Shown here: piece after piece, positions 1-64,000 of the stretch
Layout: each line of letters opens with the position of its first letter
How positions within the stretch are numbered: the stretch's first letter is position 1
Source: Sphingobacteriales bacterium 44-15
Lineage (GTDB): Bacteria > Bacteroidota > Bacteroidia > Chitinophagales > Chitinophagaceae
Assembly: GCA_001899685.1 (NCBI GenBank)
Contig: MKWG01000006.1
Location: 1 to 64,000 of the forward strand
Direction of reading: 5' to 3'
DNA length: 64,000 nucleotides
Position numbers and translations under genes: made by a program
Notes under the pieces: model-generated
Told to the model about the DNA's origin: nothing
The model's input: only the letters and a program-made list of their open reading frames with translations
Databases searched by the model: none

Positions 1-69
1 GTTTGCAGCCAGTAATTCCTGCACCTTCTGTATCCTGGCTTCTGATTCCGTTTTAATTAAATAGGACAT
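1..69 (-). CDS. 5' end of a CDS cut by the left window edge
   Basis: On the minus strand an ATG at 69-67 opens a frame with no stop to the window edge. The 23 visible residues begin MSYLIKTESEAR and look like an amphipathic helix. It lies 35 bp downstream of the decayed fragment that ends at 105 and has the same orientation, so it may be the next gene of the same transcription unit. There is no strong ribosome binding site, which is usual in this phylum. The visible part is too short to assign a function, and it could also be a chance frame. Confidence 0.4.
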   Translation of the reverse strand, partial: MSYLIKTESEARIQKVQELLAAN

Positions 70-104
70 AACTTTCTCTTTAGATGATTATTTATTTTTT
101 TGAT

Positions 105-459
105 TCAGCGCTTTCGGAAGAAGCGTTCCATTGTCGATAATAATTCATTCATTGATTTTCTGCTTATTTCCAGGGGAAGTCCCTCACTGATAACGGTTAC
201 CTGTAACCGGGGAGCTACTGCTTCTTCGCTCTCACAATTAAACTCAAGCTCATTGTCTCCGGCTTTCAGTACAGGGATATCTCCAGGGATATTGATATCC
301 CGGATCAGCTCACCTCCTGAACCGTACAGTTTGTAGTCCTTGGTTTTTACAATAGTTTAGTGTGGATACCCCTGGCGGCAACAACAGCCTGTCGCGGTGT
401 TGGGATATGGTTTTATCCTGCACTATGAAAATCACTAGTTTCAAGGGTTCAGATAGGAG
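105..459 (-). pseudogene. Decayed C-terminal protein fragment (frameshifted)
   Basis: The minus strand carries two adjacent protein-like stretches in different frames. From about 459 to 352 it reads LLSEPLKLVIFIVQDKT and continues to LLLPPGVSTL. A one-base shift then continues into a well-formed stretch (TIVKTKDYKLYGSGGEL, later IPGDIPVLKAGDNELEF) ending at a TGA at 105. The pattern of short strands, turns and an amphipathic C-terminal helix resembles the beta-sandwich end of a secreted protein. The upstream stretch is in the same frame as the gene at 508-2082 but is separated from it by stop codons near 508 and 465-477. It could therefore be the lost tail of that protein or the remnant of a separate gene. 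Confidence 0.45.
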
Positions 460-507
460 CTATTAATTAAACTGCTACTGTTCGGGTAGACTCCCTATGA
501 CATGGTA

Positions 508-2082
508 TTATTTTAAAGTGTTGATAGCTCTCCAGTGGTTTGAATTAATCAACCTCGGCTTCATCCCTTCATTGATATTCATAGGTTCTCCTTTTGCATA
601 CATTACGGTGTTGAGAAGCGTTAGGGTGATCAGCATTGATCTCTTTAACGCTTTGATTCTCCCGTCATCATTAAAGCTCTTTTCAATATTCTGTAAATCA
701 CGCAGAAGAGGGATTAAGGCTTTCTTATATGCCAGACGTCCTGTACCATCAAGGTACTGGAGTTGTGTTAGATAGCCCGCAGGTCCGGGAGAATCACCAA
801 CGAGTAAGTCCATATAGATCTCACCCGCATCCGAATTACCCCAATGTCCAAAATATGCTTCTTCCCCGTTTAGGAAGATTTGAGTTAGCTTTTTGTGTGC
901 ATTTACATTCTGAGGACGGTAAAGGTCTTCGATTACTTTTGCTACAACGTCCTCTATGTTTTGACTGGTATCGGAAGATATAAGTCCCCCTGAGGCTATG
1001 TTAACCTCCGTGCCAGGATTGTTTACCGGTCCCTGATAGTGCAGGATTCCACGCCCCCCCTGGGTGAACTGCTCCTTAATGGCTGTTGCCTGATGCCTCA
1101 TATGAGGGATGAAGAACGATTCCCGATCCCACCTTTGCCCGGGATAGACCCATCTCCCACCAGATGTTCCGTAGGCGCAGTGCAATTGTTTAGTAAATGC
1201 CGACCTTTCCTCCGGACGAATATAGGTACCATGCCAGCCTTGATCGTAGAAGCCATCTATATGCTTGCTGAGTTCGATGATGTGTTGCTTGTCAGATTCT
1301 GTGAAATGTCCTTTACTGTCCATCGCCCAGTTTATGGGTATTACATTTATTAACTTATTCGGCCATTTGCTTCGAATGTAGTCAGCGGTTTTGCTATTAA
1401 TGCGTGAATGGTATTCAACTATTCCTGACTTTCCTGCGCAATGGGGACAAAAGCAGCCGCCCTGGTCCATTGATTCCAAATGTAATCCGTCGAAATCAAA
1501 TTCAGAGAGAACGAAGTCCAATATCTTCTTCACCCATTCAAATGACTCAGGATGATGATCGCACATGGCCTGTTTATTCAATGAACCATCCCGGTTAATT
1601 GCTGTGAGCGAAGGATTGCTCTCAATGATCTTTTCGTAACCCCAACTCATGACCCCCATACCATAGATAACTTTGATTCCACGTTCATGGGCATAGGTCA
1701 ATATTTTCTTCACCCTATTCCTGCGGTCTTTATCAACCCCATCGCCTAAATTGAGGGGCCAGGAAGTTGTTGCTAACAAGCCCCATGTATCCAGCCAGTT
1801 GTATTTAAAGTGGCTCTGCGTATCTAACGCTTTAAAGACGCTTCTGACTGTCTCATCATCCATCCGCTCTGACGGCCAATCCTCCAATGCCAACGGTTCG
1901 AGCCGCATATCATTCACCCAGCATCCGTACGCAATCCTATAATCTAACGCGTTATTTTTGGGGGTAATTATCGTTCTGTTTTCATTGGCTGCCAGAAACT
2001 GAGTCGGGTTGATCGCAGCAAGAGCGGCTGCTCCAATGGATGTTTCGATAAAATTTCTACGGCTTACATTTGATGATTCCAT
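508..2082 (-). CDS. Tat-exported barrel-like putative glycosidase of unknown family
   Basis: Protein of 524 residues starting at an ATG, with a twin-arginine export signal (SRRNF at residues 7-11, then an alanine-rich stretch). The body shows alternating strand and helix segments such as HERGIKVIYGMGVMSWG (132-148), typical of a (beta/alpha)8 barrel. A Cys cluster, CFCPHC at 210-215, follows FDGLHLESMDQGG, with E203 and D206 as candidate catalytic or metal residues. It lies 116 bp downstream of susD of locus 1 on the same strand, so it is probably an exported enzyme for that locus. The family was not recognised; a glycoside-hydrolase-like role is inferred from fold and context. Its C-terminus may have been shortened by decay (see the fragment at 105-459). 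Confidence 0.75.
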   Translation of the reverse strand: MESSNVSRRNFIETSIGAAALAAINPTQFLAANENRTIITPKNNALDYRIAYGCWVNDMRLEPLALEDWPSERMDDETVRSVFKALDTQSHFKYNWLDTWGLLATTSWPLNLGDGVDKDRRNRVKKILTYAHERGIKVIYGMGVMSWGYEKIIESNPSLTAINRDGSLNKQAMCDHHPESFEWVKKILDFVLSEFDFDGLHLESMDQGGCFCPHCAGKSGIVEYHSRINSKTADYIRSKWPNKLINVIPINWAMDSKGHFTESDKQHIIELSKHIDGFYDQGWHGTYIRPEERSAFTKQLHCAYGTSGGRWVYPGQRWDRESFFIPHMRHQATAIKEQFTQGGRGILHYQGPVNNPGTEVNIASGGLISSDTSQNIEDVVAKVIEDLYRPQNVNAHKKLTQIFLNGEEAYFGHWGNSDAGEIYMDLLVGDSPGPAGYLTQLQYLDGTGRLAYKKALIPLLRDLQNIEKSFNDDGRIKALKRSMLITLTLLNTVMYAKGEPMNINEGMKPRLINSNHWRAINTLK

Positions 2083-2198
2083 AATATTATATATAGTTTA
2101 ATTTATGGCTTATAAAAATTAATTGGCAATTATTTTCATATTACCTGGACTATTTGACTTATAAAACTTTTTGAAGTTCTTAGCAATCATTAATCAAA

Positions 2199-3866
2199 TC
2201 AAAAGTTTACGGGATTGGCGCGTCCTTTATTTGTATCCCACCATACAGGCGTTCCTCCTTTATCTGGTCCGCCGAGTAAAGACACTCCTCCGGCAACCCC
2301 TGTAGGGTTATTTGTATATTCAGTTGATGGATATTCAATTCTGCGAATCTGTAAATCAGTACTAATAGTACCTCCGCTGTTATTCACAACAACGGGGAAA
2401 AGTCTCGGATAACCGGTACGTCTGTATTCAGCCCATGCTTCATACCCGCCTGAAGGCCACATGGCAATCCATTTCTGAGTAATAATGCGTTCTAAATTCT
2501 GTTCTTTAGTTGCTGCAGGATCCCATTTAATTGTGATAGTTGAAACTGCACTAATACTGGCATTTGGAACTCCTGCTGTAGGAGTAAGAGGATCTACATA
2601 ATCTGCCTGTGTACTGGTGTTATCGTTAAGATAATTGCCGGCAGATACTCCCCATTGAGCCATAGAAGTATTTATTCCTGTTTCATAGTCATCTTGAGCG
2701 TTTCCGGTAGTCCAGCCCCTTAACGCAGCCTCGGCTTTTAGGAACCAAACTTCGGCTGCATTCATCGTAACTATCGGAGAATATTGTTGTATTATATCAA
2801 AGTTTGGAAAAGAATAGCCATTATACATGGGTTTAGCACCAACAGGTGTACCTGCCCTAATTCCAAGATACTTACCTTCATAACCGGGAGGAGCAGGCGC
2901 CATTTTCCCGGCGGGATAACAATACTTTGACAGGCGTGGATCATTATATCCGGTTAAATAGGTTATTAAAGAAGCATTGCAGGCCAAATCTACCCATACC
3001 GTACCAACATACCAGATAGGGTTCTGGTATCCAAAACCTGAGATTCCTGCGTTGTCTGTATTAGTCTCAATCAAGCCCGCCGGATTATTTAAGGCCAAAA
3101 GTGCCTGTGTTTTTGCAGTGTTTGGGTCTATATTAACAATGCGCATTGCTAATCTTAATCTCAGGGAATTGGCATATTTTAACCATTGGGTATAATTTCC
3201 GGCATAGATCATATCGTATTTTGCAAATGGCTTACTCCCTGGAAATGTAGCAATATATGCCTCAAGATTAGATACGGCAGTGTCTAATTGTTTAAAAAAC
3301 AAATCATAAACATCTTTTTGCGCGTCATACGGTGTTGCATTATCTAGCCCAACCTTACTGTATGGAATAGGTCCATAATAATCTGTAACTCTGCTCATCG
3401 CTTGTACTTGTAAAATGAGAGCAATAGCCCAGTAGTCAGGAGCTTCAGTGCGTGTTCCCTCGGATTCAATTTTTCTTACAGGTCCCATCACGTCTCCATA
3501 AGCCACAGCGTATATATAATCATTCCAACCACTTACGAGAAAGTAATTTTGGTTATTTATGTTCCCCCTAAACGGATCGGCCGACTGATAGTATCCGCAA
3601 TAGTTATCTGCGTTCAAATTCTGAATAAGTTGATACATTCCGTAATTACTAAAAATATTTTGCTGAATTCCAGGATAGTACAGCCCGATATTATTAAAAT
3701 CAATTTTTAGCTGATCTTTTGTTATACCGGTTGGGTCTGTATTAAAAGATTCAAACTTCTTGGTGCAACCAAACAAAAGCGTGATTGTTACAATAAAAAA
3801 GGTGGACTTAAAAGAAGTATTAACCCTCTCTAATCTATTTGAGGTAAATGTTGTTTTTTTCATCAC
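2199..3866 (-). CDS. SusD/RagB-like outer-membrane lipoprotein (locus 1)
   Basis: Protein of 555 residues with a lipoprotein signal (hydrophobic stretch 22-33, lipobox ending at Cys34). It belongs to the SusD-like group seen beside TonB receptors of the RagA type: an N-terminal helical TPR-like part (for example residues 90-260), a long loop-rich middle, and the C-terminal KWIAMWPSGGYEAWAEYRRTG stretch typical of the SusD-like_2 group. It would sit on the cell surface as a lid over the SusC barrel and bind the ligand. It starts 24 bp after the stop of the upstream susC, so the two are co-transcribed. Tandem ATGs occur at 3866 and 3863; either could be used. The substrate cannot be told from sequence. 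Confidence 0.9.
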   Translation of the reverse strand: MMKKTTFTSNRLERVNTSFKSTFFIVTITLLFGCTKKFESFNTDPTGITKDQLKIDFNNIGLYYPGIQQNIFSNYGMYQLIQNLNADNYCGYYQSADPFRGNINNQNYFLVSGWNDYIYAVAYGDVMGPVRKIESEGTRTEAPDYWAIALILQVQAMSRVTDYYGPIPYSKVGLDNATPYDAQKDVYDLFFKQLDTAVSNLEAYIATFPGSKPFAKYDMIYAGNYTQWLKYANSLRLRLAMRIVNIDPNTAKTQALLALNNPAGLIETNTDNAGISGFGYQNPIWYVGTVWVDLACNASLITYLTGYNDPRLSKYCYPAGKMAPAPPGYEGKYLGIRAGTPVGAKPMYNGYSFPNFDIIQQYSPIVTMNAAEVWFLKAEAALRGWTTGNAQDDYETGINTSMAQWGVSAGNYLNDNTSTQADYVDPLTPTAGVPNASISAVSTITIKWDPAATKEQNLERIITQKWIAMWPSGGYEAWAEYRRTGYPRLFPVVVNNSGGTISTDLQIRRIEYPSTEYTNNPTGVAGGVSLLGGPDKGGTPVWWDTNKGRANPVNF

Positions 3867-3890
3867 TAATTATTTTAAAGGTTGAACAAC

Positions 3891-6800
3891 TTAAAATGAA
3901 ATATTAAGCTGAGCGCCTATATTACGAGTTGTAGGCTGGCTGAAAACATCCACGCCAGACATTCCGTTACCTGTTGACATTGTAATTTCAGGATCGTAAG
4001 GTGCCTTTTTTGAAAGGTATAAAAGGTTGCTTCCTATCAACGATAACCTTATGCTCTTAATAAGATTATTCATAATCGGGAAATTATATCCTAGTGTTGC
4101 CTGTCGTATCCTGACTGCCGTTGCACTGTACATATATACTTCACCTATTCCTGATCTGCCTCCGACGGTTGAATACCATTTTAAAGCATCTATAGTGGAC
4201 ACGGTGTTACCATTAGGGTCTACAGCGTTCACCTTCACGCCTCCATTATCGCGTGCATCGCCACTCACTTTGGATGTGCCATAGCTATCCATTAGCATTT
4301 GTGTCATTGACATCACATGGCCTCCGAATTTCCCATCAATTAAAAAAGAAAGTGTGATTTTTTTGTAATTAAACGTATTGTTCCAACCCATTTGCCATAT
4401 TGGATTTGGGTTACCTACCTTTACAAACTTATTATTATTAATAGGTTGGCCCCCACTGTTTAGCTCAATTTGACCACTTTCATTTCTTTCAAACTTAACA
4501 CCAATTATATCCCCCCACGATCCCCCTTTTTGCAATGCAGATCCGTAGGCATTGGGATTGGGTGTAGTTAGTAGGATCTGAGCATCAGGCGCATTTGGAT
4601 TAAGCTCAATAATAACATTCTGGTTACTTGAATAATTAAGGGCTGTGTTCCAACTCAGTTGTTCACTTTTTACAAGGTCATAAGCCAGTAAAAGTTCGAT
4701 GCCCTTATTTTGTATATTCCCGGCATTCAGATACCCGACTTTAAATCCTGTTGAAGCTGCCGGAGTATATTGAATAAACTGATTGTAAGTATTGGATTTA
4801 TACCAGGAAAAATTAAAACTAAGCTTGTTGTCAAAAAAACGAAGATCAGCTCCTATTTCTGTAGATTTGGTATTAGTAGGTTTTAACTTGGGATTGGGCT
4901 CTACAAGATTAAAATTAACGCTACCTCCTGCTGCCAGATAACTTAATGGATTTGTAATATACTGAGGAACTGAGGTCGCTACTTCTGCGTAGGAGCCTCT
5001 AACTTTAGCAAAGGAGATAAACGTAGGCAATTTTAAAACCTGGTTCAATATAATGGACAATCCAGTGGATGGATAAAAGTAAGATATGTTAGATGTAAAG
5101 GCTAAATTTGAAGACCAATCATTTCTTCCTGTTATGTTTAGGAATAGCCAATCATTATAAGATAAGTTCAAACTTCCAAAAGCCGATTGAATTTGGCTAT
5201 GTGTCGAAGAATTCGACACATTACTTGTTACAGATGTTGCAACATTTTGTGCGATAAATATATTGGGGATAATAAGCCCTAACCCTTGGTCTATACTAGT
5301 TCCATTAGTGATAACATCCGTATTACTGGCACCTAATAGTCCCTCTAATTTAAATGGAGATTTGAATGGTATTTTGAGAGAGGCAATTACATCACCATAT
5401 TTTTGTGTGCGGGTAAGATCGCTTCGGGTAAATGCACCGTTACGACCTATTACATTAACAGGGTTAGTACCGGAATATAAATCCCTTTCCCATGTGTCTG
5501 AAACTCGGTCAATATTGCCCCGTACCTGCAAATTAAACCAACTGGCGAAATCATATTTCACGCTTGCATTAAGGATCAAACGGTTGCGCGTAGAATAATT
5601 TGGGTTTTTATGAAGTATCCACCAGGGATTTTGCTGAAGATCTTCATTTGCAATCCAGTTTTGAGTAAGAAGCCCATTTCTTTCAGGTTGGGGTATACTA
5701 TATTGATCCTTATATTGAGTGATATCATTACCTACAGGAAATAAATAAAGTCCGGTAAGCGGATTGAAGAACAGCCCCATTGAAGGAGTGTTATCTACCT
5801 TTTGTTGAATGTAATTGGTATTTGCATCAACTGTCAATTTATTATTTAAAAAATGACCGATTTCCCTAAAAGTAAAGTTATTACGCACTAATTTATTGGT
5901 GGGTTCAACGCCGCTTGCCGTAGTGTTGGCATAAGAAAAATAAGTTTGAGCCAGCGCTGACCCTGAAGAAAAGTTAACTGAGTTGCTGATATTTTGTCCA
6001 TGCTGATAAAAAACAGATAAATTATCATTCTCTTCAGGAGTTGTTAATGCTGCCCCCCAGCTTTGATTACCATTGGGCGTTACACCATATTTATTCTGAA
6101 ACTTAGGCTTATAGGAAATTGTATTATTAGTATAAGATGATGAAAAATTAATCTTGGCTGTACCTATCTTACCTTTTTTGGTAGTAATTAATATGACTCC
6201 GTTTGCGGCCTGGCTACCATAGAGTGCAGAACCTGATGCTCCCTGCAATACACTGATGCTTTCAATATCATCCGGGTTTAAATTTGATATGCCATCACCA
6301 CCATCTGGCCCTCCTGCAAAAGTACTGTTGGGCTGTCCATTTGCATTAGAGGAATTAGAAATTGGCACACCATCTATTACATACAAAGGTTGATTAGTTC
6401 CGAAAGCATTTTTGCTGCCTCTCAAAATTACCTTTGCTGATCCGCCAACACCTGATGCACTCGGAGAAATAGTCACTCCTGCTACCTTTCCATTTAAGGA
6501 ATTCATCAGGTTGTCGTTTTTAATATCCGTAAGCTCACTTCCTTTTACTATTTGATTTGCATATACAAGTGATTTTGCAGATCTTTGAACACCCAAAGCG
6601 GTTACCACTACATCACTCAGTCCCGCGACTTCCAACTCCAAAACGACATTTACCTCTGTTTGTTTCCCTACTTTCACTCTTTTGGTTTGATATCCTACGC
6701 TTGAAAATTCAAGTATGATATCCTTATTGTCGGGTGTTGTTAAAGTGAACTGTCCCTCATTATTCGTTGTTGTTCCTGATTGCGACCCTATGACGATCAC

Positions 6801-7283
6801 GGATACATTTTGTAAAGGTTCTCCTTGAGCATTGGTCACTTTTCCTTTTATAATGTTGGCAATAATATCCGTGACCTGTTTACTGTCAAGCGCTTTTTCT
6901 TCGGGCACCGCTCTCCTGTACAGCATAATGGTCTTATCCTCGATATTATATGCCAGCGGCTGGTTTTTCAGCATAATATCCAGGAAACTCCGGAGCGGCA
7001 TATCGTATACAGAAAGCGTAACGGGACTTGTTCCGTTGAGATCGGAATGGTTGTAGAAAACAACATACCCGGTTTGTTTTTTAATAGCAGTAAAGACTTT
7101 TGTTAATTCAACATTTTTGCCTGACAAGGTAATCGTTTGAGAAACGCCGTTGGCGTAAACATTCAGACAAGCAGCAGTTAAGAAGAGGAAAGTTAGTTTC
7201 ATCACTAACAGGGTTTTGGTAAGGCTACTGCTTCTCCACCACGGAATACAGTAACCGTAAACAATTTTTTGCATAAATTGCAT
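3891..7283 (-). CDS. SusC/RagA-family TonB-dependent receptor with STN signalling domain (locus 1)
   Basis: Protein of 1130 residues. In order: signal peptide (about 27-46), STN (secretin/TonB short N-terminal) domain (about 58-125), carboxypeptidase-regulatory-like beta-sandwich (about 145-220, with GKVTNAQGEPLQNVSV), TonB plug with the SusC signature DVVVTALG followed by GVITPS-like and LYVIDGVPI motifs, then a 22-strand barrel to the C-terminal NISF. The STN domain marks it as a transducing receptor that talks to the FecR anti-sigma factor encoded 290 bp upstream. The barrel-coding part (3891-6800) is visibly more A+T-rich than the signal/STN part and the fecR gene. An opposite-strand terminator hairpin lies about 100 bp upstream of the start. 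Confidence 0.95.
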   Translation of the reverse strand: MQFMQKIVYGYCIPWWRSSSLTKTLLVMKLTFLFLTAACLNVYANGVSQTITLSGKNVELTKVFTAIKKQTGYVVFYNHSDLNGTSPVTLSVYDMPLRSFLDIMLKNQPLAYNIEDKTIMLYRRAVPEEKALDSKQVTDIIANIIKGKVTNAQGEPLQNVSVIVIGSQSGTTTNNEGQFTLTTPDNKDIILEFSSVGYQTKRVKVGKQTEVNVVLELEVAGLSDVVVTALGVQRSAKSLVYANQIVKGSELTDIKNDNLMNSLNGKVAGVTISPSASGVGGSAKVILRGSKNAFGTNQPLYVIDGVPISNSSNANGQPNSTFAGGPDGGDGISNLNPDDIESISVLQGASGSALYGSQAANGVILITTKKGKIGTAKINFSSSYTNNTISYKPKFQNKYGVTPNGNQSWGAALTTPEENDNLSVFYQHGQNISNSVNFSSGSALAQTYFSYANTTASGVEPTNKLVRNNFTFREIGHFLNNKLTVDANTNYIQQKVDNTPSMGLFFNPLTGLYLFPVGNDITQYKDQYSIPQPERNGLLTQNWIANEDLQQNPWWILHKNPNYSTRNRLILNASVKYDFASWFNLQVRGNIDRVSDTWERDLYSGTNPVNVIGRNGAFTRSDLTRTQKYGDVIASLKIPFKSPFKLEGLLGASNTDVITNGTSIDQGLGLIIPNIFIAQNVATSVTSNVSNSSTHSQIQSAFGSLNLSYNDWLFLNITGRNDWSSNLAFTSNISYFYPSTGLSIILNQVLKLPTFISFAKVRGSYAEVATSVPQYITNPLSYLAAGGSVNFNLVEPNPKLKPTNTKSTEIGADLRFFDNKLSFNFSWYKSNTYNQFIQYTPAASTGFKVGYLNAGNIQNKGIELLLAYDLVKSEQLSWNTALNYSSNQNVIIELNPNAPDAQILLTTPNPNAYGSALQKGGSWGDIIGVKFERNESGQIELNSGGQPINNNKFVKVGNPNPIWQMGWNNTFNYKKITLSFLIDGKFGGHVMSMTQMLMDSYGTSKVSGDARDNGGVKVNAVDPNGNTVSTIDALKWYSTVGGRSGIGEVYMYSATAVRIRQATLGYNFPIMNNLIKSIRLSLIGSNLLYLSKKAPYDPEITMSTGNGMSGVDVFSQPTTRNIGAQLNISF

Positions 7284-7353
7284 TTGTATTAGTTGTAAAA
7301 GAATTCGTTTGAACGACGGTTTTTAGACCAACTAAATGCGCCGTGAGGCGTTG

Positions 7354-7384
7354 CCGGAAGTGCTTCGAACCACTTCCGGTTTTT
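7354..7384 (+). terminator. Opposite-strand intrinsic terminator upstream of susC (locus 1)
   Basis: A perfect 9-bp stem (7354-7362 with 7371-7379, 8-nt loop) is followed on the plus strand by TTTTT at 7380-7384. Both flanking genes, fecR and susC, are on the minus strand, where the hairpin is preceded by A's and not followed by U's. So it works as a terminator only for transcripts running against susC. The same arrangement is found in loci 2 and 3. Confidence 0.7.
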
Positions 7385-7456
7385 ATTGGTACTATGATAA
7401 TTTTTTAGTGTCTGTGCATGTTTGATTTGTTTTAATTATTAAATGATGTTTGGGCT

Positions 7457-7546
7457 ATGAGCTTTGAGCTATCGGCTATCAGTCACAGCTTCTATATAAT
7501 TGCAGTAAGCAGCGGTCAGTATCTTTGCGATCAGCTCAAAGCTCAT
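7457..7546. repeat. Spaced inverted repeat in the fecR-susC gap
   Basis: Two perfect 14-bp arms, ATGAGCTTTGAGCT at 7457-7470 and its complement at 7533-7546, are separated by 62 bp. The words just inside the arms (CTATC and GATC) extend the match loosely. It lies in the 290-bp gap between fecR and susC, just after the fecR stop. The wording is low in complexity and looks like a dispersed intergenic repeat rather than an operator. Confidence 0.6.
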
Positions 7547-7573
7547 TGCTGAAAGCCCGCGGCCAACAACCCC

Positions 7574-8794
7574 TTACGGCATCACTACCAACCGGTTCCC
7601 TTCTTCAATCCTGAAATGAACGCCGGCGCGCTGAAGACCATTCAGGAGCCCTGCCAGGCTCACATTCCGGCTCATTTCACCGCCAAAGACCATCCCGGGT
7701 ATACCCTGTTCATACACCACCTTAATATCATACCAGCGGGAAAGCTGCCGCATGACTTCTTCCAGTGAAGCGTTCTCAAAATTGAATAACCCGTTTTTCC
7801 AGGCCATTACCTGGTCTGTATTCACCGATTCATTCAATTTTATTTTATTCGTCATTTCTGCCTGTTGACCGGGCTTTAAAACCACATATTCCTGGGCATT
7901 ACCTGTGCCCAAAAGCGATGTTTGTATGCTCCCTTCCAGCAGTGTGGTCTTTATGCCTCCTTCATCTTCGTAAGCATTAATGTTAAAGTGGGTGCCCAGC
8001 ACTTTTACTTCGGCCATATTGTTAATGGCAACCTCAAAGGGTGTATCCTTCATTTTAGCCACTTCAAAATATGCCTCACCCGAGACTTTAACCCGGCGGG
8101 TATTACCGGCAAAAGTAGCCGGATAGGTAATGGAACTCGCCGCATTAAGCCAAACCCTTGTGCCATCAGGTAATACCAGCTGAAACTGCCTGCCTTTGGG
8201 GGTTGTCATGGTATTATACAATATTTCTCCCGGGTTCTTTTTCCCGGCGTCGTACACCAGCCGGCCATCCTTTAATTCCACTTTTGTTCCAAGCTGGGTT
8301 GCCACCACGCCATCTGCAAGACTGTCTAACACTACTTCCCTTCCATCCGCCAGCTTCAATATGGCGCCGTTTTTCCCGGGTGGAACATCTATACTATACT
8401 GCACCGTAGCAACAGGCTCTTTTTTATTATTTCTATGATCACTTACAATCCACCACGAGATCGCTCCTGCCAGTATAAAGAATATTACTGCCGCAGCCCG
8501 CTGCCAGTTGTGCATAAAAATCTTCCTGGCTGCCACCACCGGGTGTTGCACAGGAGGATCGCTTTCATTCAGCTTTTCGATCCTCTGCAGTATTCCCCGG
8601 TTAATCGCGATCTTTTCTGGCTCCTGCTCTCCGAAAAAATAGGTGTCATTCATGAAGGTCAATAACAGCTCTTCATCGAGATAAGCCAGGTTCTCGGCGT
8701 CATTAAGCGCATCCTTTAGCTGCTTCCACCCTTCTCCGGATAATGTGCCGGAGACATAATGATCTATCAGGTCAATAAATTTCGATTTATCCAT
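7574..8794 (-). CDS. FecR-family anti-sigma factor (locus 1)
   Basis: Protein of 406 residues from an ATG. The N-terminal cytoplasmic part (1-95) would hold the sigma factor. One membrane segment lies at about 99-117 (AAAVIFFILAGAISWWIV). The periplasmic FecR domain contains TTPKGRQFQLVLPDGTRVWL, and a C-terminal DUF4974/STN-like domain (about 325-406, NASLEEVMRQLSRWYDIKV) contacts the receptor STN domain. Its gene follows the ECF sigma gene by 84 bp and precedes susC, the standard order of cell-surface-signalling loci in Bacteroidota. The family couples ligand binding at SusC to release of the sigma factor. Confidence 0.92.
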   Translation of the reverse strand: MDKSKFIDLIDHYVSGTLSGEGWKQLKDALNDAENLAYLDEELLLTFMNDTYFFGEQEPEKIAINRGILQRIEKLNESDPPVQHPVVAARKIFMHNWQRAAAVIFFILAGAISWWIVSDHRNNKKEPVATVQYSIDVPPGKNGAILKLADGREVVLDSLADGVVATQLGTKVELKDGRLVYDAGKKNPGEILYNTMTTPKGRQFQLVLPDGTRVWLNAASSITYPATFAGNTRRVKVSGEAYFEVAKMKDTPFEVAINNMAEVKVLGTHFNINAYEDEGGIKTTLLEGSIQTSLLGTGNAQEYVVLKPGQQAEMTNKIKLNESVNTDQVMAWKNGLFNFENASLEEVMRQLSRWYDIKVVYEQGIPGMVFGGEMSRNVSLAGLLNGLQRAGVHFRIEEGNRLVVMP

Positions 8795-8878
8795 ACGATC
8801 TGTTTCCTTAAAATATCAGCTTTATTAATGAAGACGCAATGCAGGAGACCAGGTACAGGTGGGTGCAGGAATTTTTTT

Positions 8879-9457
8879 TTAGAGATCGTAAAACCGGAGC
8901 AGCAATGCAATAATCACAGCTCCATAATCAGCGTCTTTTAAAAACAGGCGCAGGAAATTTAAAGCCGCTGTCATATGAAACTTTACTGTTCTTTTGCTGA
9001 TATTCATTTTGGCAGCTATTTCTTCCTGGCTAAGCCGGGAATTCCTGCTCAGGTTAAAAACCATGCGTTGCTGCGGAGGCATCCTGGACACTGCGGCAGC
9101 AATATGTTTTTCCAGCTCTTTAGCTTCCAGTGTATTGTCAGGACGGATGATTTCATGCAGCATATCTTCATCCTGCAGACTCACCCGCTCCATCACCCGC
9201 TTACGGATCGCTGAAACCAGGTAATTGCGGCTGATAATAAAAAGGTAAGCCGGAAAATCTTTTACTTCAGGCAGCCGTTCCCGTTGTATCCATATTTTGA
9301 TGAAAATATCCTGCACAATTTCTACCGCCTCATCGTACATTTTGACATAAGTGAGCACATGAGAAAACACCTTCCCCCTGTATTGATCAAGCAATAATGC
9401 GAACGCCTGTTCATCTCCTGCCGCGATCTTTTCCAGGAGTACGGGGTCGGTATGCAT
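8879..9457 (-). CDS. ECF RNA polymerase sigma factor (locus 1)
   Basis: ECF sigma-70 factor of 192 residues with region 2 (VQDIFIKIWIQRERLP) and region 4 with its helix-turn-helix (LSQEEIAAKMNISKRTVKFH). I chose the ATG at 9457 because GGAGAG lies at 9470-9465, about 7 bases upstream, on the minus strand. A TTG start at 9472 is also in frame and would add five residues. It is the first gene of locus 1 and is followed by its FecR partner. It probably directs transcription of the susC/susD genes of this locus. It ends in a hydrophobic tail (IIALLLRFYDL). Confidence 0.92.
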   Translation of the reverse strand: MHTDPVLLEKIAAGDEQAFALLLDQYRGKVFSHVLTYVKMYDEAVEIVQDIFIKIWIQRERLPEVKDFPAYLFIISRNYLVSAIRKRVMERVSLQDEDMLHEIIRPDNTLEAKELEKHIAAAVSRMPPQQRMVFNLSRNSRLSQEEIAAKMNISKRTVKFHMTAALNFLRLFLKDADYGAVIIALLLRFYDL

Positions 9458-9488
9458 TTTTTTTCTCTCCAAGCAAAATTGATATTGA

Positions 9489-9496
9489 CAAAAATA
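9489..9496 (-). promoter_or_regulatory. Candidate -7 element for the locus 1 sigma gene
   Basis: The minus strand reads TATTTTTG here, a full match to the Bacteroidota housekeeping -7 consensus TAnnTTTG. The start codon lies about 32 bp downstream. A TTTG that could serve as -33 lies about 25 bp upstream (9522-9525), a little too far, so the call is weak. Confidence 0.3.
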
Positions 9497-9550
9497 ATCA
9501 GCAAACCTGAATGAAAAAAAAGCAAAGGGGAGCCGGGCGTATTTCTTTAT

Positions 9551-9602
9551 GAGAAGTGAGACGATAAATGTGAGGACCTCACATTTATTGTTTCTCGTTT
9601 GA
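9551..9602. repeat. Intergenic hairpin repeat, GTGAGA/ATAAATGTGAG family
   Basis: A perfect inverted repeat, 12-bp arms ATAAATGTGAGG and its complement around one base (9564-9588), sits inside a longer near-palindrome (GAGACG... and ...TTTCTCG). It lies between the sigma gene of locus 1 and the stop of the ThuA-like gene. The words GTGAGAnGATAAATGTGAG recur on the other strand at 56533-56554, so this is one copy of a dispersed family. In the ThuA direction it could also stop transcription, but it has no clear U-run. Confidence 0.6.
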
Positions 9603-9615
9603 CATAACAGCAGGT

Positions 9616-10437
9616 TTACTTTTCATTGAACAAAACCGGCTTGCCCGCTGCCCATGCCACACCTCTTCTTATCAGTTCAGCCGTGCCCGGAATATGTATA
9701 GCTTTATCATCATGTCCTAAGGCAATATGAAATGTGCGTCCTTTATTAAAGGTATGTGTAAAGACCATAGGATGAAACTGCCCGGTTACTTTCGACTTTG
9801 CCTGAGCCAGCAGGTGAATGGGTTCTTCACCGGTAAGGCAGATATATAATTCATCGTCTGTATCATAGGAGGTCATCCCTTTTGTAATGGGATGAGTAGT
9901 ATCTGTGATCTCAACACGAAAAGGTCCACGCGGATCGTGGGTATTTTTGCGATCCCAGATCCTGCCGGCTAATTTTACATAAGCCGGCCAGTCGCCAAAA
10001 GCGCCTGATGCAAAATGAACGACTACTAGTCCCCCACCCTGGTCTACAAACTGTAATAATTTTTTTTGCGCTCTGTCATCCGGGTCAGGCTTTTCCCAAT
10101 TATTGAAATTTAAATACACTACATCATAAGGAGCAAGATCAAACTCACTGAGCGCATAAATATCAGTCAGCGTGTCCACTTTCATTCTTGGATCTTTTTC
10201 TAATTCTTCCATAGCAGCCCTGGTTGTTTTTCTCCAGTCGTGCGCTCCGATATCCATTCCGGTAACGATGAGCACATGAATTGACTGAGAAGCTTTCTCA
10301 TTACATGAGCCACCGGAAATGATCAATAAAAAAAGCAACAGCATTCCTGTCCGACATGGAAAAAGCATTGCCGGGCATCTTTTTGTAAAGCGGCTTTTTC
10401 CGGATCGAGCGGAGGAAAACGGATATAAACTTGTCAT
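9616..10437 (-). CDS. ThuA-like domain lipoprotein
   Basis: Protein of 273 residues with a ThuA-like (class I glutamine-amidotransferase-like, trehalose utilization) fold: HVLIVTGMDIGAHDWRKTT near the start, VVYLNFNNWEKPD, GGGLVVVHFASGAF, and a late FHIALGHDD. The family acts in sugar catabolism beside keto-sugar oxidoreductases, but its chemistry is poorly defined. A lipoprotein signal ends at Cys45 (LLIISGGSC). The first 23 residues are unusually basic, so the ATG at 10368 (MLFPCRTG) may be the true start. The gene begins 10 bp after the stop of the cytochrome gene upstream and is surely co-transcribed with it. Confidence 0.85.
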   Translation of the reverse strand: MTSLYPFSSARSGKSRFTKRCPAMLFPCRTGMLLLFLLIISGGSCNEKASQSIHVLIVTGMDIGAHDWRKTTRAAMEELEKDPRMKVDTLTDIYALSEFDLAPYDVVYLNFNNWEKPDPDDRAQKKLLQFVDQGGGLVVVHFASGAFGDWPAYVKLAGRIWDRKNTHDPRGPFRVEITDTTHPITKGMTSYDTDDELYICLTGEEPIHLLAQAKSKVTGQFHPMVFTHTFNKGRTFHIALGHDDKAIHIPGTAELIRRGVAWAAGKPVLFNEK

Positions 10438-10447
10438 ACAAAATTTA

Positions 10448-13429
10448 TTAATTGCTCTCTTTTAATGACTTCAGATAGGCAATCAGGTCTGTGAGTTCTT
10501 TGACGGTCATATCAAGATATAAACCTTCCGGCATAGGAGAGATATGACTGGTCGTTCTTTTCTTTATTTGTTCCAGGGGCAAGGTAACCAGGTTAACGCC
10601 GCTGTTCCGGATGATCAACGCTTCATCCCTGGTCTCTACCTGTCCGCTAAACACTTTACCATCTGTAGTTTCAATCGTTTCCAACTGGTAGCCTGTCTTT
10701 AATACTTTATTGGGTTCCAGGACAGATTCAATAAGATATGCCGGTTGTGTTGCCGATCCGATATTTGTCAAATTAGGTCCGAGGCGAAATATAGCGTCAT
10801 CCACCCTGGTAGCATGGCATGTTGAGCAGTGTGCGGTAAAAGTCCATTTCCCGCGTTGTGATGAACCCCGTCCGGATAATACTTTTTTTGATAAATCATC
10901 TTTATTTGAAGGCCTTGCCGCAGGGAGGGGCAATTTCCGCAATCCTGAATCATCCAGCCCGGCTTTTTTAAAAGCGGACCGGAAGTCTTCAGACAGATCC
11001 GGATACCGCTGCGCTGCTTTTAATGCATCCTGCCATATGCCATCAATAAATGCGGGTCCTCTAACCCGTTCACGCAAGGCCCTCAGGGTTGCTGCAACTA
11101 CGGTTTCAGTTGTATCATTTATTTTAATTTTCCAGTCCTCCACATTTCCGGGATCCGAAAAAGAACCTACGGTATATATTGCTTCCAGCGGAAGGAATGG
11201 AAATTTAGGATCAGGCGATTGCATGATACGATGTACTGTTTTCCTGATCTCATCTGATTGTAATAATTTCTGCCTTACTACCTGAAGCGCCGTTCCTTTA
11301 ACTATGTATTCAATACTATCATTTAAGCAATCCTGTAAAAAGGCGGTAAGTGAAGCGTTAGGCACACGAGGATGCTCTTCGAGCCAGTTAAGGGCAATAA
11401 GCTGTTCTGCCGGTTGCCCCTGATTTTTTTTACCCGCCTCAATCTGTGCTACCAGATCTTTACCCATATCTTCATATTTTGAAAAATCCCAGTCTTTTAC
11501 AAGATCAGACAATGCTGTCTTTTCATTTAATGCCGTTTGAGCAGCTATTAAGGCAACCTGGTATTTTGCAGGTTGGGCAGTATCGTATAATGACATTATG
11601 GATGAGGAATCTCCGTAACGGCCTAATTCAAAACCTATCTGGTAATGGAGGCGTTTTGTGGAAGCTATATCCAATGCAGTTAACAGTCCTTTTCTTATAT
11701 CATCTTCCGAACGTTGAGATAAGGCAGCTTCCAGTCGTACTTCCGGGTCAGGATCGCTTAACATGGAAGAGGTGAGGGCAGCCAGATCAGATGCATCGAA
11801 AAAGACCTTTCTTCTGACCTGATTATTTATACTGTCAGCTCCGTCAGCAAATCGCCCGCCGATTGGTTCGCCGGCAGCCTGCCGGAGCTGCCTGACCGCC
11901 AGGGCACGCACCCGGGCATCTTTATGCCTAAGCCCGGCTGTCATTGCTTTTGCTGCACCGCTATCCTGCATTTGAGTCAGGGTCCAGATGGACTGGGCAG
12001 CCTGGAAGGCATTCCCTTTTTCAGCTAATCGTTGTAAAGAAGGAATAGCTTCCGCGCCTGCATTCACTAATCTCTCCCGGGCGTCCAGGCGGTTAAATTT
12101 ATTCGCATTCCCCAGTAAGTTGCATAACTGCTTAATATCCATTTTTGAAATCTCTTCCGGATTATATTGCGTACTTCTTGGGGTGCGCCCTATATGGGTC
12201 AGCTTAAATATTCTACCGGTAGAATCACTTTCATCATCCCTGCCATGCCAGTCTGCTACATACAGCCCGCCATCCGGTGCATAAGCCATGCCCACCGGTC
12301 TGAACATAGAATCAGTGGAGGTGACAAACGTATCGGCAGCGGGTGTAAAATGCGATGCTATAGAATGAATACTATCAGGCACCGGTGATGTTTGGGGTAT
12401 GAATTGTTTAATGGTCCGATTAGTAGGATAAGCGCCGTGGCTTCCCCAGTTAGCGATCAAGATGCTTCCCCAATAATTGTTGGCAGGGAACAGGGAACTG
12501 TAATAATGGAGCGCCACCGTATTAGCTCCCGATCCCATTTCTGTTACCGGAGGCGCAAGGAAGGTTTTACCTGCCAGCCACCCGTAGGAAACGTTGCGGG
12601 AGTGATAGCCATAGTCCATTCCCGGTATGACATCTACATAAATGTTGGGACTGCTCTCTCCATTGGAAACAGCCCACAGATGTCCCCAGGGATCAAAGTC
12701 AAATGCAAAGGGAGCACGAAAGCCCTGTACCACTAATTGCAAATCGGAACCATCCAGGTTGCAGCGGACGAAACCTCCGCTCTGCCCCCGCAACCGCAAC
12801 TGAGTGCCGTCTGAACCGGTTAAAGTTACAGGTTTGCTATCCGGATGATCTGCCATTGCAAGCCATAATCTGGCATCCGGTCCCACAGCCACACGGTACA
12901 TCCCAAAGGGATTCCAGGGATTAGCAGAATCTCTTACCAGCACCTGTTTGTTTGAGAGTCCTCCATCCGGACCGATATCCATTGAAAACAACTCATTGAG
13001 ACAGGTAGCATACAGTTTATTCCGGTAGATATCCAAACCCATCACCGGATTGGCAAATCCCTGGGCAACAACTGTTACTTTTGATAACCTGCCGGCTGAA
13101 TCCAGTTCTATCCGTTTAATAGGATTCAGCGTTAGTGTGTCCTGGGAAGGCGAACCTTTTAAGCCATAGCGGTAGGTAAATGACTCGCTTACATAAATTT
13201 CTCCATGACGACCAACGCACAGCGTCATCGGATTGATGATATCGGGTTCCTTTGCTACCAGTGTAACATTCACATCTTCACCCGTAACAATAGCTGCCTC
13301 TATTTCATTGCGGGGCTGTTTAACTATTTCCACGCCCTGATCTTTCTGCATTACCCAAATAGTAACGCCCAGTATTATCACTAATAACAACCCGGTTAAT
13401 CCAACATGTTTAGGGTTAAAACCTTTCAT
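10448..13429 (-). CDS. PVC-type membrane-anchored dehydrogenase with HEAT repeats and c-type cytochrome
   Basis: Protein of 993 residues. An N-terminal membrane anchor (9-25) is followed by a beta-propeller like that of soluble sugar dehydrogenases (about 45-400, with LYVADWHGRDD), HEAT-like helical repeats (about 420-780), and a C-terminal cytochrome c domain with the haem motif CSTCH at 868-872 and a likely axial Met in SPMP near 968. This architecture is known as the PVC-type haem-binding CxxCH protein, abundant in Planctomycetes and soil Bacteroidota. The reaction is not established; a periplasmic sugar or alcohol oxidation passing electrons to the haem is inferred. The ThuA-like gene follows directly. 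Confidence 0.88.
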   Translation of the reverse strand: MKGFNPKHVGLTGLLLVIILGVTIWVMQKDQGVEIVKQPRNEIEAAIVTGEDVNVTLVAKEPDIINPMTLCVGRHGEIYVSESFTYRYGLKGSPSQDTLTLNPIKRIELDSAGRLSKVTVVAQGFANPVMGLDIYRNKLYATCLNELFSMDIGPDGGLSNKQVLVRDSANPWNPFGMYRVAVGPDARLWLAMADHPDSKPVTLTGSDGTQLRLRGQSGGFVRCNLDGSDLQLVVQGFRAPFAFDFDPWGHLWAVSNGESSPNIYVDVIPGMDYGYHSRNVSYGWLAGKTFLAPPVTEMGSGANTVALHYYSSLFPANNYWGSILIANWGSHGAYPTNRTIKQFIPQTSPVPDSIHSIASHFTPAADTFVTSTDSMFRPVGMAYAPDGGLYVADWHGRDDESDSTGRIFKLTHIGRTPRSTQYNPEEISKMDIKQLCNLLGNANKFNRLDARERLVNAGAEAIPSLQRLAEKGNAFQAAQSIWTLTQMQDSGAAKAMTAGLRHKDARVRALAVRQLRQAAGEPIGGRFADGADSINNQVRRKVFFDASDLAALTSSMLSDPDPEVRLEAALSQRSEDDIRKGLLTALDIASTKRLHYQIGFELGRYGDSSSIMSLYDTAQPAKYQVALIAAQTALNEKTALSDLVKDWDFSKYEDMGKDLVAQIEAGKKNQGQPAEQLIALNWLEEHPRVPNASLTAFLQDCLNDSIEYIVKGTALQVVRQKLLQSDEIRKTVHRIMQSPDPKFPFLPLEAIYTVGSFSDPGNVEDWKIKINDTTETVVAATLRALRERVRGPAFIDGIWQDALKAAQRYPDLSEDFRSAFKKAGLDDSGLRKLPLPAARPSNKDDLSKKVLSGRGSSQRGKWTFTAHCSTCHATRVDDAIFRLGPNLTNIGSATQPAYLIESVLEPNKVLKTGYQLETIETTDGKVFSGQVETRDEALIIRNSGVNLVTLPLEQIKKRTTSHISPMPEGLYLDMTVKELTDLIAYLKSLKESN

Positions 13430-13746
13430 TCTTCTGATGATTTACTTTCTCTATTTTGACTATTTATGTTTTTTTAAAACGCAGGAGGGGCACTAAGGTA
13501 CTATTTAAACAATGTAAAACCTTTTAGTGTAATTTTTTTAGAAGCAATCTCAACACATTGAAATAATTCTAAAACCTTAATTCAATAGTTCTGAAATTTT
13601 GATGAAAATGCAGGGTTGGAAGACTGCCTGGCAAGAGATGAGTAAAAGCTGCATGCCCATTTTAATATTGCGATGACGGTGGTATCAGTAGTCAATTGAC
13701 CAGTCCTATATTTACTATTTACAGCTTAGACAATACGGTAGAAAAA
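13430..13746. other. 317-bp gap without a gene
   Basis: No coding potential was seen. It separates the last GH32 gene from the cytochrome gene, both on the minus strand, and must hold either a terminator for the first or a promoter for the second. The only structure is an imperfect hairpin at 13491-13529 (CACTAAGGT with ACCTTTTAGTG) followed by T's on the plus strand; on the minus strand no U-run follows. No clear TAnnTTTG promoter was found. Confidence 0.4.
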
Positions 13747-15915
13747 TTATTTTACAACAGCTCCCATTTCCCATATATCAAGTGAATTTATAGCAATCAG
13801 ATCTTTTTCGTTAAATAATCTGATCCCTTCGCTCTTAACAGATGGTTTTACAAAATTAGTTATGCATTCTCTGTTATTTACAAAAACTTCTATCACTGAC
13901 CGATCTATGAAAATATGCAGGTTTAATTCGTCTTCGTCTTTACGCAACCGAAATGGCAGCTCTGTATCTCCCACTTTTAAAACATGCGCTTTCCCATCAA
14001 AAGCAATCCGTGTCTTTTCATTAAAATCATTGGAGCAAAAAACGTCAACGCCTGTTTTACCATTGATCTTAGGATCAAATTTGACATTAATTTCAAGAGA
14101 CCTGCCTCTTGCCTCTCCGGGAATGAATACGGTACCTTCTTGTAGTGTTATCTGATTAAAAGACCAGTGTTTACCTCGTAATTTTGATAGTTCTGGTAGA
14201 GGTTCCATATTCAAAACATTGTGTTTGTCTAAATGCAGGAGTCTGGGTAATGAGAAGAGCCCAGCCCATTCATCTTCAAAAATTGGTAAAACACCCCACA
14301 TAATTCTTCTACCCTGCGAGTCGATTAAACTGTTAGGAGCATAATATTTTCCGGGGCCTCCGTGATCTATTTTCTTCCAGTCACTTTCCTTTTTAAATCG
14401 CCGTCCATCAAATTCCCCCACCGCATATTGCACATCTCCGCGAAGACCGGGTTTGTTTTTGAAAAGAGGGGAGACGATGAGTACATGTTTGCCACCCAGC
14501 TTAAAAAAGTTCGGACATTCCCACTGAAAACATTCTTTCCCCATGCCTACTGCCAACTGGTTTAAGAACTCCCATTCATACAGATCCCGGGAACGGTATA
14601 GCAAAACAGTACCACCTGTTTTTTTAATACCCGAGCCGAGTGTCATATACCAATATTCTTTTTCCTTCCACAAGAATGGATCCCTGAATCCTTCGTCTAT
14701 ATTTTCTACATCAGGCCGCTGCCGAATGACCGGATTACCCTGAAAGCGTGTCCATGTGATCATGCCATCCGCGCTCATTGCAAGACTTTGGGTTTGCGGA
14801 GTAGCACTTGTATAAAGAATAGTGGGAATGCCTTCATTATTGATAACACAGTTGCCGGATGCAACCAACGCCGCATCATAAGTCCCGGGAATAGGCATCA
14901 ACGCGATGGGCATATGTTTCCAATGCACCATATCCTTGCTGGCCGCATGTCCCCAACCGGGTGCCATGTATTCGCCCGGGTAATATGCAGAAAACTGGTA
15001 AAACAGATGGTATTTGCCATTGAAGAAAATCGGACCATTGGGGTCATTCATCAACCTGGAAGGCGGAGCCAGATGAAAAATCGGGTGATAGGGATCATTT
15101 GCCACTTTGTCTCTCAATATATCAACACTTTCCTGCGCCATAGCCAGCTCTTCAGCATGTGATTTTATAGACAGTTGCCTGATGTCATCATTCGACAATA
15201 AGCTGTCCCAAAAAGCTGCGTAATCAACCATACCAGTAAAACTTCCGGGCTTATGTCTGGATTTGCCTATGTTGTATACAATACCTTCCACATCGATTGT
15301 TCCTTTCGCTTTTACTGTTGCCGCCTGTTCACCATTAACATACAAAACAGCCGATAATCCGTCAAAAGTCAGGATAAAAGAATGCCATATGTTTTCTCTG
15401 ACTTTTTTTAAGGAGGTTCCGAGTCTAACAGGGGCATTTTGGTCTTTAATATTCAACTCTGCGATGAGCTCAGCTCCCTGCCCCGTGTCTTGCACATGAA
15501 AGTCAACCAGTGGATGCCCTTTCGTATCTTCTATAGAAAAAACACCACAATTCCATCGACCACTTTCATTTCTTAGTCTGATTGCAACGGTTAGCGATGA
15601 AGAAGTATGAAGAAGTGAATTGACCGTCTGTACATATCCATCTTTAAAAAAACCGACAAGCCCGTTCCCTCCACTTTTAACAGAAGCATCTTTTTGCCAC
15701 CCATTGAGTTGTACCGGATATAATACTGCCGTTGCTGTGTCGTTAATATTTCGCTGCGAAAAAACGGTATAGGAATCAGAAATTTTCCAGAACAGTTTTG
15801 CCTTTTTTAAAATTGCCGCTGACTTTATCTCATCACTATACTGCTGGCAAAAGATCATTTTTGTTGAGAAAAGTAATAAGACACTCCACACAAGAAACAA
15901 TTTGAGTTCTTTCAT
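13747..15915 (-). CDS. GH32 beta-fructosidase with N-terminal LamG-type domain
   Basis: Protein of 722 residues from the ATG at 15915, chosen because a good signal peptide follows (KLFLVWSVLLLFSTKMIFC); an in-frame ATG at 15966 would add 17 polar residues and overlap the upstream gene. A concanavalin-like/LamG domain (about 65-245) precedes a GH32 five-bladed propeller and C-terminal beta-sandwich. All three catalytic motifs are present: MNDPNGP (nucleophile D291), FRDPF (D412, transition-state stabiliser) and WECP (acid/base E466). It probably hydrolyses levan, inulin or sucrose-like fructans. It is the last gene of the fructan locus and is more A+T-rich than the GH32 gene upstream. Confidence 0.93.
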   Translation of the reverse strand: MKELKLFLVWSVLLLFSTKMIFCQQYSDEIKSAAILKKAKLFWKISDSYTVFSQRNINDTATAVLYPVQLNGWQKDASVKSGGNGLVGFFKDGYVQTVNSLLHTSSSLTVAIRLRNESGRWNCGVFSIEDTKGHPLVDFHVQDTGQGAELIAELNIKDQNAPVRLGTSLKKVRENIWHSFILTFDGLSAVLYVNGEQAATVKAKGTIDVEGIVYNIGKSRHKPGSFTGMVDYAAFWDSLLSNDDIRQLSIKSHAEELAMAQESVDILRDKVANDPYHPIFHLAPPSRLMNDPNGPIFFNGKYHLFYQFSAYYPGEYMAPGWGHAASKDMVHWKHMPIALMPIPGTYDAALVASGNCVINNEGIPTILYTSATPQTQSLAMSADGMITWTRFQGNPVIRQRPDVENIDEGFRDPFLWKEKEYWYMTLGSGIKKTGGTVLLYRSRDLYEWEFLNQLAVGMGKECFQWECPNFFKLGGKHVLIVSPLFKNKPGLRGDVQYAVGEFDGRRFKKESDWKKIDHGGPGKYYAPNSLIDSQGRRIMWGVLPIFEDEWAGLFSLPRLLHLDKHNVLNMEPLPELSKLRGKHWSFNQITLQEGTVFIPGEARGRSLEINVKFDPKINGKTGVDVFCSNDFNEKTRIAFDGKAHVLKVGDTELPFRLRKDEDELNLHIFIDRSVIEVFVNNRECITNFVKPSVKSEGIRLFNEKDLIAINSLDIWEMGAVVK

Positions 15916-15935
15916 ATTTTTTATTTGACTTAACA

Positions 15936-17567
15936 CTAGTATGGGTTTGCCGGAGCCAGTTGCCATGCCCTAACTGTCAGTACTTTGACGTTACCGCCAT
16001 GTGCGAACAATTTAATGCCGGTACCTTTCAACGTCGGATACACGGCACGGCCGATAGCCTGCCTGTCGTTGGCGAATACTTCCACGATTCCTTTGTCTAC
16101 ATAGACATGCAGTACCAGGGGCTCACCTTTTTTTAGTTCAAAAGGAGCTTCCTCCACGATCTTTCTTCCCCAGGCAAGGCCCGATTTCGTGGCATCGAAT
16201 TTCAATTTCTTATCCTGTGTATCATAAAAGATACTTGTTTGTTCCCTGTCGTCTGCAGAACAATTCACCTTCACCCCGGCCTGCGCAGCGCTGCCGGTCT
16301 GCAGCGTCACTTCGAGCTCCATCAGTTCACTTCCAAAATCACTGAGCGGTATTTCCTGGCCGGCAGAAACATTAATATTTTTTTTCACGTGCATGCCTAA
16401 CCGCAGTTTTGTGAGTTCCGGGGCAGGCCGGATTCCGAGCGTGCCGTCTTTGGCAAGCCAAAGGGTGCGCGGAAGACTGTACGAGCCCGTCCAGCCATAA
16501 TGATATTTGACGCTGTCGGGTCTGTCGTCAAATATCCATCCCCACATGATCTGTCTTCCCTGCGCATCCATCAGCGCTTCCGGCGCAAAATAGGCGTTGT
16601 CTTTCCAGGTCATTCTTCCATGTTGCTCCGGGTAAAAATGATCGTTCCTGTAATCGCCGATGTAGTACTGGCACCCTTTGTTGTGGCTGATGGATAATAA
16701 ACAATATTTATCACTCGGCTTCCCGCCCGCCGGAGCGGAAGGTAAAGGGAGAAAGGAAGGGCACATATTGTCTTCGGAAGCGTCCGTCCATTCTCTTCGT
16801 GATTCATAAAAGCGATGCAGGTATTTCCAGTCTTTGAGATTATCCGATGAAAACAGGTACAGCCTGTCGCCACGCTCGTCCGTCGGCGAATCATCTTTAA
16901 TGCCATACTTATGCAATACGAGCAGATTGCCGGTTAACATGTAATACCTTCCATCCTTTTTCCAGATATTCGATGGATCGGCAGAGCCGACGTGGATGTC
17001 TTTTCCAGAGGCATCTTTCATTTCGGTGATACCCCATTCGGTGGATTTGATCACAGGGTTGGCCGGAGATTTTTTCCATACATCATAATCCTTACTGGTG
17101 GCAAGCCCTATCCCTTTTGCCCCCCAGAGCATCCAGTAAGACAGTATAGCTGTTCCATCATCATCCACGAACGCTCCACCGCTGAAACAGCCCTCATCCC
17201 CGTCACCGGGCGCGATCGCATCAGGATGATTACGCCAGTGTAACAGGTCAGCGCTTGACGCATGGCCCCAGGAGGGGCCCACACCTGTTTTATTATAAAG
17301 GAACATCAGGTGGTACAGTCCATCTTTGTAAAACGCGCCGTTGGGATCACCATTAAAGCAATAGTCCTCAGGGATAGAGAAGTGGAATGCGGGCCTGTAG
17401 GGGTCTGTTAGTAAACGTTGTCTGAAATCGCGGGTCGCCCTGATCACTTCCGCCGGAACTTTCTCATTTCCTTTCAGGAGAGCTGCAACAGTATCCGGCG
17501 GTTTTTGCGCATACACCGGCAAATGGAAACAAATAAGAGCCGCTAATATCCTGAGGTTTTTTCGCAT
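15936..17567 (-). CDS. GH32-family enzyme with altered RDP and EC motifs
   Basis: Secreted protein of 543 residues (signal peptide 1-20, ending VYAQ). The GH32 nucleophile motif is FNGDPNGA (D74), followed by GPSWGHASSADLLHW. The second motif is GSADPSN (D197): the Arg of the usual RDP is Ala. The acid/base region reads SEDNMCPSF (E265), with three residues between Glu and Cys where EC is usual. A C-terminal beta-sandwich contains VDKGIVEVFAND. The enzyme is probably active but may have a different fructan linkage or substrate preference. The stop lies 20 bp before the start of the next GH32 gene; 36 bp separate it from the gene upstream. Confidence 0.9.
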   Translation of the reverse strand: MRKNLRILAALICFHLPVYAQKPPDTVAALLKGNEKVPAEVIRATRDFRQRLLTDPYRPAFHFSIPEDYCFNGDPNGAFYKDGLYHLMFLYNKTGVGPSWGHASSADLLHWRNHPDAIAPGDGDEGCFSGGAFVDDDGTAILSYWMLWGAKGIGLATSKDYDVWKKSPANPVIKSTEWGITEMKDASGKDIHVGSADPSNIWKKDGRYYMLTGNLLVLHKYGIKDDSPTDERGDRLYLFSSDNLKDWKYLHRFYESRREWTDASEDNMCPSFLPLPSAPAGGKPSDKYCLLSISHNKGCQYYIGDYRNDHFYPEQHGRMTWKDNAYFAPEALMDAQGRQIMWGWIFDDRPDSVKYHYGWTGSYSLPRTLWLAKDGTLGIRPAPELTKLRLGMHVKKNINVSAGQEIPLSDFGSELMELEVTLQTGSAAQAGVKVNCSADDREQTSIFYDTQDKKLKFDATKSGLAWGRKIVEEAPFELKKGEPLVLHVYVDKGIVEVFANDRQAIGRAVYPTLKGTGIKLFAHGGNVKVLTVRAWQLAPANPY

Positions 17568-17603
17568 GATTATATTATTGATGCATGTAGAGAATAAATA
17601 AGG

Positions 17604-19394
17604 TCAATTCGAGGTGATGCTGGAGCCGTTGATATCCCTCGCTCCTGTGGCTTCTGATGGCAGGAAATAAGTGTTCAGGAAGGCATTGAGGTCGTGCTCC
17701 AGTAACTGCAAAGCTGCAGCAACAGGTTCTTCCTTTCCTTGATTTTTCTGGTCTTTCAAAAGAACTGCCCTCAGTTCTTCTACATTGTCTTTTTTGACCG
17801 GCTCGTTCCTTTTCAATGATCCTCTGATGAGGTCAGCAAGGTTAGTTTCTCTCAGGTGATATGCATACGCCAACGTCCGCACACAAAACCCCTTCAGTTC
17901 CGTAACACTCTGATCAAAATCTTTTCGAAGGGAAATGGGAATTTTTTCAGTAAGCTCATTCCCGAGAGCAATCGCTTCCTGCATTTTTGCAGCGGCTATT
18001 TCGAATCTTAACTGGGCATCTTCACGCATCCAAAAATTCGGTGGGTCGGTTTCATCTGTCCGCATGAAAGACGCTTTGCGATTAGACTGCCAGGATGGGG
18101 TAGCCCAGCTTGCCCCTTTGATCACCGCAGCGGTCATCAGGTGAGAAGGATCACTGCCCCCAATCCTTCTGATGCGCCACGTCAGGTCCCAGGGATAATA
18201 CAGCACCGCTTCAGAAGCAATCTTCCAATATTGCGTTACTTTTTCGGCAACGTGACCATAGGGGCGCGCCAACTGTTGAAGTGCGGCATCCTCAGCAATA
18301 CCGGGATTAGCGAAAAATATTCCTGTCATGCGCAGATTCGGGTCTTCTTTATCAGGGACATTTCCAAAATATTCTTTGATGCCGGCTAATTTACCTCCGT
18401 TATTCACTGCTTGCAGGGCCTTAAGTGTCGCTACGGGGCAGGCAATATGAGTGTAGGGCTCCATTTCCTCAGTGGGTCCGCCCATAAACACTTCACCGAT
18501 TACCGGAATGCTTTTTTCCTCCGCTTTCATAACAACATTTTTAAACCATCGGTCTGCAGGCAAGGCGACCTGGACCTCCGCAATAGCAGAATGAACGGAT
18601 AGGCCAATTCCCGGCTGTAGCAGGTCCATGATTTTGTAGGTCTCGCCTGCGGAGATCTCCCAGGGCTCCCACCATAATATGCCTGCAGGGTTAACAGATT
18701 TCCAGGCTGAAGAAAGTTTATTGAGAAAAGCGGAGAGCCGTTGATGTAAAGGGACTCCGTGACACCGCGGACAGGGTCCGTATTCGCTGCATAGCCAGGC
18801 ATGCTGGTCATAGGTATAGATCAGCAGATCATCCACACCAGGAAACTTTTTGCCAAAATCCCTGATCAGCGTCCTGTACCGCTGAATAGTCTGCTCATCC
18901 ATAATGCACTGCTCATATGGTTCCGGTTTATCCTGATCTACATTGGGCGCTCCAAAATGAAACAGTGTTCGCATTCCATACCTTTTACAAAGAGCAATAC
19001 GGTCGATAAGCTTTTTACTTCGTTGCACTATTTTCTCCGGTGTGCGAAGAGTGTTCCTGTATCTCTCGTCCAGCGCAGTTCGGTTAAATTGTTCCGGCAT
19101 CGCCACCACATCTTCCAGATTCAGCGCTTCGTCATAAGGTCTGTATGCCCAGGCTATATTGATTTGGATCATGTTGAAACCCAATGCTTTCATCTTAGCC
19201 ATGTTGGTGTCGTTCCATTCCACTTGCAACTGAGAGTTTTCTGTATTCGAATGAGAGAATGGGGCACCCAAAATACCTACTTTGTATCTCACATGCTGCG
19301 CTACGGTTTGCGCATACAATACGCAGACCAAACAACTTGTAGCGATAGCCAAGGACAATCGAAATAACTTCGAAAAATAAGAATGTTTCATCAT
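17604..19394 (-). CDS. Secreted barrel-like protein of unknown function in the fructan locus
   Basis: Protein of 596 residues from the ATG pair at 19394/19391, chosen because a signal peptide follows (SLAIATSCLVCVLYAQ); a longer frame to 19490 adds 32 residues unlike a signal. The body looks like a (beta/alpha)8 barrel: LGFNMIQINIAWAYRP (71-86), KRYGMRTLFHFGAP (137-150), then YTYDQHAWLC and a Cys cluster C202, C208, C211 (CSEYGPCPRCHG). GILWWEPWEIS lies near 240-250. The C-terminal 150 residues are helical. The Cys-cluster arrangement recalls the protein at 508-2082. The family was not recognised; a glycosidase-like or sugar-binding role in this locus is inferred from position. Confidence 0.7.
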   Translation of the reverse strand: MMKHSYFSKLFRLSLAIATSCLVCVLYAQTVAQHVRYKVGILGAPFSHSNTENSQLQVEWNDTNMAKMKALGFNMIQINIAWAYRPYDEALNLEDVVAMPEQFNRTALDERYRNTLRTPEKIVQRSKKLIDRIALCKRYGMRTLFHFGAPNVDQDKPEPYEQCIMDEQTIQRYRTLIRDFGKKFPGVDDLLIYTYDQHAWLCSEYGPCPRCHGVPLHQRLSAFLNKLSSAWKSVNPAGILWWEPWEISAGETYKIMDLLQPGIGLSVHSAIAEVQVALPADRWFKNVVMKAEEKSIPVIGEVFMGGPTEEMEPYTHIACPVATLKALQAVNNGGKLAGIKEYFGNVPDKEDPNLRMTGIFFANPGIAEDAALQQLARPYGHVAEKVTQYWKIASEAVLYYPWDLTWRIRRIGGSDPSHLMTAAVIKGASWATPSWQSNRKASFMRTDETDPPNFWMREDAQLRFEIAAAKMQEAIALGNELTEKIPISLRKDFDQSVTELKGFCVRTLAYAYHLRETNLADLIRGSLKRNEPVKKDNVEELRAVLLKDQKNQGKEEPVAAALQLLEHDLNAFLNTYFLPSEATGARDINGSSITSN

Positions 19395-19624
19395 GATATG
19401 AATGATTAAGTGCTTACAATTTTTAACTGTTACAGGGTATCGTTCGATACTGGCGCCCGTGATAAAACGGCTGGATCTAATGAGTGACATAGATTTTGTT
19501 TTGACAATAGGCAGTAGTTATCAGGGGCAGCTCTACCCATATAATATCACCAGAATCATCGTCCTTTCTCAAAGGAAATAAAAAACGCTGCAGGTCATAT
19601 TATTTCATTTACGGCAGCAGGAAG

Positions 19625-20947
19625 TTATTCTTTTGACATCTCCAAACCCAGTTCTTCAAGCGTCTTGCCCTTGGTTTCAGGAAAAAATTTCCAGACGACA
19701 ATAGCCTGGATGATCATAGCCACGGAGAAGAAAAGAAATGCATGCCCTGTTCCCGTTTCGCCCTGACCGGCGATTATCGGAAAAAGAAAAGTGATGATGG
19801 CCGCAAATAGCCAGTGCGTAAAGCTGCCCAATGATTGACCCTGCCCGCGCACGCTATTGGGAAACACCTCGGAAATCAGCACCCATATCACTGCTCCCGT
19901 GGAAAAAGCAAAAAACATGATATAGCCGATCAACAAAAGCAGCAATTCGGGCCCGTGAAAGCTATGCATGTAAAATGCTTTGGCCACGAGGCCCAGGCAG
20001 ATGGCCATACCTATAGAACCGGTAATCAGCAATTTCCTTCTGCCCACCCTGTCAATAATCACCAGACCAAGAATCGTAAAAATGCCGTTAATAACGCCGA
20101 TGAGCACAGGTTGAAACAGGGATGCCCGCGATGAAAGACCGGTAAGCTCAAATATCCTTGGCGCATAGTAAAGGATCGCGTTGATACCTGAAAACTGGTT
20201 GAACATCGCCACCAGGAATGCAATGGCGATGGGCCGTACGTATTTTCCTGAAAAAAGATTTTCTTTCTTTTCAAGCATGCTGGCCTTTATTTCCGCAATC
20301 TCCTGTTCGATGTCCTGTGTCTCAATTTTATGCAACACTTTTGTCGCCGCGCCGATCCTGTTTTTCTTTACTAAAAAGCGGGGGCTTTCCGGCACGATGA
20401 ACAGCAGGAAGAAATAGGCCACTGCAGGCACGCCACCAACGCCCAGCATCCACCTCCACGCATCAATACTGATGTCGCTCAAAAAATAGTTGGAGATGTA
20501 GGCCATCAATATCCCGAAGATGACGTTGAACTGGAACAACGCTGTCATCCTGCCTCTTATTGGCGCCGGCGAGATCTCGGAAATATACATGGGGGCCACA
20601 ACCGAGGAAGCGCCCACAGCCAACCCGCCACCGAAACGTAATATAATGAACCATTCCACGCTATTCACCAGCGCGCTGCCAAAGGCGGACAATGCGAATA
20701 GAAAAGCGATGCTGAATAACACCGGCTTCCGTCCGTAGCGGTCTGCCGGCTTTCCCGACACCAGCGCGCCCACCACAGTTCCAATTAAAGCGGAGGAAAT
20801 GGTGAACCCATGCCAGAAAGGGGACAGATCGAATAAAGCCTGTATGGTTTTTTCCACACCTGAGATCACCGCCGTGTCAAAGCCAAAAAGAAATCCTCCC
20901 AGGGCCAGTATCACCGACCACATGAATACCCTAAAGTTCTTACTCAT
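19625..20947 (-). CDS. MFS sugar porter (SP family)
   Basis: Protein of 440 residues with twelve predicted membrane segments. Family signatures are all present: GGFLFGFDTAVISG in segment 1, DRYGRKP after segment 2, RFGGGLAVG and PMYISEISP in segments 3-4, PESPRFLV before the central loop, and PETKGKTLEELG at the end. These mark a sugar:proton symporter or facilitator of the glucose/xylose/fructose group. Within this locus it most likely carries fructose or glucose released by the GH32 enzymes across the inner membrane. It lies 40 bp downstream of the Tat-exported GH32-like gene. No fructokinase gene is present in the window, so the sugar is presumably phosphorylated by an enzyme encoded elsewhere. 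Confidence 0.93.
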   Translation of the reverse strand: MSKNFRVFMWSVILALGGFLFGFDTAVISGVEKTIQALFDLSPFWHGFTISSALIGTVVGALVSGKPADRYGRKPVLFSIAFLFALSAFGSALVNSVEWFIILRFGGGLAVGASSVVAPMYISEISPAPIRGRMTALFQFNVIFGILMAYISNYFLSDISIDAWRWMLGVGGVPAVAYFFLLFIVPESPRFLVKKNRIGAATKVLHKIETQDIEQEIAEIKASMLEKKENLFSGKYVRPIAIAFLVAMFNQFSGINAILYYAPRIFELTGLSSRASLFQPVLIGVINGIFTILGLVIIDRVGRRKLLITGSIGMAICLGLVAKAFYMHSFHGPELLLLLIGYIMFFAFSTGAVIWVLISEVFPNSVRGQGQSLGSFTHWLFAAIITFLFPIIAGQGETGTGHAFLFFSVAMIIQAIVVWKFFPETKGKTLEELGLEMSKE

Positions 20948-20987
20948 ACTAAGTTAAGTTCTTTGATTACTGTTTGTCTTTAAAAAA

Positions 20988-22520
20988 TTAAAGTGTCTTC
21001 ATCGCGATGTTACTGAAAGACGACTCTCCATCGCAGGTAAAGAATCCCCAGTTGCCAGCCGGCAGGTCATAAGCCCGGAAATTCATGGCGATAACGTCGT
21101 TGAGGTATGCCACCCCTTTATTGCCGTCAATGATTACCGTCATTTTCACGTTATCGCCGTCGGCCAGCTTCAATGGCCGTTCAAGCTCCACCATCTGGAA
21201 CACCTCCCGTCTTTCTCTTGGCCATTTATCAAATACAACCCTGCTGTTGGCCGGCTCAATGCGGATGTAATAACTTTTCTCAAGGTCTTCGCTGGTATGG
21301 AACATCAGTCCGAATTCGCGGACGCCTTTTTTAAATTTCACTGTTGCGGAGATGCTGCAGAGATCGGGCTGTGTGCCTGCCACCGCTGCAGCAAAGGTTT
21401 CCCTCGCGTCGAGTACCAGTATTCCGTTGTTATAACTGAATTTTCCCGTACCCGATCCGAATGAAACAGGAGAAGTTTTATTAAATGCCGCGGCGACTGT
21501 ACTGGGTATCTTCACGCCGAGCTCGCCATTTTTTTGCTGGTACAACTCGTGTACCACGAGATTGCCGCCCCAGCCCCAGTCGCCATTATCGCTGGCATTG
21601 CCGCGCGTAGGATTCCAGCCGAAAAGAAAGCGGCTCTTCCCATCGGAAGCAGACTTTGCCGCATAAAAAGCATGACCGTCGAAATCATCTCTCTCCGGCG
21701 AGCGCCATGGGCCCTTTAGCGAACGGCTCATACAATACCTGGTGCGCATCTTATCGGTGAACTCGGAAAATACTAAATACCACCAGTCGCCTATCTTAAA
21801 CAAGTCCGGGCATTCGTGCGTATAGTACCGGTCGGGAGAATAAAAAGCGTCCTGCGCCTTCCAGTTGATCAGGTCTTTTGAACTGCACAGCGCTGTGAGC
21901 CCGCGTCTCCTGGGAATACCCTTCTTATAGCGGGCCGCCAACAGCATATTGTATTCATTGGTATCGGAATTCCAGAACACGAAAGGATCCCGCCAGTCGT
22001 GCTTTTCATACTTGTCTGACGGAGCAAAAAAAGTCTGTTCCGGAAATTTTGTCCAGTTTACCATATCCTGGCTAACGGCATGCATTATACCCTGTGCCGG
22101 CTTACCCAGCTGTTTGAAAGAGGGATTGTAGCCGGTGTAGAAAATATGAAATTCATTTTTTGCCTGAATCACGGAGCCCGTCCACACCATCAGGTCCTGT
22201 TCCGTTTTTGAGCCACGCTTCAACATCTCGCCATGCTCTTTGAAATGTACAAAATCGTTGGTAGAAATGCGATACCACGGTGTTCCTTCGCCATGCCGCT
22301 GGGGATCGCGCCAGTCGTGCAGGTAAAAAAGCTGGAACTCACCATTGGCATAGAATGGAATAAAATCCACAGCCCAGGCGTTTTCCGGCCTGTAAAAGAA
22401 TTCGCGATCTCCTGCCGGAGGGGTCTTTTGCTGCGCGGCCGCAAATGCGTTTTCGGCAACCAATTGTTTACCCATAAAAGGAAGAAGCCCTGTGGCTTGT
22501 AAAAAATTTCTTCTGCGCAT
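20988..22520 (-). CDS. Tat-exported GH32-like glycosidase
   Basis: Protein of 510 residues with a twin-arginine signal (MRRRNFLQATG). The five-bladed propeller carries WAVDFIPFY (likely nucleophile D52, in place of the usual NDPNG), WRDPF (D178) and HECPDLF (E236), so the GH32 catalytic set is present in a divergent form. The C-terminal sandwich spans about 370-510. Use of the Tat route for a glycosidase is unusual and suggests folding or cofactor loading in the cytoplasm, as for its neighbour, a Tat-exported oxidoreductase 11 bp upstream. Substrate: a fructan or fructosyl oligosaccharide is likely; another sugar acted on by clan GH-J propellers is possible. Confidence 0.85.
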   Translation of the reverse strand: MRRRNFLQATGLLPFMGKQLVAENAFAAAQQKTPPAGDREFFYRPENAWAVDFIPFYANGEFQLFYLHDWRDPQRHGEGTPWYRISTNDFVHFKEHGEMLKRGSKTEQDLMVWTGSVIQAKNEFHIFYTGYNPSFKQLGKPAQGIMHAVSQDMVNWTKFPEQTFFAPSDKYEKHDWRDPFVFWNSDTNEYNMLLAARYKKGIPRRRGLTALCSSKDLINWKAQDAFYSPDRYYTHECPDLFKIGDWWYLVFSEFTDKMRTRYCMSRSLKGPWRSPERDDFDGHAFYAAKSASDGKSRFLFGWNPTRGNASDNGDWGWGGNLVVHELYQQKNGELGVKIPSTVAAAFNKTSPVSFGSGTGKFSYNNGILVLDARETFAAAVAGTQPDLCSISATVKFKKGVREFGLMFHTSEDLEKSYYIRIEPANSRVVFDKWPRERREVFQMVELERPLKLADGDNVKMTVIIDGNKGVAYLNDVIAMNFRAYDLPAGNWGFFTCDGESSFSNIAMKTL

Positions 22521-22531
22521 GTTGATTTTAT

Positions 22532-23572
22532 TTATGAATGATCTGTTGTCGCTTTTTGTAGCATTTCACCCAGTAAAACAGGTGTCCCGTTGTTTCTTTT
22601 GCTTTCGTCAGCGGCTTCAATAAAGGCGCATATTTTCAGCGTTTCACTGGGAGAGACCGGGGGGATACCGGTTTCAAAAAATTTTGCGATCTGTGCAAGC
22701 ATATTGTCATACCCGTCAAAAGGCCCCAGGGTTGCAATGCCTTCGCTGCCAAATGCGGTGCCTCCAAAACCTCTTCCTTTTCCGGCATTGCGAAGTCCCC
22801 GGAAAGTACCGATACGATCATTATCCCAAACGCCAACTACTACATCCGTATCAGGCGTATATACCCGTCTTACTTCTTTGCACTCCTTCCCCATCACCGC
22901 AAAAAGTATTTCTATTCCGTGAATGCCATACCAGTAAAGATCGGGATGGGTTTTCTCTATGGTGGCAGGACTGTAAGTGTCGGCGCCTGTAACATTGCCT
23001 ATTGATCCATTGACTACATCCTGGGCCGACTTCATAAACCGGAGCGCGGATGAAGAAAAAACAGGCACTTTATATTTTTCTGCGGCATTAAATATTTTTA
23101 TTGCATCTGAAAGCGAAGCGGCAACCGGCTTATCAATAAATACCGTCTTCCCGGCTTTGAATACCGGCATCGCCTGCTCCAGGTGTAAACGTCCGTCGTT
23201 GGTCTCCAATAGTATCACATCCGTTTGATCCAGCAATTCTTCTATACTATCTACTATCGGTATGTTCATTCTTTTCATTTCTTCCCTAACAGCCGGTACA
23301 TTTTCCAAAGCAGAGGCTATATCCCTGCTGCCGAGAGCGCATGCCGCGGTTACCCTGAAGCCAAGCAGCGCTTCGCCGGCAGCTTCATTAAACGCTTTGG
23401 CAAAAATACCGCTGTGTGAGGTATCCAGCCCAATGATCCCGATCCGCTTTCCTTTTGCAACTTCTTTTGCCCCGGTATACCTGTAGCGAATATCAGGCAG
23501 TAAGACAGCTCCTATAGTAGCCCGGCTGCCGGTTGACAAAAACTTTCTGCGGTTGAAAACCTGCTTCTTCAT
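22532..23572 (-). CDS. Tat-exported Gfo/Idh/MocA-family oxidoreductase
   Basis: Protein of 346 residues. A twin-arginine signal (NRRKFLS at 7-13) precedes a Rossmann fold (GIIGLDTSHSG at 45-55, in place of the usual GxGxxG) and the DKPVA motif at 147-151 of Gfo/Idh/MocA enzymes. Tat export implies that it travels with a bound nicotinamide cofactor, as glucose-fructose oxidoreductase does. Such enzymes oxidise sugar hydroxyls, often at C3. It lies between a sugar-dehydrogenase/cytochrome fusion (3 bp upstream) and a Tat-exported glycosidase (11 bp downstream), so it probably acts on a sugar in the periplasm. It lacks most of the spacer loops of larger family members. Confidence 0.85.
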   Translation of the reverse strand: MKKQVFNRRKFLSTGSRATIGAVLLPDIRYRYTGAKEVAKGKRIGIIGLDTSHSGIFAKAFNEAAGEALLGFRVTAACALGSRDIASALENVPAVREEMKRMNIPIVDSIEELLDQTDVILLETNDGRLHLEQAMPVFKAGKTVFIDKPVAASLSDAIKIFNAAEKYKVPVFSSSALRFMKSAQDVVNGSIGNVTGADTYSPATIEKTHPDLYWYGIHGIEILFAVMGKECKEVRRVYTPDTDVVVGVWDNDRIGTFRGLRNAGKGRGFGGTAFGSEGIATLGPFDGYDNMLAQIAKFFETGIPPVSPSETLKICAFIEAADESKRNNGTPVLLGEMLQKATTDHS

Positions 23573-23575
23573 TAT

Positions 23576-26296
23576 TCAATGATTTAAAAAATACACCCAA
23601 TCGAGGTTAAAAAGATTTTCTTTGTTTGCTGCAGGATTACGAAATACAAAATACAGGTCATGTTTGCCTGAAACCGGCTGTACGGCTGCGCTGACTTCTA
23701 TCCAATCTTTGGCACGATCCCGGGCTTTACCTGGGGGGATGGTTGCCGTACTTACCACTCTTCCGTCGGGATGATCAATATGTAATTCAACAATACCGCC
23801 TTCCCCATCTGGCTGCGCCCGGTACCTGAGATTTTTCACACCCGTAAGATCCAGTTGTCTGAATTTTACAAATCCATTGTCGTACAAACGAGTGATGTAA
23901 TTAAGAAAGGTGACATTTGTCAGAGAAGCAATACCTGCCGTTCCTGCGTCAAACTGTTCCATTTTTAAAATGGGGTCGCGAAGAACAATATAATCACTGC
24001 CTGTTAAACTTTCTATACCGTGAGCCCCATTATCTGTATAGCTTGCAGACAGCCGGTATGCGCCGCCGTTGCCTTCCTGTTCTTTTAAATGCAGCACTCC
24101 TTTTAATGGCAGGGCGCCTTTTATTGAATCAGAAAGAGATAGGATATACGCTACTATCTGCTTTGTCTTACCCGGTTCTAAATCCGGGTGGGGACTCATT
24201 TGCCGGTCACCCCACACGCCTCCGCCACCTTTAATAATTTTTTGAACGAGCTGCATTTCTACATTATTCCTGTGACGATATCTTTCCGCAATAGACAGGA
24301 AAGACGGACCAGCCGATGCGTCTTTCATGCTGTGGCAGCTTTTGCAGTCCAGTTTTGACAATTGTTGTTGGCCTGCCAACATGGATATATCCCCTTGCGT
24401 TACATCTGCAAACGATAGTGCGGTATCACTGAGCCGGGGCAGATATTGAAACAAAAATTGTGCTCGTGCGGGAGCTATAATACTGTCTTCTGCATCATTG
24501 ATCTCGACAGTATATGTAATTTGGCTCCCCTTCCAGTAGAAGCTGCGGTTGCTGTTTGTATGAATAGCAATTTGCGGAACTGAATTACCCACAGCTATGG
24601 AAATCTCCCCGGATCCTTTTCCTCCCATGCGGTCTTTAACGCTTAGTTGGACTTTGTAAATACCGGGTGTTTCAAATCTGTATTTTATCTCCCGTCCCTG
24701 TAAAATATCATTGCCTATTTTCCATTCACTTGCCATAATACTGTCTCCGGGGTCGTGGTCAACAGAACCGGCGCTTGAGAATTGCACAGTCATGGGAACC
24801 GGGCCGTTTATTTTATCCGCATGAATAACGGACTCCGGGTTCCTGTTACCTGCCGAATATTCAATTCTGATCAACCGTGCATCAGCATTTTTTGCAAACC
24901 AGTTTGTTCCATACTCAAGCATGTAAATAGCACCATCAGTTCCTAGTTTCATGTCTATCGGTGCTGTAAAGCGAAATTGCTCCAGAAAGGGTTCCATACT
25001 TTTATAGTTGCCCCTTTCATCAAGGGTTACAGCCATGATCCATCGCCGCATCCAATCATAAATGAATAATTTGCCATTATAGTACTGCGGTAATTTATAG
25101 TTGGAGTTGTTGAACAGATCACTGTAATATACGGGGCCTGCCATAGCGCTGGCTGTCCCCCTGCCCAAAAGAGGAAATTCCCGTGAACTGTCTATACCAT
25201 ACCAGATAAAAGCTGGTTTTGCGGGCGGCAACTGATGTGTACCGGTATTATTGGGAGAAGTATTTATCGGATGTAAAGGATCAGGCTGGCTACCTTTTAC
25301 ACGGGTGGCAAAATCATAATGAGGAAAAGCGTCATTATTTCCTATAAAATAAGGCCACCCAAAAAAGCCTGCCGTTCTTGCCTGGTTGATTTCATCATAA
25401 TTAGCGATAGTGCTGTCCCTGCCGCGCACGATAGTATTGGGACCTACATCACCCCAATATAAATATCCGTTTTTCGGATCCACTGATATCCGGTAGGGAT
25501 TGCGGCATCCCATGACATATATCTCCGGACGCCCTTCAGAACCGTCAGGGGGAAAAAGGTTTCCGGGAGGTATAGTATACCCTCCTTCAGGCGTTGGTTT
25601 GATACGCAAAATTTTTCCCCGTAAGTCCGTACTGTTGGCGGCAGTTCCCTGCGCGTCCGCCAGTTCATGGTCTCTTCTCTCATCTGTAGGAGGATAACCT
25701 TCTTTAGAAGCGGCAGAAGCTGCGGTATTGTCCCCGGTAGAAAGGTACAGCAGTCCTTTTGAATCAAAAGTGATACATCCTGCAGAATGACAACAGTATA
25801 TGCGTTGTGTGGGTACTTCAAGCAATATTTTTTCCGATTCTTTCAATAACCGGTATTCTTTCAATTCGAAGCGGGACAGCCTGTTTACCCATTTATTACC
25901 GGCTACAGAATAGTATACATATACCCAGTGATTTTTTTCGTACCCGGGATCGGCAGCAACCCCTAATAAGCCATCTTCAATACCACTGAATACGGAAAAA
26001 TTAGCTATAGTGAGTTCTTTTTTATCCGATGCCCTGTACATTTTCAGCGCTCCTTTTCTTTCTGCAAACAATACATCGTTGTTATGCAGTATTACCATTT
26101 GCAAAGGCTCGTCCAACCCGGTAATCAAGGGTATAACTGTAAACCGATCAGAAGCCGGTTTAGCAGCAACCGCTACTTTTGTGTCATGAACATTACAGGA
26201 AATATGATACACTGCAAGAGCCGCAATAATAAATTTCTTTGCGATATAACCAATACCAGGATAGCGATAATGTTTAAAGAATATCTTGTGAGTCAT
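23576..26296 (-). CDS. Sugar dehydrogenase-like propeller fused to PKD, cytochrome c and CBM6-like domains
   Basis: Lipoprotein of 906 residues (signal 18-33, Cys34 in HISC). A glucose/sorbosone dehydrogenase-type beta-propeller (about 50-460; HSAGCITFDSKGLLYLSTGD and GCRNPYRISVDP) is followed by a PKD domain (about 475-565), a cytochrome c domain with CKSCH at 651-655 and axial Met in DRQMSP near 700, and a CBM6-like beta-sandwich (about 770-906). Proteins of this build pass electrons from an oxidised sugar to the haem. It is the first enzyme gene after susD, 127 bp downstream across a hairpin. Whether the propeller binds PQQ cannot be told from sequence. Confidence 0.87.
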   Translation of the reverse strand: MTHKIFFKHYRYPGIGYIAKKFIIAALAVYHISCNVHDTKVAVAAKPASDRFTVIPLITGLDEPLQMVILHNNDVLFAERKGALKMYRASDKKELTIANFSVFSGIEDGLLGVAADPGYEKNHWVYVYYSVAGNKWVNRLSRFELKEYRLLKESEKILLEVPTQRIYCCHSAGCITFDSKGLLYLSTGDNTAASAASKEGYPPTDERRDHELADAQGTAANSTDLRGKILRIKPTPEGGYTIPPGNLFPPDGSEGRPEIYVMGCRNPYRISVDPKNGYLYWGDVGPNTIVRGRDSTIANYDEINQARTAGFFGWPYFIGNNDAFPHYDFATRVKGSQPDPLHPINTSPNNTGTHQLPPAKPAFIWYGIDSSREFPLLGRGTASAMAGPVYYSDLFNNSNYKLPQYYNGKLFIYDWMRRWIMAVTLDERGNYKSMEPFLEQFRFTAPIDMKLGTDGAIYMLEYGTNWFAKNADARLIRIEYSAGNRNPESVIHADKINGPVPMTVQFSSAGSVDHDPGDSIMASEWKIGNDILQGREIKYRFETPGIYKVQLSVKDRMGGKGSGEISIAVGNSVPQIAIHTNSNRSFYWKGSQITYTVEINDAEDSIIAPARAQFLFQYLPRLSDTALSFADVTQGDISMLAGQQQLSKLDCKSCHSMKDASAGPSFLSIAERYRHRNNVEMQLVQKIIKGGGGVWGDRQMSPHPDLEPGKTKQIVAYILSLSDSIKGALPLKGVLHLKEQEGNGGAYRLSASYTDNGAHGIESLTGSDYIVLRDPILKMEQFDAGTAGIASLTNVTFLNYITRLYDNGFVKFRQLDLTGVKNLRYRAQPDGEGGIVELHIDHPDGRVVSTATIPPGKARDRAKDWIEVSAAVQPVSGKHDLYFVFRNPAANKENLFNLDWVYFLNH

Positions 26297-26361
26297 TCAA
26301 CCATAAAAATTTTAAACAGGCAAAATGATGCTGCCCCATTTCGATTAATGATTTGCCGGAG

Positions 26362-26404
26362 AAAAGGCACAATCCAACCATTCATGAGGTTGAATTGTGC
26401 TTTT
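26362..26404 (-). terminator. Hairpin between susD and the enzyme genes of the fructan locus
   Basis: A long imperfect stem (26362-26379 with 26388-26404, 8-nt loop) lies about 20 bp after the susD stop. In the minus-strand RNA almost every position pairs if one G-U is allowed, and the stem ends in UUUUCU. It could act as a partial terminator or as a 3' stabiliser that makes susC/susD transcripts more abundant than those of the downstream enzymes. Confidence 0.6.
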
Positions 26405-26423
26405 ATCATGTAGCTGCTACTGA

Positions 26424-28163
26424 TCACCAACCAGGATTCTGTTTAAGAGCGGGATTCAGCGTTAGTTGATCTACCGGTAAGGGCAAAAGATAGTCCCTGT
26501 TTTCTTTGAAGTGGTACCCGGTTGTCAACAACTCGTCATTATGGTAAGGATCGAGGTATCCTTCATCATCCAGGAAAATATTATTGCCTGGTATCAAGGT
26601 GGGGTATTGTCCCTCCCACTGCGCCCATTTTGCTCCTTTAGGCCTATACCCGTTAATAAGCTGCGGTGCGGCTGCCCAGCGCATAATATCATTAAACCTG
26701 AACCCTTCGCAGGCCAACTCAACTTCCCGCTCTCTTCTTATTTCATTTATGATGGCAGCCAGGTCGGGAAATTCCCAATGGGGATCAGGGGTTATATTAT
26801 TCAACTGAAGGGATGGCATTCCTACACGTCCCCTCAGAAGGTTAATGCTGCGATCAAGATCGTCCTGTGTAATAGTTCCCAGTTCTGCTTTTGCTTCGGC
26901 AAAATTCATCAGTACTTCTGCATACCTTATGAATATAAGCCCGCGGGTGGTATAATCTATCTGGGCGGGATCGGTATTATTCCCTTTTTTCAGCTGGTAG
27001 CCGGTAGTATTCAACTGGTCAACTGCCAGGGTGAAACCGGGGCGTTGAAAAATAACATTCCCCACGTTGCCCGGATAAACGGTCATCAGATCTCCCGGAA
27101 CATATAATGTTTGCCTGAGGCGGGGGTCCCTGTTGCGAACAACAGTTTCCAGAGAATCGTCGCCCTGGTACAGGTCACTCACTGAAATCGGCTTTCCGTC
27201 AGTACAGAGGTAAGACTCTACCAATCTCCTGCTCATACCTGTGGCACCGCCTGTATTGGAATACCTGTTCCAGCCAGTAGTCAGCACTCCTACCTTATAC
27301 GCCCGCCAGAAAAGGATTTCTTTACTGCTGCTGTAATCGAGCTGGTTAAATAATTGCTGATAACCGTCAGGTTGCCCTACGTTATCCAGTCCCACCGCAG
27401 CATTGCCCATTAATGCCTGCGCTTGTTCTGCCGCTGCCTGCAGGAACTTACTGCCATCCTGTCCCGCTACGCCAAACTCCGTTCCGCTATGATATTTTTC
27501 CCAGGTTCCCTCATAAAGGCACACACGTGTCTTAAATGCCTGCGCGATTTCCCGGTTTATCCTCATTGACTGGGCCGTTGTACGGGATGGCAGAAGGCTT
27601 ATTGCCTGATCCAGATCCGCGACAATGGAATCGGCAATGATATTCCTGGGTGACCTCGGTGTTGACAACAATTCCTCGTCGCCAGTAGAAAGTGGTTGAT
27701 TGATCCAGGGAACGGCTCCAAAACCCATCAGTTTGTCAAAATAAAACCACGCCCTGAAGAAATATGCCTCTCCCAGGTAAGGAGCAATCTCCGCCGGTGT
27801 CGCAGAGACCGACTGATAGTGCGTAAGGAAATAATTTGTATTCCTGATACTTGCCCAGTCGCCATAAGACCATCCGCCGCCACTGGCCGGCACTAATGTT
27901 TCACCGTTAAGCCTGAGATTACGCGAAGCAGACGGTACCAGGTGATCACTGTTGTTGTCAGTATAATAAAATGCGTTATTGGAAGGATTGCTGGGCAACA
28001 ACTGGTAAAAGTTGTTGCAATAAAGCTTAAGGTCATTAATAGATTTCCAGAACGTAGCATCGCTGATGGTCGTTTGGGGATTCTGATCCAGCACATCCTT
28101 GCTGCAGCCAAAATTAGCGCCCAGAAGCACGGGTAGAATATATAAGATTTGTTTCAGTTTCAT
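26424..28163 (-). CDS. SusD/RagB-family lipoprotein of the fructan locus (locus 2)
   Basis: Protein of 579 residues with a short lipoprotein signal (Cys20 in GANFGC). Typical RagB/SusD layout: N-terminal SusD-like domain (about 20-230) with TFWKSINDLKLYCNNFYQLLP, then RagB/SusD C-terminal domain with FIRYAEVLMNFAEAKAELG and REREVELACEGFRFNDIMRW. The latter signature differs from the SusD-like_2 group of loci 1 and 3. It forms the surface lid of the receptor encoded 18 bp upstream. With three GH32 genes in the same run, the bound ligand is most likely a levan- or inulin-type fructan. Confidence 0.93.
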   Translation of the reverse strand: MKLKQILYILPVLLGANFGCSKDVLDQNPQTTISDATFWKSINDLKLYCNNFYQLLPSNPSNNAFYYTDNNSDHLVPSASRNLRLNGETLVPASGGGWSYGDWASIRNTNYFLTHYQSVSATPAEIAPYLGEAYFFRAWFYFDKLMGFGAVPWINQPLSTGDEELLSTPRSPRNIIADSIVADLDQAISLLPSRTTAQSMRINREIAQAFKTRVCLYEGTWEKYHSGTEFGVAGQDGSKFLQAAAEQAQALMGNAAVGLDNVGQPDGYQQLFNQLDYSSSKEILFWRAYKVGVLTTGWNRYSNTGGATGMSRRLVESYLCTDGKPISVSDLYQGDDSLETVVRNRDPRLRQTLYVPGDLMTVYPGNVGNVIFQRPGFTLAVDQLNTTGYQLKKGNNTDPAQIDYTTRGLIFIRYAEVLMNFAEAKAELGTITQDDLDRSINLLRGRVGMPSLQLNNITPDPHWEFPDLAAIINEIRREREVELACEGFRFNDIMRWAAAPQLINGYRPKGAKWAQWEGQYPTLIPGNNIFLDDEGYLDPYHNDELLTTGYHFKENRDYLLPLPVDQLTLNPALKQNPGW

Positions 28164-28181
28164 AATTGAATTTTTTATTGG

Positions 28182-31100
28182 CTATTGAATATCGAGGTTT
28201 ACGCCAATAGCAAAAGCTCTCGATATGGGGTAGATATTCCCGTCGGAAATAAGCAGTTCAGGATCTATCTGGAATTTTTTATTAAGTCCCGGAGCGATCG
28301 TAAAGAGGTTCTCAGCGCTTCCATATACACGAAGCCGGCCTATATGCGCTCTTCGTGTAATGTGTGCGGGCACCGTATATCCCAGTTGAAGGTTTTTCAA
28401 TCGCAGGTAAGCGGCATTCAGCAGGTAACGCGACTGCGTCTGCTGGTTTTTGGAATTTTCACCACTCAGGTAATATCTCGGAAAATAACCATTAGGCGTT
28501 TCTGCCGTATAGCGATTGAGATTGGTGACCAATACCTGGGAAGCCCATTCTGATCCGCTACCGGGAATGCCCCAGAAGAAGGTGCTCCACCCCGGCGCAT
28601 AATCACGTTTTCCCACACCCTGCAGGAAAGCCTGGAAGTCGAAACCTTTATAACCCAGAGAAAGTGTAAACCCGTATGAATATTGAGGCGTTCCATTGCC
28701 GATCACCTTTTGGTCTCCCGGATTGCTAAGTGTGTTATTGCCATAATCTATTTTATTGTCTCCGTTGAGATCTTTGTATCGAACGTCGCCCGGATGCCAG
28801 GTACCCCAGATAGCAGTTTGAGAAGGTGCGTGCCCGATTTCGTCATCGCTTTGAAAAAGCCCTGCTGTTTCATATCCCCAGATTGCCCCCATCGCCTGCC
28901 CGTTATACCATGTGCCGGTACTGCCTGCGGGATTGGGATAACTAAGTACCTTACCTTTATAATTACTCAGTACAAATCTTGCACTATAACTCAAGGCTCC
29001 TATACGATCAGACCAGGATACAGTCATATCAAACCCTTTTGTCTCTACCGAAGCGTTGTTAATCTGGGGCGGGCTTACGCCCAGTATGCCGGGGTATTGC
29101 TGAACAGGCCCATACAGATCTCTTACTTTGCGATGATACCAGTCGAAACTCAGTTGCAGTTTTTCATTCAATGCACCCACATCTATACCAAAATCCAGCA
29201 TGCTTGGTTTGGCCCAGGTTACGGCGCTGCTTACCAATGATCCGGCATTTACAGCAGGCTGCTGCGCCCCGCCAAACAGCCAGTTGGTATTTGCAGGTGC
29301 TGTAGTAGACAGGGAAGGCTGGGAAAGATAGTAGCTCCCGCTGTTGATCAGCGAACTGATATCGCCAAGCATTCCGTAGGAAGCCCGCAATTTGACTGTA
29401 CTGAATGTACTTCGCAAACTGTTCCAATACTGTTCTTTTGCAATATTATACCCGGCAGATACAGAGGGGAAGAACTGCCATCTGCGATTGGAAGGGAACA
29501 GGGATGTACCGTCGTACCTCCCGTTAAATTCCAGTAAATATTTTTCCTTGTAATTGTAATTAAATCTTGTAAAGATCCCGGAGGTGGCCCATTCATACAG
29601 CGCATCATTTGCCGAATAATTGGTACCGTAAGTAAGCGTTAACGAAGGAAGGGTTGGCGAATAAGTATAGTTATTGCCTGCATTCAGGCGCTGGTAATTT
29701 TTATGCTCCTGCTGGTAGCCCGCCATTATTTTAAAATAATGCCCGGACAATTTCTTCTCATAGCTGGTATAAAAATTATAGTTTACAAATGAGCTCACCT
29801 CGTTGGACTTACTGATAGAAGGGACAATATTGTAAGACCTGTAAGAGCCATCGGTCGTCTGGTAAAAAATATCGTTGGCCGCAGCTACATTAGTCCAGGT
29901 GTTATAATTATAATTATAACTTCCCCTGATTTCCAGTCCCGGCAGAGGCGTTAACGTTACATCTCCCATGATCCATGCCTTCTGGTTGGAGGCAAGCGTT
30001 GCTCCTCCATCTTGTATAAATGTAACGCCATCCCGCCAGTACCCACCCGTTGGTACTGTAACGGGAGAAGTAACCATTTTTTGATACAAACCACTCCAGT
30101 TGCCACGGCTGTTAGTAGGAGACCTGACACTGTCTTTTGAATACGAGGTTCTGATCCCGAATTTTAGCCAGGGAGTTACCTGCGAATTAATGTTTGCCCG
30201 GAAATTATATTGATCGTAGCTATCATCAAAGAAATTGTTTATGGCGCCGGCACCTGCGTAACCCAATCCAATATAATAGGTGGTCTTATCACTGCCGCCA
30301 CTAATGCCGATATTATGTAATTGGTTTGACGTCCAGTTCTTGGTAAATACGTCGTACCAGTCGGTATTAGCATAAGACCCGAAGTAGCCCAGCCATAAAT
30401 ACCCCCTGCCCGCCCCGGGATCTACTTCAGTTGATGGGGCCGATGGGTCCGCGAGATGCGCCTTGATCTTTTCAATTTGCACATCGGAGAATAGGTTGGC
30501 CCTGCCGGCATTGTTGGCAGCTTCATTGATTACTGTGGCAAAGTCCAGGGAACTTGCGGAGATCGGCCGATGAATGGTTTGTGAATAGGAGAAGTTGGAG
30601 TTGTAAGACAGTTTGATCCCGTCACCTTTTTTGCCCATTTTGGTGGTTACGAGGATCACTCCGTACGGCGCCCTGGAGCCATAAATCGCGGAAGATGCGG
30701 CATCCTTTAATACGCTTATACTTTCAATATCATTGGGGTTGATGGCATTGATATCGGCTTCAACCCCGTCAACCAGGATCAACGGGGACCCGGTAGCGCC
30801 CAGCCCTGTATACCCGCGGACATTAATGCTCAGGTTAGTGCCGGGTTTCCCACCTTCTGTGGTTGTCACCACGTTCACGTTTGCCATAAGCCCCTGCAAA
30901 GCCTGTGAAACTTTTACTATCGGCCGATCGGTCAGTTTGTCGCCGCTGATCTGGTCTACCGCTCCGGTAAGATTAATCCTTTTTTGCGTTCCATACCCTA
31001 CTACAACTACATCACTCAGCCTGGAGACTTCCTCCTCTAAAACAATATTAAATACAATCTGGCTCTTAGCTTTTACTGTTTGGGTTGCATATCCCACAAA

Positions 31101-31676
31101 AGAAAAAACCAGTTCCACATTGGCTGAGGGTACAGAGAATTGAAACCGCCCATCAGCATTAGTAGTGGTACCCGCCTGAGTGCCTTTAACTGTTACGCTC
31201 ACTCCTTCCAGTGGTTCTTTCTTTGCGTTGGTCACCCTGCCGCTCAGGCTGATGTCTGCCGGAGGGAAAAGCGCACCAGGCAAGGGTTGTAAAGCGGGGG
31301 GAGGGAATCTTTCGTTTTTCTGCTTAATGAAAATGGTGCTTTCCTCAATTGTAAATTCAAGCTGCTGGTCCTTCAGCGCCTGGTTCAGAAATAGCTCCAG
31401 GGGCATATTCTCCCCATGAATAGTTACCGGCTTTGCTTTCCTGACCTGGCTGGCCTTGTAACTAACAAAATAGCCGGTTTGCTGTTTGATGGTCGAAAAT
31501 ACTTTCTCCAGCGGGACTTCCGTTCCCGAAAAAGTGATGGTTTGGGACAAACCTGTAGCGGTTGTTTGCAAGCAAAGTCCTAATAGCAGAACAGTCGTAA
31601 GTTGCATCACTCGCAAAGTTTTGGGTAAAATTCCGCGAATAGCAGAGCATTCGCGGCTAAAAGCATTTAATTGCAT
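28182..31676 (-). CDS. SusC/RagA-family TonB-dependent receptor with STN domain (locus 2)
   Basis: Protein of 1164 residues: signal peptide (about 24-42), STN domain (about 52-118), carboxypeptidase-regulatory-like domain (about 143-225, GRVTNAKKEPLEGVSV), SusC signature DVVVVGYGTQKR, plug with SPLILVDGVEADI and barrel to the C-terminus. It would import fructan oligosaccharides across the outer membrane using TonB energy, and the STN domain would report binding to the FecR protein encoded upstream. It shares the order sigma-fecR-susC-susD with loci 1 and 3, but its susD partner is of a different subgroup. An opposite-strand terminator lies 80-113 bp upstream of the start. Confidence 0.95.
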   Translation of the reverse strand: MQLNAFSRECSAIRGILPKTLRVMQLTTVLLLGLCLQTTATGLSQTITFSGTEVPLEKVFSTIKQQTGYFVSYKASQVRKAKPVTIHGENMPLELFLNQALKDQQLEFTIEESTIFIKQKNERFPPPALQPLPGALFPPADISLSGRVTNAKKEPLEGVSVTVKGTQAGTTTNADGRFQFSVPSANVELVFSFVGYATQTVKAKSQIVFNIVLEEEVSRLSDVVVVGYGTQKRINLTGAVDQISGDKLTDRPIVKVSQALQGLMANVNVVTTTEGGKPGTNLSINVRGYTGLGATGSPLILVDGVEADINAINPNDIESISVLKDAASSAIYGSRAPYGVILVTTKMGKKGDGIKLSYNSNFSYSQTIHRPISASSLDFATVINEAANNAGRANLFSDVQIEKIKAHLADPSAPSTEVDPGAGRGYLWLGYFGSYANTDWYDVFTKNWTSNQLHNIGISGGSDKTTYYIGLGYAGAGAINNFFDDSYDQYNFRANINSQVTPWLKFGIRTSYSKDSVRSPTNSRGNWSGLYQKMVTSPVTVPTGGYWRDGVTFIQDGGATLASNQKAWIMGDVTLTPLPGLEIRGSYNYNYNTWTNVAAANDIFYQTTDGSYRSYNIVPSISKSNEVSSFVNYNFYTSYEKKLSGHYFKIMAGYQQEHKNYQRLNAGNNYTYSPTLPSLTLTYGTNYSANDALYEWATSGIFTRFNYNYKEKYLLEFNGRYDGTSLFPSNRRWQFFPSVSAGYNIAKEQYWNSLRSTFSTVKLRASYGMLGDISSLINSGSYYLSQPSLSTTAPANTNWLFGGAQQPAVNAGSLVSSAVTWAKPSMLDFGIDVGALNEKLQLSFDWYHRKVRDLYGPVQQYPGILGVSPPQINNASVETKGFDMTVSWSDRIGALSYSARFVLSNYKGKVLSYPNPAGSTGTWYNGQAMGAIWGYETAGLFQSDDEIGHAPSQTAIWGTWHPGDVRYKDLNGDNKIDYGNNTLSNPGDQKVIGNGTPQYSYGFTLSLGYKGFDFQAFLQGVGKRDYAPGWSTFFWGIPGSGSEWASQVLVTNLNRYTAETPNGYFPRYYLSGENSKNQQTQSRYLLNAAYLRLKNLQLGYTVPAHITRRAHIGRLRVYGSAENLFTIAPGLNKKFQIDPELLISDGNIYPISRAFAIGVNLDIQ

Positions 31677-31683
31677 ACTTTTG
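31676..31683 (+). promoter_or_regulatory. Candidate antisense -7 element at the susC start (locus 2)
   Basis: The plus strand reads TACTTTTG here, a full match to TAnnTTTG, on the strand opposite susC and about 70 bp before the plus-strand terminator at 31756-31789. A transcript from here would be about 100 nt long and complementary to the susC leader. No good -33 TTG lies at the right distance, so the element rests on the -7 match and on the terminator. Confidence 0.3.
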
Positions 31684-31755
31684 TAGCCGTTTTTGGGTTA
31701 ATGAATAAATTGTCTGTTGAACTGGTATTTTTATTGGGTTAGCCTGAAAATTTTG

Positions 31756-31789
31756 CCGGATGCTGTTGCGAGCAGCGTCCGGTTTTTTT
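31756..31789 (+). terminator. Opposite-strand intrinsic terminator upstream of susC (locus 2)
   Basis: A 10-bp stem (31756-31765 with 31773-31782; one G-U pair) with a 7-nt loop is followed on the plus strand by seven T's (31783-31789). The flanking fecR and susC genes are on the minus strand, so this terminator faces against them, as at loci 1 and 3. Confidence 0.75.
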
Positions 31790-31794
31790 ATGTA

Positions 31795-31842
31795 AGGTTG
31801 CAAGTTGCCCTGTAGGGGCGCAAGGCATGCCTTGCGTCTACA
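31795..31842. repeat. Dispersed palindrome CGCAAGGCATGCCTTGCG
   Basis: A perfect 18-bp palindrome at 31819-31836 lies inside a longer near-palindrome (TGTAG... to ...CTACA, 31811-31842). Just before it is the word GGTTGCAAGTT, which recurs inverted near 45795. A shorter relative, GCAGGGCATGCCCTGC, lies at 56491-56506. Such palindromes are common dispersed intergenic elements in this phylum. Here it lies directly after the fecR stop. Confidence 0.65.
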
Positions 31843-31854
31843 TCTTACCACTAA

Positions 31855-33048
31855 CTAATACACCGTCAGCACCTTTCCTTCCAGCCTGAAATGCGTCTCC
31901 TTATCCTGTAATCCGTTCAGCAATTGCTGCAATGTGAGGTTTCTGCCGATCTCACCCCCCAGTTCAATATCTTCTACAGTACTGCCTTCGTAGCGCACTT
32001 CCACATCATACCATCTTGCGATCTGCCGCATAGCGTCCTCCAGTTTTACATGATGAAAATTAAATACACCATTCTTCCAGGCCAGCTCCTTATCAAGGTC
32101 AGCCGGAATTACCTTTCCCCCGGTATAGGCATAGCCGGGCTTTAACAAAGTAGCATGATTGATCTCTACCAGCCCCTCCAGCAAAGAAGTTTTTATATCC
32201 GGCTCATCCCTATAACTGTTAACGTTAAACGAAGTCCCTTTCACCGTGATCTCATCTTTATACGTTTTAACAGTAAACGGCTTTGCCGGGTTCTTTGCTA
32301 CTTCAAAATAAGCTTCACCGGTAATGCTTACCTCCCGTGTTTTACCGGGGAAAGCCGTGGGATAGGTGATGCTACTGGAAGCGTTCAGCCATACCTGTGT
32401 GCCATCGGGCAGCTTTAGCTTATATTGACCTCCCCTGGGAGTGGTCATGGTATTATATGCTACAATATCGGATTTGCTATAGGCAAGCGACCCGTTGTCA
32501 TTTTGAATAGCCAGCTCTCCATCGGTAATTACCTGCCTGCTACTTTCATCTAATGCAACGGTCTTGCCGTTGCTTAAAGTAAGCATTGCTTTATTAGCTC
32601 CTGGAAGCACATCGTTTTTGGTCTGCGCCTGCAGAGTTACCGGTTGTACAGGAACATTCTTTTTATTATTAAAATAAAAAAAGCCTGCTCCTGCCAATAG
32701 CGCTGCCACAGCAGCATACCGTAGCCAGGAAACACCCGGAAAAGGCCGCCTGCCTGCTGCACGATCATTGTCTTCAACAGGAACCACAATAGCAGAACCG
32801 GTTACCGGCGCTTTATTCTCCACCTGTCCTTCGGCTAAAATACCTCTGATCATTCTTTCCACTTTCTCCTTATCGTATGCAAAATCATCCCCGTTCGCCT
32901 TGTGATATATACCGGCAACTATTGCCTTTAGCTTATCTACATTTCCGGGGTCGTTCAAAGCCTCCAGCAACTGTTCTTTCTCTTCGTCCGAAAGTGTATT
33001 GGCTATATACCCCTGTAATAAATAGTTGAAATCAGTATTGCGGTTCAT
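31855..33048 (-). CDS. FecR-family anti-sigma factor (locus 2)
   Basis: Protein of 397 residues from the ATG at 33048 (MNRNTDFNYLLQGYIANTLS); the frame also opens at a TTG at 33108 within the sigma gene, which is less likely. Cytoplasmic N-terminal part, one membrane segment (AAVAALLAGAGFFYF, about 115-133), periplasmic FecR domain (TTPRGGQYKLKLPDGTQVWL) and C-terminal STN-binding domain (VKLEDAMRQIARWYDVEV). The start lies 38 bp after the stop of the sigma gene, so the two are translated together. It would keep the sigma factor inactive until the receptor reports fructan. Confidence 0.92.
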   Translation of the reverse strand: MNRNTDFNYLLQGYIANTLSDEEKEQLLEALNDPGNVDKLKAIVAGIYHKANGDDFAYDKEKVERMIRGILAEGQVENKAPVTGSAIVVPVEDNDRAAGRRPFPGVSWLRYAAVAALLAGAGFFYFNNKKNVPVQPVTLQAQTKNDVLPGANKAMLTLSNGKTVALDESSRQVITDGELAIQNDNGSLAYSKSDIVAYNTMTTPRGGQYKLKLPDGTQVWLNASSSITYPTAFPGKTREVSITGEAYFEVAKNPAKPFTVKTYKDEITVKGTSFNVNSYRDEPDIKTSLLEGLVEINHATLLKPGYAYTGGKVIPADLDKELAWKNGVFNFHHVKLEDAMRQIARWYDVEVRYEGSTVEDIELGGEIGRNLTLQQLLNGLQDKETHFRLEGKVLTVY

Positions 33049-33085
33049 TATAGTACATAACACCACACAGCGCCCGGATGTACTA

Positions 33086-33700
33086 TTATTGCCTGAAAAA
33101 ATTTTCAATAAGGCATTGTGCTATAAACAGGAAGGGAAAAATCGAATCGCTTTTGCGGTTTAAATGCTCTTGAACAAAATGTATAGCTTCTGAAAGCTGG
33201 TTACGAACCGTATTTTCTGAAATATTCAACCGTGCGGCTATTTCTCTGCGGCTAAGCCCTTCTTTTTTACTTAGCAGGAATACAAGCTTTCTTTTTTCGG
33301 GAAGCAGGTTTACTGCCTCATCAATCAGCGATTGGGTAAATCTCGCATCCATTTTGCCTTCTATCTCCTCAGTTGCGGAGGCATGACTATTGAGCTTTTT
33401 TAGAGTCAGCTCACGCCTGATCCTCGATCTTAAATGATTAGAAGCCGTATTGGCTATTATAGTGTATATCCACCCGGAGGGATTTTCAAGATCGGTGAGA
33501 GATGAACGATGAAGCCATATTTTCAGGAATACCTCCTGCAGGATATCATCAGCCTCCGCCTCGGATTTAATAAGGGAAACAGTAAAGGGAAAGAGTTTCT
33601 TATATAAGCCGTGCACAAATTTTGCAAATGCCCCTTCATTACCCCCGGCGATATCAGCAAGCAGGACCTTGTCTACAATATATTCCTTATTCTCTTTCAC
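33086..33700 (-). CDS. ECF RNA polymerase sigma factor (locus 2)
   Basis: Protein of 204 residues from a GTG start; no in-frame ATG lies nearby upstream. Region 2 (ADDILQEVFLKIWLHR) and region 4 with its helix-turn-helix (LSRREIAARLNISENTVRNQL) are typical of the sigma factors that open TonB-receptor loci in Bacteroidota. It is the first gene of locus 2 and precedes its FecR partner. It presumably drives susC, susD and the fructan enzymes, in place of the hybrid two-component regulator that controls fructan use in gut Bacteroides. Confidence 0.92.
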   Translation of the reverse strand: MKENKEYIVDKVLLADIAGGNEGAFAKFVHGLYKKLFPFTVSLIKSEAEADDILQEVFLKIWLHRSSLTDLENPSGWIYTIIANTASNHLRSRIRRELTLKKLNSHASATEEIEGKMDARFTQSLIDEAVNLLPEKRKLVFLLSKKEGLSRREIAARLNISENTVRNQLSEAIHFVQEHLNRKSDSIFPFLFIAQCLIENFFRQ

Positions 33701-33760
33701 AGCATTTTGGTAAGTGCTCTGTGAAGATAAGGAAAAAGAATTTTAATCCCGAAGAGCTTC

Positions 33761-33854
33761 TTTCACGCAAAGCCCGCAAAGATGGCAAAGCGGCAAAGTG
33801 TGATTTTCAACATTTTCTTTGCGCTCGTTGTACCTTTGCGGGCTTTGCGTGAAA
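33761..33854. repeat. Large inverted repeat, GCAAAG-rich
   Basis: Perfect 21-bp arms at 33761-33781 and 33834-33854 (TTTCACGCAAAGCCCGCAAAG and its complement) enclose 52 bp that repeat the word GCAAAG. It fills the gap between the sigma gene of locus 2 and the stop of the START-domain gene, both on the minus strand. It reads as a dispersed repeat; it may also end transcription of the latter gene. Confidence 0.75.
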
Positions 33855-33871
33855 TATTTTGCCCTGCTTAT

Positions 33872-34786
33872 TTATTGAAATTCAGGATAAGGGAATCCCT
33901 TCCCCTTTTCACAAAGGAATTTCAGGCTTCTGAAGAAAAGCGCCCAGTCATAGCTGCAGGAAGCAAACTCATTTGAATAGGCCTTCCATCCTTCATGATG
34001 AAAAACCAATACGGTGCCTTTTGCATGCGGCTCCAGCTCAAAGGTCATGGTGGTGCCTATCCATTCTTCAAAAGCCTTCAGGCAGCGCCATTTCACATAG
34101 CTGTATGGTTTTAGCGCTTCTACCTTTATTTCTTTATAGTAATCAGGCCCAAAAGCAAATCGCGAAACGCTTCCTGCTTCAGGTTTGGCAACAGTGTCAG
34201 GCGTCCACCAGCCTGCAAGGCCTTTTTGAGTGGTCAAAGCTTCATAAACGATCTCCGCCGGCTTTTCAATAAGCAACCTGTGATGAATAGCAATTGTTGG
34301 ATCCTGGAAAACAGTTGATTGTTCGGTTGAAACATTGCCTTCATCTTTCGGTGTGGCCTTGCCTCTGCCTGTAAGAATAAGGCTTTTCAGGCTATCCTGT
34401 ATATAATGCGTCCATGCATCATAGCATACCTGGTAACATTCACATAGCGGTATTAATCCCTTATGTGTAAAGGTCAATTGTGTTTTGCCGTCTTTCTCCG
34501 AAACTTCAAACAGGATATCCGATCCCTTCAGCTCATGGCTGTCTTTTGTGAATTTAAAATAATTGTCCTGCATATGCCAGGCAACTCTCTTACCGGGAAT
34601 ACATTCCGTGATCTTTATTTTAGCGCGATGCACATCCTGATAATAATATAAAAATTCACTATTAAGCTTACCCGTGTCTCCCTCGATATTTTCCGACCAC
34701 CAGCCACGGACATTATTGACAGCATCAAAAACCTGTTGCGAAGTAGCCTCTGCTAAAAACGTTGCTGTGAAATCCTGATTTTTCAT
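33872..34786 (-). CDS. Two-domain SRPBCC (START/AHSA1-like) protein
   Basis: Cytoplasmic protein of 304 residues made of two copies of the AHSA1-type SRPBCC fold. The first copy (about 3-140) has ATSQQVFDAVNNVRGWWSENIEG; the second (about 163-304) has EKPAEIVYEALTTQKGLAGWW, and both contain late strand-helix segments (FTHKGLIP; FHHEGWKAY). Such proteins bind hydrophobic ligands in a deep cavity; the ligand here is unknown. The gene is divergent from a GlxA/AraC-type regulator, with a 176-bp gap holding repeated TGATAAAG words, so the regulator probably controls it. Confidence 0.85.
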   Translation of the reverse strand: MKNQDFTATFLAEATSQQVFDAVNNVRGWWSENIEGDTGKLNSEFLYYYQDVHRAKIKITECIPGKRVAWHMQDNYFKFTKDSHELKGSDILFEVSEKDGKTQLTFTHKGLIPLCECYQVCYDAWTHYIQDSLKSLILTGRGKATPKDEGNVSTEQSTVFQDPTIAIHHRLLIEKPAEIVYEALTTQKGLAGWWTPDTVAKPEAGSVSRFAFGPDYYKEIKVEALKPYSYVKWRCLKAFEEWIGTTMTFELEPHAKGTVLVFHHEGWKAYSNEFASCSYDWALFFRSLKFLCEKGKGFPYPEFQ

Positions 34787-34799
34787 AAAAAAATTTAAA

Positions 34800-34884
34800 T
34801 GATAAAGATGATCTGAAAGGCATTTGCCTGTACAAAAGTATTGGTATTATCACACTGATAAAGGGGGTAAAACAGACTTTATCA
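34800..34884. promoter_or_regulatory. TGATAA/TTATCA operator-like repeats in a divergent promoter region
   Basis: The word TGATAAAG occurs at 34800-34807 and 34856-34863, and its complement CTTTATCA at 34877-34884. In addition TTATCA and TGATAA form an inverted repeat at 34847-34861 with a 3-bp spacer. A minus-strand TACTTTTG (-7 type, 34840-34833) for the START-domain gene sits between them. The layout suits binding by the AraC-type regulator encoded next door. Confidence 0.45.
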
Positions 34885-34888
34885 AGGG

Positions 34889-34919
34889 TTGTTTTGGACA
34901 ATGTAACTTTTTAATTTTG
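34889..34919 (+). promoter_or_regulatory. Promoter candidate for the GlxA/AraC regulator gene
   Basis: TTG at 34889-34891 and TAATTTTG at 34912-34919, 20 bp apart, match the Bacteroidota -33/-7 pattern. Transcription would start about 35-40 bp before the TTG start codon at 34963. Confidence 0.45.
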
Positions 34920-34962
34920 TAACAGCATCCGTATTGATCTTACCAGTTAAATTGATTTGATC

Positions 34963-35955
34963 TTGAAACAACTTACTATACTCGTACCTGACGCCCAAAC
35001 CGGGCCTAACACCATATCCTGTATCGTAGGCGCCTATCATATATTTACAAGCGCTAATGAATATGCGAAAGCGAACGGGAAACAGCCTGTGTTCCACATT
35101 CAGTTAGCAGGCGTATCTGAACAATCAGATTTTGTGAACGGATTATTATCTGTTACACCACAGGTAAATATTTCTTCCATACGTAAGGCCGACCTTATCA
35201 TTATTCCCGCCATAAAAAGTGAGTTCAGCAAACCCGATAAAGAAAACCTGGCATTAGTAACCTGGATCAGGGAACAATATAAAACCGGCGCAGAGCTTGC
35301 CAGTATGTGCACAGGCGCCTATTTACTGGCTTCAACGGGATTGCTGGACAACAAAAGCTGTTCCATTCACTGGAATGCGGTGGACAACTTCAGAAAATTA
35401 TTTCCAAAGGTGAACATGAAAGCCGAAAAACTAATAACCGACGAACAGGGCATTTACACCAACGGCGGAGGCTATTCCTTTTTGAACCTCGTTCTTTACC
35501 TGGTTGAAAAATTTTATGACCGCCAAACCGCTATATATTGCTCCAAAATTTTCCAGATAGAGATAGACCGGCAAACGCAATCAGATTTTGCAATATTTAA
35601 CGGGCAGAAATTACACGGCGATGAAGTGATAAAAAAAGCTCAGGAATATATCGAACATCATTTTGATGAAAAAATATCGTTTGAAGACCTATCCAGAAAA
35701 CTTGCAGTTAGCAGAAGGAACTTCGACCGGCGCTTTATAAAAGCCACAGGCAATACACCTGTTGAATACTGGCAGAGAGTAAAAATAGAATGTGCGAAAA
35801 AGGCACTGGAAACAACCCGTAAAACTATTAACGAAGTAATGTATGACGCCGGTTATTCAGATGTAAAAGCATTCCGGGAAGTATTTAGAAAAATAACGGG
35901 GCTGTCGCCGCTGGAATATAAGCATAAGTATAATAAGGAAACGGCATTGACATAA
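34963..35955 (+). CDS. GlxA-family transcriptional regulator (DJ-1/PfpI plus AraC HTH)
   Basis: Protein of 330 residues from a TTG start at 34963 (MKQLTILVPD); a TTG two codons upstream is also possible and a stop precedes both, so no ATG start exists. An N-terminal DJ-1/PfpI-like domain (about 3-185) has the elbow motif ASMCTGAYLLASTGLLD; a C-terminal AraC DNA-binding domain (about 215-325) has two helix-turn-helix motifs (SFEDLSRKLAVSRRNFDRRF and INEVMYDAGYSDVKAF). The family controls catabolic or stress genes. It is divergent from the START-domain gene, its probable target. Confidence 0.9.
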   Translation: MKQLTILVPDAQTGPNTISCIVGAYHIFTSANEYAKANGKQPVFHIQLAGVSEQSDFVNGLLSVTPQVNISSIRKADLIIIPAIKSEFSKPDKENLALVTWIREQYKTGAELASMCTGAYLLASTGLLDNKSCSIHWNAVDNFRKLFPKVNMKAEKLITDEQGIYTNGGGYSFLNLVLYLVEKFYDRQTAIYCSKIFQIEIDRQTQSDFAIFNGQKLHGDEVIKKAQEYIEHHFDEKISFEDLSRKLAVSRRNFDRRFIKATGNTPVEYWQRVKIECAKKALETTRKTINEVMYDAGYSDVKAFREVFRKITGLSPLEYKHKYNKETALT

Positions 35956-36323
35956 AAGGCAGGTCTTTTCAGATTATTCGGACAGGTGCTCCTGAAAACA
36001 TGAGATATACTTATGGAAATTCGATGAGAGAATGGATTGAATTATTGCGAAGGTTACCAAGTCATCAGCTTGTTGCACGTCATTTCGACTGAGCCAGCAC
36101 GATCTCTATAGTTAAATGGCTCTTACGCGAAGGAGAAATGACGGTGCAAGAGTGTTTTGTTTTTTGTAACTGGCGTTTTCCGTATGGGAGGTGTATATAT
36201 AATTTGGCACACATTTCCATTCTTAACTTATCGTGACAAAAATTTTTTTAAAAATATTCCCGGTATTGTCCAATTTCATTTTATCCGGTTGTCATTAGTT
36301 TTTAAACCTTAAAATGCAGAACA
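35956..36323. other. 368-bp gap holding a dispersed inverted repeat
   Basis: No gene was seen. The gap separates the GlxA/AraC gene from the AhpD-like gene, both on the plus strand, and contains the repeat at 36073-36149. The last 100 bp are A+T-rich and should hold the promoter of the AhpD-like gene, but no exact TAnnTTTG at a proper spacing from a TTG was found. Confidence 0.5.
36073..36149. repeat. Dispersed inverted repeat with GTCATTTCGACTGAGC
   Basis: Arms TTGCACGTCATTTC (36073-36086) and GAAATGACGGTGCAA (36135-36149) pair along their length with one bulged base. The inner words CGACTGAGC and GCGAAGGAG are the hallmark of a repeat family found many times in Bacteroidota genomes. It lies between two genes and disrupts neither. 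Confidence 0.65.
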
Positions 36324-36791
36324 ATGACACAAAGGATCAAATTTACCGAAACAGAGAAGGAAGCGATGAGCAGCCTGTACCCGCTTAACAAATACCTTTC
36401 AAAATCATCTGTGGAAAAACACCTGCTTGATCTGATTTATTTCAGGGTATCACAAATCAACGGATGCGCATTTTGCCTGGACATGCACAGCAAAGATCTG
36501 CGCGCAATGGGAGAATCTGAGCAGCGGTTGTATCTTCTGAGTGCATGGCGGGAAGCGCCTTTTTACAGCAACCGCGAAAGAGCTGCATTGGCCTGGGCAG
36601 AAGCATTGACAAAGCTCGAAAGCGGATTGGTACCGGATGAAATTTATGAAGAAGCCCGAAAAAAATTTTCCGAAAAAGAACTGGTAGACCTCACGCTCGC
36701 CGTAACTACCATCAATACCTACAATCGTATTAATATTGCATTCGGTGCGGATACAGGCAGCTATAAGGTAGGGCAGTTTGATCAAAATTAA
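36324..36791 (+). CDS. AhpD-like carboxymuconolactone decarboxylase-family protein
   Basis: Protein of 155 residues, all helical. It carries the CxxC pair of the AhpD-like group in NGCAFCLDMHSKDLRAMG (about 47-64), including the downstream His. Members use these cysteines as a peroxidase or disulfide reductant. The segment EALTKLESGLVPDEIYEEARK and NTYNRINIAFG near the end match the common carboxymuconolactone decarboxylase-like pattern. It is the first gene of a short plus-strand run with a DGPF-domain protein (27 bp downstream) and an ECF42-type sigma factor, a combination found in many bacteria. Confidence 0.9.
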   Translation: MTQRIKFTETEKEAMSSLYPLNKYLSKSSVEKHLLDLIYFRVSQINGCAFCLDMHSKDLRAMGESEQRLYLLSAWREAPFYSNRERAALAWAEALTKLESGLVPDEIYEEARKKFSEKELVDLTLAVTTINTYNRINIAFGADTGSYKVGQFDQN

Positions 36792-36818
36792 TTTTTATAA
36801 ATTTTAAAAAACAGCACA

Positions 36819-37160
36819 ATGAAAGAATTCTTATTTCTCTATCGCAGGGATGTTAACAATATTCCTAAAGGTTCACCGGAAGAAATGCAAAAGGAAACCA
36901 AACGCTGGATGGACTGGATGGGCGGCATTGCAGCACAAAATAAGTTAGTAGACAGGGGTAACCGTCTGGAGCATGCCGGCAAAGTATTGAAAAGCATCAG
37001 CCTCATCACCGACGGGCCTTATACCGAAACCAAAGAATCTGTGGGTGGCTATAGTATTGTAAAAGCCGATACTATTGAAGAAGCCTGCGAAATGGCAAAA
37101 GGCTGTCCGGTATTTTCCATAGGCGGTACGGTGGAAGTGAGGGAAATCAGTGGAATGTAA
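36819..37160 (+). CDS. DGPF-domain (YciI-like) protein
   Basis: Protein of 113 residues with an ferredoxin-like YCII-related fold. The motif ITDGPYTETKESVGGYSIV (about 65-83) is the DGPF signature, here DGPY. The family has no proven activity but is the conserved genomic partner of ECF42 sigma factors, whose targets are usually the DGPF genes themselves. The ECF42-type gene lies 45 bp downstream, separated by a strong hairpin terminator, so the two are separable transcription units even though adjacent. Confidence 0.92.
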   Translation: MKEFLFLYRRDVNNIPKGSPEEMQKETKRWMDWMGGIAAQNKLVDRGNRLEHAGKVLKSISLITDGPYTETKESVGGYSIVKADTIEEACEMAKGCPVFSIGGTVEVREISGM

Positions 37161-37169
37161 ATTGACCTG

Positions 37170-37200
37170 AAAAGCCTTCGTATTTTTACGGAGGCTTTTA
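37170..37200 (+). terminator. Terminator between the DGPF gene and the ECF42 sigma gene
   Basis: A 13-bp stem (37170-37182 with 37187-37199, one G-U) and TTTT loop ends in TTTTATTG on the plus strand. The A-run on the left arm gives a similar terminator on the other strand. It starts 10 bp after the DGPF stop and ends 6 bp before the sigma start codon. Confidence 0.75.
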
Positions 37201-37205
37201 TTGTT

Positions 37206-38438
37206 ATGAATGAAGAAAAACTGATACCACACCTGTTCCGCACCGAGTACAGGAAAATTGTAGCTGTGCTTTGCAAATCTTTCGGTATGGAGCATATCGA
37301 AACTGCGGAAGACATTGCAAGCGATACTTTCCTGCAGGCTGCCGAAACCTGGGGCATCAAAGGCCTACCTGAAAATCCGGCTGCATGGCTGTATACAGTC
37401 GCAAAGAACAAAGCGAAGAATCATTTGAAACGGGATAAGATCTTATCGAAGAAGATCATCCCGCAAATAAAATACTATTCAACGCTAACGGAAGAAGCAG
37501 AGATTGATTTAAGCGAAGCAAATATCAGGGACAGCCAGTTGCAGATGATGTTTGCAGTCTGCCATCCTGCTATTGCAGCCGAAGCGCAGATAGCGCTGGC
37601 TTTGCGTGTGCTCTGCGGTTTCGGCATTGACGAAATCGCCTCCGCATTCCTCACCAATAAAGAGACGATCAATAAAAGATTGTTCCGGGCAAAAGAAAAA
37701 CTGCGCTCTGAAAATATTGCTGTCGAAATGCCCTCTGCAATGGAGATCAGCGACCGCCTGGATATGGTATTAAGAACATTATACCTGCTGTACAATGAAG
37801 GCTACTATACTTCGCAAAGTGAAAAAGTACTGCGAAAGGAATTGTGTTACGAGGCAATGCGCCTCACGTTCCTGCTTACAGAAAATGAACAGACCAATCT
37901 TCCGCAGGTGAATGCGCTTTTCGCTTTGATGAGCTTCCACGCTTCACGATTTGATGCACGAACGGATGAAAACGGGAATCTTATCCTGTATGACGAACAG
38001 GACGAAACACTTTGGGATAAAAGCCTGATACAACAGGGAGAATATTTTCTGCAGCAATCATCTCAGGGGAGCCGGTTATCCAAATATCATCTGGAAGCCG
38101 GCATTGCATACTGGCATACACGGAAGGAAGACACTAAGGAAAAATGGGAAAATATTTTACAGTTATACAACCAATTGCTGATGCTGGAATATTCTCCCGT
38201 GATTGCCCTGAACAGAACATACGCTTTATCCAAAGCCAACAGCATTGATGAAGCCATTACAGAGGCAGAGAAGCTCCAGCTCACCGAAAGCCATTTATAC
38301 CACACTTTATTAGGAGAATTGTATAAGGATAAAGATGTACACAAAGCGCTTTCACATTTCTCATCCGCATTGAAGCTCGCTAAAACGCAGGAAGATAAAA
38401 AACTTATTCAACAAAAAACCCAACGCCTGATATGCTAA
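37206..38438 (+). CDS. ECF42-type sigma factor with C-terminal TPR extension
   Basis: Protein of 410 residues, twice the size of an ordinary ECF factor. Region 2 (AEDIASDTFLQAAETWGIKGLPENPAAWL) and region 4 (CGFGIDEIASAFLTNKETINKRLFRAKEKL) occupy about the first 170 residues. The rest is the DUF6596/TPR-like extension, with LYLLYNEGYYTS, ARFDAR-like and LNRTYALSKANSIDEAI motifs. In this group (ECF42) the C-terminal part regulates the sigma factor and replaces an anti-sigma protein, and DGPF genes are the usual targets; a DGPF gene lies just upstream. The start codon follows a terminator hairpin by 6 bp. Confidence 0.92.
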   Translation: MNEEKLIPHLFRTEYRKIVAVLCKSFGMEHIETAEDIASDTFLQAAETWGIKGLPENPAAWLYTVAKNKAKNHLKRDKILSKKIIPQIKYYSTLTEEAEIDLSEANIRDSQLQMMFAVCHPAIAAEAQIALALRVLCGFGIDEIASAFLTNKETINKRLFRAKEKLRSENIAVEMPSAMEISDRLDMVLRTLYLLYNEGYYTSQSEKVLRKELCYEAMRLTFLLTENEQTNLPQVNALFALMSFHASRFDARTDENGNLILYDEQDETLWDKSLIQQGEYFLQQSSQGSRLSKYHLEAGIAYWHTRKEDTKEKWENILQLYNQLLMLEYSPVIALNRTYALSKANSIDEAITEAEKLQLTESHLYHTLLGELYKDKDVHKALSHFSSALKLAKTQEDKKLIQQKTQRLIC

Positions 38439-38486
38439 TCAAAACAGTATCAAACGCCGGGTTATAATATAAATCAATTGCAACAG

Positions 38487-40172
38487 CTACCAGGGCTTAC
38501 CTGTTGACTTCAGCAGCCACATTTTTGAATAGGCATGATCGGCACTCTGGCCACTGGGCACATTGGGTGTGGCTTCCAGGTTGCCCACAGCCGCCTCATA
38601 ATTTGAAAGATAGCTGGGATCGAGATTAGGTGATGGATACATATATCTCAATGGGAGCTTATCCCCAAACTGTGCAACAGGCCCGGTATGCAGATCAGGT
38701 AGCCCCGTCCTTCTCCAGTCAAACCAGGATTCAATACTCATCCAGGATGCAATCCATTTTTGCTCCATGATCCTTGCCAGTTTATCCGTTGCATCGTTTA
38801 GATCAACATCAGGGTTGTTATAGTAATTGTCAAAATCAAATCCTGCGGCAGCGCCTATAACACCATACCTGTCCATTGAAGCTTTGATGCCATTTTTGTA
38901 ATGCATATCCGGAGTACCAGTCACTGTAAAGTCTCCTTTCAATGCAGCTTCTGCCAGCAGGAATTCTACTTCACTGTAAGTCATCAGTTTCATATTCACA
39001 TAGGGATCTGCATTCAGCCGGTAACGGTCGTGTATATAGGAGATATATGGATTTCTTTCCGGAGGGTAGGACTGGTTATCCGTGCCTTTATTATATACCA
39101 GTGCATCAACTGTAGCCAATCCCACAGGCAATCCCACATATAAAGAAGTATCCACATCGCCGGCAGATGCAGCCGGCATCAGTTTAACCGTATAGGATTC
39201 ACCAAATATATTGGTTACGGTTTTTGTTTCCGTGGCGCCGATAGTCATATCCCATTTCTGCTGTACGGGATTCACCCAGCGCTGCAAACGGGGATCATTA
39301 AGTTGTATCAACTTACCCACTAACACGGCGGAGGGTTTATTGTACAGTCTGGGGTTGCTGCTGTTAAGCGGACCACCGGGAGTTGAGTTGTCATTTGTTG
39401 TGCCCAGAAACTTTAAAGTAGGTTCATCATTGATACCGGCAAGTGCGCCGGATGCCGCACTATTAAATTCCTGAACAATATCCACACCTAAAGCGCTCAT
39501 CTCCGTCTTTTTATTATACAACCGCATTGCATATCGTAAGATCAGCCCATTTGCAAACCTGCTCCATTTAGTGCTGCTGGCGCCAAATATTACATCAGCT
39601 CCGGCGTCAATAGCATCTTTCGAGGGATCAAGAGAAGCAAATAATCCCACGGCAGTTTTCAGATCTCCGATAATACCTTTATATACTTCGCCCTGGTTAT
39701 CGTATTTAGGGAAAAATACTCCATCCTCTGCTTCCAGCGATTCAGCATAAGGTATATCACCGTAGAGGTCGGCCATCATTCCAAACAGAAAGGATTTCAT
39801 TACGAGCGAAATACCTTCAAAAAACTTATTGCCATCTTTCTTTGCATTGTCGTTGATAATTTTCACATTCCGCAAAATATCATAATACCCCGACCACGAT
39901 TCATGTCCCCATCCGTAAAAATTTACAGCTGAAGCATTTTCATTAGTACCTATCTGGATGTACTGCATAGTACCTGAAATCTTTGCGTCTTCGTTGCCAA
40001 GAGCATAATAAGATTTAGCCGTTTGCGTGAGTACATAAGTAAGAATATAGTTAGAAGAAACTTTTTCCGCACTGTTAGGATTGTCATTTGCCTCGTTGAA
40101 TTTTTTGCAGGAACCTGCAAAAAAAACGAGAAGAACTGACAGCAGTGCTGCTGATATTTTATGTTTGTTCAT
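38487..40172 (-). CDS. SusD-like outer-membrane lipoprotein (locus 3)
   Basis: Protein of 561 residues with a lipoprotein signal (Cys22 in FFAGSC). It belongs to the SusD-like_2 group: KKFNEANDNPNSAEKVSSNYIL near the start, SEVEFLLAEAALKGDF in the middle, and MEQKWIASWMSIESWFDWRRTGLPDL near the end. It is the ligand-binding partner of the SusC encoded 12 bp upstream and the last gene of locus 3, which carries no enzyme. It converges with the ECF42 gene across 48 bp without a clear terminator. The substrate is unknown. Confidence 0.92.
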   Translation of the reverse strand: MNKHKISAALLSVLLVFFAGSCKKFNEANDNPNSAEKVSSNYILTYVLTQTAKSYYALGNEDAKISGTMQYIQIGTNENASAVNFYGWGHESWSGYYDILRNVKIINDNAKKDGNKFFEGISLVMKSFLFGMMADLYGDIPYAESLEAEDGVFFPKYDNQGEVYKGIIGDLKTAVGLFASLDPSKDAIDAGADVIFGASSTKWSRFANGLILRYAMRLYNKKTEMSALGVDIVQEFNSAASGALAGINDEPTLKFLGTTNDNSTPGGPLNSSNPRLYNKPSAVLVGKLIQLNDPRLQRWVNPVQQKWDMTIGATETKTVTNIFGESYTVKLMPAASAGDVDTSLYVGLPVGLATVDALVYNKGTDNQSYPPERNPYISYIHDRYRLNADPYVNMKLMTYSEVEFLLAEAALKGDFTVTGTPDMHYKNGIKASMDRYGVIGAAAGFDFDNYYNNPDVDLNDATDKLARIMEQKWIASWMSIESWFDWRRTGLPDLHTGPVAQFGDKLPLRYMYPSPNLDPSYLSNYEAAVGNLEATPNVPSGQSADHAYSKMWLLKSTGKPW

Positions 40173-40184
40173 CTTTTCAATCGT

Positions 40185-43100
40185 TTAGAAATCCACATTG
40201 AGTTTAAAACCAAAAGAAGCTGTCCAGGGCATCATGTTATAGTATTCCACACCCTGCGCCCACACATTATTTGTCTGGAAAAATGCCCGCTCCGGATCAA
40301 TAGCGATGTGTGCCGCATTCCATTCAAAAACATTGCTGGCAACAAACGACAGTGAAGCACCCTGCAGTTTCAGATTTTTTGTAAACGATGAAGGAAGCCT
40401 GTAAGTCAGCGCCACTTCACGAAGCTTAACATAGGTAGCGCTATAGGTATTCCTGTCAGGGAAGGGACGATTGGCATATCTGTATGCAGTAAAAGGATCA
40501 AGCCATTTGGTATCGGCGCCACCAAGATTTTCCACATAGGTAACTACGCCATTCACCGTTTGTTGGTAAACACCCGGGTTAAAGCTGGCATCCTGTTCGC
40601 GGATATCTGCCTGGGCGCCGGTCCAAGGTAAACCATTATACTCTGCATTTCTGCCACCTACCCAGTTGCCAAGAAATGCCTGCGGATTTGCCTTGATCTG
40701 TTCCGGCAGGCTTTTGCTTTTATCGTAAGGCACTCCCGTAAGGGTTTCTTCCAACTGCCCGTTATTACCAAGGAACATCATACTGTTGGAATAAAATGAA
40801 CCACCCTGTCTCCAGTCAATATTAGCATATAATGTGAATGCCTTATAAGTAATAGAAGGCTGGATACCGAGCATGAAATCATGATTGAAGTTGCCGATCT
40901 TCACCATATTGTTCACATCATTATCAGTCTGGTACCTGCCTGAATTATCTACAATCGGGTAACCATAATAAGGAGAGGACTGATCTTTTACAACCAGCAT
41001 GGGCAGCATATAAATATCACCGATCTGTCCTCCTTCATAGGTACGTACTTCAGCTCCATTGTAGGATATGAACGGGAAGTACTTGATACCTTCAGCCAGC
41101 TTTTTAATGGTGGTGCGGTTGCGTGAGAAATTAAAATTCATCTCCCACTTGAAGTTTTCTGTTACTACCGGTACAGTGGTAAGACGTATATCCCAGCCGC
41201 GGCCTTCAATAAGTCCGGCATTGATCAGCTTGCTGCTGGCGCCGGATTCAATAGGAAGTCCGATAGACAGCACCTGGTTTTTATTTTGGGTGATATAGTA
41301 CGTCGCATCAAGGCCGATCCTGTTTTTAAGGAACTGGATCTCCACACCTGCTTCGTGAGAAGTGGATATTTCAGGTTTGAGGTTTGCATTTTTCAGCAAA
41401 CCGGCCATATACATTCTCTTGGCGGTTCCCCAGTCTGTTGCTGTAGAGAAAGTTTGAGTAAGACTATAAGGGCTTACATCATTACCCACCTGTGCAGAAC
41501 CCACTCTTAATTTGGTAAACGATATCCAGTCAGGCATCTTCATCATATCCGAAAGGATCATACTCAATGATGCAGAAGGATAAAAATAGGAACGGTTTGA
41601 TTTGGGCAGCGTGCTCGACCAGTCATTGCGTGCAGTAACGTCAAGATATACCATATTTTTATAACCTACGGAAGCCATGCCATAAATACCATAGATCTGT
41701 TTTTCTGACTTATAACTGTTGTAAGTCACCGCTCCGGGAACGCCATTGGAAATAGTGTAAAGCCCCGGCACTACAAGCTGGCTGGCTGCATTATCTATTT
41801 CACGGCTGTTTTGTTCCAGCCTGGTGGCGCCTGCATAAGCATTCAGGCTCCAGTTCTCAAAAAAACTTTTTTTGTAAGTCAGCATCACATCCATATTGGT
41901 CTCACGCCTGTAAATATTATCAATCTCATATGCTCCTTTGGGCTGCTCATAATTATTATAGCCTTTTTTTGCGTCCCTCGCTTCCTCGTAAGCATCACGT
42001 GTGTAACGCAGCATCAATCCCAACCCCTTTGTTATATCATAGTCGAGCTGGATTTTCCCCACAGTTCTGTCCCTGTTAAATCCGGTGGGGTTTTCATAAG
42101 CTACAAACCAGGGATTATTTTGCTTTTCTTTATATTTTCTCTGCTTGATACCTTCCTGTCCCGGCTCCCAGTATTCGCGCAGATCATTGATATTTACCTG
42201 TGCGCCCATTTCATACAGGCTTCTCACCGGTGAAGTACGGTTGCCATCAATGATTGGTCTGTTATCAGAACCCGATTGGGTAATATTAAAATTGGCAGTT
42301 ACCCTCAGCTTGTCGGATAATTTATAAAGCGTGTTGAATGAAAGCGTCATTCGCCTGAGATCAGTATTGGGAACTATGCCTTTGGTGGTTACATTGCCTG
42401 CAGACAGGCGAAAGCTTCCTTTGTCATAATTACCGCTTACACCAATATTATTAGTATTGGTGATGCCGGTCTGAAAAAAGTCTTTGAACCTGTCGGGGTA
42501 TGACACCAGGGGCACTGCTTCACCATTGCTGTTCCACAATACCCATTTTTCACCCACATCCAGTTGCGCTCCCCAGCTTTCGTTCTCACTTTCTTCCAGT
42601 ACGTGAGCACCTGACTTACCATTTCCAAATTTGTTTTGTACAGGCACATATTTGTAGGGCACATCAAGCGTTACGGCAGTATTCACAGACACGCCCAATC
42701 CTTTTTTGCCTCCACGCCCTGATTTAGTGGTAATGAGCACTACCCCGTTGCCCGCACGGGAACCATATAATGCAGCAGCGCTCGGCCCTTTGAGTATGGA
42801 AATATTGGCAATATCATCAGGATTGATATCAGAGATAGCGTTCCCCATATCAGCGCCGGCAAATCCGTTATTCAACTGGTTGGCAACAGGCACCCCGTCA
42901 ATTACAAATAAAGGCTGGTTATCATTGTTAAGGGAAGTAGCTCCCCTGATAAGCACTTTTACGGAAGACCCTGCAGTACCGTCCATCTGCGATATTTGCA
43001 CACCGGCTACCTTTCCTGACATAGCATTGAGCACACTTGTCTGAGGTGTTTCGGTAAGCTCATCTCCGTCAATATTACCCACCGAATATCCCAGTGATCT

Positions 43101-43835
43101 TTTCTCTCTTTTGATGCCCATTGCCGTTACTACCACTGTAGAAAGATCCTGGGCTTCCGGCTCCATTACAATATTTAACCTGTTACGACCGGAAACGGCT
43201 ATTTCCTGTGTTTTATATCCTACAATGCTGAATATAATGGTGGCATTCGCATCAGCAACGCTGAGCGAAAAAGTACCATCGTTTTTCGTGACCGTTCCAT
43301 TATTGGTATTCTTTTCCACTACGCTCACATTAGGAACCGGTGCGCCGTTTTTGTCTGTTACTTTTCCCGCAACGGTAAGTTTCATTTTCTCAGCAGGATC
43401 AGGTGATTGCCCGGACTGTAATGCAGCAGCCTTTTCATGATGATCCAGGGAAACGATGATCGTATTGCTCTTTACATGGTAAACCAGATCAGTACCGGAT
43501 AACAGCATGTCAAGCGTTTGAGCAAGTGAGCGCACCCGCCTGGGAAAATCCAGTGCTCTGGCTGAAGCGATCTGCGATTCTACATAAGCAAACTTAAAGC
43601 TCGTCTGTCGCTCAATCTGCCTGAAAGCATTCTTAAGCGTACCGCTGCTGAGTCCTACTGACACATTGATCTCATTGAGATCCTGGGCATTACCACTACG
43701 GGCTACCAGCAGTTGTGTGCTCAACATCATTGAAAAAATCACCAGGCAGCTTAATCTCATAAACAAAGCCCATTTTCGTAAAACAATCGTAATACGGGGG
43801 ATGCCAAAACACTCCCCCAAGGCAGGAATTTTCAT
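40185..43835 (-). CDS. SusC/RagA-family TonB-dependent receptor with STN domain (locus 3)
   Basis: Protein of 1216 residues from the ATG at 43835 (MKIPALGECFG). A longer frame to a TTG at 43910 would run through a terminator hairpin and is unlikely. Signal peptide (about 25-47), STN domain (about 58-120: LKNAFRQIERQTSFKFAYVE), carboxypeptidase-regulatory-like domain (GKVTDKNGAPVPNVSV), SusC signature TVVVTAMGIKREKRSLG, plug with PLFVIDGVPVANQ, and barrel to FKLNVDF. It would transduce to the FecR of locus 3. Cargo unknown; it may be a glycan fragment or peptide, since no catabolic gene is linked. Confidence 0.93.
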   Translation of the reverse strand: MKIPALGECFGIPRITIVLRKWALFMRLSCLVIFSMMLSTQLLVARSGNAQDLNEINVSVGLSSGTLKNAFRQIERQTSFKFAYVESQIASARALDFPRRVRSLAQTLDMLLSGTDLVYHVKSNTIIVSLDHHEKAAALQSGQSPDPAEKMKLTVAGKVTDKNGAPVPNVSVVEKNTNNGTVTKNDGTFSLSVADANATIIFSIVGYKTQEIAVSGRNRLNIVMEPEAQDLSTVVVTAMGIKREKRSLGYSVGNIDGDELTETPQTSVLNAMSGKVAGVQISQMDGTAGSSVKVLIRGATSLNNDNQPLFVIDGVPVANQLNNGFAGADMGNAISDINPDDIANISILKGPSAAALYGSRAGNGVVLITTKSGRGGKKGLGVSVNTAVTLDVPYKYVPVQNKFGNGKSGAHVLEESENESWGAQLDVGEKWVLWNSNGEAVPLVSYPDRFKDFFQTGITNTNNIGVSGNYDKGSFRLSAGNVTTKGIVPNTDLRRMTLSFNTLYKLSDKLRVTANFNITQSGSDNRPIIDGNRTSPVRSLYEMGAQVNINDLREYWEPGQEGIKQRKYKEKQNNPWFVAYENPTGFNRDRTVGKIQLDYDITKGLGLMLRYTRDAYEEARDAKKGYNNYEQPKGAYEIDNIYRRETNMDVMLTYKKSFFENWSLNAYAGATRLEQNSREIDNAASQLVVPGLYTISNGVPGAVTYNSYKSEKQIYGIYGMASVGYKNMVYLDVTARNDWSSTLPKSNRSYFYPSASLSMILSDMMKMPDWISFTKLRVGSAQVGNDVSPYSLTQTFSTATDWGTAKRMYMAGLLKNANLKPEISTSHEAGVEIQFLKNRIGLDATYYITQNKNQVLSIGLPIESGASSKLINAGLIEGRGWDIRLTTVPVVTENFKWEMNFNFSRNRTTIKKLAEGIKYFPFISYNGAEVRTYEGGQIGDIYMLPMLVVKDQSSPYYGYPIVDNSGRYQTDNDVNNMVKIGNFNHDFMLGIQPSITYKAFTLYANIDWRQGGSFYSNSMMFLGNNGQLEETLTGVPYDKSKSLPEQIKANPQAFLGNWVGGRNAEYNGLPWTGAQADIREQDASFNPGVYQQTVNGVVTYVENLGGADTKWLDPFTAYRYANRPFPDRNTYSATYVKLREVALTYRLPSSFTKNLKLQGASLSFVASNVFEWNAAHIAIDPERAFFQTNNVWAQGVEYYNMMPWTASFGFKLNVDF

Positions 43836-43879
43836 ACCTTTACTTTGGTTTTTAAATGTTACTGAATATTTAAAGCTAT

Positions 43880-43917
43880 GGCTGCCCGGACTTCCACTCC
43901 GGACGGCCAATTTTTTT
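43880..43917 (+). terminator. Opposite-strand intrinsic terminator upstream of susC (locus 3)
   Basis: An 11-position stem (43880-43890 with 43898-43908; one G-U, one mismatch) with a 7-nt loop is followed on the plus strand by AA and seven T's (43911-43917). It lies 45-82 bp upstream of the chosen susC start and 6 bp from the fecR stop. As in loci 1 and 2, it faces against both genes. Confidence 0.68.
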
Positions 43918-43922
43918 ATACG

Positions 43923-44951
43923 CTATTCACAGCCCTTTCCTTTGAGCTCAATAGTTGACGGTCCTGCCTGCACCCAGTCTGCATTGATGAGTGTACAAAT
44001 AATATCCAGCGACTGGTTGAGACCGTCGCCTGCAAAATTTGCCGTGAACCTGCAGGAACGCAACGCTTCATGCTCAAAAATAAAACTAACACCATAGCGG
44101 TTGCCCAGCGCAATCACCGCTTCATCAACCGTTGCATTATCGAATATCATGTCGTTGGCCTTCCATCCCACCACTTTACCTATATCCGCTTTAGTATAGC
44201 TGGCTTCACTGGATATTTTATTAATGACCAGCTGATCCCCTGCAGAAAGCACACCCAGTGTCTTTTTAGAACTGTCTGATTGTACCTGCACTTTTCCGCG
44301 TGTAACAGTAACTGATACCCTCGTATCATTATCATAGGCGCGGATATTGAAAGCAGTACCCAGTACACGGGTAATATATTTTCCCGTATGCACCTGGAAA
44401 GGCTTATGAGCGTCATGTTTAACGTCAAAATAAGCTTCTCCCGTAAGATATACATCCCTTGAAGACTGATTAAACGCCTGCGGATAATCCAGCTTGCTGC
44501 CATCATTTAATGTAACTATAGTACCATCAGGCAGGCTGATGGTTTGATGCCTGCCATGCTTTACCTGAACAGTGCTTTCTTTTGGGTGAAACTCAGTCTT
44601 GCGTTGAAAAGCTGTTTTCCAGATAAGCGCTGAGGCAAATAATACTATGCATGCCGCAGCGGCCATAAAGAAATGCCGCCTGCGTTTTAACAGGGATATT
44701 CTTCTTGCAAAATCAAATTCCTGGCTGTCTATTTTCCCCTGCAATACATGATAAGCCCTGTTCCAGTCCATCCTGTCCGCCGGGGAGTTATCCGGATTAT
44801 TATCCCATAAATCTTTAAGATCAAGCTCAACCAGGTCATTATCGGAGAGCTCCGACATAAGTTTCCAGAATTCCTGCAATTCCTGCGGACTGGCAGTACC
44901 GGCAAGATATTTCTGAAGCAATTTTTGCAATCGTATGGGATTAGAAGACAT
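43923..44951 (-). CDS. FecR-family anti-sigma factor (locus 3)
   Basis: Protein of 342 residues. The N-terminal sigma-binding part contains LAGTASPQELQEFWKLMSEL, one membrane segment lies near 94-111 (FFMAAAACIVLFASALIW), and the periplasmic FecR domain holds VQVKHGRHQTISLPDGTIVTL and LTGEAYFDVKHDAHKPF. The C-terminal STN-binding domain (NATVDEAVIALGNRYGVSF) is present. It lies 74 bp after the sigma gene and just before susC, completing the signalling set of locus 3. Confidence 0.92.
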   Translation of the reverse strand: MSSNPIRLQKLLQKYLAGTASPQELQEFWKLMSELSDNDLVELDLKDLWDNNPDNSPADRMDWNRAYHVLQGKIDSQEFDFARRISLLKRRRHFFMAAAACIVLFASALIWKTAFQRKTEFHPKESTVQVKHGRHQTISLPDGTIVTLNDGSKLDYPQAFNQSSRDVYLTGEAYFDVKHDAHKPFQVHTGKYITRVLGTAFNIRAYDNDTRVSVTVTRGKVQVQSDSSKKTLGVLSAGDQLVINKISSEASYTKADIGKVVGWKANDMIFDNATVDEAVIALGNRYGVSFIFEHEALRSCRFTANFAGDGLNQSLDIICTLINADWVQAGPSTIELKGKGCE

Positions 44952-45025
44952 ATGATACCTGTAATCTTCTCCTGTGACGACAGGAAAAAACAGTCAGTAC
45001 TATCAACTTCAAAAAAAAATAAAAA

Positions 45026-45613
45026 TTATCTGCTGACCAGGAAGCAAAGCAGCAGTACAGCATTTATTTCATGCTCTTTAAGGTAGGAACGGAGAGAGCG
45101 AAGGGTTTCAGCCATGGTATTGCGAACGGTATTCCTGGAAAGATGCAATTTTTCTGCTATTTGATCATAGCTCAATCCTTCCATGCGGCTGAGGGTAAAA
45201 ATAATGCGCCGTTGCGGGGAAAGCCGTTCAAGCGCCCTGTTGATGATCTCTTTGCATTCCCATTCCTGCAGCCTGTGATCTGCCTGTTTTTCTCTTGCTT
45301 CTTCCATCTCACGGCGTATCAGCTTTTGCAGCGCTGCATTACGGGAGGCGATCCGGAAAAAATCCAGGGCTTTGTTATAGGCTACTTTGTGAAGAAAGGC
45401 ATCCATATTCCGGATTTCTGTAATAAGTTCCCTGCCGGTCCAGATCTTCAGAAACACATCAATCACTATTTCTTCGGCGATCTCTTTTGATTTAACAACG
45501 GTGTAGAGGTAGTTGTATAATTTAGCGCGATGCTTTTCAAAGAGCTCCCGAAAAGCCCCCTGGTTGCCCAAAGCAATCTCCGATTGTAAAACCGCATCAT
45601 CCGGCATAAGCAT
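45026..45613 (-). CDS. ECF RNA polymerase sigma factor (locus 3)
   Basis: Protein of 195 residues with region 2 (AEEIVIDVFLKIWTGRELI) and region 4 with its helix-turn-helix (LSYDQIAEKLHLSRNTVRNTM). ATG codons at 45613 and 45607 are both possible starts. It heads locus 3 and is partnered by the FecR gene downstream. Like the other two, it ends in a hydrophobic tail (NAVLLLCFLVSR). It would activate the susC/susD pair when its receptor binds ligand. Confidence 0.92.
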   Translation of the reverse strand: MLMPDDAVLQSEIALGNQGAFRELFEKHRAKLYNYLYTVVKSKEIAEEIVIDVFLKIWTGRELITEIRNMDAFLHKVAYNKALDFFRIASRNAALQKLIRREMEEAREKQADHRLQEWECKEIINRALERLSPQRRIIFTLSRMEGLSYDQIAEKLHLSRNTVRNTMAETLRSLRSYLKEHEINAVLLLCFLVSR

Positions 45614-45730
45614 CGTTTTGAATCACAACAATTAAGGTCTGAAATTAAGGGAGCGTTTATAAATGCGGTCATACTCACAGCCCGGGAAAAGAATGAGGTA
45701 TAAGGTGAATTGACGCCGTGATTGATAAAA

Positions 45731-45805
45731 AGTAGTAAGTTGTAAGTCAAACGTGAGAGGTGAAACGTGAGAGGCTGAAACCTGTAACCTGTAACTTGCA
45801 ACCCT
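45731..45805. repeat. Dispersed intergenic repeat, ACGTGAGAGG and TAACTTGCAAC words
   Basis: The segment holds two copies of ACGTGAGAGG, two of CTGTAAC, and an imperfect inverted pair (AAGTTGTAAGT with ACTTGCAAC). The same words recur near 31795 (GGTTGCAAGTT) and 56516-56560 (CTCTCACG). It fills the gap between the sigma gene of locus 3 and the toxin gene. Confidence 0.55.
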
Positions 45806-46230
45806 CATCCTCTCTCTCCATACACCTTCAGCAAAAAACCTTTCGCTGTCAGCACATCAATTTTCGAAAAATAAAAATCTTTTACGTTTTCTGTCACGAG
45901 GCAACTGCAACCTGTATTTAAAGCGGCAAAATATTGCAGTCCGTCCTCAAAATCTTTCACTTTTTTCTCAGTAGCAGCCTGAGTTACTTCAGTCTTACCA
46001 CAATCTGCGATCATTAAATGATCGGCCAGCAAAGCAATACGTTCTTTTGCGGATACTGTGCCATGTTTCTTTTCTGCGAAATAATAGGTGATCGCCAGGC
46101 TCACCGATGTGGTAACGGGTTGATGCCTGTTGGCTGTGATCCAGCTCAATGCACGCGAAGCATAAGTATATAACGGGTATTCTTTGTTTACAACAGCCAC
46201 CAGGATATTAGCATCAATAAATACTCTCAC
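45805..46230 (-). CDS. PIN-domain toxin (VapC-like)
   Basis: Protein of 141 residues from a GTG start 8 bp after the antitoxin stop. It is a PIN-domain ribonuclease: VFIDANIL with D6, an acidic residue at E53, VKDFEDGLQYFAA with D93/D96, and VTENVKDFYF with D118 near the end, all in the expected order for the metal-binding site. VapC toxins cleave RNA, often tRNA. It is translated after the ribbon-helix-helix-type protein upstream, the usual antitoxin-toxin order. Confidence 0.88.
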   Translation of the reverse strand: MRVFIDANILVAVVNKEYPLYTYASRALSWITANRHQPVTTSVSLAITYYFAEKKHGTVSAKERIALLADHLMIADCGKTEVTQAATEKKVKDFEDGLQYFAALNTGCSCLVTENVKDFYFSKIDVLTAKGFLLKVYGERG

Positions 46231-46238
46231 AATAATGG

Positions 46239-46496
46239 CTATTTACGGCTTTCGTAAAAATCCTTCTTCTTTTTTTTGGAAAGTGCCCTGGTCTTATATT
46301 CAGCGGGACCTTCGGCAACCATGCTTACCCAGTCTTCTATGGGTATATGCTCAATATTGTTGTGCTGCCCCGTATTAATTACCTTTTGGAGGAGTATTTC
46401 GGTAAGCCGCGACAGGCTCAAACCCTGGGATTCGGCATATTTTTTTGCCTTTTCAATAACAACGGCATTAAAGCTTAAAGTAACTTTGGCATCCAT
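46239..46496 (-). CDS. Ribbon-helix-helix-type antitoxin (DUF6364-like)
   Basis: Protein of 85 residues from the ATG at 46496; a longer frame to 46598 would add a hydrophobic stretch foreign to the family. The N-terminal part (KVTLSFNAVVIEKAKKYAES, then SLSRLTEILL) fits a ribbon-helix-helix DNA-binding fold. The C-terminal half (EDWVSMVAEGPAEYK, then a lysine-rich tail) is the likely toxin-binding part. It should neutralise the PIN-domain toxin encoded next and repress the pair. A palindrome inside its promoter supports autoregulation. Confidence 0.82.
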   Translation of the reverse strand: MDAKVTLSFNAVVIEKAKKYAESQGLSLSRLTEILLQKVINTGQHNNIEHIPIEDWVSMVAEGPAEYKTRALSKKKKKDFYESRK

Positions 46497-46514
46497 GGCA
46501 GCATATTTATACCA

Positions 46515-46548
46515 CAAAGATAAAAAAATTATACGTATAAAAAGACAA
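46515..46548 (-). promoter_or_regulatory. Promoter of the toxin-antitoxin pair with a palindromic operator
   Basis: The minus strand has TTG (46548-46546) and TATCTTTG (46522-46515), 23 bp apart, a Bacteroidota-type promoter about 20 bp before the antitoxin ATG. Between the two elements is a perfect 12-bp palindrome, TTATACGTATAA (46529-46540), placed where a bound repressor would block RNA polymerase. Confidence 0.5.
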
Positions 46549-46557
46549 TATTGAAAA

Positions 46558-48375
46558 ATGTTTATAATAAAACGGTATTGCCTGCCGGCATGTATCATGC
46601 TCTGGGCGCGATCATTTGCCCAGTCCCCTGTTGCTATTCATGCAACCGACTTTGGTGTAAAAGCCAATAGTTATGAAAATGCCGCGCCGGCGCTGCGACG
46701 AACCATAGATGCCTGCAAGCAGTACCCCGCGTCTGTGTTGATGCTGCCTCCCGGCCGTATTGATATATGGCCCGATAGCGCTGATAAACGGGAATTGTAC
46801 ATTTCAAATACTACCGAGAACGATACCCGCAGCAAAATAAAAAATATAGCGCTGCTGCTGGAGCGCTGCAATAATATTACCATAGAAGGGCATGGAACAC
46901 TTATAATCCTGCATGGCAAAATGCTGTCATTTGCCTTACTTAAATGTAATAATATAAAAATCCGGCGCCTCGCCTTTGATTATGAGCGGCCAACCATGAG
47001 TGAGATCATCATTGAATCTGTCAGCAGGAACCGCATCGAAACTGTTTTTCATCCCGACTCCCGTTTTTCCGTGGATAGTGGTAAGCTAAGCCTGTATGGT
47101 GAAGGATGGAAGGTGCACGACTATCATACTATCCTTTTTGATCCTGTGAGCGACCGCCTGCATTACAGCAGCCTGCAGCCCTTATTGGGAGCAACAGCCC
47201 GGCAAAAAGGACCGCATCGTGTCGTTTTTGAAGGTGATTTTGAAAAAGTATCTTATAAAGCGGGCGATGTGCTGACTGTGCGGGATCCCTACCGTGATAA
47301 CTGTGGCGGTTTTATTGAGCAAAGTAAGAACGTAGAATTATATGATGTGAAAATGCATTATATGCATGGTTTGGGCATTGTTTCCCAGTTTTCTGAAAAT
47401 ATAGCATTGAGGAAAGTTATTGTTGCACCCCGGCCGGAAAGCGGAAGGATCGTTGCAGCTTTCGCTGATTGTTTTCATTTTTCCGGTTGCCGGGGTAAGG
47501 TTGTCATAGACAGTTGCTATACATCCGGTGCCCATGATGACCCGGTGAATGTACATGGTACACATTTGCAAATAACCGGGATTGATGAAGCGGGGAAAAT
47601 AACCGTTCGCTTTATGCATGATCAGACTTATGGATTTCCTGCATTTTCCGCAGGAGACAGCATTGCTTTTATTGAGCCCCAAACCCTGTTACCCAAAGGT
47701 ACGGCGATAGTAAAATCGGCCGTGCTGATGAATAAACGCGAGATGGAGCTCGAATTAAATTTGCCGGTGCCGGCATATCTCAAAGCAGGTTTGTGCATAG
47801 AAAATTTAACCTGGACCCCCGAAGTGCAGATCACTAACAGCCGGTTTGAGCGCACCAACACAAGGGGAATCCTGGTAACTACACGACGGAAAGTACTTAT
47901 CGAAAACAATGTGTTTTATCACACTGGTATGTATCCTATCCTTATTGCCGACGATGCCAGCAGTTGGTTTGAATCAGGAGCCGTGCAGGATGTTACCATC
48001 CGGAATAACCTCTTTGAAGGCTGTGGCTATAACAGCGGAAGCGGAGCCATCAATATCGCTCCTGAAAATCATGAACGGGTAGCGGGATACTATGTGCATC
48101 ATAATATCCGGATCACCGGCAATACTTTTAAAACACTGGATGGCAAAGCGCTCTCTGCAAAAAGTGTAGATGGCTTGCAGTTCACCGGCAATAAAATATC
48201 TGCAAATGAACAATTAGATAAAACAATACTGAAAAGCCCCATATCATTGGATGCCTGTACCAATGTGATCATCAAAAAGAACCAGGTAACAGACCCTGTT
48301 GGGAAAACAATTGATTTGTCGGGAATGAGCGCAAGAGATATCCGAACGGACTGGAAGCTTAACAGAAAACCCTGA
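46558..48375 (+). CDS. GH110 alpha-1,3-galactosidase-like protein
   Basis: Secreted protein of 605 residues (signal peptide 1-21, ending SFAQS) with a right-handed parallel beta-helix. Repeated strand-turn units such as NNITIEGHGTL, NNIKIRRLAFDY and KNVELYDVKMHYM run through it, and the motif GAHDDPVNVHG (324-334) matches the HDDxxNVHG region with the catalytic aspartates of GH110. This family removes terminal alpha-1,3-linked galactose, as in blood-group B or related glycans. It is divergent from the toxin-antitoxin pair across 61 bp and stands alone, without a SusC/SusD pair directly attached; locus 3 is the nearest. Confidence 0.87.
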   Translation: MFIIKRYCLPACIMLWARSFAQSPVAIHATDFGVKANSYENAAPALRRTIDACKQYPASVLMLPPGRIDIWPDSADKRELYISNTTENDTRSKIKNIALLLERCNNITIEGHGTLIILHGKMLSFALLKCNNIKIRRLAFDYERPTMSEIIIESVSRNRIETVFHPDSRFSVDSGKLSLYGEGWKVHDYHTILFDPVSDRLHYSSLQPLLGATARQKGPHRVVFEGDFEKVSYKAGDVLTVRDPYRDNCGGFIEQSKNVELYDVKMHYMHGLGIVSQFSENIALRKVIVAPRPESGRIVAAFADCFHFSGCRGKVVIDSCYTSGAHDDPVNVHGTHLQITGIDEAGKITVRFMHDQTYGFPAFSAGDSIAFIEPQTLLPKGTAIVKSAVLMNKREMELELNLPVPAYLKAGLCIENLTWTPEVQITNSRFERTNTRGILVTTRRKVLIENNVFYHTGMYPILIADDASSWFESGAVQDVTIRNNLFEGCGYNSGSGAINIAPENHERVAGYYVHHNIRITGNTFKTLDGKALSAKSVDGLQFTGNKISANEQLDKTILKSPISLDACTNVIIKKNQVTDPVGKTIDLSGMSARDIRTDWKLNRKP

Positions 48376-48684
48376 TCAGACCTGATCAATAGTAAATAAA
48401 CGGATTCATCATATTATTGGCGCCGCTGCTGAGCGCTGCTGCCTACCTGTGAATTAACGAAGTGGCATACGTTGAAACCATTGATAAAACCTGGATGATG
48501 ACAACAGGAGCTCCCTAAGCTAAAACTTCAAAGCACCTCTTTCTCCTTACATTTCTGTTATATCAAATCATGAGCAAAGCCCTCACGTGCTACAGGATTT
48601 TTGGACAAGTATCTCTGAATTTTGGATAAAAACTAATCCACTGCATTTTGCAACTTTGCATTAACCTTTAAATGATACAAAGCA
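48376..48684. other. 309-bp gap before the efflux operon
   Basis: No gene was seen. The segment should hold the promoter of the TolC/HlyD/permease operon. TTTTGG and ATTTTGC words occur at about 48610-48650, but none forms a full TTG-TAnnTTTG pair. A short direct repeat CGCTGCTG is at 48424-48442. Confidence 0.5.
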
Positions 48685-50046
48685 ATGAAAAAGCTGTTTC
48701 TTTCGTGGGTGTTGTTATTGGGTATAATACAAACCCACGCTCAATTTTTTAATAAGGAGGTTAAACAATTGTATAGCAGGGCTGTTGAAAAAAACGATAC
48801 GCTCCAATTGTACCATCTTCAAAAAGAACAAACGGGAGTTGATATACAGTCTGCCCGTTTTAATTATCTGCCTAAAGTGGCCTTCACCGGAACATATACC
48901 CGCCTTAATGATGATATTGTGTTTCCTGAAAATCTTCAAACTCTTTTAATGGGTACCCAGGCCTTACTGATTAAAGAAAAAATTGGTTTGGATTTCAACA
49001 GCAGCCTGCCTCCGGGTATAGAGCTGCAGCAGGTTGACCCTATTCAACGGAAGAACATTTTAAAAGCCAATGTAAATGCGCAATGGTTGCTGTTCAGCGG
49101 TTTTAAGGTAGGCAATGCGGTTAAGGCTTACCGGCACCAGCAATCGGCATATGATCAGTTGTCTGCCAAACAGCAAACCAAATTATGGCTGGATATAGCA
49201 GAAGTATATGATAAAATGGCATTAATAAACAGCTCTGATGCTATCATCCATTCTTCCGAAAAAATGCTGCAGGAGCAAACGAGGTTTGTTATGACCGCTA
49301 TACAAAACGGTTTGGCTACTCCGCTTGAAAGAAAACGTATTGAGCTGGCGCAGCAAAAATTAGATATGAAGAAGCTGGAAAACAAAACCAATATGCAGTT
49401 GCTCCGCTTTAAAATGCACCAGCTCACAGGTGTTGCAGAAGAAGAACTGCAAATACTTCACCCGGAATTAATACCCGCTGCCTATACCGCAACAGATGTT
49501 GCTGACACCAGGCCTGAAATTAAAGCCCTGGATGAAGGTATTGCCGCAACCCGGTATATGCAAAAAGCTGCCCTGGCAGATTATGTGCCCAAAGTAGCCG
49601 CATTCGGACAATATGAACTAAGGGATAAAGATCTTTCACTGCTCGACCCGGTTTGGTATGCCGGCGTCAGGCTGCAGTGGAATCTTTTTGATGGCTTTGC
49701 TGCAAGAAATAATGCCAGGAAAGCCCAGCTCCAAAGACAGCAACTGGAAGTGCAGAAAAAAGCTGCACAGGATATGATAACGCTGGGGCAGGATAAATTG
49801 AGAGAAGATTACCTGCTGGCAACCCAAAAACTTACTTTAAAGCAGGCAGAAATAAAGTTGACAGAAGACACTTATGATTTTGTAAATAAACAATATCAAA
49901 ACGGGCTTTCTTCTTTAAACGACGTGCTGGATGCAATGAACGACATTGAAAAATCAAAGTTCGATTATCAGCAGGCGCTGTACGAGCAACGCCAGGCAGG
50001 CCTAAAAGCCGCAGATATAAATGGCACTTTATTGAATAACCTGTAG
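48685..50046 (+). CDS. TolC-family outer-membrane efflux protein
   Basis: Protein of 453 residues with a signal peptide (MKKLFLSWVLLLGIIQTHAQ). Two OEP repeats are visible: long helices (for example 165-235) flanking strand segments NANAQWLLFSGFKVGNAV and ALADYVPKVAAFGQYELRD, with RLQWNLFDGFAARNNARKAQ in the second half. It forms the trimeric channel-tunnel of a tripartite exporter. An adaptor (23 bp downstream) and an inner-membrane permease follow in the same operon. Confidence 0.92.
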   Translation: MKKLFLSWVLLLGIIQTHAQFFNKEVKQLYSRAVEKNDTLQLYHLQKEQTGVDIQSARFNYLPKVAFTGTYTRLNDDIVFPENLQTLLMGTQALLIKEKIGLDFNSSLPPGIELQQVDPIQRKNILKANVNAQWLLFSGFKVGNAVKAYRHQQSAYDQLSAKQQTKLWLDIAEVYDKMALINSSDAIIHSSEKMLQEQTRFVMTAIQNGLATPLERKRIELAQQKLDMKKLENKTNMQLLRFKMHQLTGVAEEELQILHPELIPAAYTATDVADTRPEIKALDEGIAATRYMQKAALADYVPKVAAFGQYELRDKDLSLLDPVWYAGVRLQWNLFDGFAARNNARKAQLQRQQLEVQKKAAQDMITLGQDKLREDYLLATQKLTLKQAEIKLTEDTYDFVNKQYQNGLSSLNDVLDAMNDIEKSKFDYQQALYEQRQAGLKAADINGTLLNNL

Positions 50047-50069
50047 TACTCATTTTAAAAATAAAAACA

Positions 50070-51029
50070 ATGAAACATTCTTATATAAATATCATATCAC
50101 TATCCATATTTGCATTGGTTGCCTGCAACACAAAACAGCAAACGCCTTCCACACCCGAAGGAAAAGTAAAACTGGAAAGTATAAGTGTTACTTCTAAAAT
50201 AGCGGGTCGCATAGCAAAGATAGCAGTGCAGGAAGGCCAGCTTGTACATAAAGGAGATACGCTGGCTGTTATTGATGTACCTGAGTTAGATGCTAAACTT
50301 GAACAGGCAAATGGCGCCATTGTTAGCGCAGAAGGCCAGTTGGATATGGCGCGTCGCGGAGCTACAGGCGATCAGTTGGCACAGTTACAAAGCCAGTTAG
50401 ATGCCGCACTGGCACAGCTTGATTTTGCACAGCAGTCCTATACACGGATGGAAAACATGTTTAAGGATTCTTTGGTGCCTGCTCAAAAATTCGACGAAGT
50501 AAAATCAAAATACCTTGCTGCGCAGGCGCAGGTAGCTGCCATTAAAGCCAAACAAAAAGAAGTAGCCAAAGCAAGACCCGAAGTGATCAACAGCGCTAAG
50601 GGACAGGTTGAAAGAGCTTTGGGCGCACGCAATGAAGTATTGCAGGCAGCTAAGGAAACAGTAATTACGGCGCCGGCCGATATGCTGCTGGAAAGCGTTA
50701 CCCTTAAAGAAGGCGAGCTTGCAACGCCGGGGTATGCCCTGTTTACGGGATACAAACAGGGTGAAGCTTATTTCAGGTTTACTATAGGTGAAAAAGCAAT
50801 CAACAATTATCCTGTTGGCAAAGAAGTAAAAGTTACGGTGCCCGGCACAGGCAAAACCATTGCTGCAAAAATAGCTATGGTAAAACAATTGCCACGCTAT
50901 GCAGACAATACCAGCACGGCGCCCAACCGTGAGATTGGCGAAGCGTTTTACGAATTGAAGATGAAACCGTTGCAGCCTGATGAAGCCGCAGGATTATATA
51001 ATAACTCAACCGTATTGCTGCAACAGTAG
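50070..51029 (+). CDS. HlyD-family membrane-fusion lipoprotein
   Basis: Protein of 319 residues with a lipoprotein signal (Cys19 in ALVACNT). Order: biotinyl-lipoyl strand (VTSKIAGRIAKIAVQEGQLVHKGDTLAVID, about 40-70), coiled-coil hairpin (about 75-205, rich in Ala and Gln), second lipoyl half (TAPADMLLESVTLKEGELATPG), beta-barrel. It links the TolC channel to the permease. It lies 20 bp before the permease start, in one operon with TolC. Confidence 0.92.
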   Translation: MKHSYINIISLSIFALVACNTKQQTPSTPEGKVKLESISVTSKIAGRIAKIAVQEGQLVHKGDTLAVIDVPELDAKLEQANGAIVSAEGQLDMARRGATGDQLAQLQSQLDAALAQLDFAQQSYTRMENMFKDSLVPAQKFDEVKSKYLAAQAQVAAIKAKQKEVAKARPEVINSAKGQVERALGARNEVLQAAKETVITAPADMLLESVTLKEGELATPGYALFTGYKQGEAYFRFTIGEKAINNYPVGKEVKVTVPGTGKTIAAKIAMVKQLPRYADNTSTAPNREIGEAFYELKMKPLQPDEAAGLYNNSTVLLQQ

Positions 51030-51048
51030 TCACCCAAATATTACTACA

Positions 51049-52230
51049 ATGAAACAATTTATTCAATTATTAAATACAGAGTGGAAGCGCATATTTTCTA
51101 ATAATGTGCTGGTGATGATATTTTTTGGCGCGCCGTTGCTGTACGGTATTATCACCATCAATATGTATAAAAAGGGTAAGGTAACCAAGATGGAAATTGT
51201 GGTGATTGATGAAGATAATACCGCTACCAGCGGAAAAGTTATAGACGCCCTCAACGATAATGAGAGCATAGCCGTAGCCAAAGTTCAATTCAGCAACGGC
51301 AATATTGCAAAAGAAATACCTTCTAAAGAATATGTGGCAGTATTAAGCATTCCGGAAGGATTTGAAGCGGATATTATGCAAAAACGTTACCCGGAAATAA
51401 TGGTAGACATTAATACCGCCAACCTGGTAACGGCCAATTTTGCAACCCGCGCCATACAAACTGTTTTAGGTACCATTAACGCAGGTATAGAAATTGAAGC
51501 CTTAAAAAAAGCCGGAACACCTGCCTCCATAGCACCCCTGCGATATGAACCTTTTAAGGTTAACTATAACCGGTTTTATAACCCTTCGGGTAATTATATG
51601 AACCTGATGATACCCGGTATATTAGGCACCGTTATGCAGCAGGTTATATTTCTGGCACTGGCATTGGTATTTGCCCGGGATTTTGAAGACGGCTATTTTA
51701 ATGAACTGGTAAAAGCCAGCCGCTCTTCTTTGTATCATATTTCCCTTAAAATGCTGCCCTTTGTATTGCTTACCGCGTTTATGTGGTTGGTCACCGGTTT
51801 GTTTTATGTAATATATGATATTGATATCCCGGTTTTTACCCCGGAGGTAGCGTTGCTGGTTACGGTATTCAGCTTTGCCTGTATTTTTCTGGGTATGTTA
51901 TTTTCTGTAGCCATCCCCAGCCAGTTAAAGGCAACAGAACTGTTAATGGTTATCGCTACACCATCGTTCCTGCTTAGTGGTTACACATGGCCGTTACAAA
52001 GCATGCCGTCATGGATAAGGGCTATTGCTGAAAGCTTACCATTGACACATTTTCTGGCAGGGTTCAGAAAACTGTCGGTATATGGCGGTACACTGGCAGA
52101 TATTTACCCTCAGCTTAAGGCACTCAGCATTACGGCTATAATTTGTTTTGTGTTAATGACTATTATCCTTCAATGTAAAATAAGGAAGGCATCAGTGAAG
52201 GCACAGGCAGTAGTGAAAGCAATGGGATGA
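51049..52230 (+). CDS. ABC-2-type transporter permease
   Basis: Protein of 393 residues from the ATG at 51049; a longer frame reaching back into the HlyD gene is unlikely. It has an N-terminal membrane segment (VLVMIFFGAPLLYGIITI), a periplasmic domain of about 150 residues (EIVVIDEDNTATSGKV), and five C-terminal segments, with NLMIPGILGTVMQQ and LLSGYTWPLQSMP, the layout of the YhhJ/YbhR-type exporters. No ATPase gene is linked, and only one permease gene is present where two are common. It should partner TolC and HlyD to export a drug or lipid-like compound; the substrate is unknown. Confidence 0.88.
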   Translation: MKQFIQLLNTEWKRIFSNNVLVMIFFGAPLLYGIITINMYKKGKVTKMEIVVIDEDNTATSGKVIDALNDNESIAVAKVQFSNGNIAKEIPSKEYVAVLSIPEGFEADIMQKRYPEIMVDINTANLVTANFATRAIQTVLGTINAGIEIEALKKAGTPASIAPLRYEPFKVNYNRFYNPSGNYMNLMIPGILGTVMQQVIFLALALVFARDFEDGYFNELVKASRSSLYHISLKMLPFVLLTAFMWLVTGLFYVIYDIDIPVFTPEVALLVTVFSFACIFLGMLFSVAIPSQLKATELLMVIATPSFLLSGYTWPLQSMPSWIRAIAESLPLTHFLAGFRKLSVYGGTLADIYPQLKALSITAIICFVLMTIILQCKIRKASVKAQAVVKAMG

Positions 52231-52245
52231 TCATTTAGAGGTGAG

Positions 52246-52270
52246 GCCCGGGATTTCCCGGGCTTTTTTT
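52246..52270 (+). terminator. Terminator of the efflux operon
   Basis: Perfect 7-bp G+C stem GCCCGGG/CCCGGGC (52246-52252 with 52257-52263) with loop ATTT, then seven T's. It lies 15 bp after the permease stop and before the AraC gene. Confidence 0.88.
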
Positions 52271-52309
52271 ATTGCCATGCAGTTAGTGTAAACCGATTTT
52301 TTTATTATT

Positions 52310-53218
52310 ATGGATAATTTTGCTGCCAGATCAACAATAAACGATTTGGCGAACAATACAAAAAACATCAGCACAACGCTTCAACTGTTTGGATTACAGG
52401 AACAGGGGGCTTCTTATTTTATTTCTGAAGGAGCTGCGATTATGATGTACCCCGAAGAAGGTTTCAGAGCTGATTATTATATTTATGCTATTTGTCTTTC
52501 GGGCACGGCAGACATAGCATTAAATGGTGAAAGGATCAAACTTAAGAAGGATGATTTTTTTGCCGTTATCCCTTCTACCGCAATACAGGTTTTGGGGCAT
52601 AGCTCAGCATTTAAAATTAAAGTGCTTTTATTTGAGCGCGGCTTTTTATTAAAAAATGTATCCGATACCAGACAACTGGAGCAACTCGGATTTTTTAATT
52701 ATGATACCCTGGCGCATATTCATCTCATCAGTACCGAAGCCGTTTTTTTGAAAGAAAAGCTTGATGCATTGGGCGCTAAATCAAAAACCACCGGTATATT
52801 TCACGATACCATAATACAAAGCCTTATTATAAACCTGCTGTTTGAAACCGCCGAAATTTATTTTAGGTATACAGGAGCTACAAAAAAGAAAGCCCTGAAT
52901 AATGAAGAGCTGTTATTTATGAAATTTATAAAGCTCCTTCAATACAATTTCAAATCTGAAAAGCAACTTGACTTTTATACGCGAAAATTATTTATTACCG
53001 ACAAATACCTGATAGATATCTGCAAAAAAGTGGCCGGTAAAACTCCTGGTACTTTGATAGCAGAAGCTGTATTAGCGGAAGCCAGATTATTACTTGCACT
53101 GCCGGAGTACAATGTCAGTTCGGTTAGTGCTGAGCTGCAATATAGTTCCGTTGCCGCTTTCAGTAAGTTCTTCCGGAAGCATACCGGCATATCGCCGGTT
53201 GAGTATAAAAATAAATAG
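52310..53218 (+). CDS. AraC-family transcriptional regulator
   Basis: Protein of 302 residues. The N-terminal half fits a cupin-type sensor (SGTADIALNGERIKLKKDDFFAVIP, about 70-95). The C-terminal AraC domain (about 205-300) has two helix-turn-helix motifs, the second ending SVAAFSKFFRKHTGISPVEYKNK, the classic AraC signature. It lies downstream of the TolC/HlyD/permease operon, separated by a terminator, and probably regulates it in response to a small molecule. Confidence 0.92.
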   Translation: MDNFAARSTINDLANNTKNISTTLQLFGLQEQGASYFISEGAAIMMYPEEGFRADYYIYAICLSGTADIALNGERIKLKKDDFFAVIPSTAIQVLGHSSAFKIKVLLFERGFLLKNVSDTRQLEQLGFFNYDTLAHIHLISTEAVFLKEKLDALGAKSKTTGIFHDTIIQSLIINLLFETAEIYFRYTGATKKKALNNEELLFMKFIKLLQYNFKSEKQLDFYTRKLFITDKYLIDICKKVAGKTPGTLIAEAVLAEARLLLALPEYNVSSVSAELQYSSVAAFSKFFRKHTGISPVEYKNK

Positions 53219-53535
53219 GTAAGAATACTGCATCAAATATCATAGAGCAGGAAGATTGAAGTGAATGAACAGGGTTAAAATTTTTTCAACAATCCATAAG
53301 TTGTTCCAGCATTACGTTCTGAGGCATTTTACAGGATAATGCCGGCTGGAATTGCGGATAGAGGCAGACAAGTAGATGAATGGAAATTTTAACCTGGTTT
53401 CGGAAGTTTTGAGAGGTAAACTATTTTTGCTTTTTTGTTAGTGAAAGTTCTTTGACCTCACAAATCATCAAACCGATTGAAATAATTAGGCTTCGAGAAA
53501 TAGTTTTGTTTGAAAATTGTTTGAAAATCTGCGAA
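53219..53535. other. 317-bp gap between the AraC gene and the tRNA terminator
   Basis: I see no gene, strong hairpin or promoter here. The AraC gene ends on the plus strand and the tRNA unit ends on the minus strand, so this is a convergent spacer. Composition is A+T-rich toward 53400-53530. Confidence 0.5.
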
Positions 53536-53564
53536 AATAAAAAAGGTCGCATAAAAGCGACCTT
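53536..53564 (-). terminator. Terminator after tRNA-Leu
   Basis: Perfect 8-bp stem AAGGTCGC/GCGACCTT (53543-53550 with 53557-53564), loop of 6, followed on the minus strand by UUUUUUAUUUUC. It lies about 20 bp after the 3' end of tRNA-Leu. Confidence 0.85.
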
Positions 53565-53584
53565 CATAACTGATTGATTCAGCG

Positions 53585-53670
53585 TGCCCCGGAACGGAGT
53601 TGAACCGTTACTCGCGTTGCGGCGAACAGGATTTTAAGTCCTGCGTGTCTACCAATTCCACCACCGGGGC
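53585..53670 (-). tRNA. tRNA-Leu (anticodon TAA)
   Basis: 86-nt cloverleaf on the minus strand: acceptor GCCCCGG pairs with CCGGGGC, discriminator A, anticodon stem CAGGA/TCCTG around loop CTTAAAA, so anticodon TAA reads UUA codons. The long variable arm is that of a class II tRNA, as expected for Leu. CCA is not encoded. It lies 46 bp downstream of tRNA-Gly. Confidence 0.95.
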
Positions 53671-53679
53671 ATATAGTCC

Positions 53680-53708
53680 AAAAAAAATCCCCTCGCATCA
53701 CGAGAGGA
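53680..53708 (-). terminator. Terminator-like hairpin between tRNA-Gly and tRNA-Leu
   Basis: On the minus strand, stem TCCTCTCG/CGAGGGGA (7 of 8 pairs; 53708-53701 with 53695-53688) with loop TGATG is followed by eight U's (53687-53680). It begins 9 bp after the 3' end of tRNA-Gly. It could separate the two tRNA genes or serve partly as a processing signal. Confidence 0.7.
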
Positions 53709-53716
53709 CTTTCCTG

Positions 53717-53789
<73 letters not shown>

Positions 53790-53853
53790 ATGATATAAAA
53801 AATTATAAAGAACTTCTGTTACCTTCCCCATCGCTCCTGCGCGTGCGGGGTTG

Positions 53854-53884
53854 CAAAATTAAGGATTGCAGCTGAACGGCAAAA
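53854..53884 (-). promoter_or_regulatory. Promoter of the tRNA-Gly/tRNA-Leu unit
   Basis: The minus strand has TTTTG (53884-53880) and, 18 bp on, TAATTTTG (53861-53854), a good match to the Bacteroidota -33/-7 consensus. Transcription would begin near 53847, about 57 bp before tRNA-Gly. Confidence 0.55.
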
Positions 53885-53911
53885 TTTTTCTCAATACAAA
53901 TCGCCTTTATT

Positions 53912-54130
53912 TTATTTGTATTTAGGCGTATAAAGAGTATTCTCAGGGACTACCACTTTGGGTTTCCCTTTATAGCGGTGCTGGTAAAGCCCCCAGCTTC
54001 CCCCGATCAAAAAAGCAACTATGCTTACTACCTGCATGTAAAACAGAAACCTTGATGAAGTCACCCAGCTCCAGGCAAAATCTTTTTTACTGCTGTCGGG
54101 GATGTCATGCGCAAGAATGTTATCTTCCAT
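53912..54130 (-). CDS. Small single-pass membrane protein, unknown
   Basis: Protein of 72 residues from an ATG. A polar N-terminus (MEDNILAHDIPDSSKKDFAW) precedes one membrane segment (FLFYMQVVSIVAFLIGGSWGLY, about 29-50) and a basic, proline-containing tail (KGKPKVVVPENTLYTPKYK). The sharp transmembrane segment and positive tail argue that it is real. I do not recognise a family. It is followed on the same strand by the tRNA unit and lies 47 bp downstream of the glycosyltransferase gene. Confidence 0.7.
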   Translation of the reverse strand: MEDNILAHDIPDSSKKDFAWSWVTSSRFLFYMQVVSIVAFLIGGSWGLYQHRYKGKPKVVVPENTLYTPKYK

Positions 54131-54177
54131 AATATTAAATTATGTATTTGCTGCAAAAATAGCGGTTAAGGAACAAA

Positions 54178-55212
54178 CTACCGGGGTTTAGACGCAATTA
54201 TTTGTTCAAATTTTTTCCTGCGCTTTATGAAATATTGCCATATAATGCTCCCTTCGTATACTCCATGCGGCTTCGCAGATCTTTTGGCAGGGAAAAAGCG
54301 TTTATCCTTTCCGGAAAACAGCCACCGGTAGAAAAACCCATGTGCTTTTAATATTACTGCTACATTCGCAGGCTTACCGGCCAACAACTCTTTTATCCCG
54401 CTCACTCCGTCGAGTATCATCCGCAATGGCAGTTTCCATATTTTTTCCGCACCACCAAGATTTTTATACAGCATCATCAGGCTGTTGCGGTAATTGAGAT
54501 ATACTTTTCTGGGGCTGCCCTGCGGAAGGCTTCCTCCCCCTACATGATATACCACCGATGCCGGGCACACATATACAAGATAGCCCGCCAGTTGCATGCG
54601 CCAGCACAGGTCTACTTCTTCCTGGTGGGCAAAAAACAACTCATCAAGCCCGTTCATCTCGTGATATACCGCCGCTTTCACAAACATGGCACAACCCGAA
54701 GCCCAGAATACGGGAGAATCATCATTATATTGCCCTTCGTCTTTTTCACAACTGTCAAATATGCGCCCGCGGCAAAAAGGATAGCCGAAGTCATCTATCC
54801 ATCCTCCGCTACCACCCGCATATTCGAAAAGCTCAGGCTGGTGGTAAGATAAAATTTTCGGCTGGCAAGCTGCAATCAGGGGCTGCTCTTCCATTAACCG
54901 GATCACCGGCTCTATCCATCCCGGCGTTACCTGCACGTCGGAGTTGAGGAGCACATAATAATCAGCCTGTACCTGTTTCAATGCTGTATTGTACCCTTTT
55001 GCGAAACCTTCGTTTGCCGGGCTGCGCAATTGCACTACCAATGGATAGTGCATACTGAGCCATTCAGGCGAATCATCGGTAGAGCCGTTATCCGCGATTA
55101 TTACCCGTAATGACGGATAGGTGGATGCCAATACGGAAGGGAGGAATTGCTCAAGAAATTCCCTGCCGTTCCAGTTTAAGATCACTACAGCTACCGAAGG
55201 ATAATGTGACAA
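54178..55212 (-). CDS. Glycosyltransferase family 2 (rhamnosyltransferase-like)
   Basis: Protein of 344 residues starting at a TTG (an in-frame stop lies ten nt upstream and no ATG is available). GT-A fold: SVAVVILNWNGREFL, VIIADNGSTDDSPEWL, NEGFAKGYNTAL and LLNSDVQVTPGWI (nucleotide/metal site), then FFAHQEEVDLCWRMQLAGY. This resembles dTDP-rhamnosyl and related transferases of cell-surface polysaccharide synthesis. A basic C-terminal helix may touch the membrane. It is divergent from the histidine kinase gene. Confidence 0.9.
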   Translation of the reverse strand: MSHYPSVAVVILNWNGREFLEQFLPSVLASTYPSLRVIIADNGSTDDSPEWLSMHYPLVVQLRSPANEGFAKGYNTALKQVQADYYVLLNSDVQVTPGWIEPVIRLMEEQPLIAACQPKILSYHQPELFEYAGGSGGWIDDFGYPFCRGRIFDSCEKDEGQYNDDSPVFWASGCAMFVKAAVYHEMNGLDELFFAHQEEVDLCWRMQLAGYLVYVCPASVVYHVGGGSLPQGSPRKVYLNYRNSLMMLYKNLGGAEKIWKLPLRMILDGVSGIKELLAGKPANVAVILKAHGFFYRWLFSGKDKRFFPAKRSAKPHGVYEGSIIWQYFIKRRKKFEQIIASKPR

Positions 55213-55272
55213 TACCGCTAATTATTTTCCAAAAATAAAGGATGCTGCTAACTGTTTTGCTATTTTTAAAAT

Positions 55273-56439
55273 ATGTTTCAACGTTTTGTAAACTGGCGCA
55301 CATTATTGACCACTATTGCCATTGCAATAGTGACCGGCACCATTTTTTATTCCCGCTACATCGCCGAGAAGCTTGCAGCGGAAGAAAGAATAAAGGTGGA
55401 AACCTGGGTGGAAGCCGAGAAGTTCCTGATCAATTCGCCGGCAGATGTGGACACGCGGCTTGTTTCAGCGATCATTACCAATAATAATGACATCCCCATC
55501 ATCGGACAAACCGAAGAGGGGCATATAATAGAATACATTAACCTTGACTCTGCCAGAGTAAAAAATGACAGCAGCTATTTACCACGAAAAATAAGGCAGT
55601 TCAGGAGCCAGCATAGCCCTATCATATATACCGACCCGCTGAACGGGAAAAAAGATTTTTACTATTACGGTAATTCCACACTGCTGCAGGAAGTACGTTA
55701 TTACCCGCTGGTGCAGCTTCTTATTGTAGCCCTGTTCATTGTGGTAACACTCTATACGGTCTCGGTAAGGAACCGGTCGGTGCAAAACCAGTTGTGGGCC
55801 GGAATGGCAAAAGAAACAGCGCACCAGCTCGGCACACCGCTCACCTCGCTGAAAGGATGGGTGGAAGTGTTGAAAGAAATGCCGGGAAATGAAAAAATAG
55901 CGGCGGAACTCGCCAAAGATACCGACAGGTTGCAACTGGTATCAGACCGTTTCAGTAAAATAGGCAGCACACCGAGCATGGAAGAAAAAGACCTGGTGAA
56001 GCAGATCACCCGGGTGGTGGACTATATAAAGCGCCGTGCACCGGAGAGAGTGATATTTGATGTAAATACCAATGGATATGCTGCCATACCGGTAAAAATA
56101 TCAGCATCTCTCTTTGACTGGGTAATAGAAAACCTTTTGAAAAATGCACTGGATGCGATGGGAGGCAAAGGGAAGATCACTATCAATATGCATCAAACGG
56201 CACAACAGGTATTAATTGACGTTACTGATACCGGAAAAGGTATTTCTGCTGCCAATATCAACAAATTGTTCAAACCGGGCTTCACTACTAAAAAAAGAGG
56301 GTGGGGGCTGGGGCTGACGCTTTCCAAAAGAGTAATTGAACAATATCATAAAGGGCAGCTTTTTGTAAAACATTCCGAGCCGGGGAAGGGCACAACTTTC
56401 AGAATTATTTTGAATGATCCGGGAGGGGGTAAGGTATGA
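55273..56439 (+). CDS. Membrane histidine kinase without a linked response regulator
   Basis: Protein of 388 residues. Two membrane segments (about 10-29 and 145-164) enclose a periplasmic sensor region of about 115 residues. The dimerisation helix has the phosphoacceptor H184 in KETAHQLGTPLTSLKGW. The ATPase domain has N- and G-boxes (NLLKNALDAMGG, DTGKGISAANINKLF, GWGLGLTLSKRV). No HAMP domain is evident. The neighbours are a glycosyltransferase (divergent) and an S41 protease (convergent), so its partner regulator must be elsewhere. Confidence 0.9.
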   Translation: MFQRFVNWRTLLTTIAIAIVTGTIFYSRYIAEKLAAEERIKVETWVEAEKFLINSPADVDTRLVSAIITNNNDIPIIGQTEEGHIIEYINLDSARVKNDSSYLPRKIRQFRSQHSPIIYTDPLNGKKDFYYYGNSTLLQEVRYYPLVQLLIVALFIVVTLYTVSVRNRSVQNQLWAGMAKETAHQLGTPLTSLKGWVEVLKEMPGNEKIAAELAKDTDRLQLVSDRFSKIGSTPSMEEKDLVKQITRVVDYIKRRAPERVIFDVNTNGYAAIPVKISASLFDWVIENLLKNALDAMGGKGKITINMHQTAQQVLIDVTDTGKGISAANINKLFKPGFTTKKRGWGLGLTLSKRVIEQYHKGQLFVKHSEPGKGTTFRIILNDPGGGKV

Positions 56440-56442
56440 GAC

Positions 56443-56564
56443 GTAGGGTTTAAGGGGTAGGGTTTAAGAGGTAGAATGTTGGTAGAAGATGCAGGGCATG
56501 CCCTGCACTCTCATTCACCTCTCACGCCTCTCACCTCTCACATTTATCTTCTCACGTCTCTCCC
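56443..56564. repeat. Composite intergenic repeat (tandem, palindrome and GTGAGA words)
   Basis: Three elements follow each other between convergent genes. First, a 14-bp unit GTAGGGTTTAAGGG/AG is repeated about 2.3 times (56443-56474). Second, a perfect 16-bp palindrome GCAGGGCATGCCCTGC at 56491-56506 is related to the one at 31819-31836. Third, a CACCTCTCACG-rich stretch (56516-56564) whose complement contains GTGAGAAGATAAATGTGAG, nearly the same as 9556-9574. All look like dispersed elements; no coding potential was seen. Confidence 0.6.
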
Positions 56565-56616
56565 ATTGATTTTTTGTGAACGATGAATAGCAATATTATC
56601 GTCTCGGTTTTGCCTG

Positions 56617-58209
56617 TCATCTCTCCAACTCCTCAAGCGCCTTCTTTACCATAGGATCACTTGCATTGTTCACCTCAAAGAACCCTTCATTCCTCCATTG
56701 CTGGCGGGCAAATAAACTCTTGAGACGCTGCTCCAGATAACGTTTATCCGTAGCCGATATGCCTTTAAGAGAAATACTATCTGTTTCGGCAAATGCAGCA
56801 AAGGCATTCCATACTTCATTATTGATCTGAAAGCCTTTTTCAAAGGCTACCGGGTTGGTAAACAGCCTGAATTGCTGTATATGCGCTACATAATATCTAT
56901 ATATAAAATTGCCCAGCGTATTTTTATAATACAGGTGTGTTATTTTGGTACCCGTACCTGAAGTGTCAATGGCTACAAATACATCCGGTGTAATGCCGCC
57001 ACCGCCATACACCAGTTTACCTCCGGGAGTATGATAGGGCTGCCCGGTAACTTTCCGGTTACTGTCGGCATTCAGTAAGCCTCCGTGGTTATACCTGTCA
57101 AGCAGTTCGTCATTATAACTCTCAATACCCTTATCATATGGCTTTTGAATAGACCTGCCCAGTGGTGTATAGTATCGTGCAATGGTAAGCCTTAAGGCGG
57201 AGCCGTCATTGAGATTATATTGCTCCTGCACCAGCCCTTTACCAAAAGTCCGGCGCCCTATCACCTCGGCACGATCCCAATCCTGCAACGCGCCGGTAAG
57301 CACTTCGCTTGCAGATGCGGAACCTTCGTCTACCAGCACCACCAGCCTGCCCTTTTCAAAAATCCCCTCCCGCTTAGCCCTGAATTCCTGCTTGCGGGTA
57401 TGGTTGCCCTGTGTATATACAATCAGTTTATTGTCATTAAGAAATTCATCTGCTATTTCCACAGCCTCCTGGAGAATGCCTCCGCCGTTACCACGCAGAT
57501 CAAGCAACAGCTTCTGTACGCCCTGCTCCTTCAGCTTTTGCATGGCTTCCATAAACTCTTCATAGGTAGTTTCTGCAAACTTATTAAGCCGGATATATCC
57601 TGTAGCGGGAGCTATCATATAAGCTGCGTCCAGAGAATATAAGGGAATGACACCCCGGGTAATGGTATACTGCTTTTGTTCTGTGCCACGCAGTATAGAT
57701 ACGTTTACTTTGGAGCCACGCAATCCTTTTAAAAGCTGCCTTACCTTATCGCCATCTATGCCTTTACCCGCTACAGCAGAATCTCCGATCTTTAAAAACT
57801 TATCTCCCACCTGTAAGCCTGCGTTTTCCGAAGGACCGCCTTTCAACACACTTAATACATTAATAGTATCATTAAAAATGTTAAATTCTATACCGATTCC
57901 TTCAAATTTACCCGCCAGGTCTTCATTCACCTGCTGCAGTTCACTGGCGGGAATAAACACGGAATGCGGGTCAAGATGGCTAAGCATTTCTTCTATGGCA
58001 GCATCAGCAAGTGTATCTGTACGTATAGGGTCAACATAACGGGTTGCAATAAGGTCAAGCACCTCCTGCACGGTGCCTTTCTTTCCGGTAGCAAAAAAGC
58101 GGGTATTCTCCGGCATCTTTTCTTTCATTTTGTAGCCCAGGAACATTCCCAGAATCATCACCACTGAAAATATAAGAGGGAGCCACAATCTGAACCTGTT
58201 ATTATTCAT
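56617..58209 (-). CDS. S41-family C-terminal processing peptidase
   Basis: Protein of 530 residues: membrane anchor (10-26), PDZ domain (about 85-175, GIGIEFN and GLQVGDKFLKIGD), then the S41 tail-specific protease domain with the catalytic pair Ser299 (DEGSASASE) and Lys324 (TFGKG), 25 residues apart as in the Prc/CtpA group. Such periplasmic proteases trim or degrade proteins from their C-terminus. It is divergent from the BadF-type kinase gene. Confidence 0.94.
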   Translation of the reverse strand: MNNNRFRLWLPLIFSVVMILGMFLGYKMKEKMPENTRFFATGKKGTVQEVLDLIATRYVDPIRTDTLADAAIEEMLSHLDPHSVFIPASELQQVNEDLAGKFEGIGIEFNIFNDTINVLSVLKGGPSENAGLQVGDKFLKIGDSAVAGKGIDGDKVRQLLKGLRGSKVNVSILRGTEQKQYTITRGVIPLYSLDAAYMIAPATGYIRLNKFAETTYEEFMEAMQKLKEQGVQKLLLDLRGNGGGILQEAVEIADEFLNDNKLIVYTQGNHTRKQEFRAKREGIFEKGRLVVLVDEGSASASEVLTGALQDWDRAEVIGRRTFGKGLVQEQYNLNDGSALRLTIARYYTPLGRSIQKPYDKGIESYNDELLDRYNHGGLLNADSNRKVTGQPYHTPGGKLVYGGGGITPDVFVAIDTSGTGTKITHLYYKNTLGNFIYRYYVAHIQQFRLFTNPVAFEKGFQINNEVWNAFAAFAETDSISLKGISATDKRYLEQRLKSLFARQQWRNEGFFEVNNASDPMVKKALEELER

Positions 58210-58225
58210 TCGTCTGCGTTTGTAT

Positions 58226-58233
58226 TATCTTTG
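58226..58233 (+). promoter_or_regulatory. Candidate -7 element for the sugar-kinase gene
   Basis: TATCTTTG is a full match to TAnnTTTG on the plus strand, 37 bp before the ATG. No TTG lies at the expected -33 distance. Confidence 0.35.
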
Positions 58234-58270
58234 AGAGCACGAATTTCACAAAATAAGTTCAATTAATATA

Positions 58271-59119
58271 ATGTCATCTGTAAAATTGATAGCGGACAGT
58301 GGCGCTACCAAAGCTGAATGGTGCCTGCTGAAAGGAAATACAAAGAAGTCCTTTTTTACCCAGGGCATAAGTCCGTATTTCCTGTCTACATCCCAGATTG
58401 CTGAAATACTTACAAAAGAATTGCTTCCTTCTTTAAAAAATGCAGCCATAGATGAAATATACTATTACGGCACAGGATGTATTAATGTAACCAATGCAAA
58501 AATTGTTAAAGCCGCGCTCAGAAAAGTTTTCCCGGCAGCAGGAAAGGTGGAGGTAACTCATGATGTAATGGCTGCCGCCAGGGGGCTTTATGGAGATGAA
58601 AAAGGGGTTGCCTGTATCCTGGGCACCGGATCGAGCGCCTGCTATTATAACGGGAAAAAGATCACCGTGAACAGGCCAGGTCTCGGCTATGTTCTGGGAG
58701 ACGAAGGGAGTGGCGCTTATATGGGGAAAAAAGTACTGCAATATTTTCTTTACCAAACATTTGACGAAGAGCTTCACGGCCGTTTTCACATAAAATACAA
58801 CCTTACACAGGAAGAAATTTTGGAAAATGTTTACAAAAAACCGCTGGCCAATAAGTACCTTGCCTCATTTTCACCATTTCTGTCAGAAAACAGGGGGCAT
58901 TATATGGTAGAAAACATCATAGAAGATTCAATAAATGATTTTTTCTTTCATCATATTTGTAAATTCAGGGAGAGCTGGACTCAGCCGGTAAGTTTTGTGG
59001 GGGGTATAGCCTATTATTTTAAGGATGTAGTGCAAGAGCTGTGCAGCTCTTATGAGTTTACCCTTGGAAAAATTTTGAAAAACCCAATGGAAGGGCTATC
59101 GGAATATCATCAATCATGA
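58271..59119 (+). CDS. BadF/BadG-family N-acetylhexosamine kinase (GlcNAc/MurNAc kinase-like)
   Basis: Protein of 282 residues with the actin-like ATPase fold: phosphate 1 motif LIADSGATKAEWCLL (6-20), a middle THDVMAAARGLYG, and a phosphate 2 motif ILGTGSSACYY. GYVLGDEGSGAYMGK is the BadF/BadG sugar-kinase signature. These enzymes phosphorylate GlcNAc, and the MurK group also takes MurNAc. The murQ-like gene 46 bp downstream supports a role in recycling cell-wall amino sugars. Confidence 0.9.
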   Translation: MSSVKLIADSGATKAEWCLLKGNTKKSFFTQGISPYFLSTSQIAEILTKELLPSLKNAAIDEIYYYGTGCINVTNAKIVKAALRKVFPAAGKVEVTHDVMAAARGLYGDEKGVACILGTGSSACYYNGKKITVNRPGLGYVLGDEGSGAYMGKKVLQYFLYQTFDEELHGRFHIKYNLTQEEILENVYKKPLANKYLASFSPFLSENRGHYMVENIIEDSINDFFFHHICKFRESWTQPVSFVGGIAYYFKDVVQELCSSYEFTLGKILKNPMEGLSEYHQS

Positions 59120-59165
59120 TACGGTCAATTCTATTTGGATAATTTTTAATACCAGCAACCTTTTC

Positions 59166-60002
59166 ATGAAGCAGTTTGTAAAGATCACAGAGCAGCCTTC
59201 TCACTACCGCCACCTCGAAAAGATGTCTGTAGTTGAGATACTCTCCCATATTAACGAAGAAGATAAAAAGGTACCTTTTGCCATTGAAAACATCATACCT
59301 CAGATAGGAGACCTGGTGTCAGCCATTGTAGATAAGATGCTTGCCGGGGGAAGGCTGTTTTATATCGGCGCCGGCACCAGCGGGAGACTGGCTATAGTGG
59401 ATGCAAGTGAATGCCCGCCTACCTACGGTGTATCTTCCGAGCTGGTGATCGGTATTATTGCCGGCGGCAAAAAAGCAATGACACAACCCGTGGAATATGC
59501 AGAAGACAGCACCACCCAGGGATGGGAAGATCTGCTGAAACATAAGATCTCCAATAAAGATGTTGTAATAGGAATAGCTGCCAGCGGGACTACTCCTTAT
59601 GTAATAGCCGCACTAAAAAAATGCAGATCAGAAGGGATCATTACCGGCTGCATTACCAATAACCCCGGCTCCCCGCTTGCCGCAGAAGCTGATTTCCCTA
59701 TAGAGATAGCCGTAGGCCCGGAGTTTGTCACCGGAAGCACCCGGATGAAAAGCGGCACCTCTCAAAAGCTTATTCTTAATATGATCTCTACCTCCGTAAT
59801 GATACAGCTCGGGCGTGTGGAAGACAACACCATGGTGCACATGCTGCTGAGCAATACAAAGCTGGTAGATCGTGGCGCCAAGATGCTGATGGAAAAAACA
59901 GGGATTTCCGATTATGACCAGGCAAAAGCGTTATTGCTTAAAACCGGGAGCGTTAAAAAAGCTATGGAAGTTTTCCAATCCGGTGAAGTCAACCATCAAT
60001 GA
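59166..60002 (+). CDS. murQ: N-acetylmuramic acid 6-phosphate etherase
   Basis: Cytoplasmic SIS-domain enzyme of 278 residues that removes the D-lactyl ether from MurNAc 6-phosphate to give GlcNAc 6-phosphate. The signature IGAGTSGRLAIVDASECPPT (about 67-86) with its catalytic Glu, then VIGIAASGTTPYVIAAL and STRMKSGTSQKLILN, is that of MurQ. Length agrees with the family (about 270-300). Its gene follows a BadF-type kinase, so the pair could phosphorylate and convert free MurNAc. It converges with the LytTR regulator gene across 8 bp. Confidence 0.95.
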   Translation: MKQFVKITEQPSHYRHLEKMSVVEILSHINEEDKKVPFAIENIIPQIGDLVSAIVDKMLAGGRLFYIGAGTSGRLAIVDASECPPTYGVSSELVIGIIAGGKKAMTQPVEYAEDSTTQGWEDLLKHKISNKDVVIGIAASGTTPYVIAALKKCRSEGIITGCITNNPGSPLAAEADFPIEIAVGPEFVTGSTRMKSGTSQKLILNMISTSVMIQLGRVEDNTMVHMLLSNTKLVDRGAKMLMEKTGISDYDQAKALLLKTGSVKKAMEVFQSGEVNHQ

Positions 60003-60010
60003 GACCCGGG

Positions 60011-60760
60011 CTAAAATTTGGAGAACATTTCCATAAACTCCTGACGCCTGCTTCTCGAAATATTGATGGTAGCATCATTATCCATTACAATATAGCCACC
60101 ATCCACTCTTACAAATTTTTTAATATGGTTGAGATTGATCAGGAACGAGCTGTGCACCCTGAAGAAGTCAGGTCCGCTCAATGCTTCATCAATTTCCTTT
60201 AATACTTTAGACACCACAACTTTTTTCCCTCCCACAAGTACTACCGTGGTATAATTGCTTTCCGCTTCACAATAAACGATATCGCTGGTAGGAATAAAGA
60301 TCAGCCCATCACCCGAAGAGAGCGCTATGCGCTGGGGAGTGGTTTTAGGAAATTGTTGCATGCTCTGCAGCAAAAGTGCAAGCTGTTCTTTCGTAGGTAT
60401 GCTTTTTTTTTCTTCTATTCTTTTGACGGTGTTAATAAGATCATCAGGATCAATCGGCTTCAGTAAATAGTTCAGTGCGCTATAATGAAATGCCTTAATG
60501 GCAAACTGGTCATAAGCGGTACAAAATACCACATCAAAAAAAGGCTTGTCAAACTGTTCCAGCATGTCAAAGCCGTTCATCTTGGGCATTTCAATATCAA
60601 GAAAGACCACATCTGGCCTCTTTTTGTTTATGGCTTCAATGCCGGCTTCTGCTGAGCTGCACATATCAAGTATACGCACCTGCGGGCAATAGGTCTTAAG
60701 CAACCATTCCATCATTTCCAGCGCATTACGCTCATCATCAATTAAAATACAGGTTATCAT
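60011..60760 (-). CDS. LytTR-family response regulator
   Basis: Protein of 249 residues. An N-terminal receiver has the phosphoacceptor D55 (VVFLDIEMPKMNGFDM), the acidic pair DDE at 8-10 and the switch Lys in NYLLKPIDPDD. The C-terminal LytTR DNA-binding domain (about 140-249, with VYCEAESNYTTVVL and FFRVHSSFLINLNHIKKF) follows. It starts 15 bp after the stop of the large propeller sensor kinase gene, its cognate partner. Confidence 0.94.
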   Translation of the reverse strand: MITCILIDDERNALEMMEWLLKTYCPQVRILDMCSSAEAGIEAINKKRPDVVFLDIEMPKMNGFDMLEQFDKPFFDVVFCTAYDQFAIKAFHYSALNYLLKPIDPDDLINTVKRIEEKKSIPTKEQLALLLQSMQQFPKTTPQRIALSSGDGLIFIPTSDIVYCEAESNYTTVVLVGGKKVVVSKVLKEIDEALSGPDFFRVHSSFLINLNHIKKFVRVDGGYIVMDNDATINISRSRRQEFMEMFSKF

Positions 60761-60775
60761 TGCTTTAATTTTTAA

Positions 60776-63700
60776 TCAGGCGTCAACAGGTATTTTCAAT
60801 ACCACCTTGGTTCCTGTTGCTTCGCCACTTTTATTTTTAAGATCAAGTATTTCTACCGTCGCATCTCTGAATGTTTCCTTGTTAAGAAGAGAAAGCCTGT
60901 CAACTGTCAGTTTCATACCCAAAGACTTCTTGGTGGAAGTAGACCGGCTTTTCAGCTCTTTAGCTTTTTCTCTTCCCACTCCGTCATCCTCAATGGTGCA
61001 CTCCAGCAGTCCCGGAGTTTTCCTGCTGAAATGAATAGTAAGATGCCCTGCCGTCTCTTTATGCAGTAACCCGTGCCAGATGGCATTCTCTACAAAAGGT
61101 TGTATTATCAGCGGAGGCACCTGAATATAATCGGACTGCACGTTCTTATCTACTGTTATTGAATAGGTGAACTGCTTTTCAAAACGGATACTTTCCATTT
61201 CTATATATAACCTGAGCGCTTCAAGCTCACTGCTGAGTGAAACAGACTTATTGTTTGAATTATCTAATATCAGCCTGATCAGTTTTGCAAAACGCGTGAG
61301 ATACAGAGATGCGGTTGCCTGGTCGCTTTTTACTATATACCTGTTGATAGAATTTAAGCAATTGAAGATGAAATGCGGGTTCATCTGTGCTCTCAGCGCC
61401 TGCATTTCTATTTCAGCCATTTTTTGCTGGGTATCTCTCAGCTCTTTTTCAGCCTCCTGTTTCTGTTCCTCCACTCTTGCTCTTATGATCTTACTTGCAC
61501 AAAGAGACGCAATTGTAGTAAGAATAAAAAGGTGCCTTTGAGTAAAAAAGCCTTTCTTTGAGTGCTCGCAATCAATTATGCCCAGTACCTTATCCCCCGC
61601 TTTAATAGGAACCGATATTTCAGAAAAGCGGCGGGTATCGTCTACAATATATCTCGGGTCAACAGAAGTATCACTTACAATCTCTGCTTTGCCGCTTAAG
61701 GCAACACTGCCGGTGATCCCCTTTCCCACCGGTATTTCCAGCGGATTTACAATCTGGTGATACTTAGGGGTCTTCGGACCAAAAGCTGCTTTTTGCACAA
61801 GCATATCCCGGCTTTCATCTAATATATAAATGACGCAATCTTCAAAATACAGCCGGCTGATACAGTTTTTGGCAATATCCCACAGGACGGTTTCGATGGA
61901 TTGATAGCCATACATACTGGAAGCAAAGTAATTGATGGTCTGCTCTGCTTCCAGCTCTTCCTGCTTTTCTTTTATCTTGCGGCGGTGATTGAATATAATG
62001 AGCACCAATATTCCAATCAGTGTCAGCGCACAAATAACAAAGAACCACCAGGTCAGCCAGAAAGGAGCAAGTATCTGGAACGATAATACGTTTTTTGAAG
62101 TTTTCCAGTCTGCCTGGTTAAGTCCGGCCTGCATCACCAAAGTATACTTTCCCGGAGACAGCGAAGTAAACCTTACAATATTACCTTTCCCTATTTCCTT
62201 CCAGTCTTTATCTACTCCCTCCAGCCGGTACCTGTATTTTACTTTTTCCTGGTTATTGAAATATGCTGCGGCAAAAACCACATCAATTGACCTCTCTGAA
62301 TACTTCATCGCAGGCATTTCATTAAACGTATATTGTGTATATTCTTTATTGCCTACACGTGCTTTACTGATATAAGTATACAGGATCGCAGATTCATAGG
62401 AAAATTTTTCAGGCTGCCAGTAATTTATTCCGTTGGTGCCGCCGAAATAAAGTACACCTTCCCTGTCGCGGTACCATGAGCAATTATTAAAATAATACCC
62501 CTGGATATTATCTGAATAATCAAAGAGGCTGATCTTGGCAGTAGCAGGATCATACCGGAAAAGCCCTTTATCGGAACCAGCCCAGATCGTGCCGTTGTTG
62601 TCCTGGTATATGATCTGCAACGGCATATTATCAAATGCCGTTGTTTTTTTTGTCAACGTTACATTTCCGTTGGCATAATGCGCCACAAACAGTCCTTTTA
62701 TACTGGAAATCAAAAGATCATTATTACTGAGCAGGAAACCGCCCGATATAGGGAGGTAGCCGGCAGGAACAGCTACCCTGGTAAAATGCTGCAATGCGCT
62801 GTCTATATAAAACAATCCCGTAGGCGAGCCTATCCATACAATGCCATCGCTTCGTACCAGGGTAAAGCTTTTATGATCAGCACCGGTATGCAAATGATTT
62901 AACTTAGACAGCCGGTAGGTCTTTTTTTCAAGCAGATACATGGCATCATCTCCGGTTACCAGATGATCTCCTCCGGGTAAAACGGTTATATCATCTATAT
63001 ACTCTTTTTCAATGGCCTGCCTGGAAGCAATATTATCATACACAGGCCGCCTGTATTTTTCTGTTGCAGGATCAAATAACCACACACCTGTATTGGTAGG
63101 CCCCAGGATCAGATATTTTCCATCATAGGCCAGGCCGCGTACAGATTCGTGGCTAAGCCTTGTACTGTCATTTTTGGCAGGGGGAAACAATTTCCAGTTG
63201 CGCTTATTTCTTTCAAGGCAGGCAAAGCCATAGCCTGTAGCCATCCAGAGATTGCCATATTTATCTTCTGTCATCCGGTGCACATCATCAATATTGGCAG
63301 ATATCTCATCGTTCATTTGCTTGATCTTAATAAAACCAAGAGGCTGATTGCGGATAGCAAACCTCGCTATGCCCTCAACAGTAGATATCCATGCATAGCC
63401 TTCCGCCTCATCATAGAAGATAGAAGTGGCGAGCTCATTGGTTGCGACCTTCCTGCCATGAATAAAAAAATTCCTTGTAAAAAATTCCTTTTGAGCTGCA
63501 TCATACTCAATAATACCTTCTGATGAGGCCAACAAAAAATGCCCTGGCGAAATGGATACTACATTCCGGAGGTTGAAGCCTGCGTTATTTTCCGATCTTA
63601 TCTGTGCAGGGGTAATGGTACCACTTTTAAAATCATACCATTTTACCATGCCTGCGTGCGGGCTGATCAAAACGCTGTCGTCTGTTATAGGATAAATGCC

Positions 63701-64000
63701 GTATAAAAAGCTTGCCGGAAGGCTATCGGCCTGGTGCGTTACCACATCATACCGGAAAACATACCTGTCGTCATGCAAAAAAAGCTTATTGCCCCTTACT
63801 GCAGAGGTATTGGTGATCCAGCTCCGGTTAAGAAAAGGCATATCTTCCCTGGGGTCAAAACACTGATTTACTTCGTCAAACCTATACAATCCATCGCTGG
63901 TAACAAGGCAGATGCGGTCTCCGGGTAATTCAACTATCGGCCCGGTAAGCAGGGTATCATTTTTCCCGTGAACAGTTATTTTTTTGAAAACACCTGATTT
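60776..64000 (-). CDS. Propeller sensor histidine kinase of the LytS type with Y_Y_Y and GAF domains (5' end outside window)
   Basis: The frame runs without a stop to the right edge, so the start is missing; 1074 residues are visible. From the N-terminal side: many two-component-propeller repeats (ICLVTSDGLYRF, GYAWISTVEGIARF, TIWAGSDKGLFRY), a Y_Y_Y-type beta-sandwich (RYRLEGVDKDWKEIG, YTLVMQAG), one membrane segment (WFFVICALTLIGILVLII), a GAF domain (about residues 690-830 of the visible part), and a His_kinase/LytS-type domain with MNPHFIFNCLNSINRYI. There the phosphoacceptor His is in the PHFIFN motif. The ATPase domain (EDDGVGREKAKEL) ends the protein. It senses an extracellular signal in the propeller region and signals to the LytTR regulator encoded downstream. 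Confidence 0.92.
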   Translation of the reverse strand, partial: KSGVFKKITVHGKNDTLLTGPIVELPGDRICLVTSDGLYRFDEVNQCFDPREDMPFLNRSWITNTSAVRGNKLFLHDDRYVFRYDVVTHQADSLPASFLYGIYPITDDSVLISPHAGMVKWYDFKSGTITPAQIRSENNAGFNLRNVVSISPGHFLLASSEGIIEYDAAQKEFFTRNFFIHGRKVATNELATSIFYDEAEGYAWISTVEGIARFAIRNQPLGFIKIKQMNDEISANIDDVHRMTEDKYGNLWMATGYGFACLERNKRNWKLFPPAKNDSTRLSHESVRGLAYDGKYLILGPTNTGVWLFDPATEKYRRPVYDNIASRQAIEKEYIDDITVLPGGDHLVTGDDAMYLLEKKTYRLSKLNHLHTGADHKSFTLVRSDGIVWIGSPTGLFYIDSALQHFTRVAVPAGYLPISGGFLLSNNDLLISSIKGLFVAHYANGNVTLTKKTTAFDNMPLQIIYQDNNGTIWAGSDKGLFRYDPATAKISLFDYSDNIQGYYFNNCSWYRDREGVLYFGGTNGINYWQPEKFSYESAILYTYISKARVGNKEYTQYTFNEMPAMKYSERSIDVVFAAAYFNNQEKVKYRYRLEGVDKDWKEIGKGNIVRFTSLSPGKYTLVMQAGLNQADWKTSKNVLSFQILAPFWLTWWFFVICALTLIGILVLIIFNHRRKIKEKQEELEAEQTINYFASSMYGYQSIETVLWDIAKNCISRLYFEDCVIYILDESRDMLVQKAAFGPKTPKYHQIVNPLEIPVGKGITGSVALSGKAEIVSDTSVDPRYIVDDTRRFSEISVPIKAGDKVLGIIDCEHSKKGFFTQRHLFILTTIASLCASKIIRARVEEQKQEAEKELRDTQQKMAEIEMQALRAQMNPHFIFNCLNSINRYIVKSDQATASLYLTRFAKLIRLILDNSNNKSVSLSSELEALRLYIEMESIRFEKQFTYSITVDKNVQSDYIQVPPLIIQPFVENAIWHGLLHKETAGHLTIHFSRKTPGLLECTIEDDGVGREKAKELKSRSTSTKKSLGMKLTVDRLSLLNKETFRDATVEILDLKNKSGEATGTKVVLKIPVDA

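Follow-up and report, generated by a model that had tools for sequence, protein, structure and literature searches.

A predicted antisense RNA at a fecR-susC junction of a Chitinophagaceae bacterium, with candidate relatives across Bacteroidota

A hairpin between fecR and susC in Sphingobacteriales bacterium 44-15 very probably marks where a small antisense RNA gene ends; the RNA probably helps to keep susC down. The window, which is the whole stretch of 64,000 nucleotides that we analysed, holds three fecR-susC gaps, each with a predicted copy of the RNA; the copy in the third gap is divergent. Comparison with further copies in the same genome and in other genomes identifies the RNA gene, its strand, its predicted fold and its link to fecR and susC. 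We infer promoter activity, pairing with the leader, repression and a threshold, and we give the account as a whole, in which the antisense RNA would pair with the susC leader, repress susC and set a threshold for its induction, a probability of roughly three in four. In the open-access literature, we found no description of such RNAs at susC outside Bacteroides. A covariance model, a promoter box and a two-hairpin fold that are valid in several families amount to a defined RNA family; this replaces scattered candidates and makes the RNA start, the partner of the 5' stem and the threshold role testable. The threshold question concerns many ECF/FecR-controlled receptors of Bacteroidota.

The hairpin and its setting in the window

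The features on which the argument rests are as follows (positions are those of the window).

2199-3866, minus strand: susD-like gene
3891-7283, minus strand: susC, encoding a TonB-dependent receptor with STN, CarbopepD_reg_2 and Plug domains; its likely start is at 7274
7272-7281, plus strand: candidate -7 promoter box CATAAATTGC, a deviant CATAnnTTTG that overlaps the susC ATG at 7274
7288-7384, plus strand: predicted antisense RNA of ~97 nt, its 5' end placed from the box and its 3' end from the T-run
7289-7335, plus strand: P1/P2 domain (predicted fold)
7289-7295 with 7329-7335, plus strand: P1, TTAGTTG paired with CAACTAA (predicted fold)
7300-7303 with 7321-7324 and 7305-7309 with 7315-7319, plus strand: inner pairs of the P1/P2 domain (predicted fold)
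7338-7351, plus strand: small extra hairpin of the window copy and its ortholog (fold and ortholog comparison)
7353-7384, plus strand: P3, the terminator hairpin (7353-7362 with 7371-7380) and T-run; stem and loop are identical in the ortholog L321
7574-8794, minus strand: fecR, encoding an anti-sigma factor
8879-9472, minus strand: ECF-type sigma factor gene
31674-31790, plus strand: second RNA copy, from its box through its T-run, beside the locus 2 susC (R1 model 62.3 bits; genome E 1e-9)
43833-43914, plus strand: third, divergent RNA copy, at the susC of locus 3 (R1 24.1 bits, E 0.0036 in a search of the window)

The perfect nine-bp stem followed by five T's that an earlier, sequence-only reading had described on the plus strand is read directly in the sequence: CCGGAAGTG (7354-7362) pairs with CACTTCCGG (7371-7379) around an 8-nt loop, a G-T pair (7353/7380) extends the stem, and TTTTT (7380-7384) follows directly 3' of it. 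That reading had also noted that no plus-strand gene is present to use the terminator, and we found no plus-strand ORF over the hairpin in a list restricted to ORFs of at least 100 amino acids. Terminator-like sites are as frequent between 3000 and 12000 as expected by chance (8 found, 8.7 expected); two of them reach ten pairs, and the hairpin studied here is the more G-C-rich of the two. A pattern of the exact hairpin, allowing up to three mismatches, matches only the window copy in the whole genome.

The promoter proposed by the sequence-only reading did not hold up. Its elements, TTTG at 7283-7286 and TTCGTTTG at 7304-7311 with a spacing of 17, are present, but they are at chance level, as dinucleotide shuffling of these 100 nt yields an equally good pair in 13.8% of cases, and they are unconserved: in L321 (FecR 70% identical), which serves as the ortholog from the genus because the stretch of another ortholog, L320, lacks susC, TTTG is replaced by CGAT and TTCGTTTG by TTCGTTGA. 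Because the -7 box of the family lies across the start codon of susC, the predicted RNA comes to ~97 nt (7288-7384) and not the ~65 nt first proposed. The hairpin is 71-101 nt from susC, as that reading stated, if susC starts at 7283; the family alignment favours the ATG at 7274.

Several other observations concern the window. To judge by the box, the likely susC starts are the ATGs at 7274 and 43835, while the longest susC frames begin at ATG 7283 (3891-7283) and TTG 43910 (40185-43910). An inverted repeat beginning GGGCTATGAGCTTTGAGCT lies between the RNA and fecR (7449-7558), and one portion of the repeat is matched close to the end of a contig (C2:213-244). Further palindrome-like repeats, possibly REP-like elements, occur in the gaps of loci L032, L034, L040, L052 and L059.

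Copies in the genome and across Bacteroidota

When the gap was compared by BLAST with its own genome, two other fecR-susC gaps were matched, exactly over the hairpin, and the hairpins there are 86-89% identical to that of the window. The genome has 64 matches to FecR_C (PF16344). We took 59 fecR stretches, the other five matches lying in long frames of receptor size that were not fetched separately, and a script that defines the gap as running from the fecR-like gene to the next ORF yielded 46 gaps; the 13 of 59 loci for which it gave none are left out of the counts, and in a few gaps, such as that of L055, the next ORF is not clearly susC. A terminator with an uninterrupted stem follows fecR on the antisense strand in 31 of the 46 gaps and on the sense strand in none, compared to 1.3 antisense (maximum 3) and 0.2 sense terminators in dinucleotide-shuffled gaps. 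As a class, the terminator hairpin is thus far beyond chance. Under a relaxed test that tolerates mismatches, 43 of the 46 gaps pass, and the hairpin is mostly 60-95 nt from the susC start.

The antisense strand carries an exact CATAnnTTTG at the susC start in 29 of the 46 gaps; of 34 ORF starts in the window examined as a control, a single one has it, and that one also belongs to a susC. PMC7366714 gives TAnnTTTG as the -7 consensus for the phylum's main sigma factor. TTG occurs 19-20 nt upstream of the box in 7 of the 29 copies and in 0-2 at any other spacing, so that a -33 element of the putative antisense promoter is weak at best. The terminator is clear and the promoter box is predicted; the box of the window copy is a deviant form (CATAAATTG at 7272-7280), of which CATAAATTGCAT is conserved in L321. 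From box and terminator, the predicted RNAs are 70-109 nt long, with a median of 91 (27 copies). On the sense strand between fecR and the hairpin, a AACCAAAA-like motif followed after ~12 nt by TATGA recurs by eye (L008-L018, L020, L023) and could be the ECF promoter of susC; a motif count for such a sense promoter returned A-rich words only.

We picked 16 copies of similar length, excluding the window copy, aligned them by sequence only (alignment A2) and built a covariance model, R1, from them. R1 has 38 matches in its own genome at E ≤1, including the 16 training copies, and for 36 of the 38 a FecR_C match lies on the other strand no more than 700 nt away. The other two are a match with E 0.79 that is probably chance and a good RNA copy at a susC without fecR (L085, G000:C43:177107-177218). 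The window copy is matched from 7272 to 7387 (36.5 bits, genome E 6e-4). The third copy of the window is weak, being absent from the genome-search matches and found in the window search only.

A search of related genomes found R1 matches in 19 of 40 genomes of the family at E ≤1e-3 (own genome counted), with up to 40 matches per genome. In a sample of the phylum, searched with stricter filters, 19 of 296 genomes were matched at E ≤1e-4, and 13 of these 19 belong to three other families of the class. All 77 loci taken for inspection, the best matches under a cap, adjoin susC, and 75 of them also fecR. Within the genus, a search of 12 genomes with the FecR of the window as query gave 20 loci, 19 with a junction. 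The hairpin and T-run are conserved there, and the refuting condition named by the sequence-only reading, their lack of conservation in related gaps, does not apply: an antisense terminator is found at 16 of the 19 junctions (14 of 17 once the two that belong to the window's genome are excluded), a sense terminator at 3 and a box with TTT at 12, and R1 matches 18 of the 20 loci at E ≤0.03. We also looked at other families independently of the model. FecR_C was found in 10 of 15 genomes, and the resulting 22 junctions include 9 with an antisense terminator, 2 with a sense terminator and 3 with an exact box; three more (L299-L301) look right by eye and fail the terminator test. The antisense layout is widespread but not universal.

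R1 had no match in the whole genomes of Chryseobacterium indologenes and Clostridium beijerinckii. Rfam 15 recognised only two tRNAs in the window at gathering scores, a single chance-like match (E 6.9) in the fecR-susC gap and nothing at E ≤0.5 in 20 copy-bearing loci, including those of B. fragilis.

Fold, strand polarity and covariation

On the antisense strand, the region from box to terminator is more stably folded than its shuffles (mean z -2.73), and on the sense strand it is so to a small degree only (-0.80); of 41 copies, 39 have their lower energy on the antisense strand (Wilcoxon p 3.5e-8; five of the 46 gaps, L014, L026, L028, L030 and L055, were not in this test). The window copy scored z -0.87, which is not significant, its first P1 bases being cut off in the tested region; folded from 7288, it is predicted to form P1, P2, the small extra hairpin and P3. 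P1 of L321 (TTGGTTG/CAACTAA) differs from that of the window by a change to G-U that preserves the pair on the plus strand. A hairpin noted by eye between the first and a later in-frame susC ATG was rejected, since it had no strand bias (mean z -1.29 sense, -0.92 antisense; 42 copies).

Within the genome, the helix positions of A2 hold 62 G-U versus 12 A-C cells, an excess that fits the antisense strand, although the structure was picked on that strand. The proportion of paired cells is 80.6%, compared to 74.9% in shuffles and at most 52.5% in slid versions, but A2 slid by one column equals or exceeds the real alignment in both-sided changes, and two covariation measures fail to beat this control. 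Among 47 loci from other genomes, 86.9% of the cells are paired, both-sided changes are found at 26 of 26 pairs and the covariation score is 0.512, compared to 0.205 for shuffled and at most 0.123 for slid versions; the alignment of these loci was fitted to R1 and is biased towards pairing. By helix, the paired cells in these relatives are 95.1% in the terminator, 83.0% in P1 and 78.0% in P2.

The terminator is thus the most constant part, and it is present in nearly all gaps of the genome under the relaxed test, as might be expected if it merely blocked stray antisense transcription into fecR and the sigma gene and the RNA had no function. We consider such an insulator unlikely, given that P1 and P2 upstream of it also covary, with a both-sided change at every pair, and that the promoter box is at a fixed position. 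With its box over the start codon of susC and an RNA region that spans most of the gap, an antisense promoter could also repress susC in cis by firing across the leader, the RNA itself playing no part. For interference of this kind, a strand-specific covarying fold is unnecessary, and we hold it to be improbable.

The region is within the susC leader, many of its helices are possible on both strands and 3 of the 19 junctions in the genus search have a sense terminator, all of which could point to a structured leader of the susC mRNA, an attenuator or riboswitch. The strand polarity disfavours this reading, which we regard as very unlikely: none of the 46 gaps has a sense terminator, sense folding is weak and G-U rather than A-C is found at paired positions. 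Copies of a dispersed palindromic element that are in fecR-susC gaps by chance might account for the similar hairpins at two other loci and the other palindrome-like repeats in the same gaps, but the stems have compensating changes and 37 of the 38 genome matches are beside fecR or susC, the sole exception being at chance level, which leaves this explanation with hardly any probability.

Proposed mechanism and relation to known antisense RNAs

We propose that a housekeeping-type promoter, with its -7 box over the susC start codon, would drive transcription away from susC and produce an RNA from ~7288 to 7384 whose 5' part folds into the long P1/P2 stem and whose 3' end is P3, ahead of fecR. 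Counted from the ATG at 7274, positions of about -14 to -110 of the susC leader would be complementary to this antisense RNA. Pairing with the leader would most likely hinder translation initiation and lower the expression of susC and susD. Once released from FecR, the ECF sigma factor would raise susC mRNA above the neutralising capacity of the antisense RNA, which may thus act as a threshold setter for susC induction. One can imagine further that many ECF/FecR receptor loci across the class have their own copies of one ancient RNA family, predating the split of the families, with the conserved P1/P2 as a shared platform to which, for instance, an RNA chaperone might bind, and with all copies joined in one receptor-tuning regulon; we offer this extension tentatively and hold it to be less likely than not.

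DonS and other cis-antisense RNAs associated with polysaccharide utilisation loci (PULs) of Bacteroides were reportedly described by Cao et al. in 2016. The sequence-only reading had proposed that the fecR-susC junction holds a DonS-like cis-antisense RNA, here outside Bacteroides. This proposal is supported by the strand-specific folding, by the covariation, by copies conserved in further genomes and by the B. fragilis gaps, which have the same layout. In the B. fragilis genome that we used, the record of strain Q1F2, 14 of 20 distinct junctions have an antisense terminator (three of these weak and distant from the start) and 1 has a sense terminator; 11 have a terminator within 95 nt, 12 an exact box and 10 both. 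The eleven RNAs predicted are 81-108 nt long and fold better on the antisense strand (mean z -2.48) than on the sense strand (-0.93), with two (L275, L278) in which antisense folding is no better than sense. A GTTAATA-like stretch after the box in B. fragilis gaps (for example, L260, L262, L265 and L276) parallels GGTTAAnnAATAA after the box in the window's genome.

The covariance models match reciprocally between the B. fragilis candidates and the family of the window. R1, run on 23 of 30 B. fragilis loci, matched 12 of the 23 at E <0.1, with the next score at 12.7 bits. A second model, R2, built from the eleven B. fragilis copies and holding only the terminator as structure, was run on 42 of the 59 loci of the window's genome and matched 27 at the RNA with modest E values (0.0008-0.9), the window copy itself (L033) not among them. 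R1 comes close to its limit when run on whole Bacteroides genomes, where E is at best 8e-6 for B. salyersiae and 0.002 for B. fragilis. Six of eight Bacteroides and Phocaeicola matches are at fecR-susC gaps; those in B. finegoldii (E 0.19) and Phocaeicola plebeius (E 0.48), the sole weak match in each, have neither fecR nor susC alongside and were discarded.

Published reports give DonS-family RNAs a length of 78-128 nt (PMC7366714), describe repression by DonS of its own PUL in B. fragilis (PMC11697453) and place antisense RNAs at 15 B. fragilis PULs (PMC9723704). For B. thetaiotaomicron, ten PUL antisense RNAs are reported, later 32 (PMC7366714, PMC10994844), with both negative and positive correlations to their own susC (PMC10994844); the positive correlations count against a simple repression rule. 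PUL antisense RNAs are described in Bacteroides as acting by an unknown mechanism (PMC11697453), and PMC9723704 lists antisense RNAs of a Flavobacterium and offers them as a basis for similar work.

Like DonS-type RNAs, the window copy lies between fecR and susC, antisense to the susC 5' region, at a sigma/anti-sigma locus with an ECF sigma factor gene and fecR upstream of susC; it is encoded divergently to the susC homologue and has its terminator ahead of fecR, and its predicted length of ~97 nt falls in the range reported for DonS-type RNAs. Box, spacing and two-hairpin layout are common to the B. fragilis gaps and the window's genome. These B. fragilis candidates were compared collectively, DonS not being singled out, and repression has been demonstrated for DonS alone. 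Unlike DonS, the family of the window is found in other families of the phylum, with several dozen copies in one genome, and it has a longer covarying P1/P2 stem and a sequence of its own. The FopS RNAs of B. thetaiotaomicron (PMC11697453) are likewise a multi-copy sRNA family with housekeeping-type promoters, and they bind close to the start codon and thereby repress SusC-like transporters; the trans-acting FopS-10 blocks translation by binding beside the susC start codon. According to the same paper, FopS RNAs differ in being ~65-70 nt long and trans-acting, with a shared 5' seed and with 9 of 14 intergenic, whereas copies of the family described here each span their own susC leader and every best-match locus adjoins susC.
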